Of a DNA stretch of 64,000 bases, positions 1 to 64,000 are shown in pieces. The position numbers and the translations under genes are program-made. A model generated the notes under the pieces. It had not been told where the DNA came from. It saw nothing but the letters and a program-made list of their open reading frames with translations, and searched no databases. The first letter of the stretch is position 1. The number at the start of each line of letters is the position of its first letter. Source of the stretch: a bacterium (GTDB lineage Bacteria > Bacillota > Clostridia > Lachnospirales > Lachnospiraceae). Location: contig JAUNGE010000009.1 of assembly GCA_030524675.1 (NCBI GenBank), positions 1 to 64,000 on the forward strand. Direction: 5' to 3'.

Positions 1-2
1 AG

Positions 3-272
3 GATATGTTCACCAACCCTGTGCTGACGGAAATCGGCAAAAAGTACGGCAAGACTGCCGCTCAGACCGCCCTGCGTTTTCTGATGCAGAGTGATGTGGT
101 TATTATCCCAAAATCCACTCACAAGGAGCGGATGGAACAGAACTTCGACCTATTCGACTTCACCCTGAGTACCGAGGACATGGCCGCTATCGAAGCGCTG
201 GACGGCGGCGAAAGCCTGTTCTTCTCTCACTATGATCCCAAGACCGTGGAGTGGTTCATGTCGCTTCTGTAA
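3..272 (+). CDS. Aldo/keto reductase, C-terminal fragment (5' end outside window)
   Basis: The reading frame is open to the left edge, so only the last ~90 residues are seen. They match the end of NADPH-dependent aldo/keto reductases of the AKR5 type: the segment running through TALRFLMQSDVVIIPKSTHK is the cofactor-binding strand and helix (IPKS-type motif contacting the 2'-phosphate of NADPH), followed by the usual SxEDMAAIEALD end. It would reduce small aldehydes or ketones in the cytoplasm. The ATG at base 6 is almost certainly internal. Substrate cannot be told. Confidence 0.85.
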   Translation, partial: DMFTNPVLTEIGKKYGKTAAQTALRFLMQSDVVIIPKSTHKERMEQNFDLFDFTLSTEDMAAIEALDGGESLFFSHYDPKTVEWFMSLL

Positions 273-335
273 TTATTTTATTGCAGATAGGAACACTTTT
301 TACCAATGTAAATAGAACTGAGCTTCTCAAATTTG

Positions 336-401
336 TTTAAGAGTCTCGGGCGGGAATTCTCGGATATAAATAACCGAGAATTCCCGCCCGAGACTCTTAA
401 A
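336..401. repeat. 28-bp perfect inverted repeat with 10-nt loop
   Basis: Left arm 336-363 and right arm 374-401 are exact reverse complements; the loop 364-373 is A/T only. Neither side has a clear run of T, so a simple terminator is not certain, although it lies right after the aldo/keto reductase. The promoter of the next gene starts 7 bases later. Confidence 0.85.
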
Positions 402-407
402 AATTTA

Positions 408-436
408 TTGCTTTCTCCCAGCGAAAGGCTTATAAT
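408..436 (+). promoter_or_regulatory. SigA-type promoter for the antitoxin-like gene
   Basis: TTGCTT at 408-413, a 17-bp spacer, and TATAAT at 431-436. It is the only good promoter between the large hairpin and the small gene at 502. Confidence 0.7.
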
Positions 437-501
437 ATAAGTGAATCGGAAGTTAGCTTTACTTTTAGAAAAGCTGCATATACTATTGAAGGAGGTGTAT
501 T

Positions 502-687
502 ATGGCTACTTCGAGCATCACTCACAATTTTGTTATATCCAATCCAGAGAGTGTCAAACGTTTTATTGCTGCCATTGAAGAAGCAGAATATGACCGTACA
601 CCAAAACGGACACTTCCCGGACGTCAGTTGACTGATTCCAATGAAATCCTGGCACTCATGGCAAAAGAGGAAAAACAAAACACGTAA
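502..687 (+). CDS. Small antitoxin-like protein, 61 aa, without a partner gene
   Basis: The start is fixed by GAAGGAGG seven bases upstream of the ATG, and a consensus promoter precedes it, so this is a real gene despite its size. The N-terminus (SITHNFVI) and the length resemble small proteins often found in Lachnospiraceae and Oscillospiraceae as the first gene of two-gene toxin-antitoxin-like units, usually with a small toxin or acetyltransferase downstream. Here nothing follows on the same strand: the next gene is a convergent PIN toxin. I infer an orphan antitoxin or a solitary regulator. The family memory is moderate and the function unproven. Confidence 0.7.
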   Translation: MATSSITHNFVISNPESVKRFIAAIEEAEYDRTPKRTLPGRQLTDSNEILALMAKEEKQNT

Positions 688-739
688 ACAATCTTTTATC
701 GTCAGCCCTATCGCATAAGAAGAATTCCTGTCTTAATTT

Positions 740-1144
740 CTAAACAGCTAAAATACATGGCTCATTATATCCCGGTATCAGTGAATCGTGTGTAACAAAC
801 AGCATATTTTCAGTGGAAGCCTGACAAATCAGCATGCGATCAAATGGATCTTTATGTGGTGAGGCATTCTCATCCCGTTTTAATCCTGCCAAAGCATAAA
901 TATGTTTTTCTCTAATCGATATCCTTTGGAATCCCGATTGATCGCAGTATTCTGCGAGCTGTTCTGCCGACACTGGCATTGCATCAGGATGGGCCAGTCT
1001 TTTCAATTCTATCTCCCATAGAGAAACAATACTGTAATATATTTCATTTTCCTCGTTCTCAATCAGTTTTCTCGCCTTCTCCGGCAATTTCACATCATTG
1101 GATATCGCCCATAAAAGAATGTGTGTGTCTAATAAGATCTTCAT
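740..1144 (-). CDS. PIN-domain ribonuclease toxin (VapC-like)
   Basis: A 134-residue PIN protein. It starts MKILLDTH with the first acidic metal ligand Asp6, followed by Glu44 in SLWEIELK, the HKDPFDRML motif (Asp99, Asp102) and Asp120 in VTHD. These are the Mg2+-binding acids of the PIN nuclease site, so it should cleave RNA, probably tRNA or rRNA, when freed from its antitoxin. Its ATG overlaps the stop of the upstream antitoxin by four bases (ATGA), the usual toxin-antitoxin arrangement. It belongs to the common 'type II toxin-antitoxin system VapC' group with the DxHxLLW start. Confidence 0.9.
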   Translation of the reverse strand: MKILLDTHILLWAISNDVKLPEKARKLIENEENEIYYSIVSLWEIELKRLAHPDAMPVSAEQLAEYCDQSGFQRISIREKHIYALAGLKRDENASPHKDPFDRMLICQASTENMLFVTHDSLIPGYNEPCILAV

Positions 1145-1383
1145 ACCTCTCCTCCAAACATATCCTCAACTTCCGTATCCCACTTATCAAACTCATCCGG
1201 AACTTTAAATTTTCCTTCCGCTACTCCGATTCGCTTACTGGCGGGCTTCTTCGGGATCAATGTCATCTGAACAACCGCTTTACCGTTTCTCGCCAAATAA
1301 ATTACTTCTTCTTGTTTCGATTCAAGCAACTTTACCAACTTTGATAAATCACTTTTCGCTTCCAACATATTTACCTGAGTCAT
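1141..1383 (-). CDS. Phd/YefM-type antitoxin
   Basis: The 80-residue protein begins MTQVNMLEAKSDLSKLV, the typical Phd/YefM N-terminal DNA-binding fold (VNxxEAKxxLSxLV), and ends in an acidic tail (WDTEVEDMFG) that would wrap the toxin. I chose the ATG at 1383 because GGAGG lies seven bases upstream of it; the ATG two codons earlier is only one base from GGAGG, and the longer frame beginning MCKE has no ribosome binding site. It should neutralise the PIN toxin and repress its own operon through the palindrome at 1421-1439. Confidence 0.9.
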   Translation of the reverse strand: MTQVNMLEAKSDLSKLVKLLESKQEEVIYLARNGKAVVQMTLIPKKPASKRIGVAEGKFKVPDEFDKWDTEVEDMFGGEV

Positions 1384-1420
1384 ATTCATACCTCCAATCA
1401 GGATTTCTTTGCACAAGTTT

Positions 1421-1439
1421 ATTAGCTAGATTAGCTAAT
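1421..1439 (-). promoter_or_regulatory. Operator palindrome of the PIN/Phd operon
   Basis: ATTAGCTA, three bases, TAGCTAAT: a perfect 8-bp inverted repeat starting three bases downstream of the -10 box. This is where the Phd-type antitoxin is expected to bind for autorepression. Binding itself is inferred. Confidence 0.7.
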
Positions 1440-1442
1440 TAT

Positions 1443-1471
1443 ATTATATGCAATTTTCTGGATAATATCAA
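1443..1471 (-). promoter_or_regulatory. Promoter of the PIN/Phd operon
   Basis: On the minus strand TTGATA (1466-1471), 17 bp, TATAAT (1443-1448). The operator palindrome covers the expected transcription start. Confidence 0.8.
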
Positions 1472-1524
1472 GCTCAAATTGCTCTTTTTTGTCGCAATAT
1501 ATCTCTCGGAGTACGACGCATAAC

Positions 1525-1567
1525 AAAAAAGTACTGCTTAATTACCAAACTGGCAACCAGGCAGTAC
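1525..1567 (-). terminator. Rho-independent terminator of the purE-M-N-D operon
   Basis: On the minus strand GTACTGC pairs with GCAGTAC, enclosing a smaller CTGG/CCAG hairpin, and is followed by TTTTTT. It lies about 110 bases after the purD stop. Confidence 0.8.
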
Positions 1568-1674
1568 CTTATATTTTGTTACCTATGGATTTCCAAGGCA
1601 ACACTGTTTCCATATTACCTTTGTTTTCATATATTACCGATGTAAATAGGGCTGAACAACATATTTTACACTTC

Positions 1675-2952
1675 TTACAGCTCCATAACAGAAGCTGCAA
1701 TGTCATTTCTCTTATACTTATTCTGGAAAGAAATCCATTCTGTCGCCTCATACGCCTTGGCGCGCGCTTCCTTCAAAGTCGCACCAGTCGCTGTCACGCC
1801 GAGCACACGTCCTCCATTTGTCACAATGCGTCCCTGCTCGTCAAACTTCGTTCCGGAATGGAACACATAATAATCTTCTTTTCCCTCGAAAGCCTCGAGA
1901 CCTTCAATCGGAAATCCCTTCTCGTAATGAAGCGGATACCCGTCGGAAGCCAAAATCACGCATACTGTCGCCTTCTCATTGTCAAATTTCAGCTCCATCT
2001 CGCCCAGTTTTCCGTCAATGCACGCCTCAAATACATCCACAATGTCATTTTCCAGTCTCGGCAAGACCACCTGCGCCTCCGGATCACCGAATCTCGCATT
2101 GTATTCCAGTACCTTCGGGCCATCTGCTGTCAGCATCAGGCCGAAGAAAATCACGCCCTTAAACGGACGTCCCTCCGCCTTCATCGCATCCACAGTCGCC
2201 TGATAAATATGTTTCTGACAGAATGCATCGATTTCTTTTGTGTAGAATGGGCTCGGAGAGAAATTTCCCATACCGCCGGTATTCAGCCCCTCGTCGTTGT
2301 CCTTTGCCCGCTTGTGGTCCTGTGCAGAACTCATAATGCGGATGGTATCGCCGTCCACGAAGGAAAGTACCGACACCTCGCGCCCTGTCATAAATTCCTC
2401 GATGACAATCTCATTTCCTGCTGCACCGAACTTCTTGTCCAGCATCAGTTCCTTCACGCCCGCCTTTGCCTCTTCCAGATTCTGGCAGATCAGCACGCCT
2501 TTTCCGAGAGCCAGTCCATCTGCTTTTAACACGATTGGCATTTTCGCCGTCTCCAGATATGCCACCGCATCCTCTGGGGAGGTGAACGTCTCATATGCGG
2601 CAGTCGGGATGTTGTACTTCTTCATCAGGTTCTTGGAAAACGCCTTGGAACCTTCCAGAATCGCCGCATTTTTTCTTGGGCCGAATACACGCAGTCCCTT
2701 CTCCTCAAACACATCCACGATTCCGCCTACCAACGGGTCATCCATGCCAATCACGGTCAAATCAATCTCTTTTTCTTTTGCAAATGCTGCCAGCTTTTCA
2801 AACTCCATCGCTCCAATCGGCACGCACTCTGCCACCTGTGCAATTCCTGCATTTCCTGGTGCGCAGTAAATTTTATCTACTTTCGGACTCTGCGCCACTT
2901 TCCATGCAATCGCATGCTCTCTTCCGCCGCTTCCCACGATTAAAACTTTCAT
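1675..2952 (-). CDS. purD: Phosphoribosylamine-glycine ligase
   Basis: GAR synthetase joins glycine to phosphoribosylamine with ATP, the second step of purine synthesis. The N-terminus shows the dinucleotide-like GSGGREHA motif; the ATP-grasp part includes PIVLKADGLALGKGV and EYNARFGDPEAQ, which carries the metal-binding residues. At about 425 residues it has the usual full length. The ATG at 2952 is preferred over the in-frame GTG two codons upstream because GGAGG is nine bases from the ATG and only three from the GTG. It is the last gene of purE-purM-purN-purD, 46 bases after purN. Confidence 0.97.
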   Translation of the reverse strand: MKVLIVGSGGREHAIAWKVAQSPKVDKIYCAPGNAGIAQVAECVPIGAMEFEKLAAFAKEKEIDLTVIGMDDPLVGGIVDVFEEKGLRVFGPRKNAAILEGSKAFSKNLMKKYNIPTAAYETFTSPEDAVAYLETAKMPIVLKADGLALGKGVLICQNLEEAKAGVKELMLDKKFGAAGNEIVIEEFMTGREVSVLSFVDGDTIRIMSSAQDHKRAKDNDEGLNTGGMGNFSPSPFYTKEIDAFCQKHIYQATVDAMKAEGRPFKGVIFFGLMLTADGPKVLEYNARFGDPEAQVVLPRLENDIVDVFEACIDGKLGEMELKFDNEKATVCVILASDGYPLHYEKGFPIEGLEAFEGKEDYYVFHSGTKFDEQGRIVTNGGRVLGVTATGATLKEARAKAYEATEWISFQNKYKRNDIAASVMEL

Positions 2953-2998
2953 CGACACTTTCCTCCATCTTCCGCCATAGCTTCCTCAGATTTATTTC

Positions 2999-3592
2999 TT
3001 AGATTCTGTGATTTGCAATCATATCGATCGCCTGAGGCAAAATCACCCACTCTGCCTGCTCCATCACTCTACGCTGCAGCACTTGGGGCGTATCGCCAGG
3101 CTGTACCTCGACTGCCTTCTGCAGAATAATCGGGCCAGAATCCATGCCTTCATCCACAAAATGCACCGTAGCGCCAGTCACTTTCACGCCGCGCGCCAGA
3201 GCCGCCTCATGCACGCGCAGCCCGTAGAATCCCACGCCGCAGAAAGACGGAATCAGGGACGGATGAATGTTGATAATTCTGCCGCGGTAAGCCGCAATCA
3301 TCTCCTCCGGAATCTTTACCAGGTAGCCGGCCAGAACCAGAAGGTCCAAATTTCTCTTATTGATTTCCTGAAGCAGAGCCTGATTGAACAATTCTCTGGA
3401 CTCATAGGACTTCGGAGAAATACAAATTGCCTCAATCCCATGATTTCTTGCTCTCTCCAGTGCAAATGCCTTCGCATTGTTGCTGACAACCAGCTCTACT
3501 TTGGCATTGGTAATCTTTCCATTATCTATCGCATCCAAAATCGCCTGGAGATTCGTGCCTCCGCCGGACACCAGAACACCAACTCTTAACAT
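2999..3592 (-). CDS. purN: Phosphoribosylglycinamide formyltransferase
   Basis: The 197-residue GAR transformylase transfers the formyl group of 10-formyl-THF to GAR. The phosphate-binding [11 protein letters not shown] loop is at the N-terminus. The catalytic Asn and His are in the [12 protein letters not shown] segment near residue 107, and the catalytic Asp is in [11 protein letters not shown]. The ATG lies inside the end of purM (7-base overlap) with GGGAG seven bases upstream, suggesting translational coupling. Folate dependence ties it to the folate-uptake gene folT elsewhere in the window. Confidence 0.97.
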
Positions 3593-4611
3593 AAGGTCAC
3601 TCCCTTTTCTCCCTCTTCAACAGCTCCCAGAACATATGGCGTCTCGCCTGCTGCCTTCATGGCTTCCATTGTCTTCTCCACATCAGCCGGATCGACAGCG
3701 ACAATCATACCGATACCCATATTGAAGGTATTGTACATGATTTTCTCCTCAATCTCGCCCTTTGCTGCCAGCATCTTGAAGATTGCCGGAACCTCATAGC
3801 TGTCTTTGTGAATCACAGCTCTTGTGCCTTCCTTTAACATACGCGGTACATTCTCATAGAAACCGCCGCCTGTGATATGGCTGCAGGCTTTCACTGTCAC
3901 GCCAGCTTCTTTTATGCTCTTTAATGCCTTCACATAAATCTTTGTCGGTGCAATCAGCGCCTCGCCCAGAGTCTTTCCGAGCTCATCATAGTACGTATTC
4001 AGGCTTTCTTTTGTCATCTCAAACACATTGCGCACCAGAGAAAAACCATTGCTGTGTACACCGGAGGAAGCCATACCGATCAGCACATCGCCTGGCTTTA
4101 AGTTCTCACCTGTAATCAAATCCTTCTTATCTACCACACCAACTGCAAATCCAGCCAGGTCGTACTCGTCCACCGGATAGAATCCAGGCATCTCAGCCGT
4201 CTCACCGCCGACCAGAGCTGCACCAGACTGCTTGCATCCGTCTGCCACACCGCTCACGATGGTAGCAATCTTCTCTGGCACGTTTTTGCCACATGCGATA
4301 TAATCCAGGAAGAATAACGGCTCGCCGCCTGCACATGCCACGTCATTGACACACATAGCCACACAGTCAATACCCACCGTGTCATGCTTGTCCAGAAGGA
4401 ATGCCAGTTTCAGCTTTGTTCCCACGCCGTCTGTGCCAGACAGAAGCACCGGTTCTTCCATATCTTTGAAAGCGGCTGCGGAAAAAGCGCCGGAAAATCC
4501 GCCGATTCCTCCCATTACTTCCGGTCTCATGGTTCCCTTTACAAACTTCTTCATCAATTCTACAGACTGATATCCAGCTTCAATATCGACGCCAGCTTTT
4601 TTATAATCCAT
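3586..4611 (-). CDS. purM: Phosphoribosylformylglycinamidine cyclo-ligase
   Basis: AIR synthetase closes the imidazole ring using ATP (fifth step). The 341-residue protein has the family's glycine-rich IGGFSGAF stretch, the GTDGVGTK motif, [10 protein letters not shown] and the [11 protein letters not shown] segment. A GGAGG sits 11 bases before the ATG. It lies about 100 bases after purE and overlaps purN, so the three genes should be one transcript from the promoter upstream of purE. Confidence 0.97.
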
Positions 4612-4711
4612 CTCTTTCTTCCTCCGTCTTTCCTTCTATGTTTCTTTTTTTATGTTTACTGCTGCTATGCTTATTCCTACTTCTCTTACTTTTATATTTT
4701 TTCTTACTTTC

Positions 4712-5227
4712 TTATTTCATCTGTCCCAGATACTCTTTGTATCCAATCTCATCCAGCTTTTCTGCCTTTGCGACTACTTCATTTTTCATATCCTCAGAGA
4801 ACTGTTTCAGTTTTTCCAGCAATGCTGCATCTGAAGTAGCGAGAATCTTCGCTGCCAGAATACCCGCATTTTTTCCTCCATTGATCGCAACAGTCGCAAC
4901 CGGAATTCCGGATGGCATCTGTACAATCGAATACAGAGAATCCACGCCGCCCAGGTCAGATGTCTTCATCGGGATACCGATAACCGGCATCGGGAACAAT
5001 GCCGCACACATTCCTGGAAGATGTGCTGCCTTTCCTGCGCCTGCGATAATGACCTTAATTCCCTTCTCCTCTGCCGCCTTCGCCCATGCAAAAAATACAT
5101 CTGGTTCTCTGTGCGCAGAAATTATGGTCATCTCAAACTCAATTCCCATCTTTTTCAGAAAATCTGCCGCCTGCGCCATCACAGGCATATCTGAATCACT
5201 TCCCATTACAATTCCTACTTTTGCCAT
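4712..5227 (-). CDS. purE: 5-(carboxyamino)imidazole ribonucleotide mutase
   Basis: The 171-residue PurE shows the nucleotide-binding GSDSDMPVM at residues 9-17, the SAHREPD loop with the catalytic His, and the GAGKAAHLPGM loop. Its size fits bacterial class I PurE (N5-CAIR mutase), which normally works with PurK; no purK is in the window. It is the first gene of the purE-M-N-D operon with AGGAGG upstream of the ATG. The leader carries a good promoter, a long hairpin and three direct repeats that may be involved in purine control. Confidence 0.96.
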   Translation of the reverse strand: MAKVGIVMGSDSDMPVMAQAADFLKKMGIEFEMTIISAHREPDVFFAWAKAAEEKGIKVIIAGAGKAAHLPGMCAALFPMPVIGIPMKTSDLGGVDSLYSIVQMPSGIPVATVAINGGKNAGILAAKILATSDAALLEKLKQFSEDMKNEVVAKAEKLDEIGYKEYLGQMK

Positions 5228-5266
5228 CGTGCGTCCTCCTGTCTCATGTGCTGCTGATTGTTTTTT

Positions 5267-5369
5267 ACATCTTTACTTTTTATACATGTTTGCTTCTTCG
5301 TACATCTTTACTTTTTATTTATTCATTTTTCTAATAAGTAAGATTAATAAATTCATCTTTACTTATTAG
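5267..5369 (-). promoter_or_regulatory. purE leader: hairpin and three direct repeats
   Basis: On the minus strand the motif AGTAAAGATG occurs three times (plus positions about 5267-5277, 5302-5312 and 5353-5364). The first transcribed copy is part of a near-perfect hairpin (5331-5344 pairs with 5355-5369, one bulge). I do not recognise a PurR box or a guanine riboswitch here. Confidence 0.5.
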
Positions 5370-5371
5370 TA

Positions 5372-5400
5372 ATCATACAGTGTTTTTTATAGTTCGTCAA
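5372..5400 (-). promoter_or_regulatory. Promoter of the purE operon
   Basis: TTGACG (5395-5400), 17 bp, TATGAT (5372-5377) on the minus strand. The predicted start leaves a leader of about 140 nt. Confidence 0.8.
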
Positions 5401-5428
5401 GAGCAGATTCTACAAATTGAATCGCTAT

Positions 5429-7507
5429 TTACAGCGCCTCATTCAGCACTTCTGTTCTGGCCAGTGCAAATTTTCCATCCCGAATCACTGCAATCTTTTC
5501 CCCATCCGCTCTCACGGCAAAAATATCGCCCAACTCCGAGTATGGAATCGTGATATCTGTATGACAGTTGAAGTATGCCTTTGAGGCATCCTCTTTTCTC
5601 AAAATAGAAACTTCATTGTCCCTCGCCACAATCTCTTTTCCGTCCGGATTGTAGACTTTCGTATCCTCAGACCAGCTGTAGCAGGTATCGCCCACCGCAA
5701 AATGCGGCCCTGTCTTCTCCGCAATCAGAATCGGCAGCTTGTCCTGAATACCATACTGTATCCCCATCCGGTATGCCTTCGTGTTCGTTCCGATTGCGAA
5801 CTCGCCCATTGGCAAATGTTCCTGATTTTTGAAAATCATCTGGCGAACCAGCTTTCTGCTCTCTTCCTCCGTCTCCATGTTGGCGCAGCCGTAGTCCACC
5901 ACACGCCCATTTTCAAACCGAACGGTCAAATCCGCAAAGCAGATTCCTTCGATATACACTTTCTGCACATGGAGGAGTCCTTCTGTTCCGGCTAAAACCG
6001 GCGAGGTGAAGACTTCCCCCAGAGGAATGTTCACATCCGCCACACAGTTTTCAAAATTGGTCTCTCTCTGCGGGTCATGAAGCGTGTGAAGCTGCACGCG
6101 AAGGCAAGTTCGATTTTCTCCTCTTCCGGTAATCTCCACATATTCCGCCGTATCCAGCGCGTCGATAATCACCTGCTGAATTGCCTTATATTCCTCATAA
6201 TCCAGCGTATTTATCGCAATCGTCTCTGCAAAAATCTGCTCAAACTTCTCACGGCTGCTGCTGATTTCCGGACGCGGAAACGCGATGATGGTAAAGCTAG
6301 TCTCGTCTCCTGGAATGTAGTTGTTCACGAGCATGGACGACTCCATCCGCATCTCACGGAAAATTTCTTCCTGTTTTTCATGAAATGCAGGCGCCTGCGG
6401 ACAATTCACCGGTGCAAACGGTACTTCCCCAAATGTCTCCACCACAGCGGGACCTGCATACTCGGACGCCTCCTTCTGGTATCTCTCATATCCCACTTTC
6501 TGCATGGACAGTTTACGCTCTTTCAATGCCTTATCCAGGCAGAAAGCTACATCATATCTGTGGTCATACTCATACTGCCTGTTCGCAGGCGTTCCCTGGT
6601 ATCCCGCAATCCGGCCTGGAATCTTGTTGATGACAGAAACCGTTCCGCGATATAAGATAACCTGAAGTCCCATCTGGCGGAAATTTAAAATTGCCTGACG
6701 GATCATCCGCTCGAAGCCAAGTTCATAGCGAATCACCACACTCTTTTTCTTTGACAGGCTGCGCCCCATTACCTCGAATCCCTTGCGGTACCCTTCTGTG
6801 TAGGTATCTGCCATCTTTGCAATCGTCTCCTCCGGCAGTGTGTTCAAATAGGATGCAATCTGAAGTTCCGACTCTGAGATATACTCACCGAACTGGTACA
6901 GATAGCGCAGGTCCGATAAATCCGATTCCATAATGATATCCGCTGCAAAAGACAACGACGGGTCCACACCCTCGCGCACCCGATACACCACTCTCTCATC
7001 CGCATAATCGCTCACATACCAGTACAGCACATCCTTCACAGAGGAAAATTTGGGAAGTTCCTCATCCTCAAACAGATTGTACACCTGAATCAAGAGTTCA
7101 CCGATTTCCGTCAGACTAGTCAGGCGCATCTCATAGGCATCGGCAACGGCTGCCCGAATCTCTGCATACAAAAATGCCATGAGCGGTCCAAAATCCGCTC
7201 CCAGCCTCTTCGCGGCATAGGCAGGATTGGCAAAACTTACCTGATAGTTTTCTCCCAAAATATCTCCATACAGGGTCTGATTCCACACAGCGAGTTCTTC
7301 CAGAGTCATACTCTCCCAGGTATTTTTCTCCTTCCGCTCCACAACCTGTGTCAAAAGCAGATAAAACTCTGCCATCTTCTGAAAATATGTCTGAAACGGC
7401 TCTGCTGCTGTCTTCTCCTTCAGCATACCCTCAATCCGCTCCACAGCCAGACAGTAACGCTCTCTCACTGCGTCATTTTCTTCCCGAAACATGTCTCTGT
7501 AATCCAT
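5429..7507 (-). CDS. M29-family aminopeptidase with long N-terminal extension
   Basis: The C-terminal half (from about residue 380) is an M29 metallo-aminopeptidase (AmpS/PepS type): the strand ending in CVADVNIPLGEVFTSP supplies a metal-binding Glu, and HTDITIPYSELGDIF near the C-terminus gives the His and Asp ligands. The total of 692 residues is far above the usual ~410; the first ~280 residues are a helical extension I cannot assign beyond this enzyme group. It should remove N-terminal residues from peptides in the cytoplasm. ATG at 7507 is chosen because AAAGGA is nine bases upstream. It stands alone between purE and a small membrane protein gene. Confidence 0.85.
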   Translation of the reverse strand: MDYRDMFREENDAVRERYCLAVERIEGMLKEKTAAEPFQTYFQKMAEFYLLLTQVVERKEKNTWESMTLEELAVWNQTLYGDILGENYQVSFANPAYAAKRLGADFGPLMAFLYAEIRAAVADAYEMRLTSLTEIGELLIQVYNLFEDEELPKFSSVKDVLYWYVSDYADERVVYRVREGVDPSLSFAADIIMESDLSDLRYLYQFGEYISESELQIASYLNTLPEETIAKMADTYTEGYRKGFEVMGRSLSKKKSVVIRYELGFERMIRQAILNFRQMGLQVILYRGTVSVINKIPGRIAGYQGTPANRQYEYDHRYDVAFCLDKALKERKLSMQKVGYERYQKEASEYAGPAVVETFGEVPFAPVNCPQAPAFHEKQEEIFREMRMESSMLVNNYIPGDETSFTIIAFPRPEISSSREKFEQIFAETIAINTLDYEEYKAIQQVIIDALDTAEYVEITGRGENRTCLRVQLHTLHDPQRETNFENCVADVNIPLGEVFTSPVLAGTEGLLHVQKVYIEGICFADLTVRFENGRVVDYGCANMETEEESRKLVRQMIFKNQEHLPMGEFAIGTNTKAYRMGIQYGIQDKLPILIAEKTGPHFAVGDTCYSWSEDTKVYNPDGKEIVARDNEVSILRKEDASKAYFNCHTDITIPYSELGDIFAVRADGEKIAVIRDGKFALARTEVLNEAL

Positions 7508-7613
7508 TTTCACCATTCCTTTCCCAATCTCGTATCCCTATCCTTTTCCTTATCAATTTTCTTATGCTTCTCTCTGCCTGCCCCGATACAAGCCAAGTTG
7601 TGAATCTCTGCTC

Positions 7614-7952
7614 CTACAGCCCTGTCACAAATACAAGCACCCAGAATACGACTTCCAGCGACGTAAACAGAAAACTGATTTTGGAGAGAAGATAGTCCTT
7701 TTCCCTCTCAAAAAAAGAGCGGATCGCATAGTAAAATCCCAGAACAGCAAAAATAATGCTGAACAGGCACATCACCAGATAATTCAGAGGAATCTGTCCC
7801 GCTGTCTTCACTGCCTGCCGGAATCCAATTATCAGAAGAATCAGCGACACAATACACAGTCCGCTGGCAAATATGCTGCGCACGGCAAATGGCTTCCGAA
7901 TATAGGAGACTCTGGAAGTCATTTTTTTATTTCTCCATACTTTTCTGTCCAT
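7614..7952 (-). CDS. Small membrane protein (DUF6142-like)
   Basis: A 112-residue protein with a basic N-terminus and three hydrophobic segments (about residues 24-43, 58-78 and 92-111). The pattern and its position next to an M29 aminopeptidase recall the DUF6142 family of Lachnospiraceae, whose role is unknown. It is about 60 bases downstream of the VanZ-like gene on the same strand. No catalytic motif is visible. Confidence 0.7.
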   Translation of the reverse strand: MDRKVWRNKKMTSRVSYIRKPFAVRSIFASGLCIVSLILLIIGFRQAVKTAGQIPLNYLVMCLFSIIFAVLGFYYAIRSFFEREKDYLLSKISFLFTSLEVVFWVLVFVTGL

Positions 7953-8011
7953 GCTTTTTCCCCTTTCCCTTCATGCTTCATACCATCTTCATGCTTCGCA
8001 GCATTTATGGC

Positions 8012-8488
8012 TCACAATCGCCATCTGCGTTTTTTTTGCTGCTGCCTGCTGATTTTCTGTGCCGCCCCAAAACTCACATATCCCAAAATCACGCCGATCG
8101 TATTCAGCAGAATATCATCCACATCAAAGCTTCCCACTTTCGTCACCAGCTGTACCAGCTCGATAAACAGACTAAATCCCGCTCCTAACAGAATCGTGCA
8201 GTACCATTTCTCCCCTCTTCTGCTGATAAGGGGAAGGAAAAATCCAAACGGGAGAAACCAGATTACATTCCCCGCCAGATTCATAAACACAGCCATAAAA
8301 CCAAGCTGTCTGCGGTACACCCAAAACCTTCTAATTTCTCGAAACAAAACCAGATTGTAGGAATACGCCGCCTCTTCTCTCCCCGTGCGCCCAAACATTT
8401 CTGCAAAAAACACCAGATAGCTTAGACAGGCCAGATAGCAGAGAAAACACACCCATCCAAATCGTTGACTCCTGCTCTCAAATTTCAT
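8012..8488 (-). CDS. VanZ-like family membrane protein
   Basis: The 158-residue protein has four hydrophobic helices and the VanZ-like signature: MNLAGNVIWFLPFGFFLP, then the SLFIELVQLVTKVGSFDVDDILLNTIGVILGY block with the acidic ELxQ and DxDD residues. VanZ proteins give low-level teicoplanin resistance in enterococci, but the many chromosomal relatives have no proven role. A GAGGAG motif is just upstream of the ATG. The C-terminal tail is very basic (SRQQQKKRRWRL) and probably cytoplasmic. Confidence 0.85.
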   Translation of the reverse strand: MKFESRSQRFGWVCFLCYLACLSYLVFFAEMFGRTGREEAAYSYNLVLFREIRRFWVYRRQLGFMAVFMNLAGNVIWFLPFGFFLPLISRRGEKWYCTILLGAGFSLFIELVQLVTKVGSFDVDDILLNTIGVILGYVSFGAAQKISRQQQKKRRWRL

Positions 8489-8711
8489 ACTCCTCTTTCA
8501 ACTCTCCCATTTTCCCAATTTTTTTCCGGCGTCGCTCTTTTACGCTTCTTCTATGTAGGCCCAGCTTCTGAGCACAACAGGGGGCCGATGCTCTCTTTGC
8601 ACCAGTCCCCCATTTTTCCGGCAAATCTCCTTATCCTGGCAGATTTCCTGCTTTCCCCCTGCCCTGAATCTGTTTCTGCCTTTCTCTCCAGTAACTTTTG
8701 GTTCCAATCAC

Positions 8712-8861
8712 TCAAAATGTAATCTCTGATTTTCTCTTCAGCAAAATGGCACCGCTCACAATCGCCACTGTACCTGCAGTAATCCCAATCACTGCCACTA
8801 CAATGCCGACTGCAATGCTGATAGCTCCGGTGTTGCGCATGGTCTTATACACTCTCTCCAT
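8712..8861 (-). CDS. 49-residue single-pass membrane protein
   Basis: A short gene with AGGAGG nine bases before its ATG. It starts 13 bases after the pyrE stop, so it should be the last gene of the pyrimidine transcript. The product begins MERVYKTMRNTGAISIA, continues as one long hydrophobic helix (about residues 12-42) and ends in a basic LLKRKSEITF tail: an N-out or hairpin microprotein of the membrane. I recall similar ~50-residue proteins beside pyr genes in other Lachnospiraceae, but none has a known function. Confidence 0.75.
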   Translation of the reverse strand: MERVYKTMRNTGAISIAVGIVVAVIGITAGTVAIVSGAILLKRKSEITF

Positions 8862-8873
8862 CGACAATCCTCC

Positions 8874-9563
8874 TTACTCTGCGCTCTTTGCTCCATACTG
8901 TGCATAGTATGCATCAATCGCTGCCTTAATAGTATCATCAATTACAATCTTTCCCTGACACTCTTTATTATATAAGTGCTCCGTCACATCTGCCATAGTT
9001 ACGATTGCAGCGGTCTTGATTCCGTACTTCTCCTGAATCTCCTCCAGAGCGCTCTTATCGGAATCCTTTCCCTTCTCCATGCGGTTTAAGGAGACAATCA
9101 ATCCCTGAACCTGCACATTGCCCTGTGCTTTCAGAATCGGGAACGTCTCCTCGATGGATTTTCCGGATGTCGTCACATCCTCAATCATCATCACGCGGTC
9201 GCCATCTTTTAAGGTAGCGCCAAGGAGAATACCTGCATCACCGCCGTGGTCTTTTGCTTCCTTGCGGTTGGAGCAATACTTTACCTCTTTTCCGTACAGC
9301 TCACTGATTGCCATGGCTGTTGCAACACTCAGCGGAATTCCCTTATATGCCGGTCCAAACAGAACATCGAAATCCAGACCAAAATTGTCATGAATCGCCT
9401 TTGCATAATACTCACCCAGCTTGCGCAGCTGTGTACCTGTCACATACCCTCCCGCATTCATGAAAAACGGAGATTTTCTTCCGCTCTTTAATGTAAAATC
9501 GCCAAATTTCAAAACCTGGCTGTCTACCATAAATTCGATAAATTCCTGCTTATACTGTTCCAT
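8874..9563 (-). CDS. pyrE: Orotate phosphoribosyltransferase
   Basis: PyrE joins orotate to PRPP to make OMP. The 229-residue protein shows KSGRKSPFFMNAG near the N-terminus (substrate loop), the GPAYKGIPL motif, and the PRPP-binding signature MMIEDVTTSGKSIEE around residues 124-138. Length is normal. It follows pyrD by about 50 bases and precedes the 49-residue membrane protein. Together with PyrF it finishes UMP synthesis. Confidence 0.97.
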   Translation of the reverse strand: MEQYKQEFIEFMVDSQVLKFGDFTLKSGRKSPFFMNAGGYVTGTQLRKLGEYYAKAIHDNFGLDFDVLFGPAYKGIPLSVATAMAISELYGKEVKYCSNRKEAKDHGGDAGILLGATLKDGDRVMMIEDVTTSGKSIEETFPILKAQGNVQVQGLIVSLNRMEKGKDSDKSALEEIQEKYGIKTAAIVTMADVTEHLYNKECQGKIVIDDTIKAAIDAYYAQYGAKSAE

Positions 9564-9614
9564 CTTTCCAAAGCCTCCATCTGTTTTGTCTGCTATTGTC
9601 TTATGCTATTTATC

Positions 9615-10529
9615 TTATCTGTCGTGCACTGCCCCAATCAGAGAATGGATATCTTCCACTTGGTATTTCTCCATGTATCTGCGGATTCCTTCCACCACCT
9701 CAACTGTCGCATACGGATTATGAAAATTCGCAGTTCCCACGGACACTGCGCAAGCACCTGCCAGAATAAACTCCAGCGCATCGTCCGCTGTCATAATGCC
9801 GCCCATTCCAATCACCGGAATCTTCACAGCGTGGGACGCCTCATACACCATGCGCACGGCCACGGGTTTGATGGCCGGACCGCTCAGGCCGCCGGTTTTG
9901 TTTGCCAGCGCGAAGGTTCTGCGATTGATATCAATCTTCATGCCTGTCAATGTATTAATCAGAGAAATCACATCTGCGCCGCCGGCCTCTGCTGCCTTCG
10001 CCATCACCTTGATATCGGTCACGTTCGGACTGAGCTTCATAATGATTGGCTGCTTTGCATATTTTTTGACCTCGCGTGTGATGGCCTCCACCGCCTTTGG
10101 GTCCTGGCCGAAGGCAATGCCTCCCTCTTTCACGTTCGGGCAGGAAATATTGATTTCCAGCATATCCACCGGTTCATCTGCCAGACGCTCCACCACTTCC
10201 AGATACTGCTCTGTCGTCTTTCCGCAGACATTGACAATCACTTTTGTGTCAAACTGCTTCAAAAATGGCAAATCCCTCTCCACAAACACATCAATGCCAG
10301 GATTTTGCAGGCCGATTGCATTTAGCATGCCGCCATATGTCTCCACCACTCTCGGAGTCGGATTTCCTGGCCATGGCACATTCGCCACACCCTTTGTCAC
10401 CACAGCGCCGAGCTTATTCAAATCCACGAACTCACTGTACTCCATACCGGAACCGAAGGTGCCGGACGCTTCCATCACCGGATTTTTCAACTCCACACCG
10501 GCGAGATTTACTTTCATATTTAAGCTCAT
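9615..10529 (-). CDS. pyrD: Dihydroorotate dehydrogenase, catalytic subunit (class 1B)
   Basis: PyrD of the NAD-dependent class oxidises dihydroorotate to orotate with FMN. Seen motifs: NPVMEASGTFGSG at the N-terminus, the catalytic Cys in INISCPNVKEGG near residue 133, and GMGGIMTADDALEFILAGA for FMN phosphate binding. It needs PyrK, encoded immediately upstream. The ATG at 10529 overlaps the PyrK stop (TGATG), pointing to translational coupling; an in-frame GTG one codon earlier is the alternative. Confidence 0.97.
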   Translation of the reverse strand: MSLNMKVNLAGVELKNPVMEASGTFGSGMEYSEFVDLNKLGAVVTKGVANVPWPGNPTPRVVETYGGMLNAIGLQNPGIDVFVERDLPFLKQFDTKVIVNVCGKTTEQYLEVVERLADEPVDMLEINISCPNVKEGGIAFGQDPKAVEAITREVKKYAKQPIIMKLSPNVTDIKVMAKAAEAGGADVISLINTLTGMKIDINRRTFALANKTGGLSGPAIKPVAVRMVYEASHAVKIPVIGMGGIMTADDALEFILAGACAVSVGTANFHNPYATVEVVEGIRRYMEKYQVEDIHSLIGAVHDR

Positions 10530-11293
10530 CACAGCTCCACCTCCTCAGCACGAAATACAGGGCCATCCTTGCAGACGCGCTTATTGTGCACATGGCTGTG
10601 ATGGTCCACATCTGTTGACTGGCAGACGCATCCCAGACATGCGCCGACGCCGCATGCCATTCTCTCTTCCAGAGAAAGATAACATTCTATGCCTTTTTCT
10701 GCCGCATATGCCTTGATGGCCCGCAGCATCGGGGTCGGGCCGCAGGCAAAAATCACTTCCGCATCCAGACCATTCTCGCGGATGGCATCCAGCACATTTC
10801 CCTTTGTGCCGGCGCTGCCGTCCTCTGTGGCCAAATACACCGTCCCATATGCAGCAAATTCCTCGTCCAAGAAACGGATATCACGATACCCCAAAATCAT
10901 CTGTTTTTCTCCCTCAAGGCTCTTTGCCAGCTGGAGCATCGGCGGAATTCCAATGCCGCCGCCAATCAGAAATGCCTTTTTATGAATCAGCGGGAACCCA
11001 TTTCCGAGAGGTCCCAGCACTTCCACGGTATCCCCTGCCCGATACGCAGAAAATTCCTTTGTGCCGCCGCCCACAACCCGGTAGACCAGACGGATTCTCC
11101 CATTTTCTTTATCCACCTCGCAAAGGCTTATCGGTCTTGGAAGCAGCTTGGAACCGTCTTTGCTGTAAACTGAAACAAACTGTCCTGCTGCCGCCTGCTT
11201 CGCAATCTCACCAGCCTCAATCCACATGCTGAACACGTCTAAAGCCAGCGCAACCTGGCTTTCCACCTTCGCCGTCATCTTTATCTTCGCCAT
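10529..11293 (-). CDS. pyrK: Dihydroorotate dehydrogenase electron transfer subunit
   Basis: PyrK passes electrons from PyrD to NAD+ through FAD and a [2Fe-2S] cluster. The 254-residue protein has an N-terminal FAD barrel (LLPRPISLCEVD), an NAD-binding part (LIGGGIGIPPMLQLAK, then FACGPTPMLRAI) and a C-terminal cluster motif with the cysteines of MACGVGACLGCVCQ plus a later Cys in KRVCKDGP. The gene is between pyrF and pyrD in the same operon, so this organism uses the PyrDK class 1B enzyme, typical of Firmicutes. Confidence 0.97.
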   Translation of the reverse strand: MAKIKMTAKVESQVALALDVFSMWIEAGEIAKQAAAGQFVSVYSKDGSKLLPRPISLCEVDKENGRIRLVYRVVGGGTKEFSAYRAGDTVEVLGPLGNGFPLIHKKAFLIGGGIGIPPMLQLAKSLEGEKQMILGYRDIRFLDEEFAAYGTVYLATEDGSAGTKGNVLDAIRENGLDAEVIFACGPTPMLRAIKAYAAEKGIECYLSLEERMACGVGACLGCVCQSTDVDHHSHVHNKRVCKDGPVFRAEEVEL

Positions 11294-11413
11294 TTCTCGT
11301 ATCTCCCAACGATTTCAATTCTTTTAATTCTTTTACTCATTTTAATGCCATTTTTTTCTTACTTCTATTTTTAGCACTTCTATTTTTTATGCACATATGC
11401 GCGCAAAGACGCC

Positions 11414-12331
11414 TTACAGCACATGGTTGATATCTGCAATCATATCCACAACTGCCTGTCTGGATGCATCGCCGAAGTTCTCTGCGCCGAATTTCGCATA
11501 TGCGTCCTTCTTGTATGCTGCGATAATGCCTCTAGAAGAGTTCACGATAGCGCCCAGTCCATCCTCATTGAAGCAATACTTCAAATCCTCTGCCGTTCCG
11601 CCCTGCGCACCGTATCCTGGCACCAGGAAGTAGGTATTGGGCATCTGTTTTCTCAGAATTTTGCTCATCTCCGGATACGTAGCGCCCACAACTGCGCCCA
11701 CGTTGCTGTACGTGCCGTCCATAGACTGGCTTCCCCACTCTACTACTTTCTCCGCCACCAGTTCATAGAGCGGTCTTCCATCAATCAGCTTATCCTGGAA
11801 CTCTCCGCTGGATGGATTGGAGGTCTTTACCAGAACGAAAATTCCCTTGTTTTCTGCGTTGCAGACATCCACAAACGGCTTCACGCCGTCTGTTCCCAGA
11901 TATGGATTCACTGTGATAAACTCGGTGTCAAATCCGCGAAGCACCTTGCTTCCCACTTTCACGCTCCCGATATGTCCCATCGCATACGCCGTGGAAGTGG
12001 AGCCAATGTCGCCTCTCTTCACATCCCCGATCACCACCAGACCTTTTTCCTGACAGTACTTCACTGTCTTATCGTACACTTTCAGTCCTTCCAGACCAAA
12101 CTGCTCATACATCGCAATCTGCGGTTTTACAGCAGGAATCAAATCATATGTCTTATCCACAATTTCCTTGTTAAACTGCCAGATGGCATCCGCTGCCCCT
12201 TCCAACGTCTCGCCGAACTCTGCGAAAGACTTCTTCACAATATGCTCCGGCACATAATTCAACATTGGGTCCAGTCCCACACAAATCGGCGCTTTTGTTT
12301 TCTGAATTTTAGAGATTAACTGACTAATCAT
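11414..12331 (-). CDS. pyrF: Orotidine 5'-phosphate decarboxylase (long, group 2 type)
   Basis: PyrF decarboxylates OMP to UMP. Its 305 residues exceed the ~235 of B. subtilis PyrF and match the longer group found in Clostridia and mycobacteria. Visible are ICVGLDPML at the N-terminus, the catalytic GDVKRGDIGSTSTAYA segment near residue 90, and VPGYGAQGGTAEDL. I start at the ATG at 12331, where the conserved MISQLISKIQ begins; the upstream extension MIQQKWRKRDR lies over the GGAGG. It is the first gene of pyrF-K-D-E. Confidence 0.95.
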   Translation of the reverse strand: MISQLISKIQKTKAPICVGLDPMLNYVPEHIVKKSFAEFGETLEGAADAIWQFNKEIVDKTYDLIPAVKPQIAMYEQFGLEGLKVYDKTVKYCQEKGLVVIGDVKRGDIGSTSTAYAMGHIGSVKVGSKVLRGFDTEFITVNPYLGTDGVKPFVDVCNAENKGIFVLVKTSNPSSGEFQDKLIDGRPLYELVAEKVVEWGSQSMDGTYSNVGAVVGATYPEMSKILRKQMPNTYFLVPGYGAQGGTAEDLKYCFNEDGLGAIVNSSRGIIAAYKKDAYAKFGAENFGDASRQAVVDMIADINHVL

Positions 12332-12398
12332 ACGATCTCTTTTCCTCCATTTCTGCTGTATCATTTTTCTTATTTATTTTTTTCCATAGTTGTTTTTT

Positions 12399-12427
12399 AT
12401 ATTAGCATAAATTATGGTATTTGGCAA
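12399..12427 (-). promoter_or_regulatory. Promoter of the pyrF-K-D-E operon
   Basis: TTGCCA (12422-12427), 17 bp, TAATAT (12399-12404) on the minus strand. I see no PyrR-type attenuator in the 60-nt leader. Confidence 0.65.
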
Positions 12428-12444
12428 TGACTCCCATCGCTTTT

Positions 12445-14226
12445 TCATCTTTCAGACGTTCCAGGATGTTTCAGCAATTCCTCAATCTTTTGGTTCACGC
12501 GCGCTCTCATGTTTAAACAGAACGCCTCGCCTTTGGGATATTCAGAGAATGTAATCGGTTCTTTTAGTCCCTCCTCGACCAGATTTACCACTGTCTCATG
12601 GTCTGTCAGACTCTCCAAAAGCCGAAATGCCCGCACATCCTGCAGTGCCTCCGCCAACACTACAAACCGCAGCGATTCTTCTGGCATACCATCCTTTCCT
12701 GGATACACCAAAAATGCATCTCCGGCTGGAAACGAACCGTCTCCATCCGTCGAAACATATGGGTTTATGATTTTGCGTGAGCGCTCTGTGTGATAGAAAT
12801 TGTAGCCCCAGTGCAAAATTCCCTCCATTCCAAACTTAAACACCTGATACCCATAAATCCGGTTTCTGGAGGACGGCATAGCAAGAAAACGGTTGGACAC
12901 TTTCACAGCCTGGCTGATACAGTAATAACTCCATATTTTTCCATGTGCCCGCTCTAAAAACGGTTCAATGTGGTTTGACGCGCACACCGGTTCTTCCACC
13001 ACGCCCATCTCATAGAACGTGATGTCCGAGAGCGCATCTAAAATAGGAAAACCTTTCAGATACGGCTGTACCAGTTCTTTGTTTCTTTGATACTGTGCCA
13101 GATGTTCCTCGCTCGGTTCATCCGAAATATGAAAATATGTCCTGTCCGCAATGCCCAGACTTTGCAGCGTCTTTGTGAGTTCCGGCAGAAACGCCTTTAA
13201 AAATCCTCTGTATTCCTCTCCGTCCGCCGGCGTATCCCATCCAAAAATCCGCCTACTCTCCCATCTGCTGTTTGGCGCCTTGTTCAAAGATTCCACTTCC
13301 ACCTCTGCGACAATCTTTGGCGCCGCCAAAGCACCCCACTGTGTAAACAGATGTGCCATCTCAAAATAGCGGATTCCACATTCCTCACACATCTTCACCC
13401 AGCGCTCCAGATTTTCAAAGCCAAACACATAAGCACCACTTTTCGGTTTTTTCACATCGACCAGCTGGACAGTCATTCGCTCTGTCCCCACCTCTGTATC
13501 CAGAGGCGGCGTAAAAATCGGAGTCAAAATCATGTTGCAGCCACGCTCTGCTGCCTTTTTGATAAAATTTTTCATGATAGCCCAGTGTCTTTCGCTGAGG
13601 GCCTCCACTCCGTAGTACTCTGCCAAACAGTCCGCATGGAACCACTCGGTATGCTTCAGCACCTGTGCCGGCAAATCAGCACCTACCACATGTACTGTCG
13701 TCCTTGCCTCCGCGTGCACACCATGATTTTCTGCATCACTTGCTGCACTGGCACTAGCACTGTCCACATCGCAATCTGTATCACAAAATAACACTCTGAC
13801 CGGATACTCTCCTGCCGGACATCCCTGCGGAATCGACACTTCTATCCAAAGACTGCGCCATTGTCCCTCAATCGCCCGCACAATACCATCCGTGACCTCC
13901 TGCAGTGCATCCGGATACAGCCCTGGAACCTTTCTCAGATAATCCTCATCCGACCATCCGGTGCGGAATGGATAAGAGACCGGCACCAGGCGCACCAGGC
14001 GCACACTCACTGGCAAATCTGACTCCACACAAACCTTCATATAACGGCTCAGATTTCCCTCATAAAAATAAGCCGCCTGAAAAGACACCTGCTCTCCTCC
14101 CAGTCCGCAAAGCTTTGGCAGTCTGCCTCCTACAAGGTCTTCTCCTGCTACTTCATCCGCAAACACTTTCGCAAGGGAACTCACCAGACGCACTGACAAT
14201 TTCCCTGTAAATTTCCTTCCATCCAT
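12445..14226 (-). CDS. DUF4091 / GH123-like glycoside hydrolase-type protein
   Basis: The 593-residue protein has an N-terminal beta-rich part (1-190) and a TIM-barrel-like part (200-510) of the DUF4091/GH123 catalytic type: HTEWFHADCLAEYYGV, RYFEMAHLFTQWGA, TYFHISDEPSEEHL with the acidic DEPS pair, and GILHWGYNFYH near the end. The DEP pair is where GH123-type N-acetyl-hexosaminidases carry their acid and stabiliser, but most DUF4091 proteins are untested. There is no signal peptide, so it would act in the cytoplasm. A low-complexity Ser/Ala insertion (DSASASAASDAEN) sits near residue 165. It is upstream of, and possibly in readthrough with, the pyr operon. Confidence 0.75.
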   Translation of the reverse strand: MDGRKFTGKLSVRLVSSLAKVFADEVAGEDLVGGRLPKLCGLGGEQVSFQAAYFYEGNLSRYMKVCVESDLPVSVRLVRLVPVSYPFRTGWSDEDYLRKVPGLYPDALQEVTDGIVRAIEGQWRSLWIEVSIPQGCPAGEYPVRVLFCDTDCDVDSASASAASDAENHGVHAEARTTVHVVGADLPAQVLKHTEWFHADCLAEYYGVEALSERHWAIMKNFIKKAAERGCNMILTPIFTPPLDTEVGTERMTVQLVDVKKPKSGAYVFGFENLERWVKMCEECGIRYFEMAHLFTQWGALAAPKIVAEVEVESLNKAPNSRWESRRIFGWDTPADGEEYRGFLKAFLPELTKTLQSLGIADRTYFHISDEPSEEHLAQYQRNKELVQPYLKGFPILDALSDITFYEMGVVEEPVCASNHIEPFLERAHGKIWSYYCISQAVKVSNRFLAMPSSRNRIYGYQVFKFGMEGILHWGYNFYHTERSRKIINPYVSTDGDGSFPAGDAFLVYPGKDGMPEESLRFVVLAEALQDVRAFRLLESLTDHETVVNLVEEGLKEPITFSEYPKGEAFCLNMRARVNQKIEELLKHPGTSER

Positions 14227-14423
14227 CGCTGTTTCTCCTTTTTTGGTCTCTTCTTTATCTCTTCTTTGTCTGTTTTTGGTCTCTTTTGTCCTTTTATCAA
14301 ATATCGCTTATCTCTCTTATCGTTCTCATTCTCTCAACTTTTATTTTACCAGGCCCTATCCATTCTGACTAGTGTTTCTCTCAAATTCCTATCTTCTATT
14401 TCTTAATTTTTTCAAAAAAGCTA

Positions 14424-14452
14424 TTGACAAATTTATCTTTTTCGTGTATCAT
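14424..14452 (+). promoter_or_regulatory. Promoter of tRNA-Gly
   Basis: TTGACA (14424-14429), 17 bp, TATCAT (14447-14452), 29 bases before the tRNA. Confidence 0.8.
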
Positions 14453-14481
14453 TTCTCATGTATTCAGTAGGTAATACGTAA

Positions 14482-14554
14482 GCGCGAGTGGCTCAGTTGG
14501 TGGAGTACGACCTTGCCAAGGTCGGGGTCGCGGGTTCGAGTCCCGTCTCGCGCT
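14482..14554 (+). tRNA. tRNA-Gly (anticodon GCC)
   Basis: All four arms fold: acceptor GCGCGAG with CTCGCGC, D arm with GCTCAGTTGG, anticodon stem CGACC/GGTCG around loop TTGCCAA (GCC at 14515-14517), and T arm GCGGG-TTCGAGT-CCCGT. It has no encoded CCA. It has its own promoter and terminator and is a single-gene unit. Confidence 0.96.
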
Positions 14555-14570
14555 CTTTTTTATGCCTGGA

Positions 14571-14597
14571 AACCTTGATTTTCAAGGTTTTTTCTTT
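14571..14597 (+). terminator. Terminator after tRNA-Gly
   Basis: AACCTTG, five-base loop, CAAGGTT, then a T-rich run. Confidence 0.8.
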
Positions 14598-14644
14598 TTC
14601 TATAATAGGAAGCTCTAAAGAAGTTTTCTATCTATAGAAAAAAA
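14595..14644. repeat. Degenerate copy of the TATAATAGGAAGCTC hairpin
   Basis: A T-run, TATAATAGGAAGCTC, a short loop, an imperfect reverse complement and an A-run. It shares the 15-base core with the near-perfect hairpin at 57520-57570. The T/A ends on both sides make it a candidate bidirectional terminator between the tRNA and the convergent gene at 14693. Confidence 0.6.
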
Positions 14645-14676
14645 CAGTGCCTGAAACATCTCTTTTCAGACACTGT
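14638..14676 (-). terminator. Terminator of the gene at 14693-15133
   Basis: ACAGTG and CTGAAA (14644-14656) pair with TTTCAG and CACTGT (14664-14676), with an A-run on the plus strand giving a U-run in the minus transcript. Confidence 0.75.
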
Positions 14677-14692
14677 CCCCTGTTTTTATACT

Positions 14693-15133
14693 TTACAGGA
14701 ACTTCTTTATCTCTTCCACATTCAGCTCTTCTCTCGCCAGTTGCTTTCTGGCAAATTCCAGCACTTCCTGGTCTTTGCCATCATAACTGTGCACTTCCTT
14801 TGTCAGCTCCGTCACACCCATCTGATTGCCTTTGAGTACCATCTCAGCGAGCTTGGAAGTGGACGAATCCGCCATGTTTTTCAGACTGGACATCATATTT
14901 GCCATCATCTTTGTCATCACCGGCGCATCTTTTCCGCTCTCTTTGCCCCGCATCCGAAGCATCTGCCCGCTCTTCTTCCAGGCTTCCTGATATTCTAAAA
15001 GCTGGCGTTTGATTACACGGACAAATGCGACATCCTCCGTCATATCCAGAATGTGGCTCAGACTGTTCATCCCCATATCGGCATTTTTGTGGATGGAATC
15101 CAGCATCTGTATTTCCTTTGTCGTACCTGTCAT
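14693..15133 (-). CDS. Unrecognised helical cytoplasmic protein, 146 aa
   Basis: The start at MTGTTKEIQML is preferred because AGAAGGTG lies upstream; the longer frame (MVWFMKK...) has no ribosome binding site. The protein is predicted almost wholly alpha-helical, Met- and Lys-rich, with heptad-like spacing (MLDSIHKNADMGMNSLSHIL, then MTKMMANMMSSLKNMA). It resembles a four-helix bundle of the ferritin-like or DUF-type stress proteins, but I cannot see a conserved metal-binding ExxH pair. Function unknown. It follows the aldo/keto reductase gene at 15330 on the same strand after a ~200-base gap. Confidence 0.7.
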   Translation of the reverse strand: MTGTTKEIQMLDSIHKNADMGMNSLSHILDMTEDVAFVRVIKRQLLEYQEAWKKSGQMLRMRGKESGKDAPVMTKMMANMMSSLKNMADSSTSKLAEMVLKGNQMGVTELTKEVHSYDGKDQEVLEFARKQLAREELNVEEIKKFL

Positions 15134-15329
15134 ACCGCACCTTCTTTCTGCAAAGTTTCCGTTTTCTTTCTCTTTCTTTACAGAATTACTATGTGCCAAA
15201 ACCGCCAAAGCTATACATCGGATTTTCTTCATGAACCAAACCACATTTTAGTTCCATTTTTTAGAAGCCATTTTTTAGAAACCATTTTTTATTCAGGAAA
15301 TGATTTCGCCGTTTTCTCTGCTATCTGCT

Positions 15330-16325
15330 CTATCTCACAGCCTTTGCCATCGCCGCGAGCGCGTCCTGATTCATCCTCTCAAAATCTTCCTGGCTCAATG
15401 CCACATCCGCAGACTTGATATTTTCCGCAATCTGGCTGATTTTTCTCGCGCCGCACAGCACATTGAAGCTGCCACTGCGCATCATGGTCCAGCGAATCGC
15501 CAGGTTTGCCAGACTGCATCCATATTTTTCCGTCAAATCGCCCCATCCTGCCAGCATCTCATTGGCAAGACGAATATTTTCCGGCTTCCACCAGAGCTTA
15601 TTCTCTCTCGCCTCACCTGGCTTTACTACGCGGTCATTCGGCACTTTTCCTGCCAGAAGCCCCTGCTCAATCGGAGAATAGGTCTGCAGTGTGATGCCAT
15701 GCTCCTCGCAAAACGGCAAAAGTTCTGCTTCCACTCTTCTGTCCAGCATACTGTATTTCTCCTGGATGGCATCCAGCTCGCCTGCCGCCGTGTAATCCTT
15801 CAAATGCTGCAATGTCACATTGGAAGCGCCGATAGCACGGATTTTTCCTTCTTCCTTCATGCGCATCAGTTCCCCCATCGTCTCCTCCACCGGAACCAGA
15901 CCATAGGTATGGCACTGCCAATGCGTATACAAAATATCAATATAATCTGTCCCCAGTTCTTTCAGACTCATCTCCAGGTCTCTGCGAATGGCTTTCGGGG
16001 ACAGGTCTCTGTGCACCTCATGTCCCTCTTTGGAAAAATGATGCTCTCCGCCGCCGTCATACCACTGCAGTGCACATTTTGTCGATACAATCACCTCGTG
16101 GCGTCGGTCTTTGATCGCTTTTCCCACCACCGATTCACTGTGCCCAAACCCGTACACTCTCGCCGTATCCACCCAGTTGATGCCGCCGTCCAATGCCGCA
16201 TGAATCGTGCGGATGGACTCTGCATCGTCATTATCTCCCCACCACAGACCGCCTCCGATGGCCCAGGTACCAAGAGACATAGCACTCACCTTAATTCCAG
16301 ATTTTCCGATTGTACGAAACTCCAT
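15330..16325 (-). CDS. Aldo/keto reductase
   Basis: A full-length 331-residue NADPH-dependent reductase of the (beta/alpha)8 type. The catalytic tetrad is visible: Asp in NWVDTARVYG with the Tyr four to five residues on, Lys in VSTKCAL and His in ILYTHWQ. The C-terminal half has the NADP site (VLCGARKISQIAENI, like the SxxRxxQ segment). It is in a carbohydrate-linked neighbourhood (DUF4091 and GH105), so a sugar aldehyde is a plausible substrate, but this is inference. Ribosome binding site AAGGAG upstream of ATG 16325. Confidence 0.9.
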   Translation of the reverse strand: MEFRTIGKSGIKVSAMSLGTWAIGGGLWWGDNDDAESIRTIHAALDGGINWVDTARVYGFGHSESVVGKAIKDRRHEVIVSTKCALQWYDGGGEHHFSKEGHEVHRDLSPKAIRRDLEMSLKELGTDYIDILYTHWQCHTYGLVPVEETMGELMRMKEEGKIRAIGASNVTLQHLKDYTAAGELDAIQEKYSMLDRRVEAELLPFCEEHGITLQTYSPIEQGLLAGKVPNDRVVKPGEARENKLWWKPENIRLANEMLAGWGDLTEKYGCSLANLAIRWTMMRSGSFNVLCGARKISQIAENIKSADVALSQEDFERMNQDALAAMAKAVR

Positions 16326-16450
16326 CTATAATTTCTCCTTTCTTCCTGTTGCTCTGTCCAAAAATCTGCGGGCAGAAAACATGCAAGCAGAAAGCTGCCG
16401 TCCTTCTGTATTTTGAAGTCCGGCAGCCCTTATTGACATAACTAAAAATA

Positions 16451-16527
16451 TGATGATACCAGGGTCAAAAGGTCAGAAATCTGATGCAAGCTTGCTTGCA
16501 AGAGGATTTTTGACCCCAACATCATAT
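16451..16527 (+). repeat. Dispersed palindromic repeat, copy 1
   Basis: Begins GATGATACCAGGGTCAAA and ends with TTTGACCCC and ATCAT, with an inner stem TGCAAGC/GCTTGCA. It lies between the GH105 gene and the aldo/keto reductase. A copy in opposite orientation is at 19932-19994 and a short version at 56898-56939. Confidence 0.8.
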
Positions 16528-16553
16528 GAAAAAACTACTATATACGGCAAGCA

Positions 16554-17675
16554 CTACAGTACATTTAAAGCCTCTGCCAGTGCCAGAATCGTCAGAGACT
16601 GCCCATATGCCATCGGTGCAATCAGAATGTTCTTATAATGGTCTGCATTATAGCCCATTCCTGTACCGCCGGATACATTCAGCACAGTTCCGTCGTCTGC
16701 GATATTCTTCAGAATCGCTGCAACGGCACGTTTTGCGCACTCTAAATAGGAGTCATCCAGAATACCCAGCTTGATGCCCTTTAAGATACCTGCTGCGATG
16801 GCTGCGGAGCCGGATACTTCCTCGTAGCTGGTCGGGTCATTCAGAACCGTATGCCACAGGCCAGTCTCACTCTGCAACTCTTTCAGTGCCTTTACCTGCG
16901 CCTTGTATGTATCTACCACATATTCCTTCACGCCGGCGTTCATGCTGCCATGGAACATCTCGATGTATTCCAAAATACCTGCTGTGAACCAGCTGTTGCC
17001 GCGGCACCAGAAAATGCCGCCGAAATTGTTGCGCTCATTGAAGGTCCAGCCATGGAAGAACAGACCGCTCTGCTTATCATACAGATATTTGATGTGCATC
17101 AGCACCTGATGGATGGATTCATCAATCCAATCCTGGCGGTTGTATTTTTGTCCCATGCGGTTTAAGAACAGTACGGTCATAAACAGAGTGTCAATCCACA
17201 TCTCATTCTCATTCAGACGCACGCCCTGACGGTCGCCGTTTGCACTCGTCACATGCTGGAAGCCGCGCTCTTCCGTTCTAGGCAGACAGCGCATCAGCCA
17301 CTCAGCCCAGTTGATGCAGAGTTTCTCAAACTCTTCATCCTTGCAGCTCTCATTTAACTCTACCAAGGTCAAAAGAGGAGTTGTCGTATTGATGTTGCGG
17401 GACGGAAGTCCCTGTGCAAGATTGTCTTTAAACCATTTGTATAAAAAGTCCTGGTACTCTTTGCGGTCCAGTGCTTTCATCACTTTCAGAAGTCCATACA
17501 GACCTACCCCCTGCGGCCAGTCCCACTCGCGGATGCCAAAGTCACGCTTGAAAAATCCAATCGCCTCTCCGCCCTCTTTCAGCTCGTTCTCATTTGCCGG
17601 ACCATCCAGATTCATTAACTTGTCAATCACCAGATCCAGTTTTGCAATCACTTCATTCTTATCCAATGCTTGCAT
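16554..17675 (-). CDS. GH105 unsaturated rhamnogalacturonyl/glucuronyl hydrolase
   Basis: The 373-residue protein is an (alpha/alpha)6-barrel enzyme of GH88/GH105. It removes the 4,5-unsaturated uronate left by polysaccharide lyases at the non-reducing end of oligosaccharides. Seen: WPQGVGLYGLLK, the ENEMWIDTLFMTVLFL segment carrying the conserved catalytic Asp, the GIFWCRGNSWFTAGI block and EVSGSAAIAAGILKGI. There is no signal peptide, so the substrate must be imported. ATG 17675 has AAAGGAG upstream, unlike the longer MRKRKEF form. The released sugar could feed the isomerase/reductase pair at 32460-34057. Confidence 0.92.
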   Translation of the reverse strand: MQALDKNEVIAKLDLVIDKLMNLDGPANENELKEGGEAIGFFKRDFGIREWDWPQGVGLYGLLKVMKALDRKEYQDFLYKWFKDNLAQGLPSRNINTTTPLLTLVELNESCKDEEFEKLCINWAEWLMRCLPRTEERGFQHVTSANGDRQGVRLNENEMWIDTLFMTVLFLNRMGQKYNRQDWIDESIHQVLMHIKYLYDKQSGLFFHGWTFNERNNFGGIFWCRGNSWFTAGILEYIEMFHGSMNAGVKEYVVDTYKAQVKALKELQSETGLWHTVLNDPTSYEEVSGSAAIAAGILKGIKLGILDDSYLECAKRAVAAILKNIADDGTVLNVSGGTGMGYNADHYKNILIAPMAYGQSLTILALAEALNVL

Positions 17676-17790
17676 GATAAACTCCTTTCGCTTTCTCAAC
17701 TATAGTTTTATTCTGCTTTTCAAGCTTTTTTCACTTCTCACTGACTTCTCACGGTCTCAGTTATCATTATAACATAAAAACTCTGTTCCG

Positions 17791-17807
17791 TGTGAATAAA
17801 AATCACA
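17791..17807. promoter_or_regulatory. TGTGA-N7-TCACA palindrome upstream of GH105
   Basis: A perfect 5-bp-arm palindrome near the -35 region of a possible GH105 promoter (TATAAT on the minus strand at about 17767-17772, no good -35 box). The poor -35 fits an activator-dependent promoter. The binding protein is unknown. Confidence 0.4.
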
Positions 17808-17882
17808 TAAATTTCATCTTTTTTTAAAAAAATTTGCGAAAGTATTGCAATCTTTGCTGTATCTCGTGTATCCTAGCTTGGT

Positions 17883-19316
17883 CTAGCAGTCCGTCACTTC
17901 ACAGACGCCGGCCTTTGGAATCATCCGGCTTCCATACGCGATAGCAAAGACTTCGCCGCCGCGCATACAGAGTCTCAGATAGCCGTCTGTCATCTTCCTG
18001 CGGATAATGGCGTCCGTCGGATTCACTGTGAGAATATTCTGGTCTTTGCCCTCAAGCCGCATGCCTATGGCGCCGTCCTCCTTCTGGTACAGCTGCACCA
18101 TGGTTCCCTCGCCGGATACATACATGCCGCACGCCTTCCTCACCGTCTCCACGCTCCATGGCTCCGTCTGCCACATTCCGCGCACCGAAATCGGATTTCT
18201 GCCGCAGTACATTCTCATCGCCGCGTCTGAAATCAGACTCACCGGCACATCCGACGTATTGCACAGGACAATCACAGCGGCTCCTGCCTCGTTCGACCAT
18301 GCAATGTTCGAGGAAACGCCTGGAAGACTTCCTCCATGTTCCACAATATTCAAATCATCCATGGTTTTCAGAGAAAAACCATACCCATAGTAGGACTGAA
18401 AACCACTTCTTTGATGCGGTTTGGACATCTCACGCACGCTGTACTCATCCAAAATCCGCTTTCCATTCAGCCCCACGCCGCCGTTTAAATACATGCAGAG
18501 ATACTTTCTCAGGTCATCCAATGTGGACTTCATCGCTCCGCCGCCGTTTAAGACAAATGCATTATCATGGTAATCCCTGTGCCCGCGCATTACACCGCTG
18601 CGCTTCTCATACAGAATGGCTGCGTTCTCATCGACACTGGGCTTTACAAAATCGCATCCACTCCTAGTCATCTGAAGCGGCTCCAGCACATGCCGGTTCA
18701 GATAGTCCGCAAAGGATGCCTCACCGCCAAACCGCCGTATGATATCGGAGAGCAGTCCGAAACCATCGTTGCAGTAACTGAAATACTCTCCTGGACGGCC
18801 ATTTAAGCCATGCTCCATGGTCTGTGCATCCAGACGGGCCGCCACACGGCGCACCCCTTCCTGTGCCAGCCCATCATGATATGCCAGGTCTCCGTCTCTC
18901 GCCTCATCCAACCCCAGCTCCTCTGCGACTTGGTCCACCACGATTCTGGGAAGTGGGAAAAATCCGCCGCTATGGCACATCAGATGCCGGATACGCACCG
19001 GCTCGGTCTGATTTTTGTTCGTAAACTCTGGTATATAGTTGCTGACAGGGTCGTCCACACACAGCTTTCCCTCCTGCTGCATCTGCATGATTGCCAGACA
19101 GGTGAAGGATTTTGTGCAGGATGCAATCCCGAAAATGGTATCCTGGTCAATCGGAAGTTTTCTGTCCGAATCCCGATATCCAAAGTACGTTTCATACTGA
19201 ATTTCTCCTGATTTATCCACAATCATTATCCCAAGTCCCTGCGCCTGGTACTCCTGCTGTATCTGCTCCACAATGGATGTAAAAAGCAGTTCATTTTCCT
19301 TTCTGATTCGATTCAT
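17883..19316 (-). CDS. Serine beta-lactamase-like hydrolase (class C / EstB-type)
   Basis: A 477-residue member of the beta-lactamase/penicillin-binding esterase family. SxxK is at Ser66-Cys-Thr-Lys69, the YxN motif is in EYFSYCNDGFG, and the third motif is HGG in NIVEHGGSLPG. No signal peptide or membrane anchor is seen, which suggests a cytoplasmic esterase or peptidase rather than an antibiotic resistance enzyme. The C-terminal ~110 residues form a lipocalin-like beta domain often attached to such proteins. It is between GH105 and a small membrane protein, in the segment flanked by the palindromic repeats. Confidence 0.88.
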   Translation of the reverse strand: MNRIRKENELLFTSIVEQIQQEYQAQGLGIMIVDKSGEIQYETYFGYRDSDRKLPIDQDTIFGIASCTKSFTCLAIMQMQQEGKLCVDDPVSNYIPEFTNKNQTEPVRIRHLMCHSGGFFPLPRIVVDQVAEELGLDEARDGDLAYHDGLAQEGVRRVAARLDAQTMEHGLNGRPGEYFSYCNDGFGLLSDIIRRFGGEASFADYLNRHVLEPLQMTRSGCDFVKPSVDENAAILYEKRSGVMRGHRDYHDNAFVLNGGGAMKSTLDDLRKYLCMYLNGGVGLNGKRILDEYSVREMSKPHQRSGFQSYYGYGFSLKTMDDLNIVEHGGSLPGVSSNIAWSNEAGAAVIVLCNTSDVPVSLISDAAMRMYCGRNPISVRGMWQTEPWSVETVRKACGMYVSGEGTMVQLYQKEDGAIGMRLEGKDQNILTVNPTDAIIRRKMTDGYLRLCMRGGEVFAIAYGSRMIPKAGVCEVTDC

Positions 19317-19334
19317 ACCCTAATCCATCCTTTC

Positions 19335-19763
19335 TCACGGAAGAAGCGATACCACCAAAGCCGGAATCAGGAAAACCAGCCCGCTCAAAAAGTCGGACGC
19401 CAGGTTACATGCCACCTGCTCCTCTTCCTCCAGCTCATCAAAAGAGATAATCTTCTCATCCACGAAATCCACGATATCCCTCTCTTTGTGGCGATTCTTC
19501 TTCTCTGCAATCATCTCCTGTACCCTTTTTGGCGCCTCCGGCAGCTTCATGCCGTCCAATTTCAGATACTGGAACCATGCGGCGGCCATCAGCACCAACC
19601 CGACAGCAAGAAACGCAAATTCAATCACAGAAAACGTCCTGTTTACATTCACAAATCTGTCCCACAAAAGAGCCGCCGCCAGCCCAATCGACACTTTTGT
19701 CACCATCTTATAGATAATCGGACGAATCATATACTCTTTATACCATTTCTTAATAAATTTCAT
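19335..19763 (-). CDS. Unrecognised three-helix membrane protein, 142 aa
   Basis: ATG 19763 has AGGAGA ten bases upstream; the longer frame starts in an unrelated upstream sequence. The product has a basic start (MKFIKKWYKEYM), hydrophobic helices around residues 17-36 and 43-64, a charged cytoplasmic middle with KKNRHKERDIVDFVDEK and an acidic ELEEEEQ run, and a C-terminal hydrophobic helix (LSGLVFLIPALVVSLLP). It ends 18 bases before the serine hydrolase ATG, so the two are likely one transcript. No family recognised. Confidence 0.7.
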   Translation of the reverse strand: MKFIKKWYKEYMIRPIIYKMVTKVSIGLAAALLWDRFVNVNRTFSVIEFAFLAVGLVLMAAAWFQYLKLDGMKLPEAPKRVQEMIAEKKNRHKERDIVDFVDEKIISFDELEEEEQVACNLASDFLSGLVFLIPALVVSLLP

Positions 19764-19931
19764 TTGACACCATTCTCCTGCATTTTTCTCTCTAAAGCGG
19801 ACATACCTGCTTTTCATACGAACTTTTCCCCATGTGCAAACAAAGTGCTGCAGGATACACTCTACCCTGCAACACTTCTGTGAAATGGACATGCCTGATG
19901 GCACAGGCACCACTATGACTTCTTAATTTGG

Positions 19932-19994
19932 ACTTATCCTCTTGCAAGCAAGCTTGCATCGGATTTTGTGTCTATTTGACCCCTGATATCATCA
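19932..19994 (-). repeat. Dispersed palindromic repeat, copy 2 (inverted relative to copy 1)
   Basis: Read on the minus strand it starts at the oppF stop codon with TGATGATATCAGGGGTCAAA and contains the same 25-base core as copy 1 (inner stem TGCAAGC/GCTTGCA). The closing TTTGACCCC arm is degenerate here. Copies 1 and 2 enclose GH105, the serine hydrolase and the membrane protein. Confidence 0.8.
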
Positions 19995-20921
19995 GATTTC
20001 TCTGCGGTACTGCTCCAGCTCTTTCTGGTTTCCATATACAAAATGTCCTGGAAGAATCTCCTCCCACACCGGTTTGTCCATGGAATAATCATGAATACTC
20101 GGGTCATACACCAGCAGCTTTTTCTTCTTCTCCACCTCTGGGTCCGGAATCGGCACTGCGGAAAGCAACGCTTTTGTGTATGGGTGGAACGGATGCAAAA
20201 ACAGCTCTTCTGCCTCTGCCAACTCCACAATGCGTCCCTTGCTGATAACAGCGATTCTGTCCGAGATGAAGCGCACAACGGACAAGTCATGAGCGATAAA
20301 CAGGTAAGTCAAGCCCCTGTCCTTTTTCAGACGGTTCAAAAGGTTCAATACCTGTGCACGGATGGAGACATCCAGTGCAGAAATCGGCTCATCGGCAACT
20401 ACAAACTCCGGTTCCATAATCAGTGCTCTGGCGATTCCGATACGCTGTCTCTGGCCGCCGGAAAACTCATGAGGGAATCGGGAAGCAAACTCCGGAAGAA
20501 GTCCTACTTCGCGCAGCGCTTTCTGTACTTTCTCCTCCCTGTCCTTCTCATCCTTGTAGAGATGGTGGTTAATCAGACCCTCGGAGACAATGTAGTCTAC
20601 TTTTGCTCTCTCATTCAGCGATGCCATCGGGTCCTGGAAAATCATCTGACACTTTTTGATAACCTCACGGTCAAGCTCTTTGGAAATCTTGCCGTTAATC
20701 TTCTGTCCCTTAAAATAAATCTCACCTGCAGAAGTCGGGTTAATTCTGGTGATGGCACGGCCAATGGTAGTTTTTCCGGAACCGGACTCACCAACCAGGG
20801 AGAAGGTTTCCCCTTTGTAAATATCAAAATTTACATGGTCAACCGCCACAAATTTTTTCTTTCCGTGTCCGAAACTAATCTGCAAATCTTTAATTTCGAT
20901 TAATTTTTCTCTCTCTGCCAT
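19992..20921 (-). CDS. oppF: Oligopeptide-type ABC transporter ATP-binding protein
   Basis: The 309-residue ATPase has Walker [10 protein letters not shown] at about residue 39, signature LSGGQ-like [16 protein letters not shown], Walker [13 protein letters not shown] and the OppF/DppF C-terminal extension ([15 protein letters not shown]) that often binds an Fe-S cluster or substrate in this family. With OppD it forms the motor of the importer. It is the last gene of oppA-B-C-D-F and its stop codon is the first codon of a dispersed repeat. Confidence 0.95.
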
Positions 20922-20925
20922 GAAC

Positions 20926-21966
20926 TTACCCTCTTTCTCTCATTTTCTCACGAAGACGGCGAATGGACTTCGGCTGCTCGATTTTTGGTGCGCGCGGGTC
21001 CAGATACCATGTTTTTGCCTTGTGAGTCTCTGAAATATCGAAGAACGGCGGTTCCTGCACAAAATCAATCTTTAATGCCTGCTTATTTCTCGGAGCAAAT
21101 GCATCGCCCTTAATCTCGTTGAAGAGGTTAGGGGGGGTACCCTCAATGGTAGGAAGGTCTTCACCCTTCACGCCCAGCTGCGGCAGAGCGGAAAGCAGTG
21201 CCCATGTATATGGATGCCATGCATCGTAAAAAATCTCATTGACTGTGCCGTACTCTACAATCTGTCCAGCATACATAACAGCCACGCGGTCTGCCACGTT
21301 CGCCACAACACCCAGGTCGTGTGTGATGTAGATAACGGTCATCTTTAACTCATCCTGCAGTTTGTGAATCAAATCCAGAATCTGCGCCTGAATGGTAACA
21401 TCCAGCGCGGTCGTCGGCTCATCACAAATCAGAATCTGCGGGCGGCAGGCAACTGCAATCGCGATAACAACACGTTGTCTCATGCCACCGGAAAACTCAT
21501 GCGGATACTGGTTGTAGCGGATTTCCGGATTCGGAATTCCTACTTTTCTGAGCATCTCCAGCGCTTCCTTCTTTGCTGCCTCTCCTTTTAAGCCCTGGTG
21601 CAGCTCGATACTTTCCTGAATCTGCTTTCCGACTTTCTTTAACGGGTTCAGGGAGGTCATCGGGTCCTGCATCACCATGGCGATTTTTCTGCCTCGGATT
21701 GTCATCCATTCTTTTTCAGTCTTGTACTTTGCAATATCCTTGCCTTCATACATGATGGAACCGCCGACGATGGAGCCGTTGGCATCCAGCATTCCCACGA
21801 AGGATTTTGTAAACACAGACTTGCCGGAACCGGACTCTCCCACGATTGCCAGTGTCTCTCCCTCGTACAGGTCCAGAGAGCACTTGCGGATAGCCATCAG
21901 TTTCTTTCCACGCAGGCTGAACTGGATTTGCACATCTTTAGCAGATAAAATTGGTTCTTTTGCCAT
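20926..21966 (-). CDS. oppD: Oligopeptide-type ABC transporter ATP-binding protein
   Basis: The 346-residue partner ATPase has Walker [10 protein letters not shown], signature [15 protein letters not shown], Walker [13 protein letters not shown] and the OppD C-terminal extension ([15 protein letters not shown]...IEGTPPNL). ATG 21966 has GGAGG nine bases upstream; the longer frame overlaps oppC and is not needed. The stop is five bases from the oppF ATG. Substrate of the system is not visible; peptides are most likely, although oligosaccharide importers of the same family exist. Confidence 0.95.
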
Positions 21967-21985
21967 TTCTATGTTCCTCCAATCC

Positions 21986-22918
21986 TTATACGTGGTTTCT
22001 CGGGTCTGCTGCATCCGAGAATGCATTACCAATCAGGTAGAATGTGATTGTAATTACAGATACAATAACTGCTGGGAAAATCAACAGGTATGGGTAATCC
22101 AGGAAGTAGCTTCTCGCATTTCGAAGAAGAATTCCCAGAGAAGGTGTATCAATTCCAAGTCCCAGTCCCAGGTAAGACAGGGTGGACTCCAGCGTGATGG
22201 TACCTGGAATGGACAGAGCCAGTCGCAGAATAACCACACTGATTAAATACGGGAAAATATTTTTCACCAGAATACGTCCGATCGAAGTTCCCAGACATCT
22301 GGATGCCAGGTTGTACTCACGGTCACGGTACATGATTACCAGGTTTCTGACATTTCTCGCCATGGTAAGCCATCCGAAAGCAATCAGAGAAACCGACATG
22401 ATAAAGAAGCTCTGTCCAATCATAAGAGCAATCAGTGTCATGTAGATAATCGTAGGAATGTTGTTGATAACATTGTAAATTTCAGTGAACACACGGTCCA
22501 GGCGGCGCACATACCCCCAGATACATCCGATGGTGATACCCACAAAACATTCACCGAATGCTACCAGAACGGCCAGCTTGATGGAAGTCTGTGCTGCATA
22601 CCATACCTGACACCAGTAGTCACGTCCCAGGTTATCGGTACCGAACCAATACTCGCCATTTGGTTTGATAAATGCCAGCTTGCTGTCCGGAACCAGTGCC
22701 TTGTAGTCATATTTTCCGATTGCCAGGGCAATGAAGGAAAAGATAACCAGTGCAAAGAAAATAACCGTGAGGGCCACTGCCGCTTTTTTCTTTAAGAAAC
22801 TCTGAAATACGGATTTCCAATAAGAATAATCGGAATATCCGATACGCTCTGCTTCCTCAGGAGAGTACTCGACAAAGGAAAACAGCTCTTCTTCATTTAT
22901 CTGCTTATTGTCTTCCAT
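21986..22918 (-). CDS. oppC: Oligopeptide-type ABC transporter permease
   Basis: A 310-residue permease with an N-terminal cytoplasmic stretch, a first helix around residues 43-67 and five further helices. It carries the OppC N-terminal signature (FLKKKAAVALTVIF) and the EAA loop LASRCLGTSIGRILVKNIFPYLI that docks on the ATPases. The ATG overlaps the oppB stop by one base (TAATG), with AAAGGAGG upstream. It pairs with OppB to form the membrane channel. Confidence 0.95.
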   Translation of the reverse strand: MEDNKQINEEELFSFVEYSPEEAERIGYSDYSYWKSVFQSFLKKKAAVALTVIFFALVIFSFIALAIGKYDYKALVPDSKLAFIKPNGEYWFGTDNLGRDYWCQVWYAAQTSIKLAVLVAFGECFVGITIGCIWGYVRRLDRVFTEIYNVINNIPTIIYMTLIALMIGQSFFIMSVSLIAFGWLTMARNVRNLVIMYRDREYNLASRCLGTSIGRILVKNIFPYLISVVILRLALSIPGTITLESTLSYLGLGLGIDTPSLGILLRNARSYFLDYPYLLIFPAVIVSVITITFYLIGNAFSDAADPRNHV

Positions 22919-23868
22919 TATCTCGTACCTCCTTTGTCTACCAGTGTGATTCTCGGGTCAAAGATCATCATCAGAATGTCACCCAGGAATACACCAATAA
23001 TACCTAATGATGCATACAGCATAACAAGTGCCTGTACAACATTTGTGTCATAACGGTTAATCGCATCTGTCAGCAGAGGTCCCATACCAGGAACGGAGAA
23101 GAATCTCTCCACAAGCAGAGAACCACTGATGGTTAAAAGAAGCGAAGCCGGAATATACTGTGCCAGCGGAACGAAAGCATTTCTGAGGACATGCTTTACC
23201 ATGATTGTCTTTGTGGACATACCCTTGACACGAGCCAGCTTAATATAATCTTTGTTAATTTCATCCACCATATACCGTCTGGTCCAGAGTGCATAATATG
23301 CGATAGATGTCATAGCCAGGCAGACAATCGGAAGGATACTGGACTCTGTCGCTTTTCTCGTCGAATACATGGACGGCAGGCCCAAAACACGCGAACCAAA
23401 TATCAATACCAATGAGTACGACACCAGACCTGGGACAGCATTAACAAAAATCGTATATACCGTTCCAATATAATCCGGAATTTTGTCTTTAAATCTTGCC
23501 TGAATAATACCCATGCTCACACCGATTACCAGGGAAATTGCCATGGAAATCATACCTAAACGCATGGAAACAGTAAATTTACTGCCGATTACCTTCGTAA
23601 CAGCTACACCATGTTGAATTCTTCTTGACTCACCAAGGTCAAAATGAAGTAAACGCCCATAAAAATGGATAAGCTGTTTGCCAGGACTATCAAGTAAACC
23701 TGCTGCCTCCAATGCGTCGTGCTTTTGCTGGTCAGTAAATTTCATTAACTGATCTTCTGTAAAATAATAATCGGTCGGCAGCAATCTCAGCAGCAGGAAT
23801 ACGATAGTTACGACTATCAAGACTGTCACAGCAGACTGCAACAGTCTCTTAATCGTGTATTTTGCCAT
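22918..23868 (-). CDS. oppB: Oligopeptide-type ABC transporter permease
   Basis: The 316-residue permease has six helices, the first at residues 9-29, and an EAA loop (DYIKLARVKGMSTKTIMVKHVLRNAF) near residue 215, followed by GSLLVERFFSVPGMGPLL, a hallmark of OppB/DppB. Its ATG overlaps the oppA stop (TAATG). It lacks nothing expected of the family. Confidence 0.95.
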   Translation of the reverse strand: MAKYTIKRLLQSAVTVLIVVTIVFLLLRLLPTDYYFTEDQLMKFTDQQKHDALEAAGLLDSPGKQLIHFYGRLLHFDLGESRRIQHGVAVTKVIGSKFTVSMRLGMISMAISLVIGVSMGIIQARFKDKIPDYIGTVYTIFVNAVPGLVSYSLVLIFGSRVLGLPSMYSTRKATESSILPIVCLAMTSIAYYALWTRRYMVDEINKDYIKLARVKGMSTKTIMVKHVLRNAFVPLAQYIPASLLLTISGSLLVERFFSVPGMGPLLTDAINRYDTNVVQALVMLYASLGIIGVFLGDILMMIFDPRITLVDKGGTR

Positions 23869-25877
23869 TAGTTAGCAGTTCCCTCTTCGTAAGCTTTTGC
23901 AATTGCATCGTACTGTTCTGTAGTATAGGCGTCTACAGAGGTCTCCCAGTTTTTATACTTATTGTTCTGGATACCGTACATAGCGTTAATCTTGGAATAG
24001 TCATTTACACGGGTCAGCTGCCACTGAATGTTGTAGTAGCAAGGAATTGCCAGTGCATTCTGAATGAAGTATACTTCTGCCTCTGCATATGCTTTGTATC
24101 TTGCATCCAGGTCATCGTTGATAGCATTTGCTTTTGCTACCAGCTCGCTGTACTCTTTGTAAATGTCAACAATCTCGCCCTCTGTCAGGTCGTTTGCGTT
24201 GGAGTAGTTTGCAGAATAGTATGCGTTGTCCTCTCCGTAAACTTCCTGTCCAAGGTAGTTCTGCGGATCACCGTAGTCAGCGCCCCATCCGTTGATCACG
24301 AAGGAGTGAAGTCTCGGCTCACGAACCTCTTTTACAAGGCTGGATACATATGTCTTGATATTTAATACTACGAAATCATCACCTAAAGAATCAGAGAATG
24401 CCTGCTGTAATACCAGTGCACTGTCTAACTGAGTCTGGTTGCTTGCTGCGATGTAGTAATCTACACCAACTGGGAAGGTAACGCCCTGTGCGGACAGCTC
24501 TTCCATAGCCTGTGCCTTTAACTCAGCTGCTTTGTCCTTGTCGATTCTTCTCATGTTCTCGCCGTCATAATCCTTGATGCCGAGCTGCTGCTCGATGTAC
24601 TTGCTGTACTCTGTACCATCGGAGAATGTGATAAGACCCTGCATGGTGTATGCGTTGTTCTCACACTTCAGAGGATTGATGGAGTTTGTTCTGCCGTACC
24701 ATGCGGTCAGGTCCAGACCATAGTACCAAGCCTGTCTGAATGCAGTGTTTGCAATTGCTGTGTTCCAGTTTGTATCAACGGAACCGTCCTCATTTCTCTT
24801 ATCATAGTTGAAGTGAATCTGAAAGGAGTACTTTGTCGGTCTCATCTCAACCAGCTGGTCATGGAACTCGTTGCTTGTGGAATTGTAAATTGTGTTCAGG
24901 TTGCTCTCTGTCAGGATTGTGTTGTCCAGCTCACCAGACTGATATAACTGATATGCTACATCTGTGGACTCTACCATCTTTACAGTAACGGTATCAAACA
25001 GGGAGCAGTCCTTGTCCCAGTAAGACTCGTTCTTTGTGAAGATTTTCTCGTTGCCCTGAATATAACTTGTCATGGTGTAAGCACCGTTGTACCACATGTT
25101 CTCATTGTTCATGGCAATGAAGCCCTCTACACCGAGCTCATCGATCAGAGCCTTTGGTGCCGGATACAGACAGTTGTATGTGGTAACAGTATCAAAATAT
25201 GGTTTCTCGGTTATGCAGGTATAAACCAGAGTGTAGTCATCCGGAGCAGCGATGCCAACCATCTCCAGGAACTTGCTGTTGTCCATGGTGGTTGCTTCCT
25301 CTGCACTCAGGGATTTTGTGTACTCATAGTACTCAGAAGCGCCTTTGATTAATTCCATCGGCATGGATGTGTTTGCGGAGCTGTTCTTGTGGTAGTTCAG
25401 AATCCACTCAAGACCGGTGATGAAGTCCTGTGCGTTGCAGTCTGCTTTTTCATTTCCGTTGATATCAACCCATTTTACGCCCTGTCTCAGTTTGAATGTC
25501 CAGGTCAGACCGCCGTCCTCTGTTCCCCACTCTTCTGCCAGTGCCGGAACCAACTGTCCCTTCGGGTCGTTGGACAGAAGGCCTTCATACATATTTGTCA
25601 GAACCTGTAAGTCTGTCGCACTCTGGGAGTAAAGAATGTTGAATGTCTCTACCTCTCTGTTCTGGGTCTCATAAGTAACCATGTCCTTAATCGGTTCTGT
25701 GTCTGAAACAGGCGCTGCTGTCGTCTCCGGCGCGCTTCCCGCTGCAGTAGTGCTCTGTGTATCCTGGCTTCCTGCAGTAGTACCCTGTGTACTCTGGCCG
25801 CTGCCGCCGCCGCATCCGGAAAGTACCAGAGCTGCTGCTGCAACAACTGCAACCATTTTTGATACAGATTTTCTCAT
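23868..25877 (-). CDS. oppA: Oligopeptide-type ABC transporter substrate-binding lipoprotein
   Basis: The 669-residue family 5 binding protein starts with a lipoprotein signal (MRKSVSKM, hydrophobic stretch, lipobox LSGC), then a Gly/Ser/Thr/Ala-rich linker of about 45 residues, as expected for a membrane-anchored extracellular protein. The body has the SBP_bac_5 pattern (YEGLLSNDPKGQLVPALAEEW, LTWTFKLRQGVKW, and SFVINGWGADYGDPQNYL). It is longer than E. coli OppA (543). ATG 25877 has AAGGAGG nine bases upstream. The leader holds a strong promoter followed by an intrinsic terminator. Confidence 0.95.
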   Translation of the reverse strand: MRKSVSKMVAVVAAAALVLSGCGGGSGQSTQGTTAGSQDTQSTTAAGSAPETTAAPVSDTEPIKDMVTYETQNREVETFNILYSQSATDLQVLTNMYEGLLSNDPKGQLVPALAEEWGTEDGGLTWTFKLRQGVKWVDINGNEKADCNAQDFITGLEWILNYHKNSSANTSMPMELIKGASEYYEYTKSLSAEEATTMDNSKFLEMVGIAAPDDYTLVYTCITEKPYFDTVTTYNCLYPAPKALIDELGVEGFIAMNNENMWYNGAYTMTSYIQGNEKIFTKNESYWDKDCSLFDTVTVKMVESTDVAYQLYQSGELDNTILTESNLNTIYNSTSNEFHDQLVEMRPTKYSFQIHFNYDKRNEDGSVDTNWNTAIANTAFRQAWYYGLDLTAWYGRTNSINPLKCENNAYTMQGLITFSDGTEYSKYIEQQLGIKDYDGENMRRIDKDKAAELKAQAMEELSAQGVTFPVGVDYYIAASNQTQLDSALVLQQAFSDSLGDDFVVLNIKTYVSSLVKEVREPRLHSFVINGWGADYGDPQNYLGQEVYGEDNAYYSANYSNANDLTEGEIVDIYKEYSELVAKANAINDDLDARYKAYAEAEVYFIQNALAIPCYYNIQWQLTRVNDYSKINAMYGIQNNKYKNWETSVDAYTTEQYDAIAKAYEEGTAN

Positions 25878-25934
25878 ATTATCTTCCTCCTTTTCTTCCC
25901 CAGCTATCATTCAGCTGTGCCATTCCACATGTGC

Positions 25935-25967
25935 AAAAAAAACACAAACACTTCTAACCTGTTTGTG
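25935..25967 (-). terminator. Intrinsic terminator inside the oppA leader (possible attenuator)
   Basis: On the minus strand CACAAACA, nine-base loop, TGTTTGTG, then eight T. It lies between the strong opp promoter and the oppA ribosome binding site, so it would stop opp transcription unless read through or remodelled. Confidence 0.8.
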
Positions 25968-25997
25968 CGTCCTTGCAACCTATGTAGAATATGCTTT

Positions 25998-26026
25998 ATC
26001 ATACTAAAATTATCGACCCTTGTCAA
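25998..26026 (-). promoter_or_regulatory. Promoter of the opp operon
   Basis: Consensus TTGACA (26021-26026), 17 bp, TATGAT (25998-26003). The start should be near 25991, giving a leader of about 115 nt. The remaining 26027-26423 stretch up to the superoxide reductase gene is A/T-rich with no gene I can support. Confidence 0.85.
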
Positions 26027-26423
26027 CATAGTATTTCACTTTTTTTGCATTTTTCTCAATCCATCTTTTTTTATGGTAATATTTTAGAATAGATGAAAAT
26101 TTTACAAAAAATCTGGATTCTTTTGTGTGAGTGTCTTTATAGCAAAAACATTTGTCCCCATTTATTGCACATTTCTGCGATTTTGTGTGCGTATATCACG
26201 GACGTTTGTTTTTACACTGCCATCTTTTTCTTTTTTACACTGCTATTTTATCACAATACTTCCATAAAGTATATCCTTTTCCAAAATTTATTTTTTCCAA
26301 CAATCTGGTATCCAGCCTGCATCCATAAACAGACCAGCGGACCGGATTATGAATACAGGCAGGGATTGCACGGATATGTCAGTACAGAACAATCAACGAA
26401 TACACAAGGCTGCACCGCGCCAC

Positions 26424-26843
26424 TTATCCGTCGATTTCTGTCTTCCAGAATCCATGTAAATCGCAGTATGCGTACACAGCTACAGCGCGGTCATCCTCTG
26501 GCACCAGAAAGGTTGCTTCCGCCGGACTTCCTGGTTTTAACATGCGTCTCTGACTTCCTTTTTCGGTCTGCAGATAAATCCACTGGATGCTGTGCGCCTC
26601 ATCCATTGGATGCGGAACTTCTCCCACCTTCACACAGATTTCATTGCCGTTGATATGCACACGGGGAAGGTGCTTTTCTCCTGCCCCTTCCGTGTCTGTC
26701 GGTCTCAACGGTCCCATCGGTTTTCCCGCACAGGTAAAGTCTCTGCGGAATACGCCTCCGATCAACTCTACAATCGCTTTTCCTTCATCTCCAAGTAAAA
26801 ATACAGGTTCTTTCTTCGCCATACCGTCTTCGATTCCCTCCAT
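26424..26843 (-). CDS. Superoxide reductase (desulfoferrodoxin/neelaredoxin family)
   Basis: This single-domain protein of 139 residues reduces superoxide to hydrogen peroxide without making oxygen, a typical defence of anaerobes. The iron-site motifs are present: EKHLPRV (Glu, Lys, His), HPMDEAHSIQW (two His) and YCDLHGFWK (Cys and His ligands). The N-terminal desulforedoxin domain of class I enzymes is missing. ATG 26843 is chosen because AGAGG lies five to six bases upstream; that Shine-Dalgarno lies inside the 67-bp repeat 26845-26911. It is downstream of rubrerythrin, which removes the peroxide made. Confidence 0.9.
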   Translation of the reverse strand: MEGIEDGMAKKEPVFLLGDEGKAIVELIGGVFRRDFTCAGKPMGPLRPTDTEGAGEKHLPRVHINGNEICVKVGEVPHPMDEAHSIQWIYLQTEKGSQRRMLKPGSPAEATFLVPEDDRAVAVYAYCDLHGFWKTEIDG

Positions 26844-26844
26844 G

Positions 26845-26911
26845 TTTTCCTCTATTCTGTGCATCTTTTCAGCACAAACAGGTATGGGTGAAACGCTTTT
26901 CTTTCACCCTT
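26845..26911 (-). repeat. 67-bp two-hairpin repeat, copy 1
   Basis: Identical over 67 bases to 43974-44040. On the minus strand it contains GGGTGAAA/TTTCACCC (8-base loop), a nine-base linker, then TGTGC/GCACA (9-base loop) and ends in AGAGGAAAA one base before an ATG. In this copy that ATG starts the superoxide reductase gene. Confidence 0.9.
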
Positions 26912-26920
26912 TCTCTCTGA

Positions 26921-26940
26921 GCCTGCATAATTATGCAGGC
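26921..26940. promoter_or_regulatory. 20-bp perfect palindrome
   Basis: GCCTGCATAA followed by its exact reverse complement, with no spacer. It lies between rubrerythrin and superoxide reductase, nine bases before the two-hairpin repeat. It could be an operator or, as RNA, an 8-bp stem with an AAUU loop. Confidence 0.7.
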
Positions 26941-26992
26941 CACTTCATTCCTCTGCTCTTTTGCTTCCGCAGGCCTATCTGCTTACATCTGC

Positions 26993-27601
26993 TTACTGGG
27001 CGCACTGACAGGTATATGGCGCCAGCTCCAAGCGAATAAAGAAGCCTTTGTCATGCTCACATACTGGACATTTCTCCGGCGCCTGCTTCCCTGTGAATGT
27101 ATGGCCGCAGTTTAAGCACATCCACCCTGTCTCTACATCCGACACAAACAGTTTGCCCTGCTCCAGCAATTCTGCCAGACGCGCAAAACGCTCTCCATGC
27201 ATCTTTTCAATCTCTGCAATCTGCGCAAATATCATGCTGATTCTCTGAAATCCCTCTTCTTTTGCTGTCTCAGAGAAATGTTTGTAGACATCGTCATGCT
27301 CCTCATACTCATTGTGCTCTGCAAAACGCAGAAGCTGCGCGATATCTTGGCTGATGTCCACCGGATAAGCCCCGTCAATCTCAATATTCTTCCCCGCTTC
27401 CTCCTTTAACAGCCCATAAAACACCTGTGCATGTTCTTTTTCCTGGTTTGCCGTGAATGTGAACACTGCCTCGACTACATGCAGGTTCTGTTTCTTCGCC
27501 TCCTGCGCCGCAAAGGTATAGCGGTTTCTCGCCTGACTCTCTCCCGCGAATGCGCGCATCAGATTTTCTTTTGTCTTACTGTCCGCAAATGCAACTGCCA
27601 T
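26993..27601 (-). CDS. Rubrerythrin
   Basis: The 202-residue protein reduces hydrogen peroxide to water in the cytoplasm. The di-iron four-helix bundle is shown by FAGESQARNRY, NQEKEHAQVF, EHNEYEEHDD and AEIEKMHGERF. The C-terminal rubredoxin domain has CLNCGHTF and CPVCEHDKGFF, the two CxxC knuckles. ATG 27601 has AGGAGGGAAG upstream; the longer frame is not supported. The neighbouring superoxide reductase makes the same-pathway partner. Confidence 0.97.
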   Translation of the reverse strand: MAVAFADSKTKENLMRAFAGESQARNRYTFAAQEAKKQNLHVVEAVFTFTANQEKEHAQVFYGLLKEEAGKNIEIDGAYPVDISQDIAQLLRFAEHNEYEEHDDVYKHFSETAKEEGFQRISMIFAQIAEIEKMHGERFARLAELLEQGKLFVSDVETGWMCLNCGHTFTGKQAPEKCPVCEHDKGFFIRLELAPYTCQCAQ

Positions 27602-27641
27602 GATTCTTCCCTCCTGAATGATAAGATAAAATCCGGAACGC

Positions 27642-27696
27642 AAAAAACAGGAAATCCTGACTTTTGCTTCCATCTCTGTCAGTATTCCCTGTTTTT
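27642..27696 (-). terminator. Long hairpin terminator upstream of rubrerythrin
   Basis: AAAAACAGG (27643-27651) pairs with CCTGTTTTT (27688-27696), and CTGAC with GTCAG inside. It follows the oxidoreductase gene 27748-28824 on the minus strand and ends in a T-run; the symmetric A/T ends would also work on the other strand. Confidence 0.7.
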
Positions 27697-27747
27697 CTCT
27701 GTTTTATTTCATCCTAAACAGCATTTTCCAGCGTTTTTTATCTTGCT

Positions 27748-28824
27748 TTACTTTACTCTAACTGCATAGTTTTCTGCCAGGAGGCACAGCTCTGCCGCTT
27801 TAAATGCATGCTCCTGCGTCATGGCATTCTCTGTGCGGTTGATGCAGTCCAAAATCAGCTCTCCAAAAAACGGAAATCCAACTGTGCCGTGCGCATTGAT
27901 GTACTGTTCTCCATGCTGATTCACCAGAAATACATGGTCTGTGCCGCTGTCCTTCACCCCCACATTGACATACTTTCTCAGCTCAATGTACCCATCTGTT
28001 CCCAGAATCGTCATACGCCCATCTCCCCAGGTAGAAAGCCCGTCCGGCGTAAACCAGTCCACGCGGAAATAGTTTGTGGTGCCGTTGTCTCCGGTCAGCA
28101 TGGCATCACCGAAATCTTCCAGTTCCGGATATTCTGGATGATGATAATTTCCGACTCTGCTGTAGGAAATTTTGGCGTCTTTTGCACCTGAAAAATACAG
28201 ATACTGCTCAATCTGATGGCTGCCAATGTCACAGAGAATACCGCCGTATTTCTCCTTCTCAAAAAACCACGCTGGTCTCGTGGGTGCATTCAGCCTATGC
28301 GGTCCCAGACCGATGACATTTAACACAGTTCCTATCGCTCCCTGCCGAATCAGCTCTCCAGCATACACCGCCGCCTCCACATGCAGGCGCTCCGAATAAT
28401 ATACCATATACTTCTTTCCGGTCTCCTTGACTTTCTTCTTCGCAGCCTCCAGCTGCTCCAGTGTCGTAAATGGCGCCTTATCGGAAAAATAATCCTTTCC
28501 TGCATCCATCACGCGCAGCCCCACTTCGCAGCGCTTTGAGGTAATGGCAGCGCTCGCCACCAGTTTCACCTGTTCATCGGAAAGCACTTGCTCCTCGCTC
28601 TCTGCTGCCACCGCGCCAGGATACTTGCGGCAAAACTCCTCCGCCTTCTTTCTGTCTGGGTCATACACATACTTCAATGTCGCGCCGGCCTCCACCAGAC
28701 CATTGCACATGCCTCCGATGTGCCCATGGTCCAGATACATTGCTGCAAAAATAAATTCGCCTGGTTTTACCACCGGCCTTGCCTTGCCTTTCGGCGCATA
28801 ATTCATTCCGTCCATTGCTCCCAT
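27748..28824 (-). CDS. Gfo/Idh/MocA family oxidoreductase
   Basis: An NAD(P)-dependent dehydrogenase-like protein of about 358 residues. It has a Rossmann-type N-terminal part (AMYLDHGHIGGMCNGLVEAGATLKYVYDPD), then DYFSDKAPFTTLEQL in place of the usual EKP motif (DKAP here), and a C-terminal sugar-binding part with GGILCDIGSHQIEQYLYF. I begin at MGAMDGMN, where AGGAAG precedes an ATG; the upstream reading frame is basic and unlike the family. It lies 76 bases after the second Gfo/Idh/MocA gene and is probably co-transcribed with it. Substrate probably a sugar or inositol derivative. Confidence 0.88.
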   Translation of the reverse strand: MGAMDGMNYAPKGKARPVVKPGEFIFAAMYLDHGHIGGMCNGLVEAGATLKYVYDPDRKKAEEFCRKYPGAVAAESEEQVLSDEQVKLVASAAITSKRCEVGLRVMDAGKDYFSDKAPFTTLEQLEAAKKKVKETGKKYMVYYSERLHVEAAVYAGELIRQGAIGTVLNVIGLGPHRLNAPTRPAWFFEKEKYGGILCDIGSHQIEQYLYFSGAKDAKISYSRVGNYHHPEYPELEDFGDAMLTGDNGTTNYFRVDWFTPDGLSTWGDGRMTILGTDGYIELRKYVNVGVKDSGTDHVFLVNQHGEQYINAHGTVGFPFFGELILDCINRTENAMTQEHAFKAAELCLLAENYAVRVK

Positions 28825-28900
28825 GTCTCTTCCTGCCTTTCCGTGCGCTATCTTCTGTTTTGTGCACACTATCTGCTGTTTTCTCCGTGTATCATCTGCC

Positions 28901-30067
28901 TTATTTTTCTCTTTGCGTGCTGCTGCCAACGGAGATTCCCACATCCGCGAAATTCTCCACACTTGCGCTCTTCTCATAAAAATGCTTTACATGTTTCTGA
29001 ATCCCGTCCGCCGTATAGTATGGGTCGTCCTTTTCCAGAGGCAGTTTTACTGCAGCATTGGAAAATCCTGCCTTATAAATGCCTGTAATCAGCTCCACAG
29101 TCAGCCTGCCGTCCTCACCTTTAATCAGCGGCTTTGCGCCGTTTTCCAGAGCGGAAAGCACATTGTCAATCTCTCCTTCATGTCCTGTATGCTTTAAAGA
29201 GGGCAATTTTTCATAAAACTCCTCCAGCTCTTCTTCCAATCTGGTATTCTCCTGCGGAAAGCCGTTCTCTTTGGAAGTGCTCGCGTACACCTTCCAGGGC
29301 GCAGAAATTCTCGCCTTCTCCCCCTGAAAAATCAGCTGCTGTTCCTCGCCATGATGAATCACGGAACTTGTCACCTGTGCCAGAGCTCCCTGCCCATACT
29401 GCATAATCGCAATCGAAATATCCTCCACCTCCGCATTGTCATGTGCGGCATTGCTCAAAACAGCCGTCACCTTCTCCGGCCGCCCCATCATCCAGCCCAG
29501 CATATCGATGTGGTGTACTGCATGATTCAGCGTGCAGCCGCCGCCCTCTTTCGCCCAGCATCCTCTCCACCAGAGGTCATAATAACAATGACCGCGCCAC
29601 CAGAATGAATCCACCTGCGCATGCAGGACACGTCCGATTTTTCCGCAGTCTAACACCTGTTTCAGTTTCATCACAGGATTGGTAAACCGATTCTGCGCAA
29701 TCACACCCATACACATGCCTGTGCGTTTCTCTGTTTCTATCATTGTATCACATTCTTCCAAAGATGCGGCCATCGGTTTTTCCACTAGGACATTTTTTCC
29801 GGCATTCATAAAATCAATGGCAATTTCCGCATGGACATACGGCGGCGTGCAGATGCTCACTAGGTCAATGTCTTCCCGCGCCAGCATTTCTTTATGGGAA
29901 GCATAGACTGTGGCGTCCTGCAGACCGAATTCCTGCTTTTTTCTCTCCGCTTTCTCAGGGTAAATATCGCAGAGCGCCACAATCTTACAGCGCTCCTGAA
30001 ACGCCAGGTATCCCCTTATATGAGCTGGTGAAATATTTCCCGTTCCAATAATCGCTACACGAATCAT
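28901..30067 (-). CDS. Gfo/Idh/MocA family oxidoreductase
   Basis: The 388-residue enzyme begins MIRVAIIGTGNISPAHIRGY, a clear NAD(P)-binding GxGxxxxxH fold, followed by VSICTPPYVHAEIAIDF and NVLVEKPMAASLEE with the family's catalytic EKP lysine. The second half has GGGCTLNHAVHHIDMLGWMMG, where the His pair typically binds substrate. ATG 30067 has AAGGGGAA upstream. The gene is divergent from the AraC regulator at 30306, which probably controls it and the next oxidoreductase. Confidence 0.92.
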   Translation of the reverse strand: MIRVAIIGTGNISPAHIRGYLAFQERCKIVALCDIYPEKAERKKQEFGLQDATVYASHKEMLAREDIDLVSICTPPYVHAEIAIDFMNAGKNVLVEKPMAASLEECDTMIETEKRTGMCMGVIAQNRFTNPVMKLKQVLDCGKIGRVLHAQVDSFWWRGHCYYDLWWRGCWAKEGGGCTLNHAVHHIDMLGWMMGRPEKVTAVLSNAAHDNAEVEDISIAIMQYGQGALAQVTSSVIHHGEEQQLIFQGEKARISAPWKVYASTSKENGFPQENTRLEEELEEFYEKLPSLKHTGHEGEIDNVLSALENGAKPLIKGEDGRLTVELITGIYKAGFSNAAVKLPLEKDDPYYTADGIQKHVKHFYEKSASVENFADVGISVGSSTQREK

Positions 30068-30215
30068 TTCGTCATTCCCCTTTTCCTGTTCTCTTCTCAC
30101 TTTTCTTTCTGTCTCTTCTTTCATTTCTTCTCTTCTCTTTTTCTTTGCCCCATCTTTTTGACTCTTCTTTTTTCCTCTACTATCTTGCAATTTTCATAGT
30201 TTTACTGTACCATAA

Positions 30216-30263
30216 AAGAATCGCATGTTCTTTGCAGTTTTTGGCTGTTTTCACGCGATTCTT
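30216..30263. promoter_or_regulatory. Inverted repeat in the divergent AraC/oxidoreductase region
   Basis: AAGAATCGC (30216-30224) and its reverse complement GCGATTCTT (30255-30263), 30 bases apart. Half-site spacing of this size fits a looped or paired operator for the adjacent AraC-type regulator. Binding is inferred from position. Confidence 0.55.
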
Positions 30264-30305
30264 GCTTTTAGAAAACTTCTTTAAAAAACTTTAGGAGACT
30301 GATTT

Positions 30306-31157
30306 ATGAGATCATTTTCTTCTTTTCACCAGGATGCATATGATTCCGCCATCTGCGATTCCATTCTGGTGCAGCACCATACCAGCTTCCATGCCAATGA
30401 TGCCTCTTTTCACTTTCATGCGGATTATGAGATTTTTTTATTTTTGGGCGGCGATGTGGATTTTTATACAGAATATGCTGTCTGCCACCTGAAACGGGGA
30501 CACTTGATCGTGTGCAACGACAGGGAGCTGCACCGCGCCTGCCACTATGGCAAAGTACCTTACGAAAGGATTGCGATTCATTTTGACCATCATCTGGTTG
30601 AAGGACTCTCCACTGCCCGCACAAATCTTTTGGGATGTTTTCATGTCCCAAAGTCCGAAGCCAATCTGGCTGTCCTTCTCACAGAAGAACAGATAAAAAC
30701 CGTGCTATTTCTGGGACACAGACTGCAGGAGCTGAGTGCATGCGACCAGTTTGGAAGCGATGTTTTGACACTCTCCTACCTGTCGGAACTGCTGGTTTTT
30801 GTCAATGCCCGATTCCTCCAGATGCAACCATCTGGCGCCCTTGCCTATCACGGTCTGATTGCGGAGGTAATCGCCCATATTGACAAACATCTGACTTCTG
30901 AGCTGTCCCTTGAGACCATTGCCCGTGCATTTTCTATTGACAAATATTATCTAAGCCACCTGTTCCGCAGTCAGACGGGCAATTCCCTGTACCACTATAT
31001 CCTGATAAAAAAAGTGGCGCTTGCAAAACTCTTTCTGTCTCAAGGAAAATCGGTGACAGAGACCTGTGAGCTGGCCGGATTCTATGATTACAACAATTTT
31101 ATCCGCACATTCAAAAAAATCACAGGCATCCCTCCCGGCAAGTACCAGAAGCGATGA
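30306..31157 (+). CDS. AraC-family transcriptional regulator
   Basis: The 283-residue protein has an N-terminal cupin-like sensing domain (HFHADYEIFLFLGGDVDFY, HLIVCNDRELH) and two C-terminal helix-turn-helix motifs (LSLETIARAFSIDKYYLSHLFRSQTG; then VTETCELAGFYDYNNFIRTFKKITGIPPGKYQKR). AGGAG precedes the ATG. It is transcribed away from the two Gfo/Idh/MocA genes and is likely their activator. The last 38 bases overlap the end of mnmA on the other strand. Confidence 0.93.
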   Translation: MRSFSSFHQDAYDSAICDSILVQHHTSFHANDASFHFHADYEIFLFLGGDVDFYTEYAVCHLKRGHLIVCNDRELHRACHYGKVPYERIAIHFDHHLVEGLSTARTNLLGCFHVPKSEANLAVLLTEEQIKTVLFLGHRLQELSACDQFGSDVLTLSYLSELLVFVNARFLQMQPSGALAYHGLIAEVIAHIDKHLTSELSLETIARAFSIDKYYLSHLFRSQTGNSLYHYILIKKVALAKLFLSQGKSVTETCELAGFYDYNNFIRTFKKITGIPPGKYQKR

Positions 31158-32229
31158 CGCCGCCGCCAAGAACTACGTCTCCGTCATACAAAACAGCTGC
31201 CTGTCCAGGTGTGATGGCTCGCTGCGGTTCATCGAACAGAAGATGTACCACGCCATCCGCCTGCGGTATCGCAAATGCCCACTGCTCTGGCTGCCGGTAA
31301 CGGATTTTTGCCTTGCAGCGAATCTGCGCCTGCGGCGCTTCTCCCGATATCCAGTGAAACTCGCCGACATCCGTTTCCCTGCTGTAAAGCTCTTCTTTTT
31401 TTCCGAGTACCACCGTGTTATCCTTCGCGCAGATTCTGCACACATACATCGGTTCCGGAAATGAAATGCCCAGACCACGGCGCTGCCCGATGGTATAATG
31501 AATGATTCCTCTATGAACGCCCAGCACATTTCCTGCGCTGTCCACAAAATTTCCTGGCTGGGCCATTCTTCCTGTATACCGCTCAATCGCGCTGGCATAA
31601 TCGCCATTCTGCACAAAACAGATATCCTGGCTGTCCGGTTTGTGCGCATTGATAAAGCCGCACCGCTCTGCAATCTGGCGCGTCTGCGTTTTTCTCAGGC
31701 CGCCCAACGGAAATTTGACATGTGCAAGCTGCTCTTGCGTCATGCTGTAGAGTACATAGGACTGGTCTTTTGTCTCATCCAAAGCTTTCTTTAGCAGATA
31801 GCGACTGCCATCATACTCAATTCTTGCATAGTGTCCCGTGACAATATACTGACACTCCAGCACAGCTGCCCGTTCAAACAGCTTTTCAAATTTCATATAC
31901 CGGTTACAGTCTATACACGGATTCGGTGTAATCCCCGCTTCATAGCTCTGTACAAACTTCTGTATGACCTTCTCCCGAAATCCATCCTTTAGCTGAAACA
32001 CATAGTAGGGCATCCCAAGACGGTAGGCCACATCGCGCGCATCTTCCACATCCTCCAGAGAGCAGCATGTGTGCGCATGAGAAATCCCAACATCCTCATT
32101 ATCGTATAATTTCATAGTACATCCAACACATTCATATCCCTGGTCCACCATCCGTTTTGCAGCAACGCTGGAATCCACGCCTCCGCTCATGGCAATCAGT
32201 GCTTTTCCTCTCTCACAAGTTCCTTCCAT
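31120..32229 (-). CDS. mnmA: tRNA-specific 2-thiouridylase
   Basis: MnmA puts the sulfur on U34 of tRNA-Lys, -Glu and -Gln. The ATP pyrophosphatase loop is MSGGVDSSVAA near residue 14; the two catalytic cysteines are in NPCIDCNRYMKF (about residue 105) and DSQDICFV (about 204). The protein is 369 residues, normal for the family. The ATG at 32229 is used (AGGAGG 11 bases upstream); TTG two codons earlier is an alternative. It is convergent with, and overlaps, the AraC gene. It has its own promoter. Confidence 0.96.
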   Translation of the reverse strand: MEGTCERGKALIAMSGGVDSSVAAKRMVDQGYECVGCTMKLYDNEDVGISHAHTCCSLEDVEDARDVAYRLGMPYYVFQLKDGFREKVIQKFVQSYEAGITPNPCIDCNRYMKFEKLFERAAVLECQYIVTGHYARIEYDGSRYLLKKALDETKDQSYVLYSMTQEQLAHVKFPLGGLRKTQTRQIAERCGFINAHKPDSQDICFVQNGDYASAIERYTGRMAQPGNFVDSAGNVLGVHRGIIHYTIGQRRGLGISFPEPMYVCRICAKDNTVVLGKKEELYSRETDVGEFHWISGEAPQAQIRCKAKIRYRQPEQWAFAIPQADGVVHLLFDEPQRAITPGQAAVLYDGDVVLGGGVIASGTCREGCL

Positions 32230-32298
32230 TGTCAATCTTGCCTCCTATCTTCTTCCTTTTTATTTTCATATTTACCTAGTATGAAACTATGCTTTTAT

Positions 32299-32327
32299 AG
32301 CATAAATTTCTTTTGTCTCTTTGTCAA
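32299..32327 (-). promoter_or_regulatory. Promoter of mnmA
   Basis: TTGACA (32322-32327), 17 bp, TATGCT (32299-32304) on the minus strand. The -10 box is part of a small TATGC/GCATA palindrome. Confidence 0.75.
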
Positions 32328-32362
32328 TGGAAATCCCCGTAATCATTCCTGCAAAATGCCAA

Positions 32363-32397
32363 GCTGCCGCAAAACCAAAATCGGATTTCGCGGCAGC
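32363..32397 (-). terminator. Hairpin after the RpiB-like gene
   Basis: GCTGCCGC (32363-32370) pairs with GCGGCAGC (32390-32397), and the stem can be extended by A-T pairs. The downstream T-run on the minus strand is weak (TTGGCATTTTG). Confidence 0.65.
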
Positions 32398-32459
32398 CCT
32401 GCTGTAAAACACTATGTACTTTCTTTTTCTATGTTTGATTTTGCCTGTTTTTCGGCTAT

Positions 32460-33098
32460 TTATGCCAGAACTTCCTTCACTGCCTCAGCAATCTTGTCGC
32501 ACTTGCAGTTTGCAAAGAAGTACTCCTGGAACTTCTCGCCTGCCAGAGCGCCCTTTACCAGCTCACGGTCCAGATTCTTTAAGATAGTTACCATATCGGT
32601 ATGGGTCACTTTCTTTACTTCATCCAGAATCTTTTTGTTGCGCTGCTCCGGAATGACTCTCTCTCTCGGATAGCCCTGTCCGCTCTCGCAGGAGAACAGC
32701 TTCTCAAATACATACTCCAGATTTACCTCAGCGCCCCAGCCGAAGCCCTTCGCGAAAGGAAGTGCAATCGCATTGCCATCGTTGATCTGTGCAAACATAA
32801 ATGCATCTGCCGGATCTACAATGTGGCCGCAGAGAACACCTGGGAAAGAATTCAGCGCCAGCATCGCGCCCTCACCTGTGCCGCAGCCTGTCACTACATA
32901 GTCTGCTGCGCCGGAGTTTAATAAAACAGCTGCCAGAATACCATTCTGCACATAGGTCAGCTGGTTCTTGTCGTCTGCAGAGTACATGCCATAGTTGAAC
33001 ACTTCATGTCCCAACGGCTCTACCACTTTTTTCAATGTAGCGCAGATCAGCTCATTCTTTGCTGCCTGGCTGTTTTCGTTGATTAATGCAATTTTCAT
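32460..33098 (-). CDS. RpiB/LacA/LacB-family isomerase, likely unsaturated-uronate (DhuI-like) type
   Basis: The 212-residue protein has the RpiB/LacAB core (YVVTGCGTGEGAMLALN, the loop with the conserved Cys, and AIALPFAKGFGWGAE) but is about 65 residues longer than ribose-5-phosphate isomerase B. This long form with MKIALINENSQAAKN matches the group that replaces KduI: DhuI of streptococci isomerises 4-deoxy-5-hexosulose uronate. Here it lies about 155 bases after a KduD-like reductase, the same pair. The family match is good; the substrate is inferred from context. Confidence 0.85.
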   Translation of the reverse strand: MKIALINENSQAAKNELICATLKKVVEPLGHEVFNYGMYSADDKNQLTYVQNGILAAVLLNSGAADYVVTGCGTGEGAMLALNSFPGVLCGHIVDPADAFMFAQINDGNAIALPFAKGFGWGAEVNLEYVFEKLFSCESGQGYPRERVIPEQRNKKILDEVKKVTHTDMVTILKNLDRELVKGALAGEKFQEYFFANCKCDKIAEAVKEVLA

Positions 33099-33253
33099 AG
33101 GGGTATTCTCCTTTTTCTGCCTGTTATCTCTTCTATCTGTCGTTTCTTCTATCTGCTATCTTTCTGTCTGCCGCCGTTCTGTTTTCGGCTGCATGCTTCC
33201 ATCCTTGCTCGCTGCTAGGAAAGCCCATTAGCTTTGGGCAATAGGCCGTTCGC

Positions 33254-34057
33254 TTATTTAGGCTGTTTGCCGATGTAAGCCAAGATACCGCCGTCTACGT
33301 ACAGGATATGGCCGTTTACGAAGTTGGAAGCGTCGGATGCCAGGAATACTGCCGGTGCTGCCAAATCTTCTGCCTCTCCCCAGCGTGCTGCAGGCGTCTT
33401 TGCCAGAATGAACTGGTCAAATGGATGACGGCTTCCATCCGGCTGGATTTCACGCAGCGGTGCTGTCTGTGGAGTTGCAATGTATCCAGGTCCGATACCG
33501 TTACACTGGATGTTGAACTCACCGTACTCGGATGCGATGTTCTTTGTCAGCATCTTTAAGCCGCCCTTTGCTGCTGCATATGCAGAAACGGTCTCACGGC
33601 CAAGCTCGGACATCATGGAGCAGATGTTGATAATCTTTCCGTGGCCCTTCTTAATCATGCTCGGGATAACTGCCTTGGATACGATGAACGGTCCGTTCAG
33701 GTCAATGTCAATCACCTGTCTGAACTGCGCTGCTGTCATCTCGCACATCGGGATACGCTTGATGATGCCTGCATTGTTTACCAGGATGTCAATCACGCCA
33801 ACCTCAGCCTCAATCTGAGCAACCATGGCATTCACTGCGTCTTCGTTTGTAACGTCACACACATAGCCGTGTGCTTTGATGCCCTCTGCCTCATAGGAAG
33901 CCAGACCTTTGTTTACCAAGTCCTGATTGATGTCGTTGAATACGATAGTTGCACCTGCACCAGCCATACCTTTTGCGATGGCAAATCCGATTCCGTAGGA
34001 TGCGCCTGTAACCAATGCTACTTTTCCCTCAAGAGAAAATGTCTTTAAGTAATCCAT
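33254..34057 (-). CDS. Short-chain dehydrogenase, KduD / gluconate 5-dehydrogenase type
   Basis: The 267-residue SDR has the cofactor motif TGASYGIG, NNAG in ILVNNAGIIKR, the catalytic Ser-Tyr-Lys (ICSMMSE; SAYAAAKGG) and NGIGPGYIATPQT. KduD reduces 3-deoxy-hexodiulosonate to 2-keto-3-deoxygluconate; gluconate 5-dehydrogenase is the close alternative. ATG 34057 has CAAGGAGG nine bases upstream. It precedes the DhuI-like isomerase and is divergent from an AraC regulator, which together favours the uronate role. Confidence 0.9.
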   Translation of the reverse strand: MDYLKTFSLEGKVALVTGASYGIGFAIAKGMAGAGATIVFNDINQDLVNKGLASYEAEGIKAHGYVCDVTNEDAVNAMVAQIEAEVGVIDILVNNAGIIKRIPMCEMTAAQFRQVIDIDLNGPFIVSKAVIPSMIKKGHGKIINICSMMSELGRETVSAYAAAKGGLKMLTKNIASEYGEFNIQCNGIGPGYIATPQTAPLREIQPDGSRHPFDQFILAKTPAARWGEAEDLAAPAVFLASDASNFVNGHILYVDGGILAYIGKQPK

Positions 34058-34136
34058 TTTAAATACCTCCTTGTTTTTGTTATCCCTATTGTAACATCCA
34101 TTTTTTTGCATGTCCACGTAAAATCAGCTCAAAAAC

Positions 34137-34164
34137 TTGCATTTTTTGAACTGACTGCTATAAT
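34137..34164 (+). promoter_or_regulatory. Promoter of the second AraC gene
   Basis: TTGCAT (34137-34142), 16 bp, TATAAT (34159-34164) on the plus strand, about 40 bases before the ATG. Confidence 0.65.
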
Positions 34165-34205
34165 GAAACCATATATAAGCACGCAAAAAACGAAAGGGGA
34201 ATTTT

Positions 34206-35105
34206 ATGGAAGAATTCAGTTCCTGCAAAAAAGCCATGGAGGCATGTGCAAAGACAAAGACATTTGCCCTCGCACATCTCTTTCAGGAAGAAAAAGTCAT
34301 GGAAATGCACATCCACGACTGTTATGAAATCTATTATTCTATCTCCGGCGGAAAACAATTTCTGATTGACAATAAATTTTATCCGATTCAGCCAGGCGAC
34401 CTGTTTCTGATTAACCAGTATGAGAGCCATTACATCTCGCAGCTGGACAAGATGGTTCACGAGCGCATTGTCCTCTCCATTCATCCGGATTATGTCAAGC
34501 ATCTCTCCTCAAAAGAGACGGACCTGGACGCCTGCTTTTCCAGCCGCCCGCCGCAGTTCCAGCACCGTTTTTCCTTAAACAAGGACCAGCAGGCCCGTTT
34601 TCTCTATTATATAAACAAACTGAAGTCGGTTCATGGATACGGCAGTGATATTCTGGAACAGGCATTCTTTATGGAACTTCTGGTGATGTTAAATGCCATC
34701 TGCACGGCCGCAACTCCTGCTGGCTCTCCTGACTCTGCAGCAGTCTCTGCCACACCGCCCGCTGCCATTCCTTCCACTCCAGTTTACAATCAGCAAGTAG
34801 ATGCGATTCTCGCCTACATCAACCAGAATCTGTCTTCTGCCCTCACAATCGAACAGCTTGCCTCCCACTTTTTCCTCAGCGAATCCTACATCTGCCGCAT
34901 TTTTAAGGCGGCGACAGGAACCACCATCAACAAATATGTGACGGCAAGGCGCATCAGCATCGCAAAAGTACATCTTTACAACGGCGCCAGTGTCAATGAG
35001 GCGTGGGAACAGTCCGGATTTGCCGACTACAGCAATTTTCTGCGCGCCTTCACAAAAGCAGTGGGCGTATCTCCAAAGAAATACGCCCAGTATTCTGTCA
35101 GTTGA
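34206..35105 (+). CDS. AraC-family transcriptional regulator
   Basis: The 299-residue regulator has a cupin sensing domain (MHIHDCYEIYYSISGGKQFLIDN, LFLINQYESHYIS) and a C-terminal double helix-turn-helix (LTIEQLASHFFLSESYICRIFKAATG; SVNEAWEQSGFADYSNFLRAFTKAVGVSPKKYAQ). Between them is an Ala/Pro/Thr-rich linker (near residues 158-190). It is divergent from the KduD-like/DhuI-like genes and is the likely sensor of their sugar. AAAGGGG precedes the ATG. Confidence 0.93.
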   Translation: MEEFSSCKKAMEACAKTKTFALAHLFQEEKVMEMHIHDCYEIYYSISGGKQFLIDNKFYPIQPGDLFLINQYESHYISQLDKMVHERIVLSIHPDYVKHLSSKETDLDACFSSRPPQFQHRFSLNKDQQARFLYYINKLKSVHGYGSDILEQAFFMELLVMLNAICTAATPAGSPDSAAVSATPPAAIPSTPVYNQQVDAILAYINQNLSSALTIEQLASHFFLSESYICRIFKAATGTTINKYVTARRISIAKVHLYNGASVNEAWEQSGFADYSNFLRAFTKAVGVSPKKYAQYSVS

Positions 35106-35123
35106 TATTCGTGTGCTTTCGAC

Positions 35124-35168
35124 TGCAGGCACGTACCCATCCGCCTCATTGGTATTTCCGTGCCTGCA
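35124..35168. terminator. Bidirectional hairpin between AraC gene and nitroreductase
   Basis: TGCAGGCACG (35124-35133) and CGTGCCTGCA (35159-35168) form a perfect 10-bp stem between two converging genes. T-runs are poor. Confidence 0.6.
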
Positions 35169-35186
35169 CAGGCTCTCTTTGCTCTC

Positions 35187-35957
35187 TCAGTCTGTTTTCA
35201 GAGAAAACGTCGTGATATAGTCCATTTTTTTCATATTCAGCTCCCGAATCTTATCTTCCGGAGCAAATGTCGCGAACAGCCACTGCTCTTCTGCCGCCAG
35301 CTGCATGTGGCATAACACAATCCCAATGTTGATTTCGCGCATGGACATTCCCAGCTTTTCCAGCAGAGATTTTTTTCGCACAAAAATATGAATCTTATTT
35401 TTGTAGACCACAAAACGCCACGGCTGAGAATTGAAAGCGGAGGGCGCCAAACGCGCGGCATACAGCACGCTTTTGAGTTCTTCCCCTGCCTCCTCCTTAA
35501 AGATGCACAATTCCTTCAACGGATGGCGTTTTGCGACAGCTCCATCCCGCAGAAGGCGCCTTGCAGGATACCCAAATGCAACCACCATCAGCGCTTTTAA
35601 GGAGTCTGTCCGCTTCTCGCCAAGCACTCTGGCACATCCCTGATAACAGCATCCCAGACCCTTCGTCGTCAGATACAGCACCATCTGCTCCAACATGTAT
35701 CCGGCATTTTCCAGTCCTTCTTTCACTCTTTCCCCATAAAATACCAGATAATATGGGGCGTGCACCACCCCAAAGCCCCCTATTGGCGCTCTTTTGTTGA
35801 TATTATCCAGGATTTCCAGTTTCCAGTCCGCTTCCCGATTCCACGGGGAAAGCTCCTGAACAAAACGATTCACTTTTTTCATCAACGCCTCTGGAACCGG
35901 CGTAAAATCAAATTTTCTCACAGACCTCCTGTAAGAAATTGCTTCATACTGATTCAT
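35187..35957 (-). CDS. Nitroreductase-family flavoprotein (TM1586 type)
   Basis: The 256-residue protein shows the two halves of a TM1586-like nitroreductase: YRRSVRKFD at the start (FMN phosphate binding) and ARLAPSAFNSQPWRFVV with MSMREINIGIVLCHM in the second half. Such proteins bind FMN and reduce nitro or quinone compounds with NAD(P)H, but physiological substrates are mostly unknown. It converges with the AraC gene. The next gene upstream on this strand is pepF, about 140 bases away. Confidence 0.85.
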   Translation of the reverse strand: MNQYEAISYRRSVRKFDFTPVPEALMKKVNRFVQELSPWNREADWKLEILDNINKRAPIGGFGVVHAPYYLVFYGERVKEGLENAGYMLEQMVLYLTTKGLGCCYQGCARVLGEKRTDSLKALMVVAFGYPARRLLRDGAVAKRHPLKELCIFKEEAGEELKSVLYAARLAPSAFNSQPWRFVVYKNKIHIFVRKKSLLEKLGMSMREINIGIVLCHMQLAAEEQWLFATFAPEDKIRELNMKKMDYITTFSLKTD

Positions 35958-36096
35958 TCCATCCCCGTCTCCCTTTTTCCAACCTTGCAGCAGTTTGGAA
36001 TCCGCTCCTTCTTTCCTTGCCGCTGCTTCTTATGCTGCTTCTCATGCATCACAGGCTATGCCGGCCATACCAGTTTTCCGTTATGCAATTTTGCAG

Positions 36097-37893
36097 TTAT
36101 ACCAGTTCTTCCATCTCGCCAAGCAGCTTCTCAAACAAAGCCAATGCTTGTTCTACAGGCTTTGGTGTATTCATGTCAACGCCGGCCAGTTTCAAAAGTT
36201 CAATCGGAGTCTTTGAGCATCCACCTTTCAGGAATTCAAAGTATCCGTCCCGCACCTTCTCATTTCCAGCCAGAATCTGCGTGCTGGCTGCGATGGCTGC
36301 TGAAATGCCTGTCGCATACTGATATACATAGAATGGTGTATAAAAATGCGGAATTCTCGCCCACTCATAATCAATCTCCGCATCCACACACATATCCGGC
36401 CCGAAATAATCCACATTCAGCTCATGGTACTTTGCGCACAGCACTTCTGCCGTCAGCGCCTCGCCCTTCTCCACCATCTGATGCGCCCACATCTCAAACT
36501 CTGCAAACATGGTCTGGCGGAACAGCGTTCCCTTGAAAGTCTCCAGGAAATGGTTCAGCAGATACGCACGGCGCGCTTTATCATCTGTCTTTTTCAGCAG
36601 GTCCTGAATCAAAAGCGACTCATTGCAGGTGGAAGCCACCTCTGCCACAAAAATCTTATATCCAGCATACGTATATGGCTGTGCATGGTCGGAATAATAG
36701 CTGTGCAGTGCATGCCCCATTTCATGCGCCAGGGTAAACACAGAATCCAGTGTTCCATTGTAATTTAAAAGCACATACGGATGCACGCCGTAGGCACCCC
36801 AGGAATACGCGCCGCTGCGCTTTCCCTTGTTCTCGTACACGTCAATCCAGCGATTGTCAAAGCCTTCCTGCAGGTAGGACAGATACTCTTCGCCCATGGG
36901 CGCCAGTCCCTCTTTTACGATGCGCTTTGCCTCCTCAAACGGGATATTTCCCTCTGTATTCTCCACAATTGGTACATATAAATCATACATATGAAGTTCT
37001 GGCACATTTAATGCCTTTTTTCTCAGAGACACATAGCGGTGCATCAGAGGAAGATGCTTTCTCACAGTCTCAACTAAGTTGTCATACACGGATACCGGAA
37101 TCTCGTTTGCCGACAAGGCTGCCTCTCGGCTGGAGCCATATTTTCTGGCATTGGCATAGAACACGGACTGTTTGATATTTGCCGTGAAAGTCGATGCCAG
37201 AGTGTTGACAAACTGCTGGTACGCGCTGTACATCGACTCAAACGCCTCTTTTCGCACTCTTCTGTCTGTGCTTTCCATATAGCGGATGTAGCGCCCGTGC
37301 GTCACTTCCGCTTTCTCTCCGTTCTCATCCAGAATCGACGGGAACTTGATATCTGCATTGTTGAAATAATTAAAAATCGTGGATGGTCCCTGTGTCGCCT
37401 CATAAGACTGCGCAAGAAGCGCCTCCATCTCCTTCGAGAGCGTGTGCTCTTTCTTTGCCAGCAGCATCTGCAGTGCCCGCTCAAAATGCTGGATACCGTT
37501 GTCCGATTTGCGATATGTCGCTAAGACAGCATCATCAATGGAGAGAATCTCCGGCACAATAAATGCAGATTTCTCCGCTGCCGTGTTGGACAGACTCTGT
37601 GCTCTCGCCTCCATCTTCTGGTACAAACTCTCCGCTGTGTCCTCGTCCGATTTCTGTCTCGCATACACATACAGACGTTCCATCTTGCACGCCAGCTCAT
37701 CGTCAAATTTCAGACATGCATACAGCGTATCCGCAGAATCTGCCAGATGTCCCTGATACCTCTCATACTGCGCAATCTCCTGCTCAATCTCTCTATATAA
37801 TGCTTCCCATGCCTCGTCGTCCGGCAGCATGTCTCTCATATTCCAAGTGTCCTTCTCCAAAACCTGGGAGCGTGTTTTTATCTCTTCTGCCAT
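36097..37893 (-). CDS. pepF: Oligoendopeptidase F
   Basis: A 598-residue M3B zinc peptidase, cytoplasmic, cutting peptides of about 7-17 residues. The zinc site is FTLAHEMGHALHSYYSD (HExxH with Glu as catalytic base); the third ligand is expected in the helix with YTYAGYKIFVAEVASTCNE. Length is normal for PepF. AAAGGA is upstream of ATG 37893. One copy of the dispersed 50-bp element lies 35 bases before the start. Confidence 0.96.
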   Translation of the reverse strand: MAEEIKTRSQVLEKDTWNMRDMLPDDEAWEALYREIEQEIAQYERYQGHLADSADTLYACLKFDDELACKMERLYVYARQKSDEDTAESLYQKMEARAQSLSNTAAEKSAFIVPEILSIDDAVLATYRKSDNGIQHFERALQMLLAKKEHTLSKEMEALLAQSYEATQGPSTIFNYFNNADIKFPSILDENGEKAEVTHGRYIRYMESTDRRVRKEAFESMYSAYQQFVNTLASTFTANIKQSVFYANARKYGSSREAALSANEIPVSVYDNLVETVRKHLPLMHRYVSLRKKALNVPELHMYDLYVPIVENTEGNIPFEEAKRIVKEGLAPMGEEYLSYLQEGFDNRWIDVYENKGKRSGAYSWGAYGVHPYVLLNYNGTLDSVFTLAHEMGHALHSYYSDHAQPYTYAGYKIFVAEVASTCNESLLIQDLLKKTDDKARRAYLLNHFLETFKGTLFRQTMFAEFEMWAHQMVEKGEALTAEVLCAKYHELNVDYFGPDMCVDAEIDYEWARIPHFYTPFYVYQYATGISAAIAASTQILAGNEKVRDGYFEFLKGGCSKTPIELLKLAGVDMNTPKPVEQALALFEKLLGEMEELV

Positions 37894-37927
37894 CTGCTTT
37901 TTTATCCTTTCTTCTGATTTTTGGGCT

Positions 37928-37978
37928 GCTTCAATCCTCGCTCAGTCATTTCACAGGATGCGGCCGCACTCTAAATCT
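37928..37978 (-). repeat. Dispersed ~50-bp element, copy A (before pepF)
   Basis: On the plus strand GCTTCAATCCTCGCTCAG, then ATTTCACAG and, after a variable part, TAAATCT. Related copies are at 51849-51898 and 59834-59883. Confidence 0.8.
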
Positions 37979-38090
37979 TCGCTGCTCGCTCATGCATCCT
38001 TTTATCACAAGTCCGTCTTGCCATTTTTCACCCATGTATATTATACTATCCTTATTCAGATTTTCCATGACAATTTCAGGAGGATTTTTC

Positions 38091-39059
38091 ATGAAAATAC
38101 TTGCCACAACCACACCAACTTCTCATCAAATTGCACAAGCCGACAAACTTTGCACCCTCTGCTGCCAGTTTGACCACATTTCACTGGACTTTCCAGAGCA
38201 GGCGTCCTGGTATGGGTTTGCTGTAAAGGAAGACACTCTGTTTTCCGCCATGGCGCTGTTTGAGGAGGAGAACGGCCTGTTCTCCCTGTCTGCCTTCACG
38301 CTTCCGTCAATGCGCCGCCAGGGGCTGTTCTCGTCTCTTCTGGAAGAGGCTGTTTCCTGGCTAGAAACCAACCACCCGCAGGCAGACCTGGATATCATCG
38401 CTGACCTCTCCTGCCCTGCCGCCGCACACACCCTTTCTGCTCTGGAAGCAGAACTGTGGTATGAGGACTTCCAGATGTGCCGCTCCATCCCCGACAAAAC
38501 GTCCGTTTCTCGTGCATCGGTCTCTGCTGCATCCGCGCATCTTACACCGGTCCTCCCTGCATCCGCTTCCCCCTTTTTCCTGCGTATTTCCCAGGAAACG
38601 CTGAAGGATTCTCCAGATGCATATCCTTCTGCCAAGTCTTCCTGCCTTCTGGCCGATGCCGTCCCCTCCGACTGTTTTTATCTGGCGCTCTGCGCCGCAT
38701 CTGACCGTTTCCATGGTTTCGATGCATCTGGCATATCCAGCCTGACTCATGTGCCAGATACTATCCGCATATCTGGCCCGCCCTATAGACCAGATACCTC
38801 CGATTTTTCTCCAGTCGTCTGGGCGCATCTCACTGTCACCGCTTCGGATACCGCGTGGCTGCATGATGTGGAGACGGCTAAAGGGCTGCGCGGGCGGGGA
38901 CTTGCCACGCAGTTTCTTCATGCTCTGTTCTCCCGCCTGACAGATTCCCCCATCCGCACACTCTTTCTGCATGTGACGTCGGACAATCTTCCCGCTGTCG
39001 CTGTGTACCGGAAAACAGGCTTTTATACTGTGCAGACCTTGTCCCATTTTCTGTACTGA
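38091..39059 (+). CDS. GNAT N-acetyltransferase, two-domain
   Basis: ATG 38091 follows CAGGAGG by eight bases; the longer open frame runs over pepF and is not coding there. The 322-residue protein has two GNAT halves: an N-terminal one with MRRQGLFSSLLEEAVSWL and a C-terminal one with the full acetyl-CoA loop AKGLRGRGLATQFLHALF and VTSDNLPAVAVYRKTGFY. A Ser/Ala/Pro-rich stretch (around residues 135-240) joins them, and the N-terminal acetyl-CoA loop is less complete, so the C-terminal half is probably the active one. Substrate unknown. Confidence 0.85.
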   Translation: MKILATTTPTSHQIAQADKLCTLCCQFDHISLDFPEQASWYGFAVKEDTLFSAMALFEEENGLFSLSAFTLPSMRRQGLFSSLLEEAVSWLETNHPQADLDIIADLSCPAAAHTLSALEAELWYEDFQMCRSIPDKTSVSRASVSAASAHLTPVLPASASPFFLRISQETLKDSPDAYPSAKSSCLLADAVPSDCFYLALCAASDRFHGFDASGISSLTHVPDTIRISGPPYRPDTSDFSPVVWAHLTVTASDTAWLHDVETAKGLRGRGLATQFLHALFSRLTDSPIRTLFLHVTSDNLPAVAVYRKTGFYTVQTLSHFLY

Positions 39060-39081
39060 ATCATTACGGAATCATTCACCC

Positions 39082-39789
39082 TTATTTATGGACCGCGCCG
39101 CCCTGTGCCTCGATTTTTTTGCGGATTTCCAGCATTTTTTTGTCCGTGGCGGCAATCACATCTGCGCAGTGCTTCAGCTCATTGCTGATTTCCTCTGCCT
39201 CCCCGATATCTTTTTTATATTTCAGCTGATGGTCCAGGCTCGCCCAGAAATCCATGGCAATCGTCCGTATCTGCACTTCCACGCGCATTGCCTGCTTTCT
39301 GTCCGAGAAAAATACCGGAATCTCAATAATCATATGGTAACTGCGGTAGCCGTTCTCCTTTGGATTCTGGATATAATCCTTGATGGAAATCACCCTCACA
39401 TCATCCTGGCGTGTCAGCATCTTCGCGACATCATAAATATCATCTACATACGTACAAATCACGCGGATGCCGGCGACATCATTCAGATTTTCCACCATGG
39501 ACTCTAACGTTGGTTCCAGACCGCGCCGCTGCAGTTTCTCGATAATACTCATCGGCTTCTTCACGCGGGATTTTATCAACTCTATCGGGTTTCTTTTATT
39601 TCTCACGGAAAGTTCGTCATTCAACACTTCCAGTTTTGTCTTGACCTCCCGAATCGCACAGGTATACATCATCATCACTTCCTGAAACTGTCTCGCCTGA
39701 CTGATAAACTTTTCCGGAACCTGCACAATATCAGGAACGCTGACAATCGACTGTTCCAGCTCACTGTTCGGATTCATATTAATGTTCAT
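39082..39789 (-). CDS. relQ: Small alarmone synthetase (RelQ/YjbM type)
   Basis: The 235-residue protein has a RelA/SpoT synthetase domain only, with no HD hydrolase or TGS domain. It carries RVKKPMSIIEKLQRRG (nucleotide-binding basic patch), NDVAGIRVICTYVDDIYDVA and ENGYRSYHMIIEIP, with the EVQIRTIAMDFWASLDHQLKYK segment. It should make (p)ppGpp from GDP/GTP and ATP during cell-wall or other stress. The C-terminal helix is expected to tetramerise, as in RelQ. It converges with the GNAT gene. Confidence 0.92.
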   Translation of the reverse strand: MNINMNPNSELEQSIVSVPDIVQVPEKFISQARQFQEVMMMYTCAIREVKTKLEVLNDELSVRNKRNPIELIKSRVKKPMSIIEKLQRRGLEPTLESMVENLNDVAGIRVICTYVDDIYDVAKMLTRQDDVRVISIKDYIQNPKENGYRSYHMIIEIPVFFSDRKQAMRVEVQIRTIAMDFWASLDHQLKYKKDIGEAEEISNELKHCADVIAATDKKMLEIRKKIEAQGGAVHK

Positions 39790-40017
39790 TTGTGTTACGC
39801 ACCTCGTCTGTTTCTTTTTTCCATATTTTCCATTTCTTTTTCACGTTTTCACGTTTCTTTCTGCTACCTTTCATTATACCAAACTTGTCTTTTCAGGCAA
39901 TGGATAATTCCTTAAATTTTTCTGAAAATCCATGTTTCCCATTTCTTTACAAACCCGCCCCGCGGTGGTATGATTATAAATAATTTCTGCGCGTACGCAG
40001 TACATCAGGAGGCATTT

Positions 40018-40863
40018 ATGAAAACACTTGGATATTACAATGGCCGCATCGGAGAGCTGGATGAGATGATGATTCCCATGAATGACCGCGTCTGCTACTT
40101 CGGAGACGGCGTCTACGAAGCCGCTGTTGCCAGAAACTATAAAATTTTTGCGCTGGAGGACCATCTTGACCGCTTCTACAACAGCGCCTCTCTGCTCTCC
40201 ATCGAGATTCCCTGCACCAGAGAAGAACTTGCATCCATTCTGGATGAGATGGTACATAAAATGGATTATGACGAGCAATTTGTATACTGGCAGGTTACTC
40301 GCGGCACGGCCCCGCGCACCCACGAGTTTCCGGCAGGCGATGTGAAAGCCAATCTCTGGATTACCATCAAGCCCAGCAAACCAGTCCATCTGGAGACTCC
40401 TTTGAAACTCATCACCATCCCTGACACCCGTTTCTTCCACTGCAACATAAAGACTCTGAACCTTCTGCCGAATGTCATGGCTGCCGAGCAGGCAAAACGG
40501 GCCGGATGCCAGGAGTGTGTTTTCCACCGCGGCGACCGCGTGACAGAGTGTGCGCACAGCAATGTGTCCATCCTAAAAGACGGCACATTCCGGACCGCTC
40601 CGACCGATGAGTTGATTCTGCCTGGCATCACCAGAAAACACCTGATTCAAATCTGCAAAGACCACAACATTCCTGTCAGCGAGGAACCATTCACCATTCA
40701 GGAACTGATGGAAGCGGACGAAATCTTAGTCTCCAGCACCACAAAATTTTGCTCTTCCGTCAGCGAAGTGGACGGAATTGCGGTCGGCGGCAAAGCGCCA
40801 GAACTGATGAAACTGCTCCAGGACTGCTATGTACAGAAATATCTCAGCGAGACCAAAGCCTGA
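40018..40863 (+). CDS. dat: D-amino acid aminotransferase (PLP fold IV)
   Basis: The 281-residue protein starts after CAGGAGG (ATG 40018). The PLP lysine is Lys145 in CNIKTLNLLPNV, the same position as in Bacillus D-alanine aminotransferase. The cofactor phosphate region DEILVSSTTKFCSSVSEVDG and the DRVCYFGDGVYE start are also typical. It interconverts D-alanine and D-glutamate for cell-wall synthesis. Branched-chain aminotransferase or aminodeoxychorismate lyase are less likely. It is followed by a strong bidirectional terminator. Confidence 0.92.
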   Translation: MKTLGYYNGRIGELDEMMIPMNDRVCYFGDGVYEAAVARNYKIFALEDHLDRFYNSASLLSIEIPCTREELASILDEMVHKMDYDEQFVYWQVTRGTAPRTHEFPAGDVKANLWITIKPSKPVHLETPLKLITIPDTRFFHCNIKTLNLLPNVMAAEQAKRAGCQECVFHRGDRVTECAHSNVSILKDGTFRTAPTDELILPGITRKHLIQICKDHNIPVSEEPFTIQELMEADEILVSSTTKFCSSVSEVDGIAVGGKAPELMKLLQDCYVQKYLSETKA

Positions 40864-40930
40864 GAATACAGGTCCATACAGTAAAGCGGAAACAACGGAA
40901 GTAACGCGCAAAAAGAGCGAACAAGCAGCA

Positions 40931-40980
40931 AAAAAGAGAGTGCAGAAATCTCAAACCAATCTCTGCACTCTCTCTTTTTT
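40931..40980. terminator. Bidirectional terminator between dat and mrp
   Basis: GAGAGTGCAGA (40936-40946) pairs with TCTGCACTCTC (40962-40972), with an A-run on the left and a T-run on the right. Confidence 0.9.
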
Positions 40981-41023
40981 CATTTATGGTGATACCTGCG
41001 TCAGCAGGCATGTCCGTTTGTTT

Positions 41024-41860
41024 TTACAGTTTCCAAACAGTCTCCACTGCCAAATCCAGCCACTCTGCACCGATCTCTTCTGCGTCCCCAGCATCCACTT
41101 TCGCTGCAATCTCCGGATCAATCGGAATCCGCGCCAGCACCGGAACACCGTACTCCGCCGCTACTTCCTCGATATGGCTCTCGCCAAACACAGAAATTTT
41201 CTTTCCACAGTCTGGACATTCCAGATAACTCATATTTTCTATAAGTCCAAGAATCGGGATGTCCATCTTTCTCGCCATATTGACAGCCTTTCCTACAATC
41301 ATGGATACCAGGTCCTGCGGGGATGTCACAATCAAAATACCGTCCACCGGAAGGGACTGGAATACGGTCAGCGGCACGTCGCCCGTCCCTGGAGGCATAT
41401 CCACAAACATAAAATCAATATCCTGCCAGATTGCTTCCTGCCAGAACTGTTTGATGGCGCCGGCCACTACAGGACCTCTCCAGATAACCGGATCCGTCTC
41501 ATTCTCCAGAATCAGATTGGAGGAGAGAATCTCGATTCCCTCTTTTGTCTTTGCCGGAATCATCAGTCCGTCCGGTGTGCCAAAAATCCCTTCCTTCAAT
41601 CCGAATGACTTTGGAATAGAAGGGCCAGTGATATCTGCATCCAGAATACCGACACGGTATCCCAGACGATTCATGCGCACTGCCATCATGGATGTCACCA
41701 AAGATTTGCCGACGCCGCCCTTACCGCTGACAATGCCGATTACTTTCTTTACAGAGCTTGCCGGATTCAAAGGCGTTCTAAAATCCATCTGCTCCTCTGT
41801 TCTGCTGCTGCAGTTCTCACCGCAGCTACTGCAGTTATGCGTACAATTTTCGCTGCTCAT
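41024..41860 (-). CDS. Mrp/NBP35-type ATP-binding Fe-S carrier
   Basis: The 278-residue protein is a deviant Walker A ATPase of the Mrp/ApbC group: GIVSGKGGVGKSLVTSMMA, then FMFVDMPPGTGDVPLTV. A cysteine-rich N-terminus (CTHNCSSCGENC) and the CPDCGKK motif near residue 200 can hold the Fe-S cluster that it loads onto target proteins. ATG 41860 has GGAGG eight bases upstream. It stands alone. Confidence 0.93.
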   Translation of the reverse strand: MSSENCTHNCSSCGENCSSRTEEQMDFRTPLNPASSVKKVIGIVSGKGGVGKSLVTSMMAVRMNRLGYRVGILDADITGPSIPKSFGLKEGIFGTPDGLMIPAKTKEGIEILSSNLILENETDPVIWRGPVVAGAIKQFWQEAIWQDIDFMFVDMPPGTGDVPLTVFQSLPVDGILIVTSPQDLVSMIVGKAVNMARKMDIPILGLIENMSYLECPDCGKKISVFGESHIEEVAAEYGVPVLARIPIDPEIAAKVDAGDAEEIGAEWLDLAVETVWKL

Positions 41861-42040
41861 TTGAAACCTCCGCTTACTGTCTGCCTTACTTTCTGCGGCA
41901 GACATTTTTTCGTTCACCCTTCATTGTAGTATAAATCCAGCTGAATGTCCATGCTTTTATTTTGGTACACGGTGCCTGCTTCGATTCGCTTGCTGCATAA
42001 GTACAATTCCCTGTTGCATCTACATGGCCTGACCGCCGTA

Positions 42041-42619
42041 TCAGTATGTCTGACACGCCCCTTTGCGGATCATGCGGAACACGCCCGTTCTCTCCACCAT
42101 TTTTGCAATGCTCCAGAACAATACAGAATCAATCGGCCACATGATGAGGTTTTTCACGATTCTCGGCGGCAGCAGCACCATAAAGCCCTTGCCGTACAGC
42201 ATGGAAAGCCACTGTGTGTTCAGGAGAATGTTAATCAGCACCACGACCACAAACTTTGCGAACAGAATTCTCGGCAGAGAAATCGGCTTTTTGTAGAGAA
42301 TCACGCCGTAAATCACGCCGCCCAGCATCGCATTCAGCGTGAATCCAGGGAACCACTGCCCTGTGGGCTTGATAAAATACTTCAGCATGTCAATCGCGAA
42401 CCCATAACATGCCCCCACGGTCGGACCGAACAGATAGTACACGAACTGATTCGCTATGGGAGCAAAGCCAATCTTGATGTACGAGGTCAAATCAATGCTG
42501 AAATACCCCAGCACCACGGAGATGGCTGCGAGCATACCGATCACAGTGAGATTGCGCACCCGCACCTCACTTCTCAGCTCTTTGTACGAATCGGTGAACA
42601 AAGTTGCTAATCTTTTCAT
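42041..42619 (-). CDS. folT: Folate-family ECF transporter S component
   Basis: The 192-residue membrane protein has five or six helices and the ECF S-component start (LTVIGMLAAISVVLGYF, near residue 24), with a GPTVGACYGFAIDMLKYF block. A tetrahydrofolate riboswitch directly upstream identifies the substrate as folate. It works with a shared ECF energizing module encoded elsewhere. AGGAGG is upstream of the ATG. Folate supply links to purN and other one-carbon enzymes. Confidence 0.92.
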   Translation of the reverse strand: MKRLATLFTDSYKELRSEVRVRNLTVIGMLAAISVVLGYFSIDLTSYIKIGFAPIANQFVYYLFGPTVGACYGFAIDMLKYFIKPTGQWFPGFTLNAMLGGVIYGVILYKKPISLPRILFAKFVVVVLINILLNTQWLSMLYGKGFMVLLPPRIVKNLIMWPIDSVLFWSIAKMVERTGVFRMIRKGACQTY

Positions 42620-42700
42620 AAAAAAATTACCTCCTTTGCAGATTCACCTTACCACAACAGGAGATAATTGCATAAAAATAAAAATGCCCCTATCTTCGAT

Positions 42701-42818
42701 GCAGCGGGATGCGGCCTGTGTACCGCGAAAGAAAAAAACGGTTCTGTCTTTTCGATTTCTTCGTCCCACCAGCAACTCCCTGTCTGACAGGCACTTAACG
42801 CACACAAACCTACTCTGC
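42701..42818 (-). promoter_or_regulatory. Tetrahydrofolate riboswitch
   Basis: On the minus strand the conserved pieces appear in order: GAGTAG, GCGTTAAGTG, GGGACGAA, CGCGGT and GCATCCCGCT, closed by GCAG/CTGC. A longer U-rich insertion separates the ACGAA and CGCGGT pieces. It controls folT, probably by access to the ribosome binding site, since no terminator is clear before the ATG. Confidence 0.88.
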
Positions 42819-42887
42819 TTTTTCTATTTTGTTTGGCAAAAAAATGAGCCATACTGACACGCTGTCCATTCTTTTGTCATGCATCCC

Positions 42888-42915
42888 AGTATAGCACATT
42901 TTTTCTAAAAATCAA
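42888..42915 (-). promoter_or_regulatory. Promoter of folT
   Basis: TTGATT (42910-42915), 16 bp, TATACT (42888-42893) on the minus strand, upstream of the riboswitch. Confidence 0.65.
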
Positions 42916-42919
42916 CCAC

Positions 42920-43462
42920 TTATTGCAGCCATGCAAACCATCTGCTCTTTGTCAGACCGCTTTTCATCACACACCGATTCACAATCCAGGCATTGAACAT
43001 CCCGAGAAGAATCCCGCCCAGAATATCCGTCGGGAAATGCACAAACAGGTACATTCTCGAGAACGCAATCAGTGCCGCCAGCACAAACGATGCAATTCCC
43101 CACCTTTTATGGAAAAAGAAAATCGAAAGCGACGCCTCCACGCCCGCGAGCGTGTGTCCGGATGGAAAGGAATAATCGCTCGGCACAGCAATCAGCATTG
43201 GCACTTCCGGCTGCAGCCAGCAGGGCCTCTGTCTGGCTATCAGATTCTTCAAGATTCCATTTCCCAAAATAAGCCCCAAAAGCAGGGAAAGCAGGATACC
43301 TGCTCCCATCCGCCTTGTCTTCTTAAAGCACAGACAAAGTACTCCCAGAAGAATCCAAATCCATCCCACTTCCCCCAAAAAAGTCGCCGTCTTCATCAAG
43401 ACATCCATCCACGGCATATGCAGACTCTGCAGCCAGTGCAATATTGCAAACTCAAATTCCAC
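42920..43462 (-). CDS. PAP2-family membrane phosphatase
   Basis: The 180-residue protein shows all three phosphatase motifs: KNLIARQRP, SFPSGHTLAGVEA and SRMYLFVHFPTDILGG, with several hydrophobic helices. It would dephosphorylate undecaprenyl pyrophosphate or another lipid phosphate at the outer face of the membrane. Start GTG 43462. It lies just upstream of folT but is separated by folT's own promoter. Confidence 0.92.
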   Translation of the reverse strand: MEFEFAILHWLQSLHMPWMDVLMKTATFLGEVGWIWILLGVLCLCFKKTRRMGAGILLSLLLGLILGNGILKNLIARQRPCWLQPEVPMLIAVPSDYSFPSGHTLAGVEASLSIFFFHKRWGIASFVLAALIAFSRMYLFVHFPTDILGGILLGMFNAWIVNRCVMKSGLTKSRWFAWLQ

Positions 43463-43497
43463 CCTTTCACCCCGTTATCTATCAATTCACATGTTTC

Positions 43498-43932
43498 TCA
43501 TTCTTCCTCTTTCTTTTCAGGAAGGCATCTGCGGAAAATCTGGTCCATTTCCAGATACTGCTTTTTCAGGGAAACCGGACGTCCCCCTTTGCTCAGGAAA
43601 CAATGGCGGCTCTCTCCGATACAGCGGACTTTTTCAGTCTCTTTGTCCATCACGGAGTACTCCACGGTCATCTTCACCCCGTTGTACTCTTTTAAAATGC
43701 AGTGAATCTCCACAGTCTCCCCAAAGTGTGTCATGGATTTATACTCACAGTACATCGTCAGAACTGGGCATACGATACCATGTTCTTCCATTCTCTGGTA
43801 TCCCATTCCCATCTGCTCCATCATATCACAACGTGCTTCCTCAAACCAGCGGATATAATTTGAATGATGGACAATTCCCATCTGATCCGTCTCGTAATAC
43901 TGCACCTTATGTTCATATGCCTGAAATTCCAT
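43498..43932 (-). CDS. Acyl-CoA thioesterase, hot-dog fold (YbgC/FadM-like)
   Basis: The 144-residue protein has the 4-hydroxybenzoyl-CoA thioesterase pattern YYETDQMGIVHHSNYIRWFEEARCDMM with the conserved Asp and the HSNYxRWFEEAR block. It would hydrolyse an acyl-CoA in the cytoplasm. ATG 43932 has GGAGC upstream. The second copy of the 67-bp two-hairpin repeat is 41 bases before it and is followed by a 19-codon frame (MKHVAEDRKRSVVYGISGI) that overlaps the start in another frame. Confidence 0.88.
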   Translation of the reverse strand: MEFQAYEHKVQYYETDQMGIVHHSNYIRWFEEARCDMMEQMGMGYQRMEEHGIVCPVLTMYCEYKSMTHFGETVEIHCILKEYNGVKMTVEYSVMDKETEKVRCIGESRHCFLSKGGRPVSLKKQYLEMDQIFRRCLPEKKEEE

Positions 43933-43973
43933 ATACAACGCTCCTTTTCCTGTCCTCTGCGACATGTTTCATC

Positions 43974-44040
43974 TTTTCCTCTATTCTGTGCATCTTTTCA
44001 GCACAAACAGGTATGGGTGAAACGCTTTTCTTTCACCCTT
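43974..44040 (-). repeat. 67-bp two-hairpin repeat, copy 2
   Basis: Identical over 67 bases to 26845-26911. On the minus strand it again ends in AGAGGAAAA one base before an ATG (here the short overlapping frame), upstream of the thioesterase. The remaining 44041-44283 stretch before the HPr gene has no feature I can support. Confidence 0.9.
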
Positions 44041-44283
44041 ATACTCTTTGTAATCGTTTCAGACCTTTGTCCTGCTTTTTCCGTATTATCTGCGCTCTAC
44101 CCAAATCCCCATCTGCCATATGCTACATAAAACAAGGATGCTGTTTCGACACTTCTGTGTCACAGCACCCCCATTTTCTTTTCGTATCCCTCTTTTTTGT
44201 CTCCAATCGTCCGTCCAAAGCTTAACGGACTCTGTACAAAATACCCTTTTGATAAGACCTAAAATCCTGCGCCTGTTTATTTT

Positions 44284-44550
44284 TTACAGTTCGCCCAGAC
44301 CGCTCTCGATGGCTGCGGAGATAGTCTCCATAGCCTCTGCCTCGTCCACACCATCACAAATCAGAGTGATGTCTGTGCCGCATTTGATGCCTGCTGCCAT
44401 AACATTCAATACACTCTTTGCGATGATCTTCTTCTCACCACACTCAATAATAACATCACATTTGAACTTCATAGCAGTCTGAGATAACACTCCTGCTGGT
44501 CTTAAGTGTAATCCGGATGGATTCTTTACTGTTAAGCTCTTTGTCAACAT
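44284..44550 (-). CDS. ptsH: HPr-family phosphocarrier protein
   Basis: The 88-residue protein has the PTS phosphorylation site His15 in SGLHLRPAG and the regulatory Ser46 in AKSVLNVM, so both phosphotransfer and HprK control are possible. It would carry phosphate from enzyme I to sugar permeases and, as P-Ser-HPr, support CcpA. No ptsI is next to it, as in many Lachnospiraceae that have several HPr copies. A close relative (Crh) lacks His15, which is present here. Confidence 0.92.
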   Translation of the reverse strand: MLTKSLTVKNPSGLHLRPAGVLSQTAMKFKCDVIIECGEKKIIAKSVLNVMAAGIKCGTDITLICDGVDEAEAMETISAAIESGLGEL

Positions 44551-44657
44551 ACCTCTGTCTCCTTTTTTCGTACATTTTTACTAACAATGACCTGGTTGGC
44601 CTTGCTTCTATTTGAATTTTATTACAAATTTACACACATGTCAAGAAAAAAGACAAC

Positions 44658-46097
44658 CTAAAATTTTTTCCATGTATCCCTCACAAAAAGCAGCAAAATA
44701 GGGAAAATTTCCAGTCTTCCTGCAAGCATATCAAACGTCAGAATTATCTTTGCAGGATTTGAGAAAACGGAAAAATTCGCTGCCGGTCCGACCAGCTCTA
44801 AGCCAGGACCGATGTTGTTGATTGTGGCGGCCACAGCGGTAAAGTTCGTCACGAGGTCCTTCTCATCCAGCGCAATCAAAAGCACAGAGAACGAGAAAAT
44901 CAGGATATACGCCACCATGAACACATTTGTCATGCGCACCACCTCATGTTCCACCATTTTTCCATCCATCTTGATTTTCTGGACACTCCTCGGATGCAAA
45001 AACTGGTGCAGTTCTTTTCTCATGCTCTTTAAGAGGATAATAAAACGGGATACCTTGATACCACCGCCGGTACTTCCCGCGCAGGCTCCCACAAACATCA
45101 ACATCACCAGAATGGTGCGCGACAGCTGCGGCCACACATTGAAATCCACCGTGGAATACCCTGTCGTTGTGATGATGGAGCCGACCTGAAACGCCGCATG
45201 GTGAAGCGAGTCACGCACTCCCCCATGAATTCCCAGAATATCCACAGTAATCACTGCAATCGAGGCAACAATAATCAACAGATACCATCTCAGCTCTTCT
45301 ATCTGGAATGCCTGTTTTACTTTTCCCATCAAAAGAAAGAAGTATACGTTGAAATTCACACCAAACAAAATCATAAAGATGGTAATCACTGTCTGCGCAT
45401 AGCTGGAATACCCTGCTATACTGTCATTTTTAATTCCAAATCCTCCTGTTCCCGCCGTTCCGAAAGAGAGCGTCAGCGCATCAAACAGAGGCATTTTCCC
45501 CAAGAGAAGCAAAATAATCTGCAAAATGGTCATTCCGATATAAATCTCATACAAAATGGTTGCTGTGGATTTTACTGTGGGCACCAGGCGGCTCACAGAA
45601 GGCCCAGGGCTCTCCGCTTTCATCAGGTTCATGTAGGAACCGCCATCCATCGGAAGAATGGTGAGCAGAAAAACCAAAACTCCCATTCCTCCAATCCAGT
45701 GCGTAAAACTTCTCCAAAAAAGGATGCATCTGGGAAGGCTCTCCACATCCGCCAGAATACTCGCTCCGGTAGTCGTAAATCCAGAGACCGTCTCAAAAAC
45801 AGCGTCAATCGGGTTTTTGATGGAACCGCTGATGACAAACGGCAGGCTCCCCAAAAGACTGAGCACAATCCAGCTCAAAGCCACGATCACAAACCCTTCT
45901 TTTACATAAAACACTTTGTTTTCCGGTTTTTTTCTTGTCAAGCCAAATCCAATCAGCAGGCACAGCGCAATCGTAATGACAAAAGACCATCCCGCCTTCT
46001 CCCAATAAATCAGACCCACCAGGGCGGAAAGCATCAGAAGAACCCCCTCCAGCTTCACAACCAGCCCCAGTGTGTATGAAATCATTGAAGTATTCAT
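44658..46097 (-). CDS. trkH: Trk-type potassium transporter, membrane subunit
   Basis: The 479-residue protein has four repeated membrane-pore-membrane units with selectivity-filter-like glycines: TVSGFTTTGASIL, SFGTAGTGGFGIKN, ITTTGYSTVDFN and TAVAATINNIGPGLE. It moves K+ together with the cytoplasmic TrkA encoded just upstream. ATG 46097 has GGAGGAG upstream. The gap to trkA is about 60 bases. Confidence 0.95.
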   Translation of the reverse strand: MNTSMISYTLGLVVKLEGVLLMLSALVGLIYWEKAGWSFVITIALCLLIGFGLTRKKPENKVFYVKEGFVIVALSWIVLSLLGSLPFVISGSIKNPIDAVFETVSGFTTTGASILADVESLPRCILFWRSFTHWIGGMGVLVFLLTILPMDGGSYMNLMKAESPGPSVSRLVPTVKSTATILYEIYIGMTILQIILLLLGKMPLFDALTLSFGTAGTGGFGIKNDSIAGYSSYAQTVITIFMILFGVNFNVYFFLLMGKVKQAFQIEELRWYLLIIVASIAVITVDILGIHGGVRDSLHHAAFQVGSIITTTGYSTVDFNVWPQLSRTILVMLMFVGACAGSTGGGIKVSRFIILLKSMRKELHQFLHPRSVQKIKMDGKMVEHEVVRMTNVFMVAYILIFSFSVLLIALDEKDLVTNFTAVAATINNIGPGLELVGPAANFSVFSNPAKIILTFDMLAGRLEIFPILLLFVRDTWKKF

Positions 46098-46158
46098 AAA
46101 CTCCTCCACTTCACAGCATGTGCAGCATCTTATTCTGCTCTGCTTTTTTCCTCAATCC

Positions 46159-47517
46159 TTATCTTTTCAAAATATCCTGAATGTCGTGAAGTCCTTTCTG
46201 CGTTGTCACAACAATGACGGTATCGCCCACCTCGATGGTGTCCTGGCCGCGCGGAATCAGGACTCTGCCCCGTCGGTTGATACAGCCTATCAGAAGATTG
46301 TCTTTCAGAGAAAGCTCCATCAGAGATTTTCCTGTCACCTGGGAGTTCTCATGGATGGAAAACTCCAGTGCCTCCGCGCGGTTATCGAGAATCTGGTACA
46401 AGGTCTCCACGTTGCTGCCGATAGAGTTCTTCATCGCACGCACATACTGAAGAATATAGTCGGCCGTGATATATTTCGGATAGATAACGCTTCCCAAATC
46501 CAGCTTGTCGATAATCTCATCGAACGCAATCCGCTTGACTCTCGTCACCAACTTTGCCGCGGTTCTCTCTTTTGCGTACAGAGCCAGCATAATATTCTCC
46601 TCATCCATATTTGTCAGAGTCACAAATCCTTCTGTCCGCGTCATCCCCTCCTGCATCAGCAACTTTTTATCTGTGGCGTCTCCGTTGATTATCATAGCGC
46701 CTGGCAGCTCTTCCTCCAACTCATCGCAGCGGCTTTTGTTCTTCTCGATAATCCGCACGTCGATTTTCATCTCCAGAAGCTGCTTTGCCAGATAAAATGT
46801 CGTTGTCCCGCCGCCTACAATAATACAATTTTTCACCTGATTTGTCTTCAGACCGATTTTTTTGAAGAACTGCGCCGCATTTTGCGGGGAGGCAATCAGG
46901 GATACTCTGTCGTCATTGTGCAGCATAAAATCACCGTTCGGGATAAACACCGACTCCTGCCGCTCCACCGCAGTCACCAGGATATCGCAGCGAAGTCGTT
47001 CTCTCACTTCTGCCACCGTCATCTGGTCAAGGCGAAACTCCGGACGAATCCTGAACTTTAACAGTTCCACTCTTCCCTTCGCAAACGCGTCAATCTGAAT
47101 CGCGGACGGAAAGCGAAGCAATCTCGCAATCTCTGTCGCTGCCGCCAGCTCCGGATTAATAATCATGGAAATTCCCAGCTGTTCTCTGATAAAATCTATC
47201 TCCTGGCTGTACACAGGATTGCGCACTCTGGCAATCGTGTGACACCGTCTTGCTTTCTTCGCAATCACGCAGCAGAGCAGATTTAACTCGTCCGACTCTG
47301 TCACGGCAATCAGCATATCGGCATGGTCCACGCCCGCCTCCATCTGTGTATTGATGCTGGAACCATTTCCCTGCACTCTCAGCGCGTCAATATTTTCTGG
47401 TATTTCCTGCAGTTTTTCCAGAGAAGTGTCCACAACTGCGATATTATGATGTTCTTCTGCCAGCTGTTCCGCCAGCGTCATTCCCACTTCCCCACATCCT
47501 ATAATTATAATATCCAT
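46159..47517 (-). CDS. trkA: Trk-type potassium transporter, NAD-binding regulatory subunit
   Basis: The 452-residue protein holds two RCK_N Rossmann domains (MDIIIIGCGEVGMTLAEQL at residue 1 and KNCIIVGGGTTTFYLAKQLLEM near residue 228), each followed by an RCK_C domain (for example VGDTVIVVTTQKG at the end). It gates TrkH by binding NAD(H) or ATP. The trkA-trkH order and close spacing support one operon, possibly with queH further upstream. Confidence 0.95.
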   Translation of the reverse strand: MDIIIIGCGEVGMTLAEQLAEEHHNIAVVDTSLEKLQEIPENIDALRVQGNGSSINTQMEAGVDHADMLIAVTESDELNLLCCVIAKKARRCHTIARVRNPVYSQEIDFIREQLGISMIINPELAAATEIARLLRFPSAIQIDAFAKGRVELLKFRIRPEFRLDQMTVAEVRERLRCDILVTAVERQESVFIPNGDFMLHNDDRVSLIASPQNAAQFFKKIGLKTNQVKNCIIVGGGTTTFYLAKQLLEMKIDVRIIEKNKSRCDELEEELPGAMIINGDATDKKLLMQEGMTRTEGFVTLTNMDEENIMLALYAKERTAAKLVTRVKRIAFDEIIDKLDLGSVIYPKYITADYILQYVRAMKNSIGSNVETLYQILDNRAEALEFSIHENSQVTGKSLMELSLKDNLLIGCINRRGRVLIPRGQDTIEVGDTVIVVTTQKGLHDIQDILKR

Positions 47518-47581
47518 ATCTCACGATTCCTTTTGCTTCCTTTTTTCTTTTTCTCAGGCTTCCGTTCCGTATGCTCTCTGT

Positions 47582-48244
47582 CTATTTTCTTTGCTCTCTT
47601 TCCTGTCTATCCGTACCTGTCTCCTCTGTCTGCTCCCGCCTTGAAAACACACATCCGCAGTAATTTTGCCGGTACAGCCCATACGCCTCGGACAGCTCCA
47701 CTGAGCGCTTATAACCGTTTTTCTTCTTAAAATCAGAGGGCAGATAGCAGACTCCGCATGTTTTCGCTTCTTCCTCCCCGATTTGATTGAGTTTTGCCGC
47801 ATTTTTCAAGGGACTGATGGAGAGCGTCGTCGTCACATAGTCAAACTTTCCTGCCTTCGCCATCCTCGCTGCCTCTGCGAGCCGCATCCGAAAACATACT
47901 TCACACCTGGCGCCGCCCTCCGGCTCTTTCTCCAGGCCGCGCACCGCTTCATAGTACTCCTGCGGGCGGTACGTCCCTTCCAGAAATGTCACAGGATGCA
48001 GCGTCTTCATATCCTGAATCAGCCGCCTCTGCTCGTTTGTGCGCATCTCATACTCTTTTGGCGGATAAATATTCGGATTATAGTAAAAGACAGTGATCTT
48101 CATGTACTGGGACAAATACTCCAGCACATAGCTGCTGCACGGCGCACAGCAGCTGTGCAGCAAAAGCGAGGGAACTCTCCCCTCCTTCTGCCAGGTCTCT
48201 ATCAGCCGTTCCAGTTCTTTCTGATAATTTCTGTTGTTTGCCAT
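47582..48244 (-). CDS. queH: Epoxyqueuosine reductase
   Basis: QueH makes queuosine from epoxyqueuosine in tRNA, replacing QueG. The 220-residue protein has the metal-binding HSCCAPCSSY start and later cysteines in CEVCFRMRLAEAA and YCGCVFS, with the TTTLSISPLKNAAKLN block. I start at MANNRNYQ (ATG 48244, GGAAG about ten bases upstream); the longer reading frame begins in unrelated sequence. It is between rpoD and trkA. Confidence 0.94.
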   Translation of the reverse strand: MANNRNYQKELERLIETWQKEGRVPSLLLHSCCAPCSSYVLEYLSQYMKITVFYYNPNIYPPKEYEMRTNEQRRLIQDMKTLHPVTFLEGTYRPQEYYEAVRGLEKEPEGGARCEVCFRMRLAEAARMAKAGKFDYVTTTLSISPLKNAAKLNQIGEEEAKTCGVCYLPSDFKKKNGYKRSVELSEAYGLYRQNYCGCVFSRREQTEETGTDRQEREQRK

Positions 48245-48415
48245 CTCGGGCTGCTTCCTTTCTCCGCGCATATTTCCCGCATATTTTCTATATCCCGCCA
48301 TACGCAAAGACACAAAAACTGCCTGCTGTTCCATGTGATGCGGCCCTGCAGGCCCGCCGCACCTGAAATCACAGGCAGTCCGTATCTTATGTGTATGTTA
48401 GGTTATGCGTACTTC

Positions 48416-49543
48416 TTAGAGGAAATCACGGATTCTCTTGCTTCTGACAGGATTGCGCAGCTTGCGCAGCGCCTTTGCCTCTATCTGTCTGATACGCTCT
48501 CTCGTCACCTTGAATTCTTTTCCCACTTCTTCCAGTGTACGCGGATGTCCATCTTCCAGACCGAACCGCAGTACGATCACCTGGCGTTCTCTCTCTTTCA
48601 GGTCTCCCAAAAGCGCATCTATGTGCTCGCGCAGCATCACAGATTCCACATTTCCTTCCGGCGTCACCACATTGTTGTCTGCCACAAAATCACCGAGGTT
48701 GGAGTCGTCTTCTTCTCCGATTGGAGTCTCCAGGGATGCTGGTTCTCTCGCAATCTGCATAATCTCCATCACTTTGTCTTCCGTCATCTCCAAAGCCTCT
48801 GCAAGCTCTGTGACAGACGGTTCGTAGCCTAGTTCCAATGTCAGTTTACGCTGCATCTTGGACATCTTATTAATGGTCTCGACCATATGTACAGGGACAC
48901 GGATGGTTCTTGCCTGGTCTGCCAACGCTCTCGTCACAGACTGGCGAATCCACCAGGTTGCGTAGGTGCTGAGTTTATATCCCTTTGTATAGTCGAACTT
49001 TTCAACGCCCTTAATAAGTCCAAGGTTTCCTTCCTGAACCAAATCCAGAAAGCTCATGCCGCGTCCTGTGTAACGCTTGGCAATGCTCACTACCAGCCTT
49101 AAATTTGCCTCAATCAGACGTTCCTTCGCAGATTCGTCTCCCTCTGCTTTTCGTTTCGCCAGGCGCAATTCTTCCTCCGCACTCAAGAGAGGAACTGTGC
49201 CGATTTCTTTCAAATACATACGGACCGGATCTTCGGTTCCAATACCTTCCAAAAGGTCAATCGCGTCTATGTCGATGTCTTCTTCCTCCACATCGTCCAT
49301 AAAACTGTCATCAACGTCATCCAGAAGAAGCGGGTCCCCTGCCAATATCGCCTCGTCGATCATGGCTGGTACGACGTCGATATTGTGATGCTCCATGTAA
49401 TTGTAAATCTCTTCCATCTGCTCTGGCGACAGGTTTTCACCGGCAAAAAAGTCGTTCACTTCTGTCGTGTCCAATGTGTTGTTTTTCTTCTTACCAATTT
49501 CAACCAGTTTCTGCAGTTTCTCTAAAAAAATATTTTTTTCCAC
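48416..49543 (-). CDS. rpoD: RNA polymerase sigma factor RpoD (SigA)
   Basis: The 375-residue primary sigma factor has region 1.1, 1.2 ([12 protein letters not shown]), region 2 ([34 protein letters not shown] for -10 recognition), region 3 and region 4.2 ([28 protein letters not shown]) for the -35 box. Length is close to B. subtilis SigA (371). The GTG at 49543 is preferred because AAAGGA is nine bases upstream; the ATG at 49570 (MLEAKGTLF) lacks one. dnaG is not adjacent. Most promoters marked in this window are of its type. Confidence 0.96.
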
Positions 49544-49663
49544 GAATAACGTTCCTTTCGCTTCTAGCATGTAATAACACCTACACAGTCTAACATTATA
49601 TACTAATTCTCAACAATTTTCAACAGCGAAAATCAACTTTTCCAAATATCCTTCACTTCATTT

Positions 49664-50635
49664 TCAGGAAACCGAAGCATCGCCCGCTGTCTCCTGTATC
49701 TCTGCCTCCTGCAGGGCTTCTTCCTCCTCGGAAATTTCCGGTTCTGGCTGTGCATCCCGCAGAATCTGGATTGCCTGTCTACAGTTTACAATCTCCACCT
49801 CCGTGTACGTTCCGCCGAACTCACCGTCCACCACCCAGTCAACTGGAAGCTCCGATTCTACCTTCAGCTCATGCGCACGGAACTTGTGGACATACTCATT
49901 TTTCTCTTCCTTAAAAAACATATAGGAGATAATATTGTTCAAATCCAGCGGCGTCTTCGGCATCTTAATCAGCAGAACCTCAAATTCGCCGTCGTCCAGC
50001 TCCACTTCCTGGTTAATCAGGCCCTTGAATCCGCCGACACTCTTTGTGTTCGTCACCATGCCAAAGATAAATTCACCCTCGACCTGCTCTGTCTCACAGC
50101 TCACTCTCATGTGGTAGGATTTCAACTGCACAATGCGTTTCACCGCCTCCAGCATATATGCCTGATGCCCCAGAATATTTTTGAATTCCTGGGACGTCAT
50201 GTAGGACACATCCGTAAAAGCCCCGAATGCTGCAATGTAGACAAAATGCCGCTCTCCCAACTTTCCCACATCGACTGCAAACGGTGTCCCTTCCACAACA
50301 GTCTGCGCTGCCCGCTCCATATTTTTGGAGATTTTCAGACTGGAGGCAAAATCATTTGTGGAACCCGCCGGAATGTATCCCAAAACCGGCTTCTTTTTCA
50401 CATGCATCAGCCCGCTTATGACCTCATTTAAAGTGCCGTCACCGCCGCTGCAAACTACCATACTCACTCTGCCGCCCCATTTTTCGGCAATCTCTCTGGC
50501 ATGCCCCTGACTCTGTGTCACCAAGACCTCCGGACGATATCCTGCCTTCACAAAGATGTCCAGAATCTTCAAAAGTCTGGGGCGAATCTGTTCTTTTCCA
50601 GACCGCGGATTAATAATAAAAAGCATTTTTTTCAA
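49664..50635 (-). CDS. Diacylglycerol/lipid kinase family protein
   Basis: The 323-residue protein shows the diacylglycerol kinase catalytic domain: FIINPRSGKEQIRP at the start, VCSGGDGTLNEVISGL with the GGDGT loop, and LGYIPAGSTNDFASSL. It resembles DgkB/YegS and could phosphorylate diacylglycerol from lipoteichoic acid turnover. The likely start is TTG 50635 with GGAG upstream, since the in-frame ATG three codons later is too far from it. The C-terminal tail (EEEEALQEAEIQETAG) is unusually acidic. Confidence 0.9.
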   Translation of the reverse strand: MKKMLFIINPRSGKEQIRPRLLKILDIFVKAGYRPEVLVTQSQGHAREIAEKWGGRVSMVVCSGGDGTLNEVISGLMHVKKKPVLGYIPAGSTNDFASSLKISKNMERAAQTVVEGTPFAVDVGKLGERHFVYIAAFGAFTDVSYMTSQEFKNILGHQAYMLEAVKRIVQLKSYHMRVSCETEQVEGEFIFGMVTNTKSVGGFKGLINQEVELDDGEFEVLLIKMPKTPLDLNNIISYMFFKEEKNEYVHKFRAHELKVESELPVDWVVDGEFGGTYTEVEIVNCRQAIQILRDAQPEPEISEEEEALQEAEIQETAGDASVS

Positions 50636-50690
50636 ATGAATCGCTCTCCTCTTTTACTGCTGTGAATCTTTTCTCATTTCCTATCTATCA

Positions 50691-51809
50691 TTATAGCCAT
50701 TTCCGGTATGCTGCAAATGCGCTGGGCAGCCCATACTCTGTCTGAAGCTTCTGCTTCTCCACCCACAGATACGCTTCCGGCACGGCCTGCACCTTCACAA
50801 AATATCCAGTCATATGCCATTCCACATGGGAAAAGATGTGTTTCGCCTCCGGCAGCGGCTGCACAGATACGACATCTGTCTGCGAAATCCCTGCTTCCCG
50901 AAGCATCTCTTCTCTCTCCAGCTTCCCATCAAAATTTGGAAGTTCATACAGTCCCGCCAAAAGCCCGCTGTCAGCGCGTTTTCGCAGGGCCACATGTATT
51001 CCATCCACCCCTTCTAGCACCAGCACTGTGCGAAGTTCTTTTCTGCGCGCTTTCTTCGGCATCTTCACCGGCACCTGCTGCTCCGCGTGCTGTCTATGCG
51101 CCAGGCACAGGGAGGCCAGCGGACATTCCTCGCATTTTGGCGCGCCGTTTGGGATACAGACCATGGCGCCAATCTCCATCAGCGCCTGATTATAGTTTCC
51201 TGGCTCGTCCTGCGGCATCGTCTCTGAGAGAAGCACCTCCATAGATTTTTTGACGGAAGCTTTCAGCACATCCTCCCTGCTCAAAAGCACGCGGGAAATC
51301 ACGCGCAGCACATTTCCGTCCACCGCTGGCACGGCAATCCCATAGGCAATCGAGGCAATCGCTCCGGCCGTGTAGCTTCCGATGCCTGGAAGCGCCAGAA
51401 GCTCCTCATAGGAAGCCGGAAGCTCGCCGCCGTGCCTCTCACAGACAATCTGCGCCGCTTTTTTCAAGTTTCTCGCGCGATTGTAATATCCCAACCCTTC
51501 CCAGAGTTTCATCAGCCGGTCGTCCGGCACTTCCGCCAGCGCCCGCGCATCCGGACATTCTGCCAGAAAGCGCTCATAATAGGGTTTTACCGCTTCCACT
51601 CTGGTCTGCTGCAGCATAATCTCCGAAATCCACACGCGGTACGCTTCCGGCCTCTCCCTCCACGGAAGGACTCTGGCATGGCGGCGAAACCACGCCAGCA
51701 GAGGTGCATTTCCCGCCCGCAGCCGTTCTTTCGGTGAAAGCGGACGGCTCTCATCCTCCAGAACCTGCAGTTCTTCATACCAGTTTTTCAAAGAAACCTC
51801 TCCTTCCAT
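50691..51809 (-). CDS. mutY: A/G-specific adenine glycosylase
   Basis: MutY removes adenine mispaired with 8-oxoguanine. It has VWISEIMLQQTRVEAV, the catalytic helix-hairpin-helix LPGIGSYTAGAIASIAYG with the catalytic Asp in VDGNVLRV, the [4Fe-4S] cysteines in CIPNGAPKCEECPLASLC, and a C-terminal NUDIX-like domain with KHIFSHVEWHM. The start is uncertain: ATG 51809 has only AGGA upstream, while TTG 51791 has AAGGAG seven bases away. One copy of the dispersed 50-bp element lies 40 bases before the ATG. Confidence 0.94.
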   Translation of the reverse strand: MEGEVSLKNWYEELQVLEDESRPLSPKERLRAGNAPLLAWFRRHARVLPWRERPEAYRVWISEIMLQQTRVEAVKPYYERFLAECPDARALAEVPDDRLMKLWEGLGYYNRARNLKKAAQIVCERHGGELPASYEELLALPGIGSYTAGAIASIAYGIAVPAVDGNVLRVISRVLLSREDVLKASVKKSMEVLLSETMPQDEPGNYNQALMEIGAMVCIPNGAPKCEECPLASLCLAHRQHAEQQVPVKMPKKARRKELRTVLVLEGVDGIHVALRKRADSGLLAGLYELPNFDGKLEREEMLREAGISQTDVVSVQPLPEAKHIFSHVEWHMTGYFVKVQAVPEAYLWVEKQKLQTEYGLPSAFAAYRKWL

Positions 51810-51848
51810 CTGTCACTGTCCTGTTTTTCTCAGGTTTTCTCAGGTCTT

Positions 51849-51898
51849 GTTTCAATCCTCTCTCGGTAATTTCACAGAATGTGACGAAATTTTAAATC
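51849..51898 (-). repeat. Dispersed ~50-bp element, copy B (between pepP and mutY)
   Basis: On the plus strand GTTTCAATCCTCTCTCGG, TAATTTCACAG, then GTGACGAAATTTTAAATC. Its far end overlaps the last codons and stop of the aminopeptidase P gene. Confidence 0.85.
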
Positions 51899-53685
51899 TC
51901 TCTTGTCGCTTCTTTCAGCCAGATACGCTCGTCCTCTGTCAGATACGGAGAAATTTTCTGATATACTTCTTTGTGGTACACATTCAGAAGCTCTTTGTCA
52001 CGCTTCTCCAGAAATCTCTCATCAATGGCATCCAGGTCAATCGGCACAAAGGTCAGATGTTCAAACGCCATAAACTGACCGTACTCATTCTTCTCCGCCT
52101 TCACGCACACCAGCAGGTTTTCCGTGCGGATACCGTGGCTTCCTTCAAAGTATAACCCAGGTTCATCAGAAGTAATCATGCCTTCCTCCAAAACGCAGTT
52201 ATCTTTTCTGTCCGGTGTTGTTTTCCAGCGGAACTGATTCGGTCTCTCATGTACATTCAAAAGGTATCCCACACCGTGGCCTGTGCCGTGGTTGAAGTTC
52301 AGACCTCTCTGCCAGAACAGTTCGCGCGCCGCATAGTCCAGATTCAAACCAGAGCAGCCGTACAGGAATTTTGCCGCAGCCAAGCGGAGCATACTCGCCG
52401 CAACCAAGGTAAAATGCTCCTTCTGCACATCGTCCACTGGGCCTAACGCAATCGTTCTCGTGATATCGGTCGTTCCCTCATAGTACTGGCCGCCGGAATC
52501 CACCAGATACAGTCCTTCTGGTTTCAGCACTGTGTTGCTCTCCTTCGTCGCAGAATAATGACACATGGCGGCATTCGCACCGTACGCAGAGATCGTGCCG
52601 AAAGAAAGTCCCAGATTTCCCTCCTGCTCTCTTCTCAGACTCTCCAGCTTGTCCGAAACGCTGATTTCATCCATCGGAATCTTGCCGATATTCTGTTTCA
52701 GCCAGTAGATAAACTTTGTCACCGCCACACCATCTTTGATGTGCGCATGTTTCTGGTTCTGTACTTCCACCGGATTCTTGATGGCTTTTGCCAGCGCAGT
52801 CGGGTTCATCTTCTCAATGATCGTATTGGAATCGTTCAGGTTCTTGTAGATGGCATAATTCACCTTTGCCTTCTCCAGAAGGACTTTCTCGCCGTTCATC
52901 TGAAGGATGTGCGCATACACACTGTCATACGGACGAATCTGCACACCGAGCCCCGCCAGGTACGCCTTCACTTCCTCATTCAAAGTCTCTTCCTGAATAA
53001 ACAGATAGAAGGTATCCATTGTCACAACAGCATAGGAAAGTACAATCGGATTGCATGGAACATCGTTTCCGCGCACATTGAGCAGCCAGACAATATCATC
53101 CACGGTTGCTAAGATATGCGCTGTCGCGCCGCACGCTGCCATCTCCGCGCGCAGATTTGCAATTTTCTCAGATGCTGGGCAGCCTGCATATTTCTCATCC
53201 AGAATCCATACCGGCTCTTTGGAAAGCGCTGGGCGGTCCTCCCAGATTTCACCTACCAAATCTTTGTCATACACAATCGACACGCCCTGTGCCGCCAGCA
53301 TTTTTTCCATCTTCTCGCCCGCCAGGGAATTCACCACGCGGCCGTCAAATCCTAACACGTCCCCATCCTTTAAAGTATTTTTCAGGAATTCATCCGTGGT
53401 CCAAACGCCCTCCTCGCCCATGCGGTATAACGTCACGCCGCTTCCTGCAATTTGTTTCGGCGCCTGAACGAAATATCTTCCGTCCGTCCAAAGACCCGCC
53501 TCATCCGGCGTCACTACGGCAATCCCCGCAGAACCGGTAAAACCGGTCAGATACTGTCTGCACTTGAAATATGCGCCGACATACTCGGACTCATGAAAAT
53601 CCGATGTCGGAACATAATAAGCCCGCACGCCATTTTCTTTCATTTTTGCTCTGAGTTTTTCAATTCTTGCTGCCGCTTCGCTCAT
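51892..53685 (-). CDS. Xaa-Pro aminopeptidase (aminopeptidase P, M24B)
   Basis: The 597-residue protein has the three-domain layout of long aminopeptidases P: two creatinase-like N-terminal domains and a C-terminal pita-bread domain. The metal ligands are in GLYLVDSGGQYYEGTTDITRTI (two Asp), GLNFNHGTGHGVGYLLNVHE (His) and EEGMITSDEPGLYFEGSHGIRTENLL (two Glu). It cleaves the N-terminal residue before proline. ATG 53685 (MSEAAARIEK) has GGAGG upstream; the longer frame is not supported. Confidence 0.95.
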   Translation of the reverse strand: MSEAAARIEKLRAKMKENGVRAYYVPTSDFHESEYVGAYFKCRQYLTGFTGSAGIAVVTPDEAGLWTDGRYFVQAPKQIAGSGVTLYRMGEEGVWTTDEFLKNTLKDGDVLGFDGRVVNSLAGEKMEKMLAAQGVSIVYDKDLVGEIWEDRPALSKEPVWILDEKYAGCPASEKIANLRAEMAACGATAHILATVDDIVWLLNVRGNDVPCNPIVLSYAVVTMDTFYLFIQEETLNEEVKAYLAGLGVQIRPYDSVYAHILQMNGEKVLLEKAKVNYAIYKNLNDSNTIIEKMNPTALAKAIKNPVEVQNQKHAHIKDGVAVTKFIYWLKQNIGKIPMDEISVSDKLESLRREQEGNLGLSFGTISAYGANAAMCHYSATKESNTVLKPEGLYLVDSGGQYYEGTTDITRTIALGPVDDVQKEHFTLVAASMLRLAAAKFLYGCSGLNLDYAARELFWQRGLNFNHGTGHGVGYLLNVHERPNQFRWKTTPDRKDNCVLEEGMITSDEPGLYFEGSHGIRTENLLVCVKAEKNEYGQFMAFEHLTFVPIDLDAIDERFLEKRDKELLNVYHKEVYQKISPYLTEDERIWLKEATREI

Positions 53686-53856
53686 TGTTTTTCTTTCCTC
53701 CATCTTATTTATAATACGATGTTGTATCATGCTTGTGAAAACAAGAGGGAATGCCGCAAAATCCAATCAAATTTCATTCTGCAACACTCCCCCTGGACTG
53801 TTTTTATGTCTATGGGACTCGCAAAACAGAAACCATTTGCTCATTTGCCCCCAACA

Positions 53857-55056
53857 TCATTTGGTATAGTTATCGAAATATCCCTGAATCAGGACAATCG
53901 GAGTTCCCTTATCGCCGCTGCCGCTGGTCAAATCTGCCAGAGAGCCAATCAGGTCTGTCAAGCGCCTCGGAGTTGTTCCCTGAGATACCATATTTCCTGT
54001 GAGATTTTCCGCTTTCTCGTCCTTCTCACGGATGTACTGAGAAATCGCATCTTTCAGTTCCTTTCCGGAAAGGCTGGCAAAATCATTGTCCGCCAAATAT
54101 TTTAACTTCACTTCGTTCGGCGTGCCTTCCAGACCGGCTGTGTACGCCGGAGATACCACCGGATCTGCCAGCTCCCAGATTTTTCCGACAGGGTCTTTGA
54201 ACGCACCATCTCCGTACACCATCACTTCGATATGTTTGCCCGTCTTCTCAAAAAGTTCTCTCTGCACTCTCTCCACCAGCTCTTCGCAGTGAATCGGAAA
54301 CAGTTTTACTGTGGTCTCCGTCGCCTTGTTGGACCCCAAAAGACCGTACTTATCATTATAACCGCTGCCATTCACACTGGATGTCAGGATATCGTCCAGC
54401 GTGCATACTACTTTTGCGCCTGCTTCCTTCAGAATTCTCTTTGTCCTTGCTCTCGTGTGGATATCGCACGCCAACACGCAGTCTGTGTAGTTCAAAATCG
54501 CCTTTGGATTGTTGGCAAACACAATCTCTGCCTCTGCGCCGCAGTCCTCAATCAATTTTTTATAGTATTCTACATAATCTACGCCGGTAAATGTATGCTT
54601 CTGATAGCCAAACAGCTCTCTGTAGCGCTCTTCTGTCAACACATCACTCCACGGATTCACTCCGCTCTCATCCAGTGCATCCATGGAAATCAGATGATTT
54701 CCCACTTCATCTGAAGGATAACTCAGCATCAGAACCACCTTTTTGCATCCGCTGGCAATCCCCTTTAAGCAGATGGCAAAACGGTTGCGGCTCAAAATCG
54801 GAAACAGCACACCCACTGTCTCCTCACCGAATTTATTTCTCACATCTTCTGCAATCTGTTCAATCGTCGCATAATTTCCCTGTGCTCTCGCCACAACGGC
54901 CTCTGTCACGGCCACCACATCGCGGTCTCTCAAGGCAAATCCCTCGCTCTTAGCTGCTGCCAGAACCGAATCGACAACAATCGCTGCCAGGTCGTCTCCC
55001 TGACGGATGATCGGAGCACGCAGTCCGCGCGAAACTGTTCCCACTAATCTCTCCAT
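53857..55056 (-). CDS. CofE-like coenzyme F420-0:L-glutamate ligase family protein
   Basis: The 399-residue protein contains the CofE domain: FALRDRDVVAVTEAVVARAQGNYATIEQIA near the N-terminus, ILSRNRFAICLKGIASG and a GDGAFKDPVGKIWELADPVVSPAYT stretch. CofE adds glutamates to coenzyme F420, a cofactor not known from Lachnospiraceae, so the Firmicutes relatives probably amidate or glutamylate another compound. About 150 residues extend beyond the ~245-residue archaeal enzyme. It is a single gene between pepP and purA. Confidence 0.8.
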   Translation of the reverse strand: MERLVGTVSRGLRAPIIRQGDDLAAIVVDSVLAAAKSEGFALRDRDVVAVTEAVVARAQGNYATIEQIAEDVRNKFGEETVGVLFPILSRNRFAICLKGIASGCKKVVLMLSYPSDEVGNHLISMDALDESGVNPWSDVLTEERYRELFGYQKHTFTGVDYVEYYKKLIEDCGAEAEIVFANNPKAILNYTDCVLACDIHTRARTKRILKEAGAKVVCTLDDILTSSVNGSGYNDKYGLLGSNKATETTVKLFPIHCEELVERVQRELFEKTGKHIEVMVYGDGAFKDPVGKIWELADPVVSPAYTAGLEGTPNEVKLKYLADNDFASLSGKELKDAISQYIREKDEKAENLTGNMVSQGTTPRRLTDLIGSLADLTSGSGDKGTPIVLIQGYFDNYTK

Positions 55057-55212
55057 TCTTTCCCAACCTTTCGTGCAGGCTCTCGCCTGATTTTTTTCAA
55101 CAGCATCTTCACTGTATCTATCTCAATCTTCACTTATTTTGTTGAAACTATCCTACCATATCTCAAAATAAAAATCCATCCATTCCTGATTTTTTGTCAG
55201 ATATACACAGCT

Positions 55213-55247
55213 GCACAGGCAGCAAAACCATTTTCTGCTGTCTGTGC
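55213..55247. terminator. Hairpin between purA and the CofE-like gene
   Basis: GCACAGGCAGCA (55213-55224) pairs with TGCTGTCTGTGC (55236-55247) with one mismatch. It lies after purA on the minus strand. A T-run directly after the stem is absent, so termination is only likely. Confidence 0.5.
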
Positions 55248-55322
55248 AACCATTCTCTACCATATGGATTTCGTGTTCTGTTTCTTCCTGTCTGTCCGCC
55301 AACTGCCATTTCACAGCCGTTT

Positions 55323-56600
55323 TTATTTGCGCATAATGATGTCGTCACGTCCTGGACCGTTGGAGACCATAGTGATCGGCACGCCCAGCTCTCTCTCAAT
55401 CTTCTCGATATAGTTACGGCAGTTTTCCGGAAGGTCCTCGTACTTCTTGATGCCGCGGATATCACACTGCCAGCCTGGCATCACTTCGTATACTGGTTTT
55501 GCTTTCTCCAGCTTTACAGTCGCTGGGAAATCTTTTGTCACTTTTCCATCAATCTCGTATCCCACACAGATTGGCAGCTCTTTGAGGTATCCGAGTGCAT
55601 CCACGACGGTCAGTACCACTTCGGTTGCGCCCTGGATACGGCAGCCGTAACGGGTAGCTACAGCGTCAAACCAGCCCATACGTCTCGGTCTTCCTGTGGT
55701 AGCGCCGTACTCGCCCTTGTCTCCTCCGTGCTGGCGCATCATCTCTGCTTCCTCACCGAAGATTTCGCTGACGAATGCACCTGCGCCGACTGCGCTGGAG
55801 TATGCCTTTACGACGGTGGTGATATTTTTAATTTCATAAGGTGCAATACCTGCACCGATGGCGCCGTATGCTGCCAGTGTGGAGGAAGAAGTCACCATAG
55901 GATAGATACCATGATCCGGATCTTTTAAGGAACCAAGCTGTCCTTCCAGCAGAATATTTTTTCCGTCCTTGATTGCCTGATACAGATATGCGGAAACGTC
56001 GCATACATAAGGTGCTACCATGTCGCGGTAAGACAGAAGCGTTTGATACAGCTCTTCCTTGTCCAGAAGCGGCTTGTGGTACAGATGTTCCAGCATAACA
56101 TTCTTTAACTCGCAGACACGGTCAACTTTCTCTTTTAATGTCTCCTCGTCAAACAGTTCGCTTACCTGGAAACCAATTTTTGCATATTTATCTGAATAAA
56201 ATGGGGCAATTCCCGATTTTGTGGAACCAAATGATTTTCCTCCGAGACGCTCTTCCTCATACTGGTCAAATAAAATATGGTATGGCATCAAAATCTGGGC
56301 ACGGTCTGATACCAGAATTTTTGGCATTGGAACTCCGCCTTCCACCAAATGCTTTATTTCTTCAAATAAATAGGGAATATTTAATGCAACACCATTTCCG
56401 ATGATGCTGGTGGTATGTCCGTAAAATACTCCTGACGGCAGCAAATGAAGTGCGAACCTGCCATAATTGTTGATAATGGTATGTCCTGCATTGCTTCCAC
56501 CCTGGAAACGAATAACAATATCTGACTCTTTTGCCAGCATATCGGTAATTTTACCTTTACCTTCGTCTCCCCAATTTGCTCCCACAACTGCTCTAACCAT
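55323..56600 (-). CDS. purA: Adenylosuccinate synthetase
   Basis: PurA joins IMP and aspartate with GTP. The 425-residue protein has the P-loop VVGANWGDEGKGKITD at the start (catalytic Asp in WGDEGKG), FQGGSNAGHTI with the catalytic His, and a late TTGRPRRMGWFD block. It is full length. AGGAGG precedes the ATG. With purB and purC nearby it supplies the AMP branch of the pathway. It is a single-gene unit with its own promoter. Confidence 0.97.
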   Translation of the reverse strand: MVRAVVGANWGDEGKGKITDMLAKESDIVIRFQGGSNAGHTIINNYGRFALHLLPSGVFYGHTTSIIGNGVALNIPYLFEEIKHLVEGGVPMPKILVSDRAQILMPYHILFDQYEEERLGGKSFGSTKSGIAPFYSDKYAKIGFQVSELFDEETLKEKVDRVCELKNVMLEHLYHKPLLDKEELYQTLLSYRDMVAPYVCDVSAYLYQAIKDGKNILLEGQLGSLKDPDHGIYPMVTSSSTLAAYGAIGAGIAPYEIKNITTVVKAYSSAVGAGAFVSEIFGEEAEMMRQHGGDKGEYGATTGRPRRMGWFDAVATRYGCRIQGATEVVLTVVDALGYLKELPICVGYEIDGKVTKDFPATVKLEKAKPVYEVMPGWQCDIRGIKKYEDLPENCRNYIEKIERELGVPITMVSNGPGRDDIIMRK

Positions 56601-56649
56601 AGATTCTTCCTCCTAGTGTTTCTTGCGTACACGTATTTTAACACAGTAC

Positions 56650-56678
56650 AGTATATATGATGTTTTTTATAAAATCAA
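56650..56678 (-). promoter_or_regulatory. Promoter of purA
   Basis: TTGATT (56673-56678), 17 bp, TATACT (56650-56655) on the minus strand. The rest of 56679-56897 is A/T-rich with no gene. Confidence 0.7.
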
Positions 56679-56897
56679 TACCGTTTTTGAAAAAGAATCC
56701 GGCAAAACAAGTTTTTTTCGTCAGATGTCATTTTTAAAAAAATTACAGTTTGAAACAAATTGTAACAATTTTTCTGTAACTTTTTCTATTATTGCTCATT
56801 TTTGGACATTTTCTGCTGTTTTTTGTTTCCTGAAAACTGTATTTCTGGTCTTACCTCAAAGATATTTGTATAATAAAGTTACTTTGTTACATACTAC

Positions 56898-56939
56898 GAT
56901 GATACCAGGGTCAAATAGGAAATTTGACCCCCTATCATG
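56898..56939 (+). repeat. Dispersed palindromic repeat, short copy 3
   Basis: GATGATACCAGGGTCAAA, seven bases, then TTTGACCCC and TATCATG: the two outer arms of the repeat at 16451-16527 without its inner stem. It lies 69 bases before the XRE regulator. Confidence 0.75.
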
Positions 56940-57007
56940 TCGGAGCCAGATGGTGTATGTGTCCCTGAGGCTGCGATATTCATTTTTTTAAGGGAGGTTT
57001 TGTCTGC

Positions 57008-57373
57008 ATGGTAGCAAAACGATTAAAACAACTGCGCCTTGCATCTTCGGCTAGCCAGGCCGACATTGCCCATATCTTAAATATATCCAGAGTCGCATAC
57101 TCTTTTTATGAAAACGGAAAACGGCAGCCAAACCTAGAATCACTCTCGCTGTTAGCAGACCATTATCATGTGAGTGTGGATTATCTGATGGGACGGACAG
57201 ACATCTCCTCTCCCGCACAGGAACTGTCTGCACAGGAGAATCACCTTCTGGCTTATTTTCGAGCATCGGACAACCGCGGCAGAGAAGCCATCCTTGCCCT
57301 CTCCAACTATGAAGCAAAAATTTCATCCCTGATAAAGACAAAAACAGCGGTGAAAAAGACGCCACCAAAATGA
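57008..57373 (+). CDS. XRE-family transcriptional regulator
   Basis: The 121-residue protein has an N-terminal HTH_3 domain (LKQLRLASSASQADIAHILNISRVAYSFYENGKRQPNLESL in overlapping helices, typical of Cro/C1) with the DYLMGRTD ending, and a short C-terminal helical part with a basic tail (KTKTAVKKTPPK). GGGAGG lies 12 bases upstream. It has no gene partner and lies between purA and purB on the opposite strand. Target unknown. Confidence 0.9.
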   Translation: MVAKRLKQLRLASSASQADIAHILNISRVAYSFYENGKRQPNLESLSLLADHYHVSVDYLMGRTDISSPAQELSAQENHLLAYFRASDNRGREAILALSNYEAKISSLIKTKTAVKKTPPK

Positions 57374-57508
57374 AAAGGCAAGAACAAAGCGGGCAAGCCT
57401 GCCTCAACTTCCCAATTTCTCACTCATGAAGGGCTTGACTGCTTTGCGCGCCGCCGCGCGTGCTCTGCTTTTTAGAGCACATTTTCCTCGGCGCAGCGTG
57501 TGCATCCT

Positions 57509-57526
57509 GCCCGGAGGGCTTTTTTT
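57509..57526 (+). terminator. Short GC hairpin with T-run after the XRE gene
   Basis: GCCC, GGA, GGGC followed by seven T. A further hairpin (TGCTCT/AGAGCA near 57467-57484) precedes it. Confidence 0.55.
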
Positions 57527-57570
57527 GTATAATAGGAAGCTCCGAAGGAGTTTCCTATTATACAAAAAAA
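57520..57570. repeat. Near-perfect 24-bp hairpin, bidirectional terminator-like
   Basis: TTTTTTTGTATAATAGGAA with GCTCC, a GAA loop, and the reverse complement ending in seven A; one G-T pair. A degenerate copy with the same TATAATAGGAAGCTC core is at 14595-14644. Confidence 0.85.
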
Positions 57571-57634
57571 GCTGCTGCAAAGCTTCCATGTACATAACGG
57601 GTAGGTACGCTGGTAAACTTTACAGCAGCTTTTC
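57563..57634 (-). terminator. Terminator of purC-purB
   Basis: AAAGCTGCTG and AAAG on one side pair with CTTT and CAGCAGCTTT on the other, followed on the minus strand by a T-run. It lies just after the purB stop. Confidence 0.7.
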
Positions 57635-57650
57635 TATTTGTACAGTATTT

Positions 57651-59081
57651 CTATACGGTAATTTCTGCCTTCACACCCAGAAGGTCTCTGTTTTCTTCCA
57701 GAATCGGGCGAATCACTTCCGCGAGGAACTCCTCCACCTGCTCTTTTGCACGGCCAGTATAGCGGGACGGTTCCATGGTCTTTTTCAGTTCTTCTAAGGA
57801 CAGTCCGAATGCCGGATCTGCAGCAATCAGCTCAAGCAGATTGTTGTCCAGACCTTTTTCTTTGACATTGCGTCCAGCCTCCATGGAGAGGGTACGGATT
57901 TTCTCGTGAAGTTCCTGTCGGTCTCCGCCAGCCTTCACGGCATCCATCATGATATTCTCTGTCGCCATAAACGGAAGCTCGGACATCAGGCGCTTCTCAA
58001 TCACTTTCGGATATACCACCAGTCCGTCCACGATGTTCAGATACAAATCCAAAATTCCGTCGATTGCCAAGAATCCTTCCGGAATGCTCAGACGCTTGTT
58101 TGCGGAGTCATCCAGAGTTCTCTCAAACCACTGTGTGGATGCCACCAGCATCGGATTCATCATATCGGACATTACATAGTTGGCCAGAGACGCCATACGC
58201 TCGCTTCTCATCGGGTTTCTCTTATATGCCATGGCAGAGGAGCCAATCTGATTTTTCTCAAATGGCTCTTCCACTTCTTTTAAGTGCTGCAGAAGGCGGA
58301 TATCATTGGAAAATTTGTGTGCGCTCTGTGCAATTCCAGCAAGTACGGAGAGCACGCGGCTGTCATTCTTTCTGGAGTAGGTCTGTCCGGATACTGGATA
58401 GCATCCTGCAAATCCCATCTTCTCTGCAATCTTTCTATCAAGCTCCTTGCACTTTTCATGGTCGCCCTCAAACAGCTCCAGAAAGCTTGCCTGGGTTCCT
58501 GTAGTTCCCTTGGAACCCAACAAGCGCAGAGAATCCAGCACGTATTCCAGATCATCCAGGTCCAGTTTCAGGTCCATCAGCCACAGGGATGCTCTTTTTC
58601 CCACAGTGGTCGGCTGCGCCGGCTGGAAGTGTGTGAATGCCAGAGTCGGCTGTGCCTTGTATGTGTCAGCAAACTTAGAAAGCTCGGCCATCACATTGAC
58701 GAGTTTCTTTTTCACCAACTTCAATGCCTCTGCCATAATGATAATATCGGTATTGTCTCCTACGTAGCAGGAAGTAGCGCCCAGATGGATAATGCCTTTT
58801 GCCTTCGGGCACTGCACACCGTAAGCGTAAACATGGGACATTACGTCGTGACGCACCAGTTTTTCACGCTCTTTTGCGACGTCGTAGTTGATATCATCCT
58901 GATGGGCTTTTAATTCTTCAATCTGCTCCTCTGTCACCGGAAGTCCCAGCTCATGCTCTGTCTCTGCCAGAGCAACCCAGAGCTTTCTCCAGGTTTTGAA
59001 TTTCATGTCCGGAGAAAAAATATACTGCATTTCGCGGCTTGCATAGCGCTCAGAAAGCGGGCTCTGATATTTGTCGTACAT
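57651..59081 (-). CDS. purB: Adenylosuccinate lyase
   Basis: PurB cleaves SAICAR to AICAR and adenylosuccinate to AMP, releasing fumarate. The 476-residue protein has HLGATSCYVGDNTD, TAFTH-type LAFTHFQPAQPTTVGKRA with the catalytic His, and the superfamily signature GSSAMAYKRNPMRSE with the catalytic Ser. It follows purC by 20 bases and is co-transcribed with it. AAGGAG precedes the ATG. The long form is common in Clostridia. Confidence 0.97.
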   Translation of the reverse strand: MYDKYQSPLSERYASREMQYIFSPDMKFKTWRKLWVALAETEHELGLPVTEEQIEELKAHQDDINYDVAKEREKLVRHDVMSHVYAYGVQCPKAKGIIHLGATSCYVGDNTDIIIMAEALKLVKKKLVNVMAELSKFADTYKAQPTLAFTHFQPAQPTTVGKRASLWLMDLKLDLDDLEYVLDSLRLLGSKGTTGTQASFLELFEGDHEKCKELDRKIAEKMGFAGCYPVSGQTYSRKNDSRVLSVLAGIAQSAHKFSNDIRLLQHLKEVEEPFEKNQIGSSAMAYKRNPMRSERMASLANYVMSDMMNPMLVASTQWFERTLDDSANKRLSIPEGFLAIDGILDLYLNIVDGLVVYPKVIEKRLMSELPFMATENIMMDAVKAGGDRQELHEKIRTLSMEAGRNVKEKGLDNNLLELIAADPAFGLSLEELKKTMEPSRYTGRAKEQVEEFLAEVIRPILEENRDLLGVKAEITV

Positions 59082-59101
59082 AAATCCGTCTCCTTATGTG
59101 A

Positions 59102-59809
59102 TTAGTGGATTCCCAGACGCTTAAATACTTCCTTGTAAGCATCCTCTACATTGCCCAGGTCACGGCGGAATCTGTCCTTATCCAGCTTCTCATGTGTGTC
59201 TTTGTCCCACAGTCTGCAGGTATCCGGAGAAATCTCGTCTGCCAGGATAATCTGTCCTTTGTAACGGCCAAACTCAATCTTAAAGTCAATCAGGTCCAGA
59301 TTCAGGCTGTCAAAGTATTTCTGCAGCACTTCATTTACCTTGAATGCATACTTTGTGATGGTCTCAATCTCTTCCTCTGTAGCCAGGCCCAGTGCCAGTG
59401 CATAGTATTTATTGATAAATGGATCGCCCAGGTCGTCGTTCTTGTAGCTGAATTCCAGTGTCGGGCACAGGAACTTGATACCCTCTTCCATACCCATCTT
59501 CTTTGCAAAGCTTCCTGCGGAGAAATTACGGATAATAACTTCCAGCGGTACGATCTCCACTTTCTTTACAGCAGTCTCACGGTCGCTCAGTTCCTCAATC
59601 AGATGCGTCGGAACGCCCTCTGCTTCCAGCAGCTTGAATACATGGTTTGTCATACGGTTGTTGATAGCGCCTTTTCCTACAATAGTACCCTTCTTTAAAC
59701 CGTTGAATGCGGTAGCATCATCTTTGTAATCTACAATTAAAACATCAGCATCCTCTGTTGTGAAAACTTTTTTTGCTTTTCCTTCATACAGTAAATTCAG
59801 TTTTTCCAT
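59102..59809 (-). CDS. purC: SAICAR synthetase
   Basis: PurC joins CAIR and aspartate with ATP. The 235-residue protein starts [13 protein letters not shown] (ATP-binding GKAKKV), has [18 protein letters not shown] and the [28 protein letters not shown] signature. AAAGGAT precedes the ATG. It is the first gene of purC-purB. Between its promoter and its start lies a copy of the dispersed 50-bp element, so that element is in its leader RNA. Confidence 0.97.
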
Positions 59810-59833
59810 GACTATCCATCCTTTTTTCTTGTT

Positions 59834-59883
59834 GTTTCAATCCTCGCTCGGCACTTTCACAGAGCGCGACGAAATTTTGAATT
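59834..59883 (-). repeat. Dispersed ~50-bp element, copy C (purC leader)
   Basis: On the plus strand GTTTCAATCCTCGCTCGG, CACTTTCACAG, AGCGCGACGAAATTTTGAAT. Read on the minus strand its core begins GTCGCGCTC and ends GATTGAAAC, which resembles a single type I CRISPR repeat. Confidence 0.85.
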
Positions 59884-59921
59884 ATAAGTTATTCATATAA
59901 AACGATGTTTTTTCAGAAGAA

Positions 59922-59950
59922 ATTATAATACAGGGTGGAGAAGAAAGCAA
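59922..59950 (-). promoter_or_regulatory. Promoter of purC-purB
   Basis: TTGCTT (59945-59950), 17 bp, TATAAT (59922-59927) on the minus strand; leader of about 105 nt containing copy C. Confidence 0.75.
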
Positions 59951-60010
59951 GAGGAAGTTTTGTAAAATATAGGGATTATTGAATTCAGGGTTTTTGGGAT
60001 TTTGCACAAA

Positions 60011-60067
60011 AAGAACAGCAAATTCTGTAAATCATATTTTCTACCATTTACAAAATCTGCTGCTCTT
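60011..60067 (-). terminator. Terminator of the lipoprotein gene
   Basis: AAGAACAGCA and TGTAAAT on the left pair with ATTTACA and TGCTGCTCTT on the right, with a T-run on the minus strand. Confidence 0.75.
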
Positions 60068-60089
60068 ATTTTTCATTCTTTCTCTCTGC

Positions 60090-60533
60090 TTATCTTGCAG
60101 GTGTTGTGCCTGTTACCAAGTCATCTACGCCATCTTCCACGTCTCTCACGACTCCGCCCAACACGCCAGTGCTCTCCTCATAAGCTTCCCTGTTATCATT
60201 TCCTGTGGAGTTCGACTCGTCTGTGTTTTCTGTGGTGTCTCCGGCACGATTGGTGCTTCCGGTTCCGTTGGCATCATTGTTTTCAGTGCTTCCTCCGTTT
60301 CCGGTCATTCCTCCATTTGTGGTGTTGGAACTTCCAGTTTGGCTGGTATCATTGGTACCGTTCCTATCGTTGGTGCCGTTTGTAGCAGTTGTTCCGTTGG
60401 TGCCGCCAGTGGTCTGTGTGCTGTTAGTGCTGTTTTGGGTTGTGTTTGTGTCATTTCTGCCGCAGGCAGTAAATGCGAGTACACAGAGTACTAACAGAAG
60501 ACCTGCTGCATAATATCCTGGTTTTTTCATCAT
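60090..60533 (-). CDS. Asn/Thr/Gly-rich lipoprotein, 147 aa
   Basis: The product has a lipoprotein signal (MMKKPGYYAAG, hydrophobic run, lipobox LAFTAC), then about 90 residues made mostly of Asn, Thr, Gly and Ser (for example NGTNDRNGTNDTSQTG), and a short conserved-looking end (GVLGGVVRDVEDGVDDLVTG). It should be anchored outside the membrane with a flexible spacer. ATG 60533 follows AAAGGAGA by eight bases. That ribosome binding site is inside a perfect 12-bp hairpin. No family recognised. Confidence 0.8.
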   Translation of the reverse strand: MMKKPGYYAAGLLLVLCVLAFTACGRNDTNTTQNSTNSTQTTGGTNGTTATNGTNDRNGTNDTSQTGSSNTTNGGMTGNGGSTENNDANGTGSTNRAGDTTENTDESNSTGNDNREAYEESTGVLGGVVRDVEDGVDDLVTGTTPAR

Positions 60534-60536
60534 GCA

Positions 60537-60581
60537 AAATCTCCTTTCTAGCATCTAGTATGTGCTCACGAAAGGAGATTT
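60537..60581 (-). promoter_or_regulatory. Hairpin that hides the lipoprotein Shine-Dalgarno
   Basis: On the minus strand AAATCTCCTTTC (60570-60581) and GAAAGGAGATTT (60537-60548) are exact complements around a 21-base loop. The second arm contains the AAGGAG used for the lipoprotein start three bases downstream. Confidence 0.75.
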
Positions 60582-60635
60582 ATATTGGTGTTTTTTTCCA
60601 GATTTTATGTATGGCGGCGCCGCTGCCAGGCATCT

Positions 60636-61391
60636 TTATCCGATGACATCCTGCATTGTGTAAAGCCCAGGTTCTTTTCCTGCCAGGAACTTTGCTGCCG
60701 AAATCGCGCCCTTTGCAAAAATTGCCTTAGAGTATGCGGTGTGGCTGAATGTCACCACCTCGTCTGTTCCGGCAAAAATCACATCATGCTCCCCGACGAT
60801 GGAGCCTCCGCGCACAGCGCTGATTCCAATTTCTTTTTTGTCGCGCTTCTCATGGCGCATCGAGCGGTCATACACATAGGTATAGGTCTGGTCCATCGCC
60901 TCGTTTAGGGAATCTGCGAGAGCAAGAGCGGTGCCGCTCGGCGCATCTTTTTTCTGGTTGTGGTGTTTCTCCACAATTTCCATATCAAATCCGGATGCTG
61001 CAAGCACTTCTGCCGCCTGTTTTACAAGCTTTAAAAGCAGGTTGATGCCTAAAGACATGTTCGCGGAGCGAAGAACGGCAACCGTTTTGGCAGTTTCCTC
61101 CACTTTCTCAATCTGCTCTTTTGTGAGCCCTGTTGTGCACAGAACCACCGGCATTTTTGTCTCTTTGCAGTAATCCAGCAGATGGTCCACTGCCTTCATG
61201 GATGCGAAGTCTACAATCACGTCTGCCGCTTCTGTACATTCTTCCAGGGATGCGTAAACCGGATAGCCGTTCTTTGCCTCTGTGTTCAGGTCGATGCCGG
61301 CCACGATTTCACACCCTTCGTCTTCTGCTGCAAGGCGGCTGATAACCTGACCCATAGCGCCATTGCAGCCGTGCATAATTATCTTTATCAT
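60636..61391 (-). CDS. dapB: 4-hydroxy-tetrahydrodipicolinate reductase
   Basis: DapB is the second enzyme of the lysine/diaminopimelate branch. The 251-residue protein has the nucleotide-binding start IIMHGCNGAMGQVI, VIVDFASMKAVDHLL, and the signature EKHHNQKKDAPSGTALALAD with the catalytic His and Lys. The ATG overlaps the dapA stop by four bases (ATGA). Both are under the lysine riboswitch. Confidence 0.97.
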   Translation of the reverse strand: MIKIIMHGCNGAMGQVISRLAAEDEGCEIVAGIDLNTEAKNGYPVYASLEECTEAADVIVDFASMKAVDHLLDYCKETKMPVVLCTTGLTKEQIEKVEETAKTVAVLRSANMSLGINLLLKLVKQAAEVLAASGFDMEIVEKHHNQKKDAPSGTALALADSLNEAMDQTYTYVYDRSMRHEKRDKKEIGISAVRGGSIVGEHDVIFAGTDEVVTFSHTAYSKAIFAKGAISAAKFLAGKEPGLYTMQDVIG

Positions 61392-62284
61392 AATAAACCG
61401 TATGCCTCCATCTCCGCCTTCAATACCTGCTGATTCTTCTCTTCCATCTCTGTCAGCGGCATTCTCATCGGACCAGTTTCCTTGCCCATCAGGTTCATGG
61501 CTGCTTTTACCGGAATCGGATTCACTTCACAGAACAACGCGTTCACCAGCGGAATCGCCTCAATCTGCATCTGCGTACTCTTTGCCACATCGCCTCTAAA
61601 ATAAGCGGCGCACATCTCATGCACTTTGTCCGGAGCAATGTTGGAGAGCACAGAGATAACGCCCTTTCCTCCGAGTGAGAGAATCGGCACAATCTGATTG
61701 TCGTTTCCAGAGTACACATCAATCTCACCGTTCAACTGCTGCTTTGCGAGGGACATCAGCTCTGCAATCGCGGAAAAGTCCCCGCTCGCCTCTTTCACGC
61801 CCACAATATTCTCGTTCTCTTTTACCAGAGTCACAATGGTCTGCGGCTTGATATTTACGCCGGTTCTTCCTGGAATATTGTATAACAGAATCGGAATATG
61901 GACCGATTTTGCAATGGCGGAGAAGTGAGCAATCAAACCATTCTGGGTCGCCTTGTTATAGTACGGGGATACCAGCAGAAGTCCGTCTGCACCTGCTTTT
62001 TCTGCCTCCTGGGACAGATAGATTGCTGTCTGTGTGCAGTTGGAGCCGGTTCCTGCGATAACCGGAATTCTGTGATTTACCACCTCGCAGGTGTAGCGAA
62101 TCACTTCAATGTGCTCCTCATGTGTCAGTGTGGAAGCCTCGCCCGTGGTACCACATGCGATGATACAGTCTGTCCCTCCTGCAATCTGCTCCTCCAAAAT
62201 CTCTGCCAATTTCTCATAATTTACACTTCCATCCTCGTGAAATGGAGTAATCAGGGCTACGCCCGAACCTGTAAAAATAGCCAT
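61388..62284 (-). CDS. dapA: 4-hydroxy-tetrahydrodipicolinate synthase
   Basis: DapA condenses pyruvate and aspartate semialdehyde. The 298-residue TIM barrel shows GSGVALITPFHEDGSVN, ACGTTGEASTLTHEEH, the YNIPGRTGVNI tyrosine motif and the Schiff-base lysine in IVGVKEASGD. ATG 62284 has AAGGAGG nine bases upstream; the longer frame lies in the riboswitch leader. It is first of dapA-dapB, which feed diaminopimelate into peptidoglycan and lysine. Confidence 0.97.
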   Translation of the reverse strand: MAIFTGSGVALITPFHEDGSVNYEKLAEILEEQIAGGTDCIIACGTTGEASTLTHEEHIEVIRYTCEVVNHRIPVIAGTGSNCTQTAIYLSQEAEKAGADGLLLVSPYYNKATQNGLIAHFSAIAKSVHIPILLYNIPGRTGVNIKPQTIVTLVKENENIVGVKEASGDFSAIAELMSLAKQQLNGEIDVYSGNDNQIVPILSLGGKGVISVLSNIAPDKVHEMCAAYFRGDVAKSTQMQIEAIPLVNALFCEVNPIPVKAAMNLMGKETGPMRMPLTEMEEKNQQVLKAEMEAYGLL

Positions 62285-62339
62285 CTTTTTTTCCTCCTTC
62301 AAATTTCTCCAAACGTCAAATTTCTCCAAACATAAAAGC

Positions 62340-62363
62340 AGAGCTGGCACAATGACCAGCTCT
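62340..62363 (-). terminator. Expression-platform terminator of the lysine riboswitch
   Basis: AGAGCTGG, eight-base loop, CCAGCTCT, then GCTTTTATG on the minus strand, between the aptamer and dapA. Confidence 0.75.
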
Positions 62364-62398
62364 TAAAAGTCCTGAATTATTACATTCTAATTCCTTTA

Positions 62399-62541
62399 AG
62401 TAGCTCCCCATCCTGCCGGATGACAGTCATATAGTTCTTCACCATATGCCCAGGGCGGCCATAGACCCCCTTCGGCGTTCTCCCCTTTTCCCACGCCTCA
62501 TAGCGGCTATGGGTACTCTTGTCAAACGCAACCTCTACCTT
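62399..62541 (-). promoter_or_regulatory. Lysine riboswitch (L box)
   Basis: On the minus strand the L-box pieces occur in order: AGGTAGAGG, AAGAGTA, AAAAGGGGAGAACGCCGAAG, the CTGTCATCC loop and GGGGAGCTACT, which closes the first helix with AGGTAG. It should end transcription of dapA-dapB when lysine is high. Confidence 0.95.
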
Positions 62542-62556
62542 ATCTTGGATACTGCT

Positions 62557-62585
62557 ATAGTACCATCATTATTTTTACTTGTCAA
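62557..62585 (-). promoter_or_regulatory. Promoter of the lysine riboswitch/dapA-dapB
   Basis: TTGACA (62580-62585), 17 bp, TACTAT (62557-62562). The -35 box overlaps the last codons of the adenosyltransferase-like gene. Confidence 0.8.
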
Positions 62586-63072
62586 CTGTTACCTTGTGTA
62601 TGCACGAAATACTGTCTGCCAGGAAATGCAGGGACTCTGGGAAAATCCTTCCTGTTAAAACCAACTCCATGTCCTCGTCTCTGGATTCAATCAACTTGAT
62701 AAACTCCTCCTCCGGCAACATTCCCAACTCCAGGAGTCCCAAAATCTCATCCAGAATCAGGACGTCGCACTCTCTGGTGGAAATGACTTTTTTTGCATAA
62801 TTGATGCCGTTTCGGATGTTCATCTTCTCCTCCTGCTGCATCTGCGGGTCAAGGCTCTCATAGGGGATGGCGGATTTTTCAAAGCGAAATACTTTCATAT
62901 CCGGTTCCAACTTTTTCAACACGGCTTCCTCTCCTGCGACATGACTGCCTTTTAAAAACTGCACCATAATCACGGTCTTCTGGCTCGCAATCTCGCGGAT
63001 TCCCTTGCCGATAGCTGCCATGGATTTTCCTGCTCCTTCTCCAAAAAACACTTGTACTGTTCCTTTGCTCAT
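62575..63072 (-). CDS. Cobalamin adenosyltransferase-like P-loop protein (CobO/BtuR family)
   Basis: The 165-residue protein has the CobO/BtuR start VQVFFGEGAGKSMAAIGKGI (P-loop GEGAGKS), VIMVQFLKG, and DVLILDEILGLLELGML, with LVLTGR near the end. The family adds the adenosyl group to cobalamin or cobyrinate; a stretch after residue 80 is shorter than in E. coli BtuR (196). No other cobalamin gene is nearby, so the role is inferred from family only. It ends where the dapA promoter begins. Confidence 0.85.
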   Translation of the reverse strand: MSKGTVQVFFGEGAGKSMAAIGKGIREIASQKTVIMVQFLKGSHVAGEEAVLKKLEPDMKVFRFEKSAIPYESLDPQMQQEEKMNIRNGINYAKKVISTRECDVLILDEILGLLELGMLPEEEFIKLIESRDEDMELVLTGRIFPESLHFLADSISCIHKVTVDK

Positions 63073-63157
63073 CTTTTTGCACCTCTCCTAACAGAACTAT
63101 GCACTTCTGATATCCTGCTGTCCAAAACAGACGGCGGCACAGAGTCTCTTCTCTGTG

Positions 63158-63790
63158 TTAGGGCTGTTCTACAAACTCGAGTTTACTCACAGAAACCTCG
63201 TAAGCAATCCTCTTCTCGCACTCCGTATCAGAAATTTTTTTTGTGTATTCCCTACTCTGCACCCTTCCCCACACACGGATCTGGCTTCCAACCATAAAGC
63301 CAGACGCATATCTCGCGTTTCTTCCCCATGCAATACAGGGTATGTAATCGGATTTTCCATATGGACGGTTCACTGCCAAAAGAAGGTCCGCAATTTCCCT
63401 CCCCAGCGGGGTCTTGCGGTAAATCGGCTCCTTGCAGATATAACCGTCCAAGTAAATCTGATTTGTTTTTGTATAATCGGTAAATTCTTCCATAAAATGA
63501 ATCTCTCGGACAAAGACGGACAAAACCAGACGGTTTTTCTCTCCCTCATGCCGGTTATAGGAACGGAACTGACCGACTGCCTCCACGGTACAGCCCATAT
63601 AATTCTCTTCCACATCCAAAAGACGCTCTGAAATCATGAGCGGGATGATATCTGCCTGCTCACTCAGACGATTCACTTCCAGGTCCACCATGTAAAACCC
63701 TTCCCCAAATACCTCATGGCTGAAGGTGAACCCTGAAACAATTTTTCCGATGACACTCACTTTGTTATTATCAATTACTTTTTCTGACAT
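63158..63790 (-). CDS. Single-stranded DNA-binding (SSB/OB-fold) protein
   Basis: The 210-residue protein starts MSEKVIDNNKVSVIGKI (ATG 63790, AAGGAGGAG upstream). It appears to contain two OB-fold units: one around residues 8-105 and another from TKTNQIYLDGYICKEPIYRKTPLGREIADLLLAV onwards, which has the SSB pattern, with GSQIRVWGRVQSREY near the C-terminus. It lacks the acidic SSB tail, so it is likely an accessory SSB-like protein rather than the essential SSB. Function otherwise unknown. Confidence 0.7.
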   Translation of the reverse strand: MSEKVIDNNKVSVIGKIVSGFTFSHEVFGEGFYMVDLEVNRLSEQADIIPLMISERLLDVEENYMGCTVEAVGQFRSYNRHEGEKNRLVLSVFVREIHFMEEFTDYTKTNQIYLDGYICKEPIYRKTPLGREIADLLLAVNRPYGKSDYIPCIAWGRNARYASGFMVGSQIRVWGRVQSREYTKKISDTECEKRIAYEVSVSKLEFVEQP

Positions 63791-63906
63791 TGTATTTCTC
63801 CTCTTTCCTTGCACAATATAATTTTGCTCGTAGCTACTAAAATCTATGCGGAAAGCAGGAAAAATAGAACCTGTTTTTTTCCTCAGAAAAATTTTACTGT
63901 GAAAGT

Positions 63907-63967
63907 CTCGTCAAGCGGCCAGGCGGCAGGGGTGCTTGCACACCAGGCCGACTGGACATTTGACGAG
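63907..63967. repeat. Nested inverted repeat at the window end
   Basis: CTCGTCAA (63907-63914) and TTGACGAG (63960-63967) enclose CGGCC/GGCCG and GGTG/CACC pairs. The stretch 63791-64000 holds no gene; the element could be a structured RNA, a repeat or a terminator of something beyond the window. Confidence 0.55.
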
Positions 63968-64000
63968 CTAACCTGTATGAATAAGTAGGCCGATAGGCCG

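Follow-up and report, generated by a model that had tools for sequence, protein, structure and literature searches.

A dispersed two-hairpin repeat with its own Shine-Dalgarno sequence at start codons in Lachnospiraceae

The window considered here, the whole analysed stretch of 64,000 nucleotides from a Lachnospiraceae contig (JAUNGE010000009.1), carries two copies of a 67-bp element, 26845-26911 and 43974-44040, which are identical across 67 bp on the minus strand and lie in the same orientation to the gene downstream, as the preliminary description of this DNA had stated; 100 shuffled windows, which set the chance expectation for an identical pair of this length, gave 0 matches. In gene orientation the unit reads AA-GGGTGAAA-gaaaagcg-TTTCACCC-ATACCTGTT-TGTGC-tgaaaagat-GCACA-GAATAGAGGAAAA with an ATG one base on, whereby the 3' end of both copies is ATAGAGGAAAA and the ATG occupies 26843-26841 and 43972-43970, respectively. 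The sense RNA of the unit folds into two hairpins (z = -3.2). The features of the two loci, Shine-Dalgarno sequences being abbreviated SD, are as follows.

26845..26911, minus (sense) strand: copy 1 of the 67-bp element, with the same letters as copy 2 and as G000:C107:118154-118220
26886..26909, minus strand: hairpin 1 of copy 1 (GGGTGAAA-gaaaagcg-TTTCACCC), from the fold; its helix covaries in alignment A2
26880..26882, minus strand: linker CCU of copy 1, which according to pairing probabilities can pair with the SD of copy 1 or with that upstream
26858..26876, minus strand: hairpin 2 of copy 1 (TGTGC-loop-GCACA), from the fold; 98% of cells paired
26846..26852, minus strand: SD in copy 1, GAGGAAA, 3-5 nt before the ATG, from the sequence and family position statistics
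43974..44040, minus strand: copy 2 of the 67-bp element, identical to copy 1
44015..44038, minus strand: hairpin 1 of copy 2, same sequence as in copy 1
43987..44005, minus strand: hairpin 2 of copy 2, same sequence as in copy 1
43975..43981, minus strand: SD in copy 2, from the sequence
26424..26843, minus strand: superoxide reductase (desulfoferrodoxin), from the element-adjacent ATG (PF01880, E=1e-18)
26993..27673, minus strand: rubrerythrin, the upstream gene of copy 1 (PF02915, E=4e-23)
43498..43965, minus strand: 4HBT-like thioesterase frame, its ATG 8 nt behind copy 2 (PF13279, E=3e-18)

Copy 1 had been described as starting superoxide reductase, and the adjacent ATG is indeed in frame; relatives of the protein, however, start seven residues further in, with N-termini near MAKKEPVF, corresponding to a start at 26822, which suggests from sequence comparison that the ATG at 26843 opens a 7-residue in-frame extension and that 26822 is the main start. 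The 19-codon frame described at copy 2 is correct on the sequence, and the thioesterase also has a second ATG at 43932, 40 nt further on, with its own SD (AAAAGGAG). At both window copies the adjacent ATG may therefore not be the main gene start, the copies then lying 21-40 nt before it. An in-frame ATG within hairpin 2 of copy 1 (26862-26864) opens a frame across the SD of the element into superoxide reductase (MHRIEENMEGIEDGMAKK...), and a perfect palindrome, CCTGCATAATTATGCAGG, which could be an operator, is located just upstream of copy 1 in the gap between rubrerythrin and superoxide reductase (around 26921-26939). Elsewhere the window holds a 66-bp near-perfect palindrome (336-401; arms of 32 nt, 97%, 2 nt apart), a 31-nt inverted-repeat pair, AAATCTGATGCAAGCTTGCTTGCAAGAGGAT, at 16477-16507 and 19936-19966, 3.4 kb apart, which may belong to another repeat family, and, according to the Rfam search, a tetrahydrofolate riboswitch (42700-42819) and a lysine riboswitch (62393-62545), both on the minus strand.

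The source genome (G000, 3.8 Mb) possesses at least eight copies, three of them identical, with the third 100% copy at C107:118154-118220, while the diverged copies show 91, 89, 86, 80 and 85% identity, the 85% one comprising the 3' half only. All eight run into an ATG and their flanks differ immediately outside the unit; a looser search with the 3' part of the unit recovered a few additional hairpin-2-only copies, likewise before an ATG. The gene behind the copy at L006 (G000:C88:22503) encodes a TIR-domain protein (PF13676).

Around 100 further copies are present in other Lachnospiraceae, with units of 60-67 bases that occur singly or in head-to-tail arrays. A second genus, represented by G016 among 61 near genomes, displays the same architecture in different letters, and its consensus as a query detected at least about 20 units at some 15 loci, many of them in head-to-tail arrays of the layout CGGTTGAAC..GTTCACCC-ATACCTATATGTGC..GCACnnATGGAGGAA, repeated, in which each unit ends in its own SD and the final unit ends before a start codon. 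A covariance-model search of the family of the source genome, as the preliminary description had proposed, gave matches in 21/397 genomes of Lachnospiraceae with model R1 and in 16/397 with the refined model R2, and R2 matched only two genomes, both Lachnospiraceae, of a class-wide sample of 391; carriers are scattered and amount to about 4-5% of genomes. A DNA pattern scan of named genomes yielded 46 matches at 44 loci, almost all titled Lachnospiraceae, Hespellia, Hungatella, Roseburia, Eubacterium or uncultured relatives, with more than 10 loci in one 'Hespellia' assembly. Copy numbers from genome searches are to be read as lower bounds. As far as seen, the repeat family is restricted to Lachnospiraceae; viral contigs, GenBank phages and PLSDB plasmids contained no copies, and none of the 4227 Rfam families matched the element at gathering threshold, be it in the window or at 20 carrier loci, with chance-level matches only at a lax threshold. 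Variant units at L085 and L100 (G397), L079 (G020) and L168 (G201) combine a GGCC hairpin 2 and a CCCCTCCGGGG hairpin 1 with the same ATACCTGTATG linker; their hairpin 1 contains CCTCC, which could mask an upstream SD.

Neither the search pattern nor the covariance models contain a start codon. An ATG nevertheless follows GGAGGAA at exactly +3 in 42/46 pattern matches, two of the other four continuing directly into a further hairpin 1. The 101 distinct R1 matches comprise 17 internal array units and 84 terminal units, 81 of which have a start codon directly behind them (for 79 the frame reaches 50 codons or more, for 2 the locus ends within it), and an ATG stands at +3 behind GGAGGAA in 63 of these 81, compared with 4/179 for GGAGGAA elsewhere in the same loci; a few units (L161, L098, L159) lie away from any gene start. 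The tabulation of copies against start codons that had been suggested as a check thus shows that copies do not fall at random with respect to genes, the sequence sets searched contained no match to the end of an insertion sequence, and the earlier statement that the element supplies the Shine-Dalgarno sequence is supported. Starts behind units in the genes for adenylate kinase, acyl carrier protein, DnaE, FabH and IspE correspond to what we take to be the canonical N-termini of these proteins, so that the starts are real there.

The genes downstream are unrelated and include dnaE, ruvA, adk, acpP, thrS, fabH, ispE, secD, response regulators and lipoproteins. While dnaE carries the element in one assembly, a search with the covariance model near 30 other dnaE genes found it at 0/30, 24 of these 30 starts being readable and preceded by an ordinary short leader; equally, 0/29 other loci with superoxide reductase genes have it, one weak hit aside. 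As there is no relation among the downstream genes and most of their orthologues are without the element, this is not a conserved regulon, and a regulon of shared function was rejected. As a unit that stands exactly before the start codons of many unrelated genes, the element looks like a spreading cassette that supplies a new translation start signal; both the portability and the recent spread proposed earlier are borne out, by the many copies at unrelated genes in the source genome and other Lachnospiraceae, by the identical copies in the former and by presence that differs between sister species.

Orthologous starts were compared between two species of one genus, G016 and G364. At b_158, G364 reads ..CGCAGGAGGGAA, a 62-bp unit ending in CGGAGGAA, and AATAATGAAAAAAAG.., where G016 reads ..CGCAGGAGGGAAAGAAATGAAAAAAAG.., which in this comparison of two genomes is a precise 62-bp empty site, the insert lying between GCAGGAGGGAA and AGAAATG, that is between native SD and ATG, with no hairpin at all on the empty side. 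One orthologue pair only offers such a clean empty site, and at this single site the GGAGGGAA upstream and the GGAGGAA at the 3' end of the insert are similar, not identical. Unit number is 1 vs 2 at C64b and C43/b_156 and 1 vs 3 at C41 and b_155; at C45 the element is present in one species and absent in the other, whereas the absent side of b_160 and b_163 holds internally deleted remnants, i.e. reflects loss. Full neighbouring units of an array are 85-98% identical, compared with about 70% for units of different loci, which means that arrays grow locally. Most first units are directly preceded by a second SD-like stretch, with a mean anti-SD energy of -8.0 kcal/mol there vs -4.2 to -5.2 further upstream (p 1e-7 to 1e-10). 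Taken together, the lability, the empty site and the upstream SD place the units in the gap that separates an older SD from the ATG, although some of the upstream SDs may have been left behind by units since lost and not be native. In the L202 region of G364 (the orthologue of G016:C24) the SD is the same, but the place of the last hairpin 2 ahead of it is taken by other hairpins (GGTACAGTGTACC, GGCGCGGTAAACGCGCC), which shows that the hairpins themselves are exchanged.

Covariation was measured on A2, an alignment of 105 rows that had been fitted to the structure, so that the following numbers lean towards the structure. Both helices have 91.9% of cells paired vs 82.6% in shuffles and 99 double changes vs 27, and the signal drops sharply on sliding; together with the fold, this upholds the two hairpins of the preliminary description. 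A-C combinations are depleted threefold (14 vs 43) and G-U only mildly (72 vs 98), and this purging of A-C with tolerance of G-U fits, and points to, a structure maintained on the sense strand, that of the mRNA. CCT, the unpaired linker, is conserved almost as strongly as the SD (CCU in 89-94%). Folding predicts two mutually exclusive pairings for the linker CCU, one with the SD of its unit (0.42) and one with the stretch upstream (0.26). Shuffling of the element interior left the predicted accessibility of the 3' SD unchanged (0.43 vs 0.42), so that the idea of hairpins which insulate or occlude the SD was rejected, and replacement of the linker lowered the predicted pairing of its own SD from 0.42 to 0.33. 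As these predicted effects are modest, the unit would at most tune translation initiation, and pairing of the conserved CCU linker with either SD may be the means. An upstream open reading frame or leader peptide from the ATG in hairpin 2 of G016-type units was rejected by eye, the frames ending or running on inconsistently among loci.

With a probability of roughly 0.6, we consider the unit to be a structured, dispersed repeat that enters behind SDs, carries an SD of its own and multiplies on the spot. One unit consists of hairpin 1, the linker AUACCU, hairpin 2 and the strong SD GGAGGAA about 3 nt from the start codon. New copies would arise between the native SD and its ATG, the old SD remaining upstream while the SD at the 3' end of the unit takes over, so that the gene would retain a usable ribosome-binding site; tandem duplications and deletions that run from one SD to the next would subsequently raise or lower the number of units at the site. 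Both hairpins would form in the mRNA, with the linker CCU predicted to pair with either the old SD or that of the unit, and the gene would probably experience a modest change in initiation strength and no specific switch. We infer insertion, not loss, as the direction of change, and the SD-like sequence at both ends could reflect target recognition or short-homology copying alike. A more far-reaching version, that a mobile element targets the SD itself by entering the gap between SD and ATG and regenerates an SD 3', so that the gene survives and the site stays open to renewed entry, and thereby builds alternating arrays of SDs and hairpins with every CCU linker selecting one of two SDs, is offered tentatively, as a proposal more doubtful than probable.

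Quite possible, if short of probable, is a purely selfish non-autonomous element of the REP or MITE type, the hairpins of which would be recognized by a transposase on single-stranded DNA and the SD of which would make insertion harmless, with no selected effect on translation. Recent identical copies, tandem copies, the lack of a pattern in gene function and ends that match SD-like sequence on either side, as would be the case in single-strand transposition that regenerates its target site, agree with it, whereas phages, plasmids and viral contigs contained no copies, the strong bias for one orientation relative to genes is left to explain and no linked transposase was found. Two carriers, G136 and G201, lack the Y1 transposase family PF01797, and in G016 and G364 it is another palindrome that flanks the RAYT-like gene; a Y1/RAYT transposase was rejected as the mobiliser as its presence does not track the element. 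The RAYT-like Y1 transposase genes, L226 (G364:C3:32301-32633) and L227 (G016:C46:82724-83056), are flanked by repeated GGGACATGTCC palindromes, which constitute a REP-like family of their own in the genus whose arrays are the richest.

The sense-strand covariation, the conserved unpaired linker and the exact SD spacing would also suit a regulatory RNA, its two hairpins being bound by a protein or ligand that represses or activates target genes via the SD, as a translational regulon; panB and panC, of one operon at L139 (about 2322-3363, minus strand), both carry the element, panC as a two-unit array, and two targets in the source genome are of siderophore-type transport (PF01497, PF01032). 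Such a regulon is nevertheless unlikely in view of unrelated targets, orthologues without the element, copy number and presence that vary between sister species and the scattered carriers. Of the translation-control RNA of the preliminary description the structure and the SD stand, while control of translation stays a hypothesis: a common downstream function is lacking, most orthologues are without the element and the predicted accessibility shifts are weak. That no insertion took place, the SD region having been duplicated locally and hairpins having grown at one gene after another, each time independently, while selection on the translation start preserved the sequence similarity, is highly improbable: arrays clearly grow by local duplication and hairpin-2-only and partial forms exist, but copying between loci is required by the three identical 67-bp copies, which stand at unrelated genes, and by the lineage-specific sequence that loci of one genome have in common, and the empty side of b_158 is free of any hairpin. 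Least probable of all is a transcription attenuator, intrinsic terminator or mRNA processing site between genes, in spite of stable hairpins and a co-directional open frame ahead of most copies (57/84), as neither hairpin is followed by a U-run on the sense strand and the sole terminator-like site of a terminator scan was on the opposite strand of copy 1, with none at copy 2, which is shuffle level; an intrinsic terminator, defined by a GC-rich hairpin and a sense-strand U-run, was rejected.

With many similar non-coding copies at unrelated loci of a genome and lability between relatives, the element is one of the interspersed structured repeats; we know of no described repeat with this combination of features. 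TAACTGA heptamer direct repeats of marine Beggiatoaceae, found at many loci and mostly few nucleotides upstream of start codons, are tandem, show no pattern in downstream function and are patchily distributed, their mechanism of spread being unknown (MacGregor 2015, PMC4679880). The Lachnospiraceae unit resembles them in being multi-locus, at start codons, tandem, function-independent and patchy; in contrast to the 7-nt units without hairpins, for which canonical SDs are reported to be rare (PMC4679880), it comprises 60-67 nt, two covarying hairpins and a canonical SD at fixed spacing. With REP, BIME and REPIN sequences and their RAYTs (PMC2817692, PMC3116915, PMC3733652) it shares short dispersed palindromes that are lineage-specific, sometimes clustered and (suspected to be) mobile, but several carriers have no RAYT, strand and position are locked to start codons, and the GTAG/CGTC tag at the palindrome foot (PMC3733652) was not seen on reading by eye, the unit ends being AAGGGTG... 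or CGGTTGAAC... and ...GGAGGAA. Pneumococcal BOX and RUP (PMC3049150) are likewise small, modular, structured interspersed repeats of Firmicutes, a likeness by general description to families unrelated to this unit as far as known. The BrickBuilt MITE minisatellite of Porphyromonas gingivalis is also dispersed, with internal tandem units whose number varies between strains, but possesses terminal inverted repeats and keeps a distance of 49-591 nt to coding sequences (PMC4596501), whereas the Lachnospiraceae unit touches the start codon and has no MITE-type terminal inverted repeats, its two ends not being mutually complementary and both hairpins being internal. The open-access literature searched, subscription papers being outside its scope, contained no Lachnospiraceae repeat of this kind.

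Small bacterial repeats, to our knowledge, mostly avoid the translation start or act on transcription or mRNA ends. The element points to a mobility mechanism not yet known, and if the targeting of the SD itself held true, it would be a variable-number tandem repeat that acts on translation, not transcription. If the main reading is correct, a repeat that spreads with its own SD, keeps the order SD, 3 nt and ATG at many unrelated genes and differs in unit number from one sister species to the other would give genomes a new means of adjusting protein yield for individual genes, and would put naturally evolved translation-initiation parts of gut bacteria on offer.
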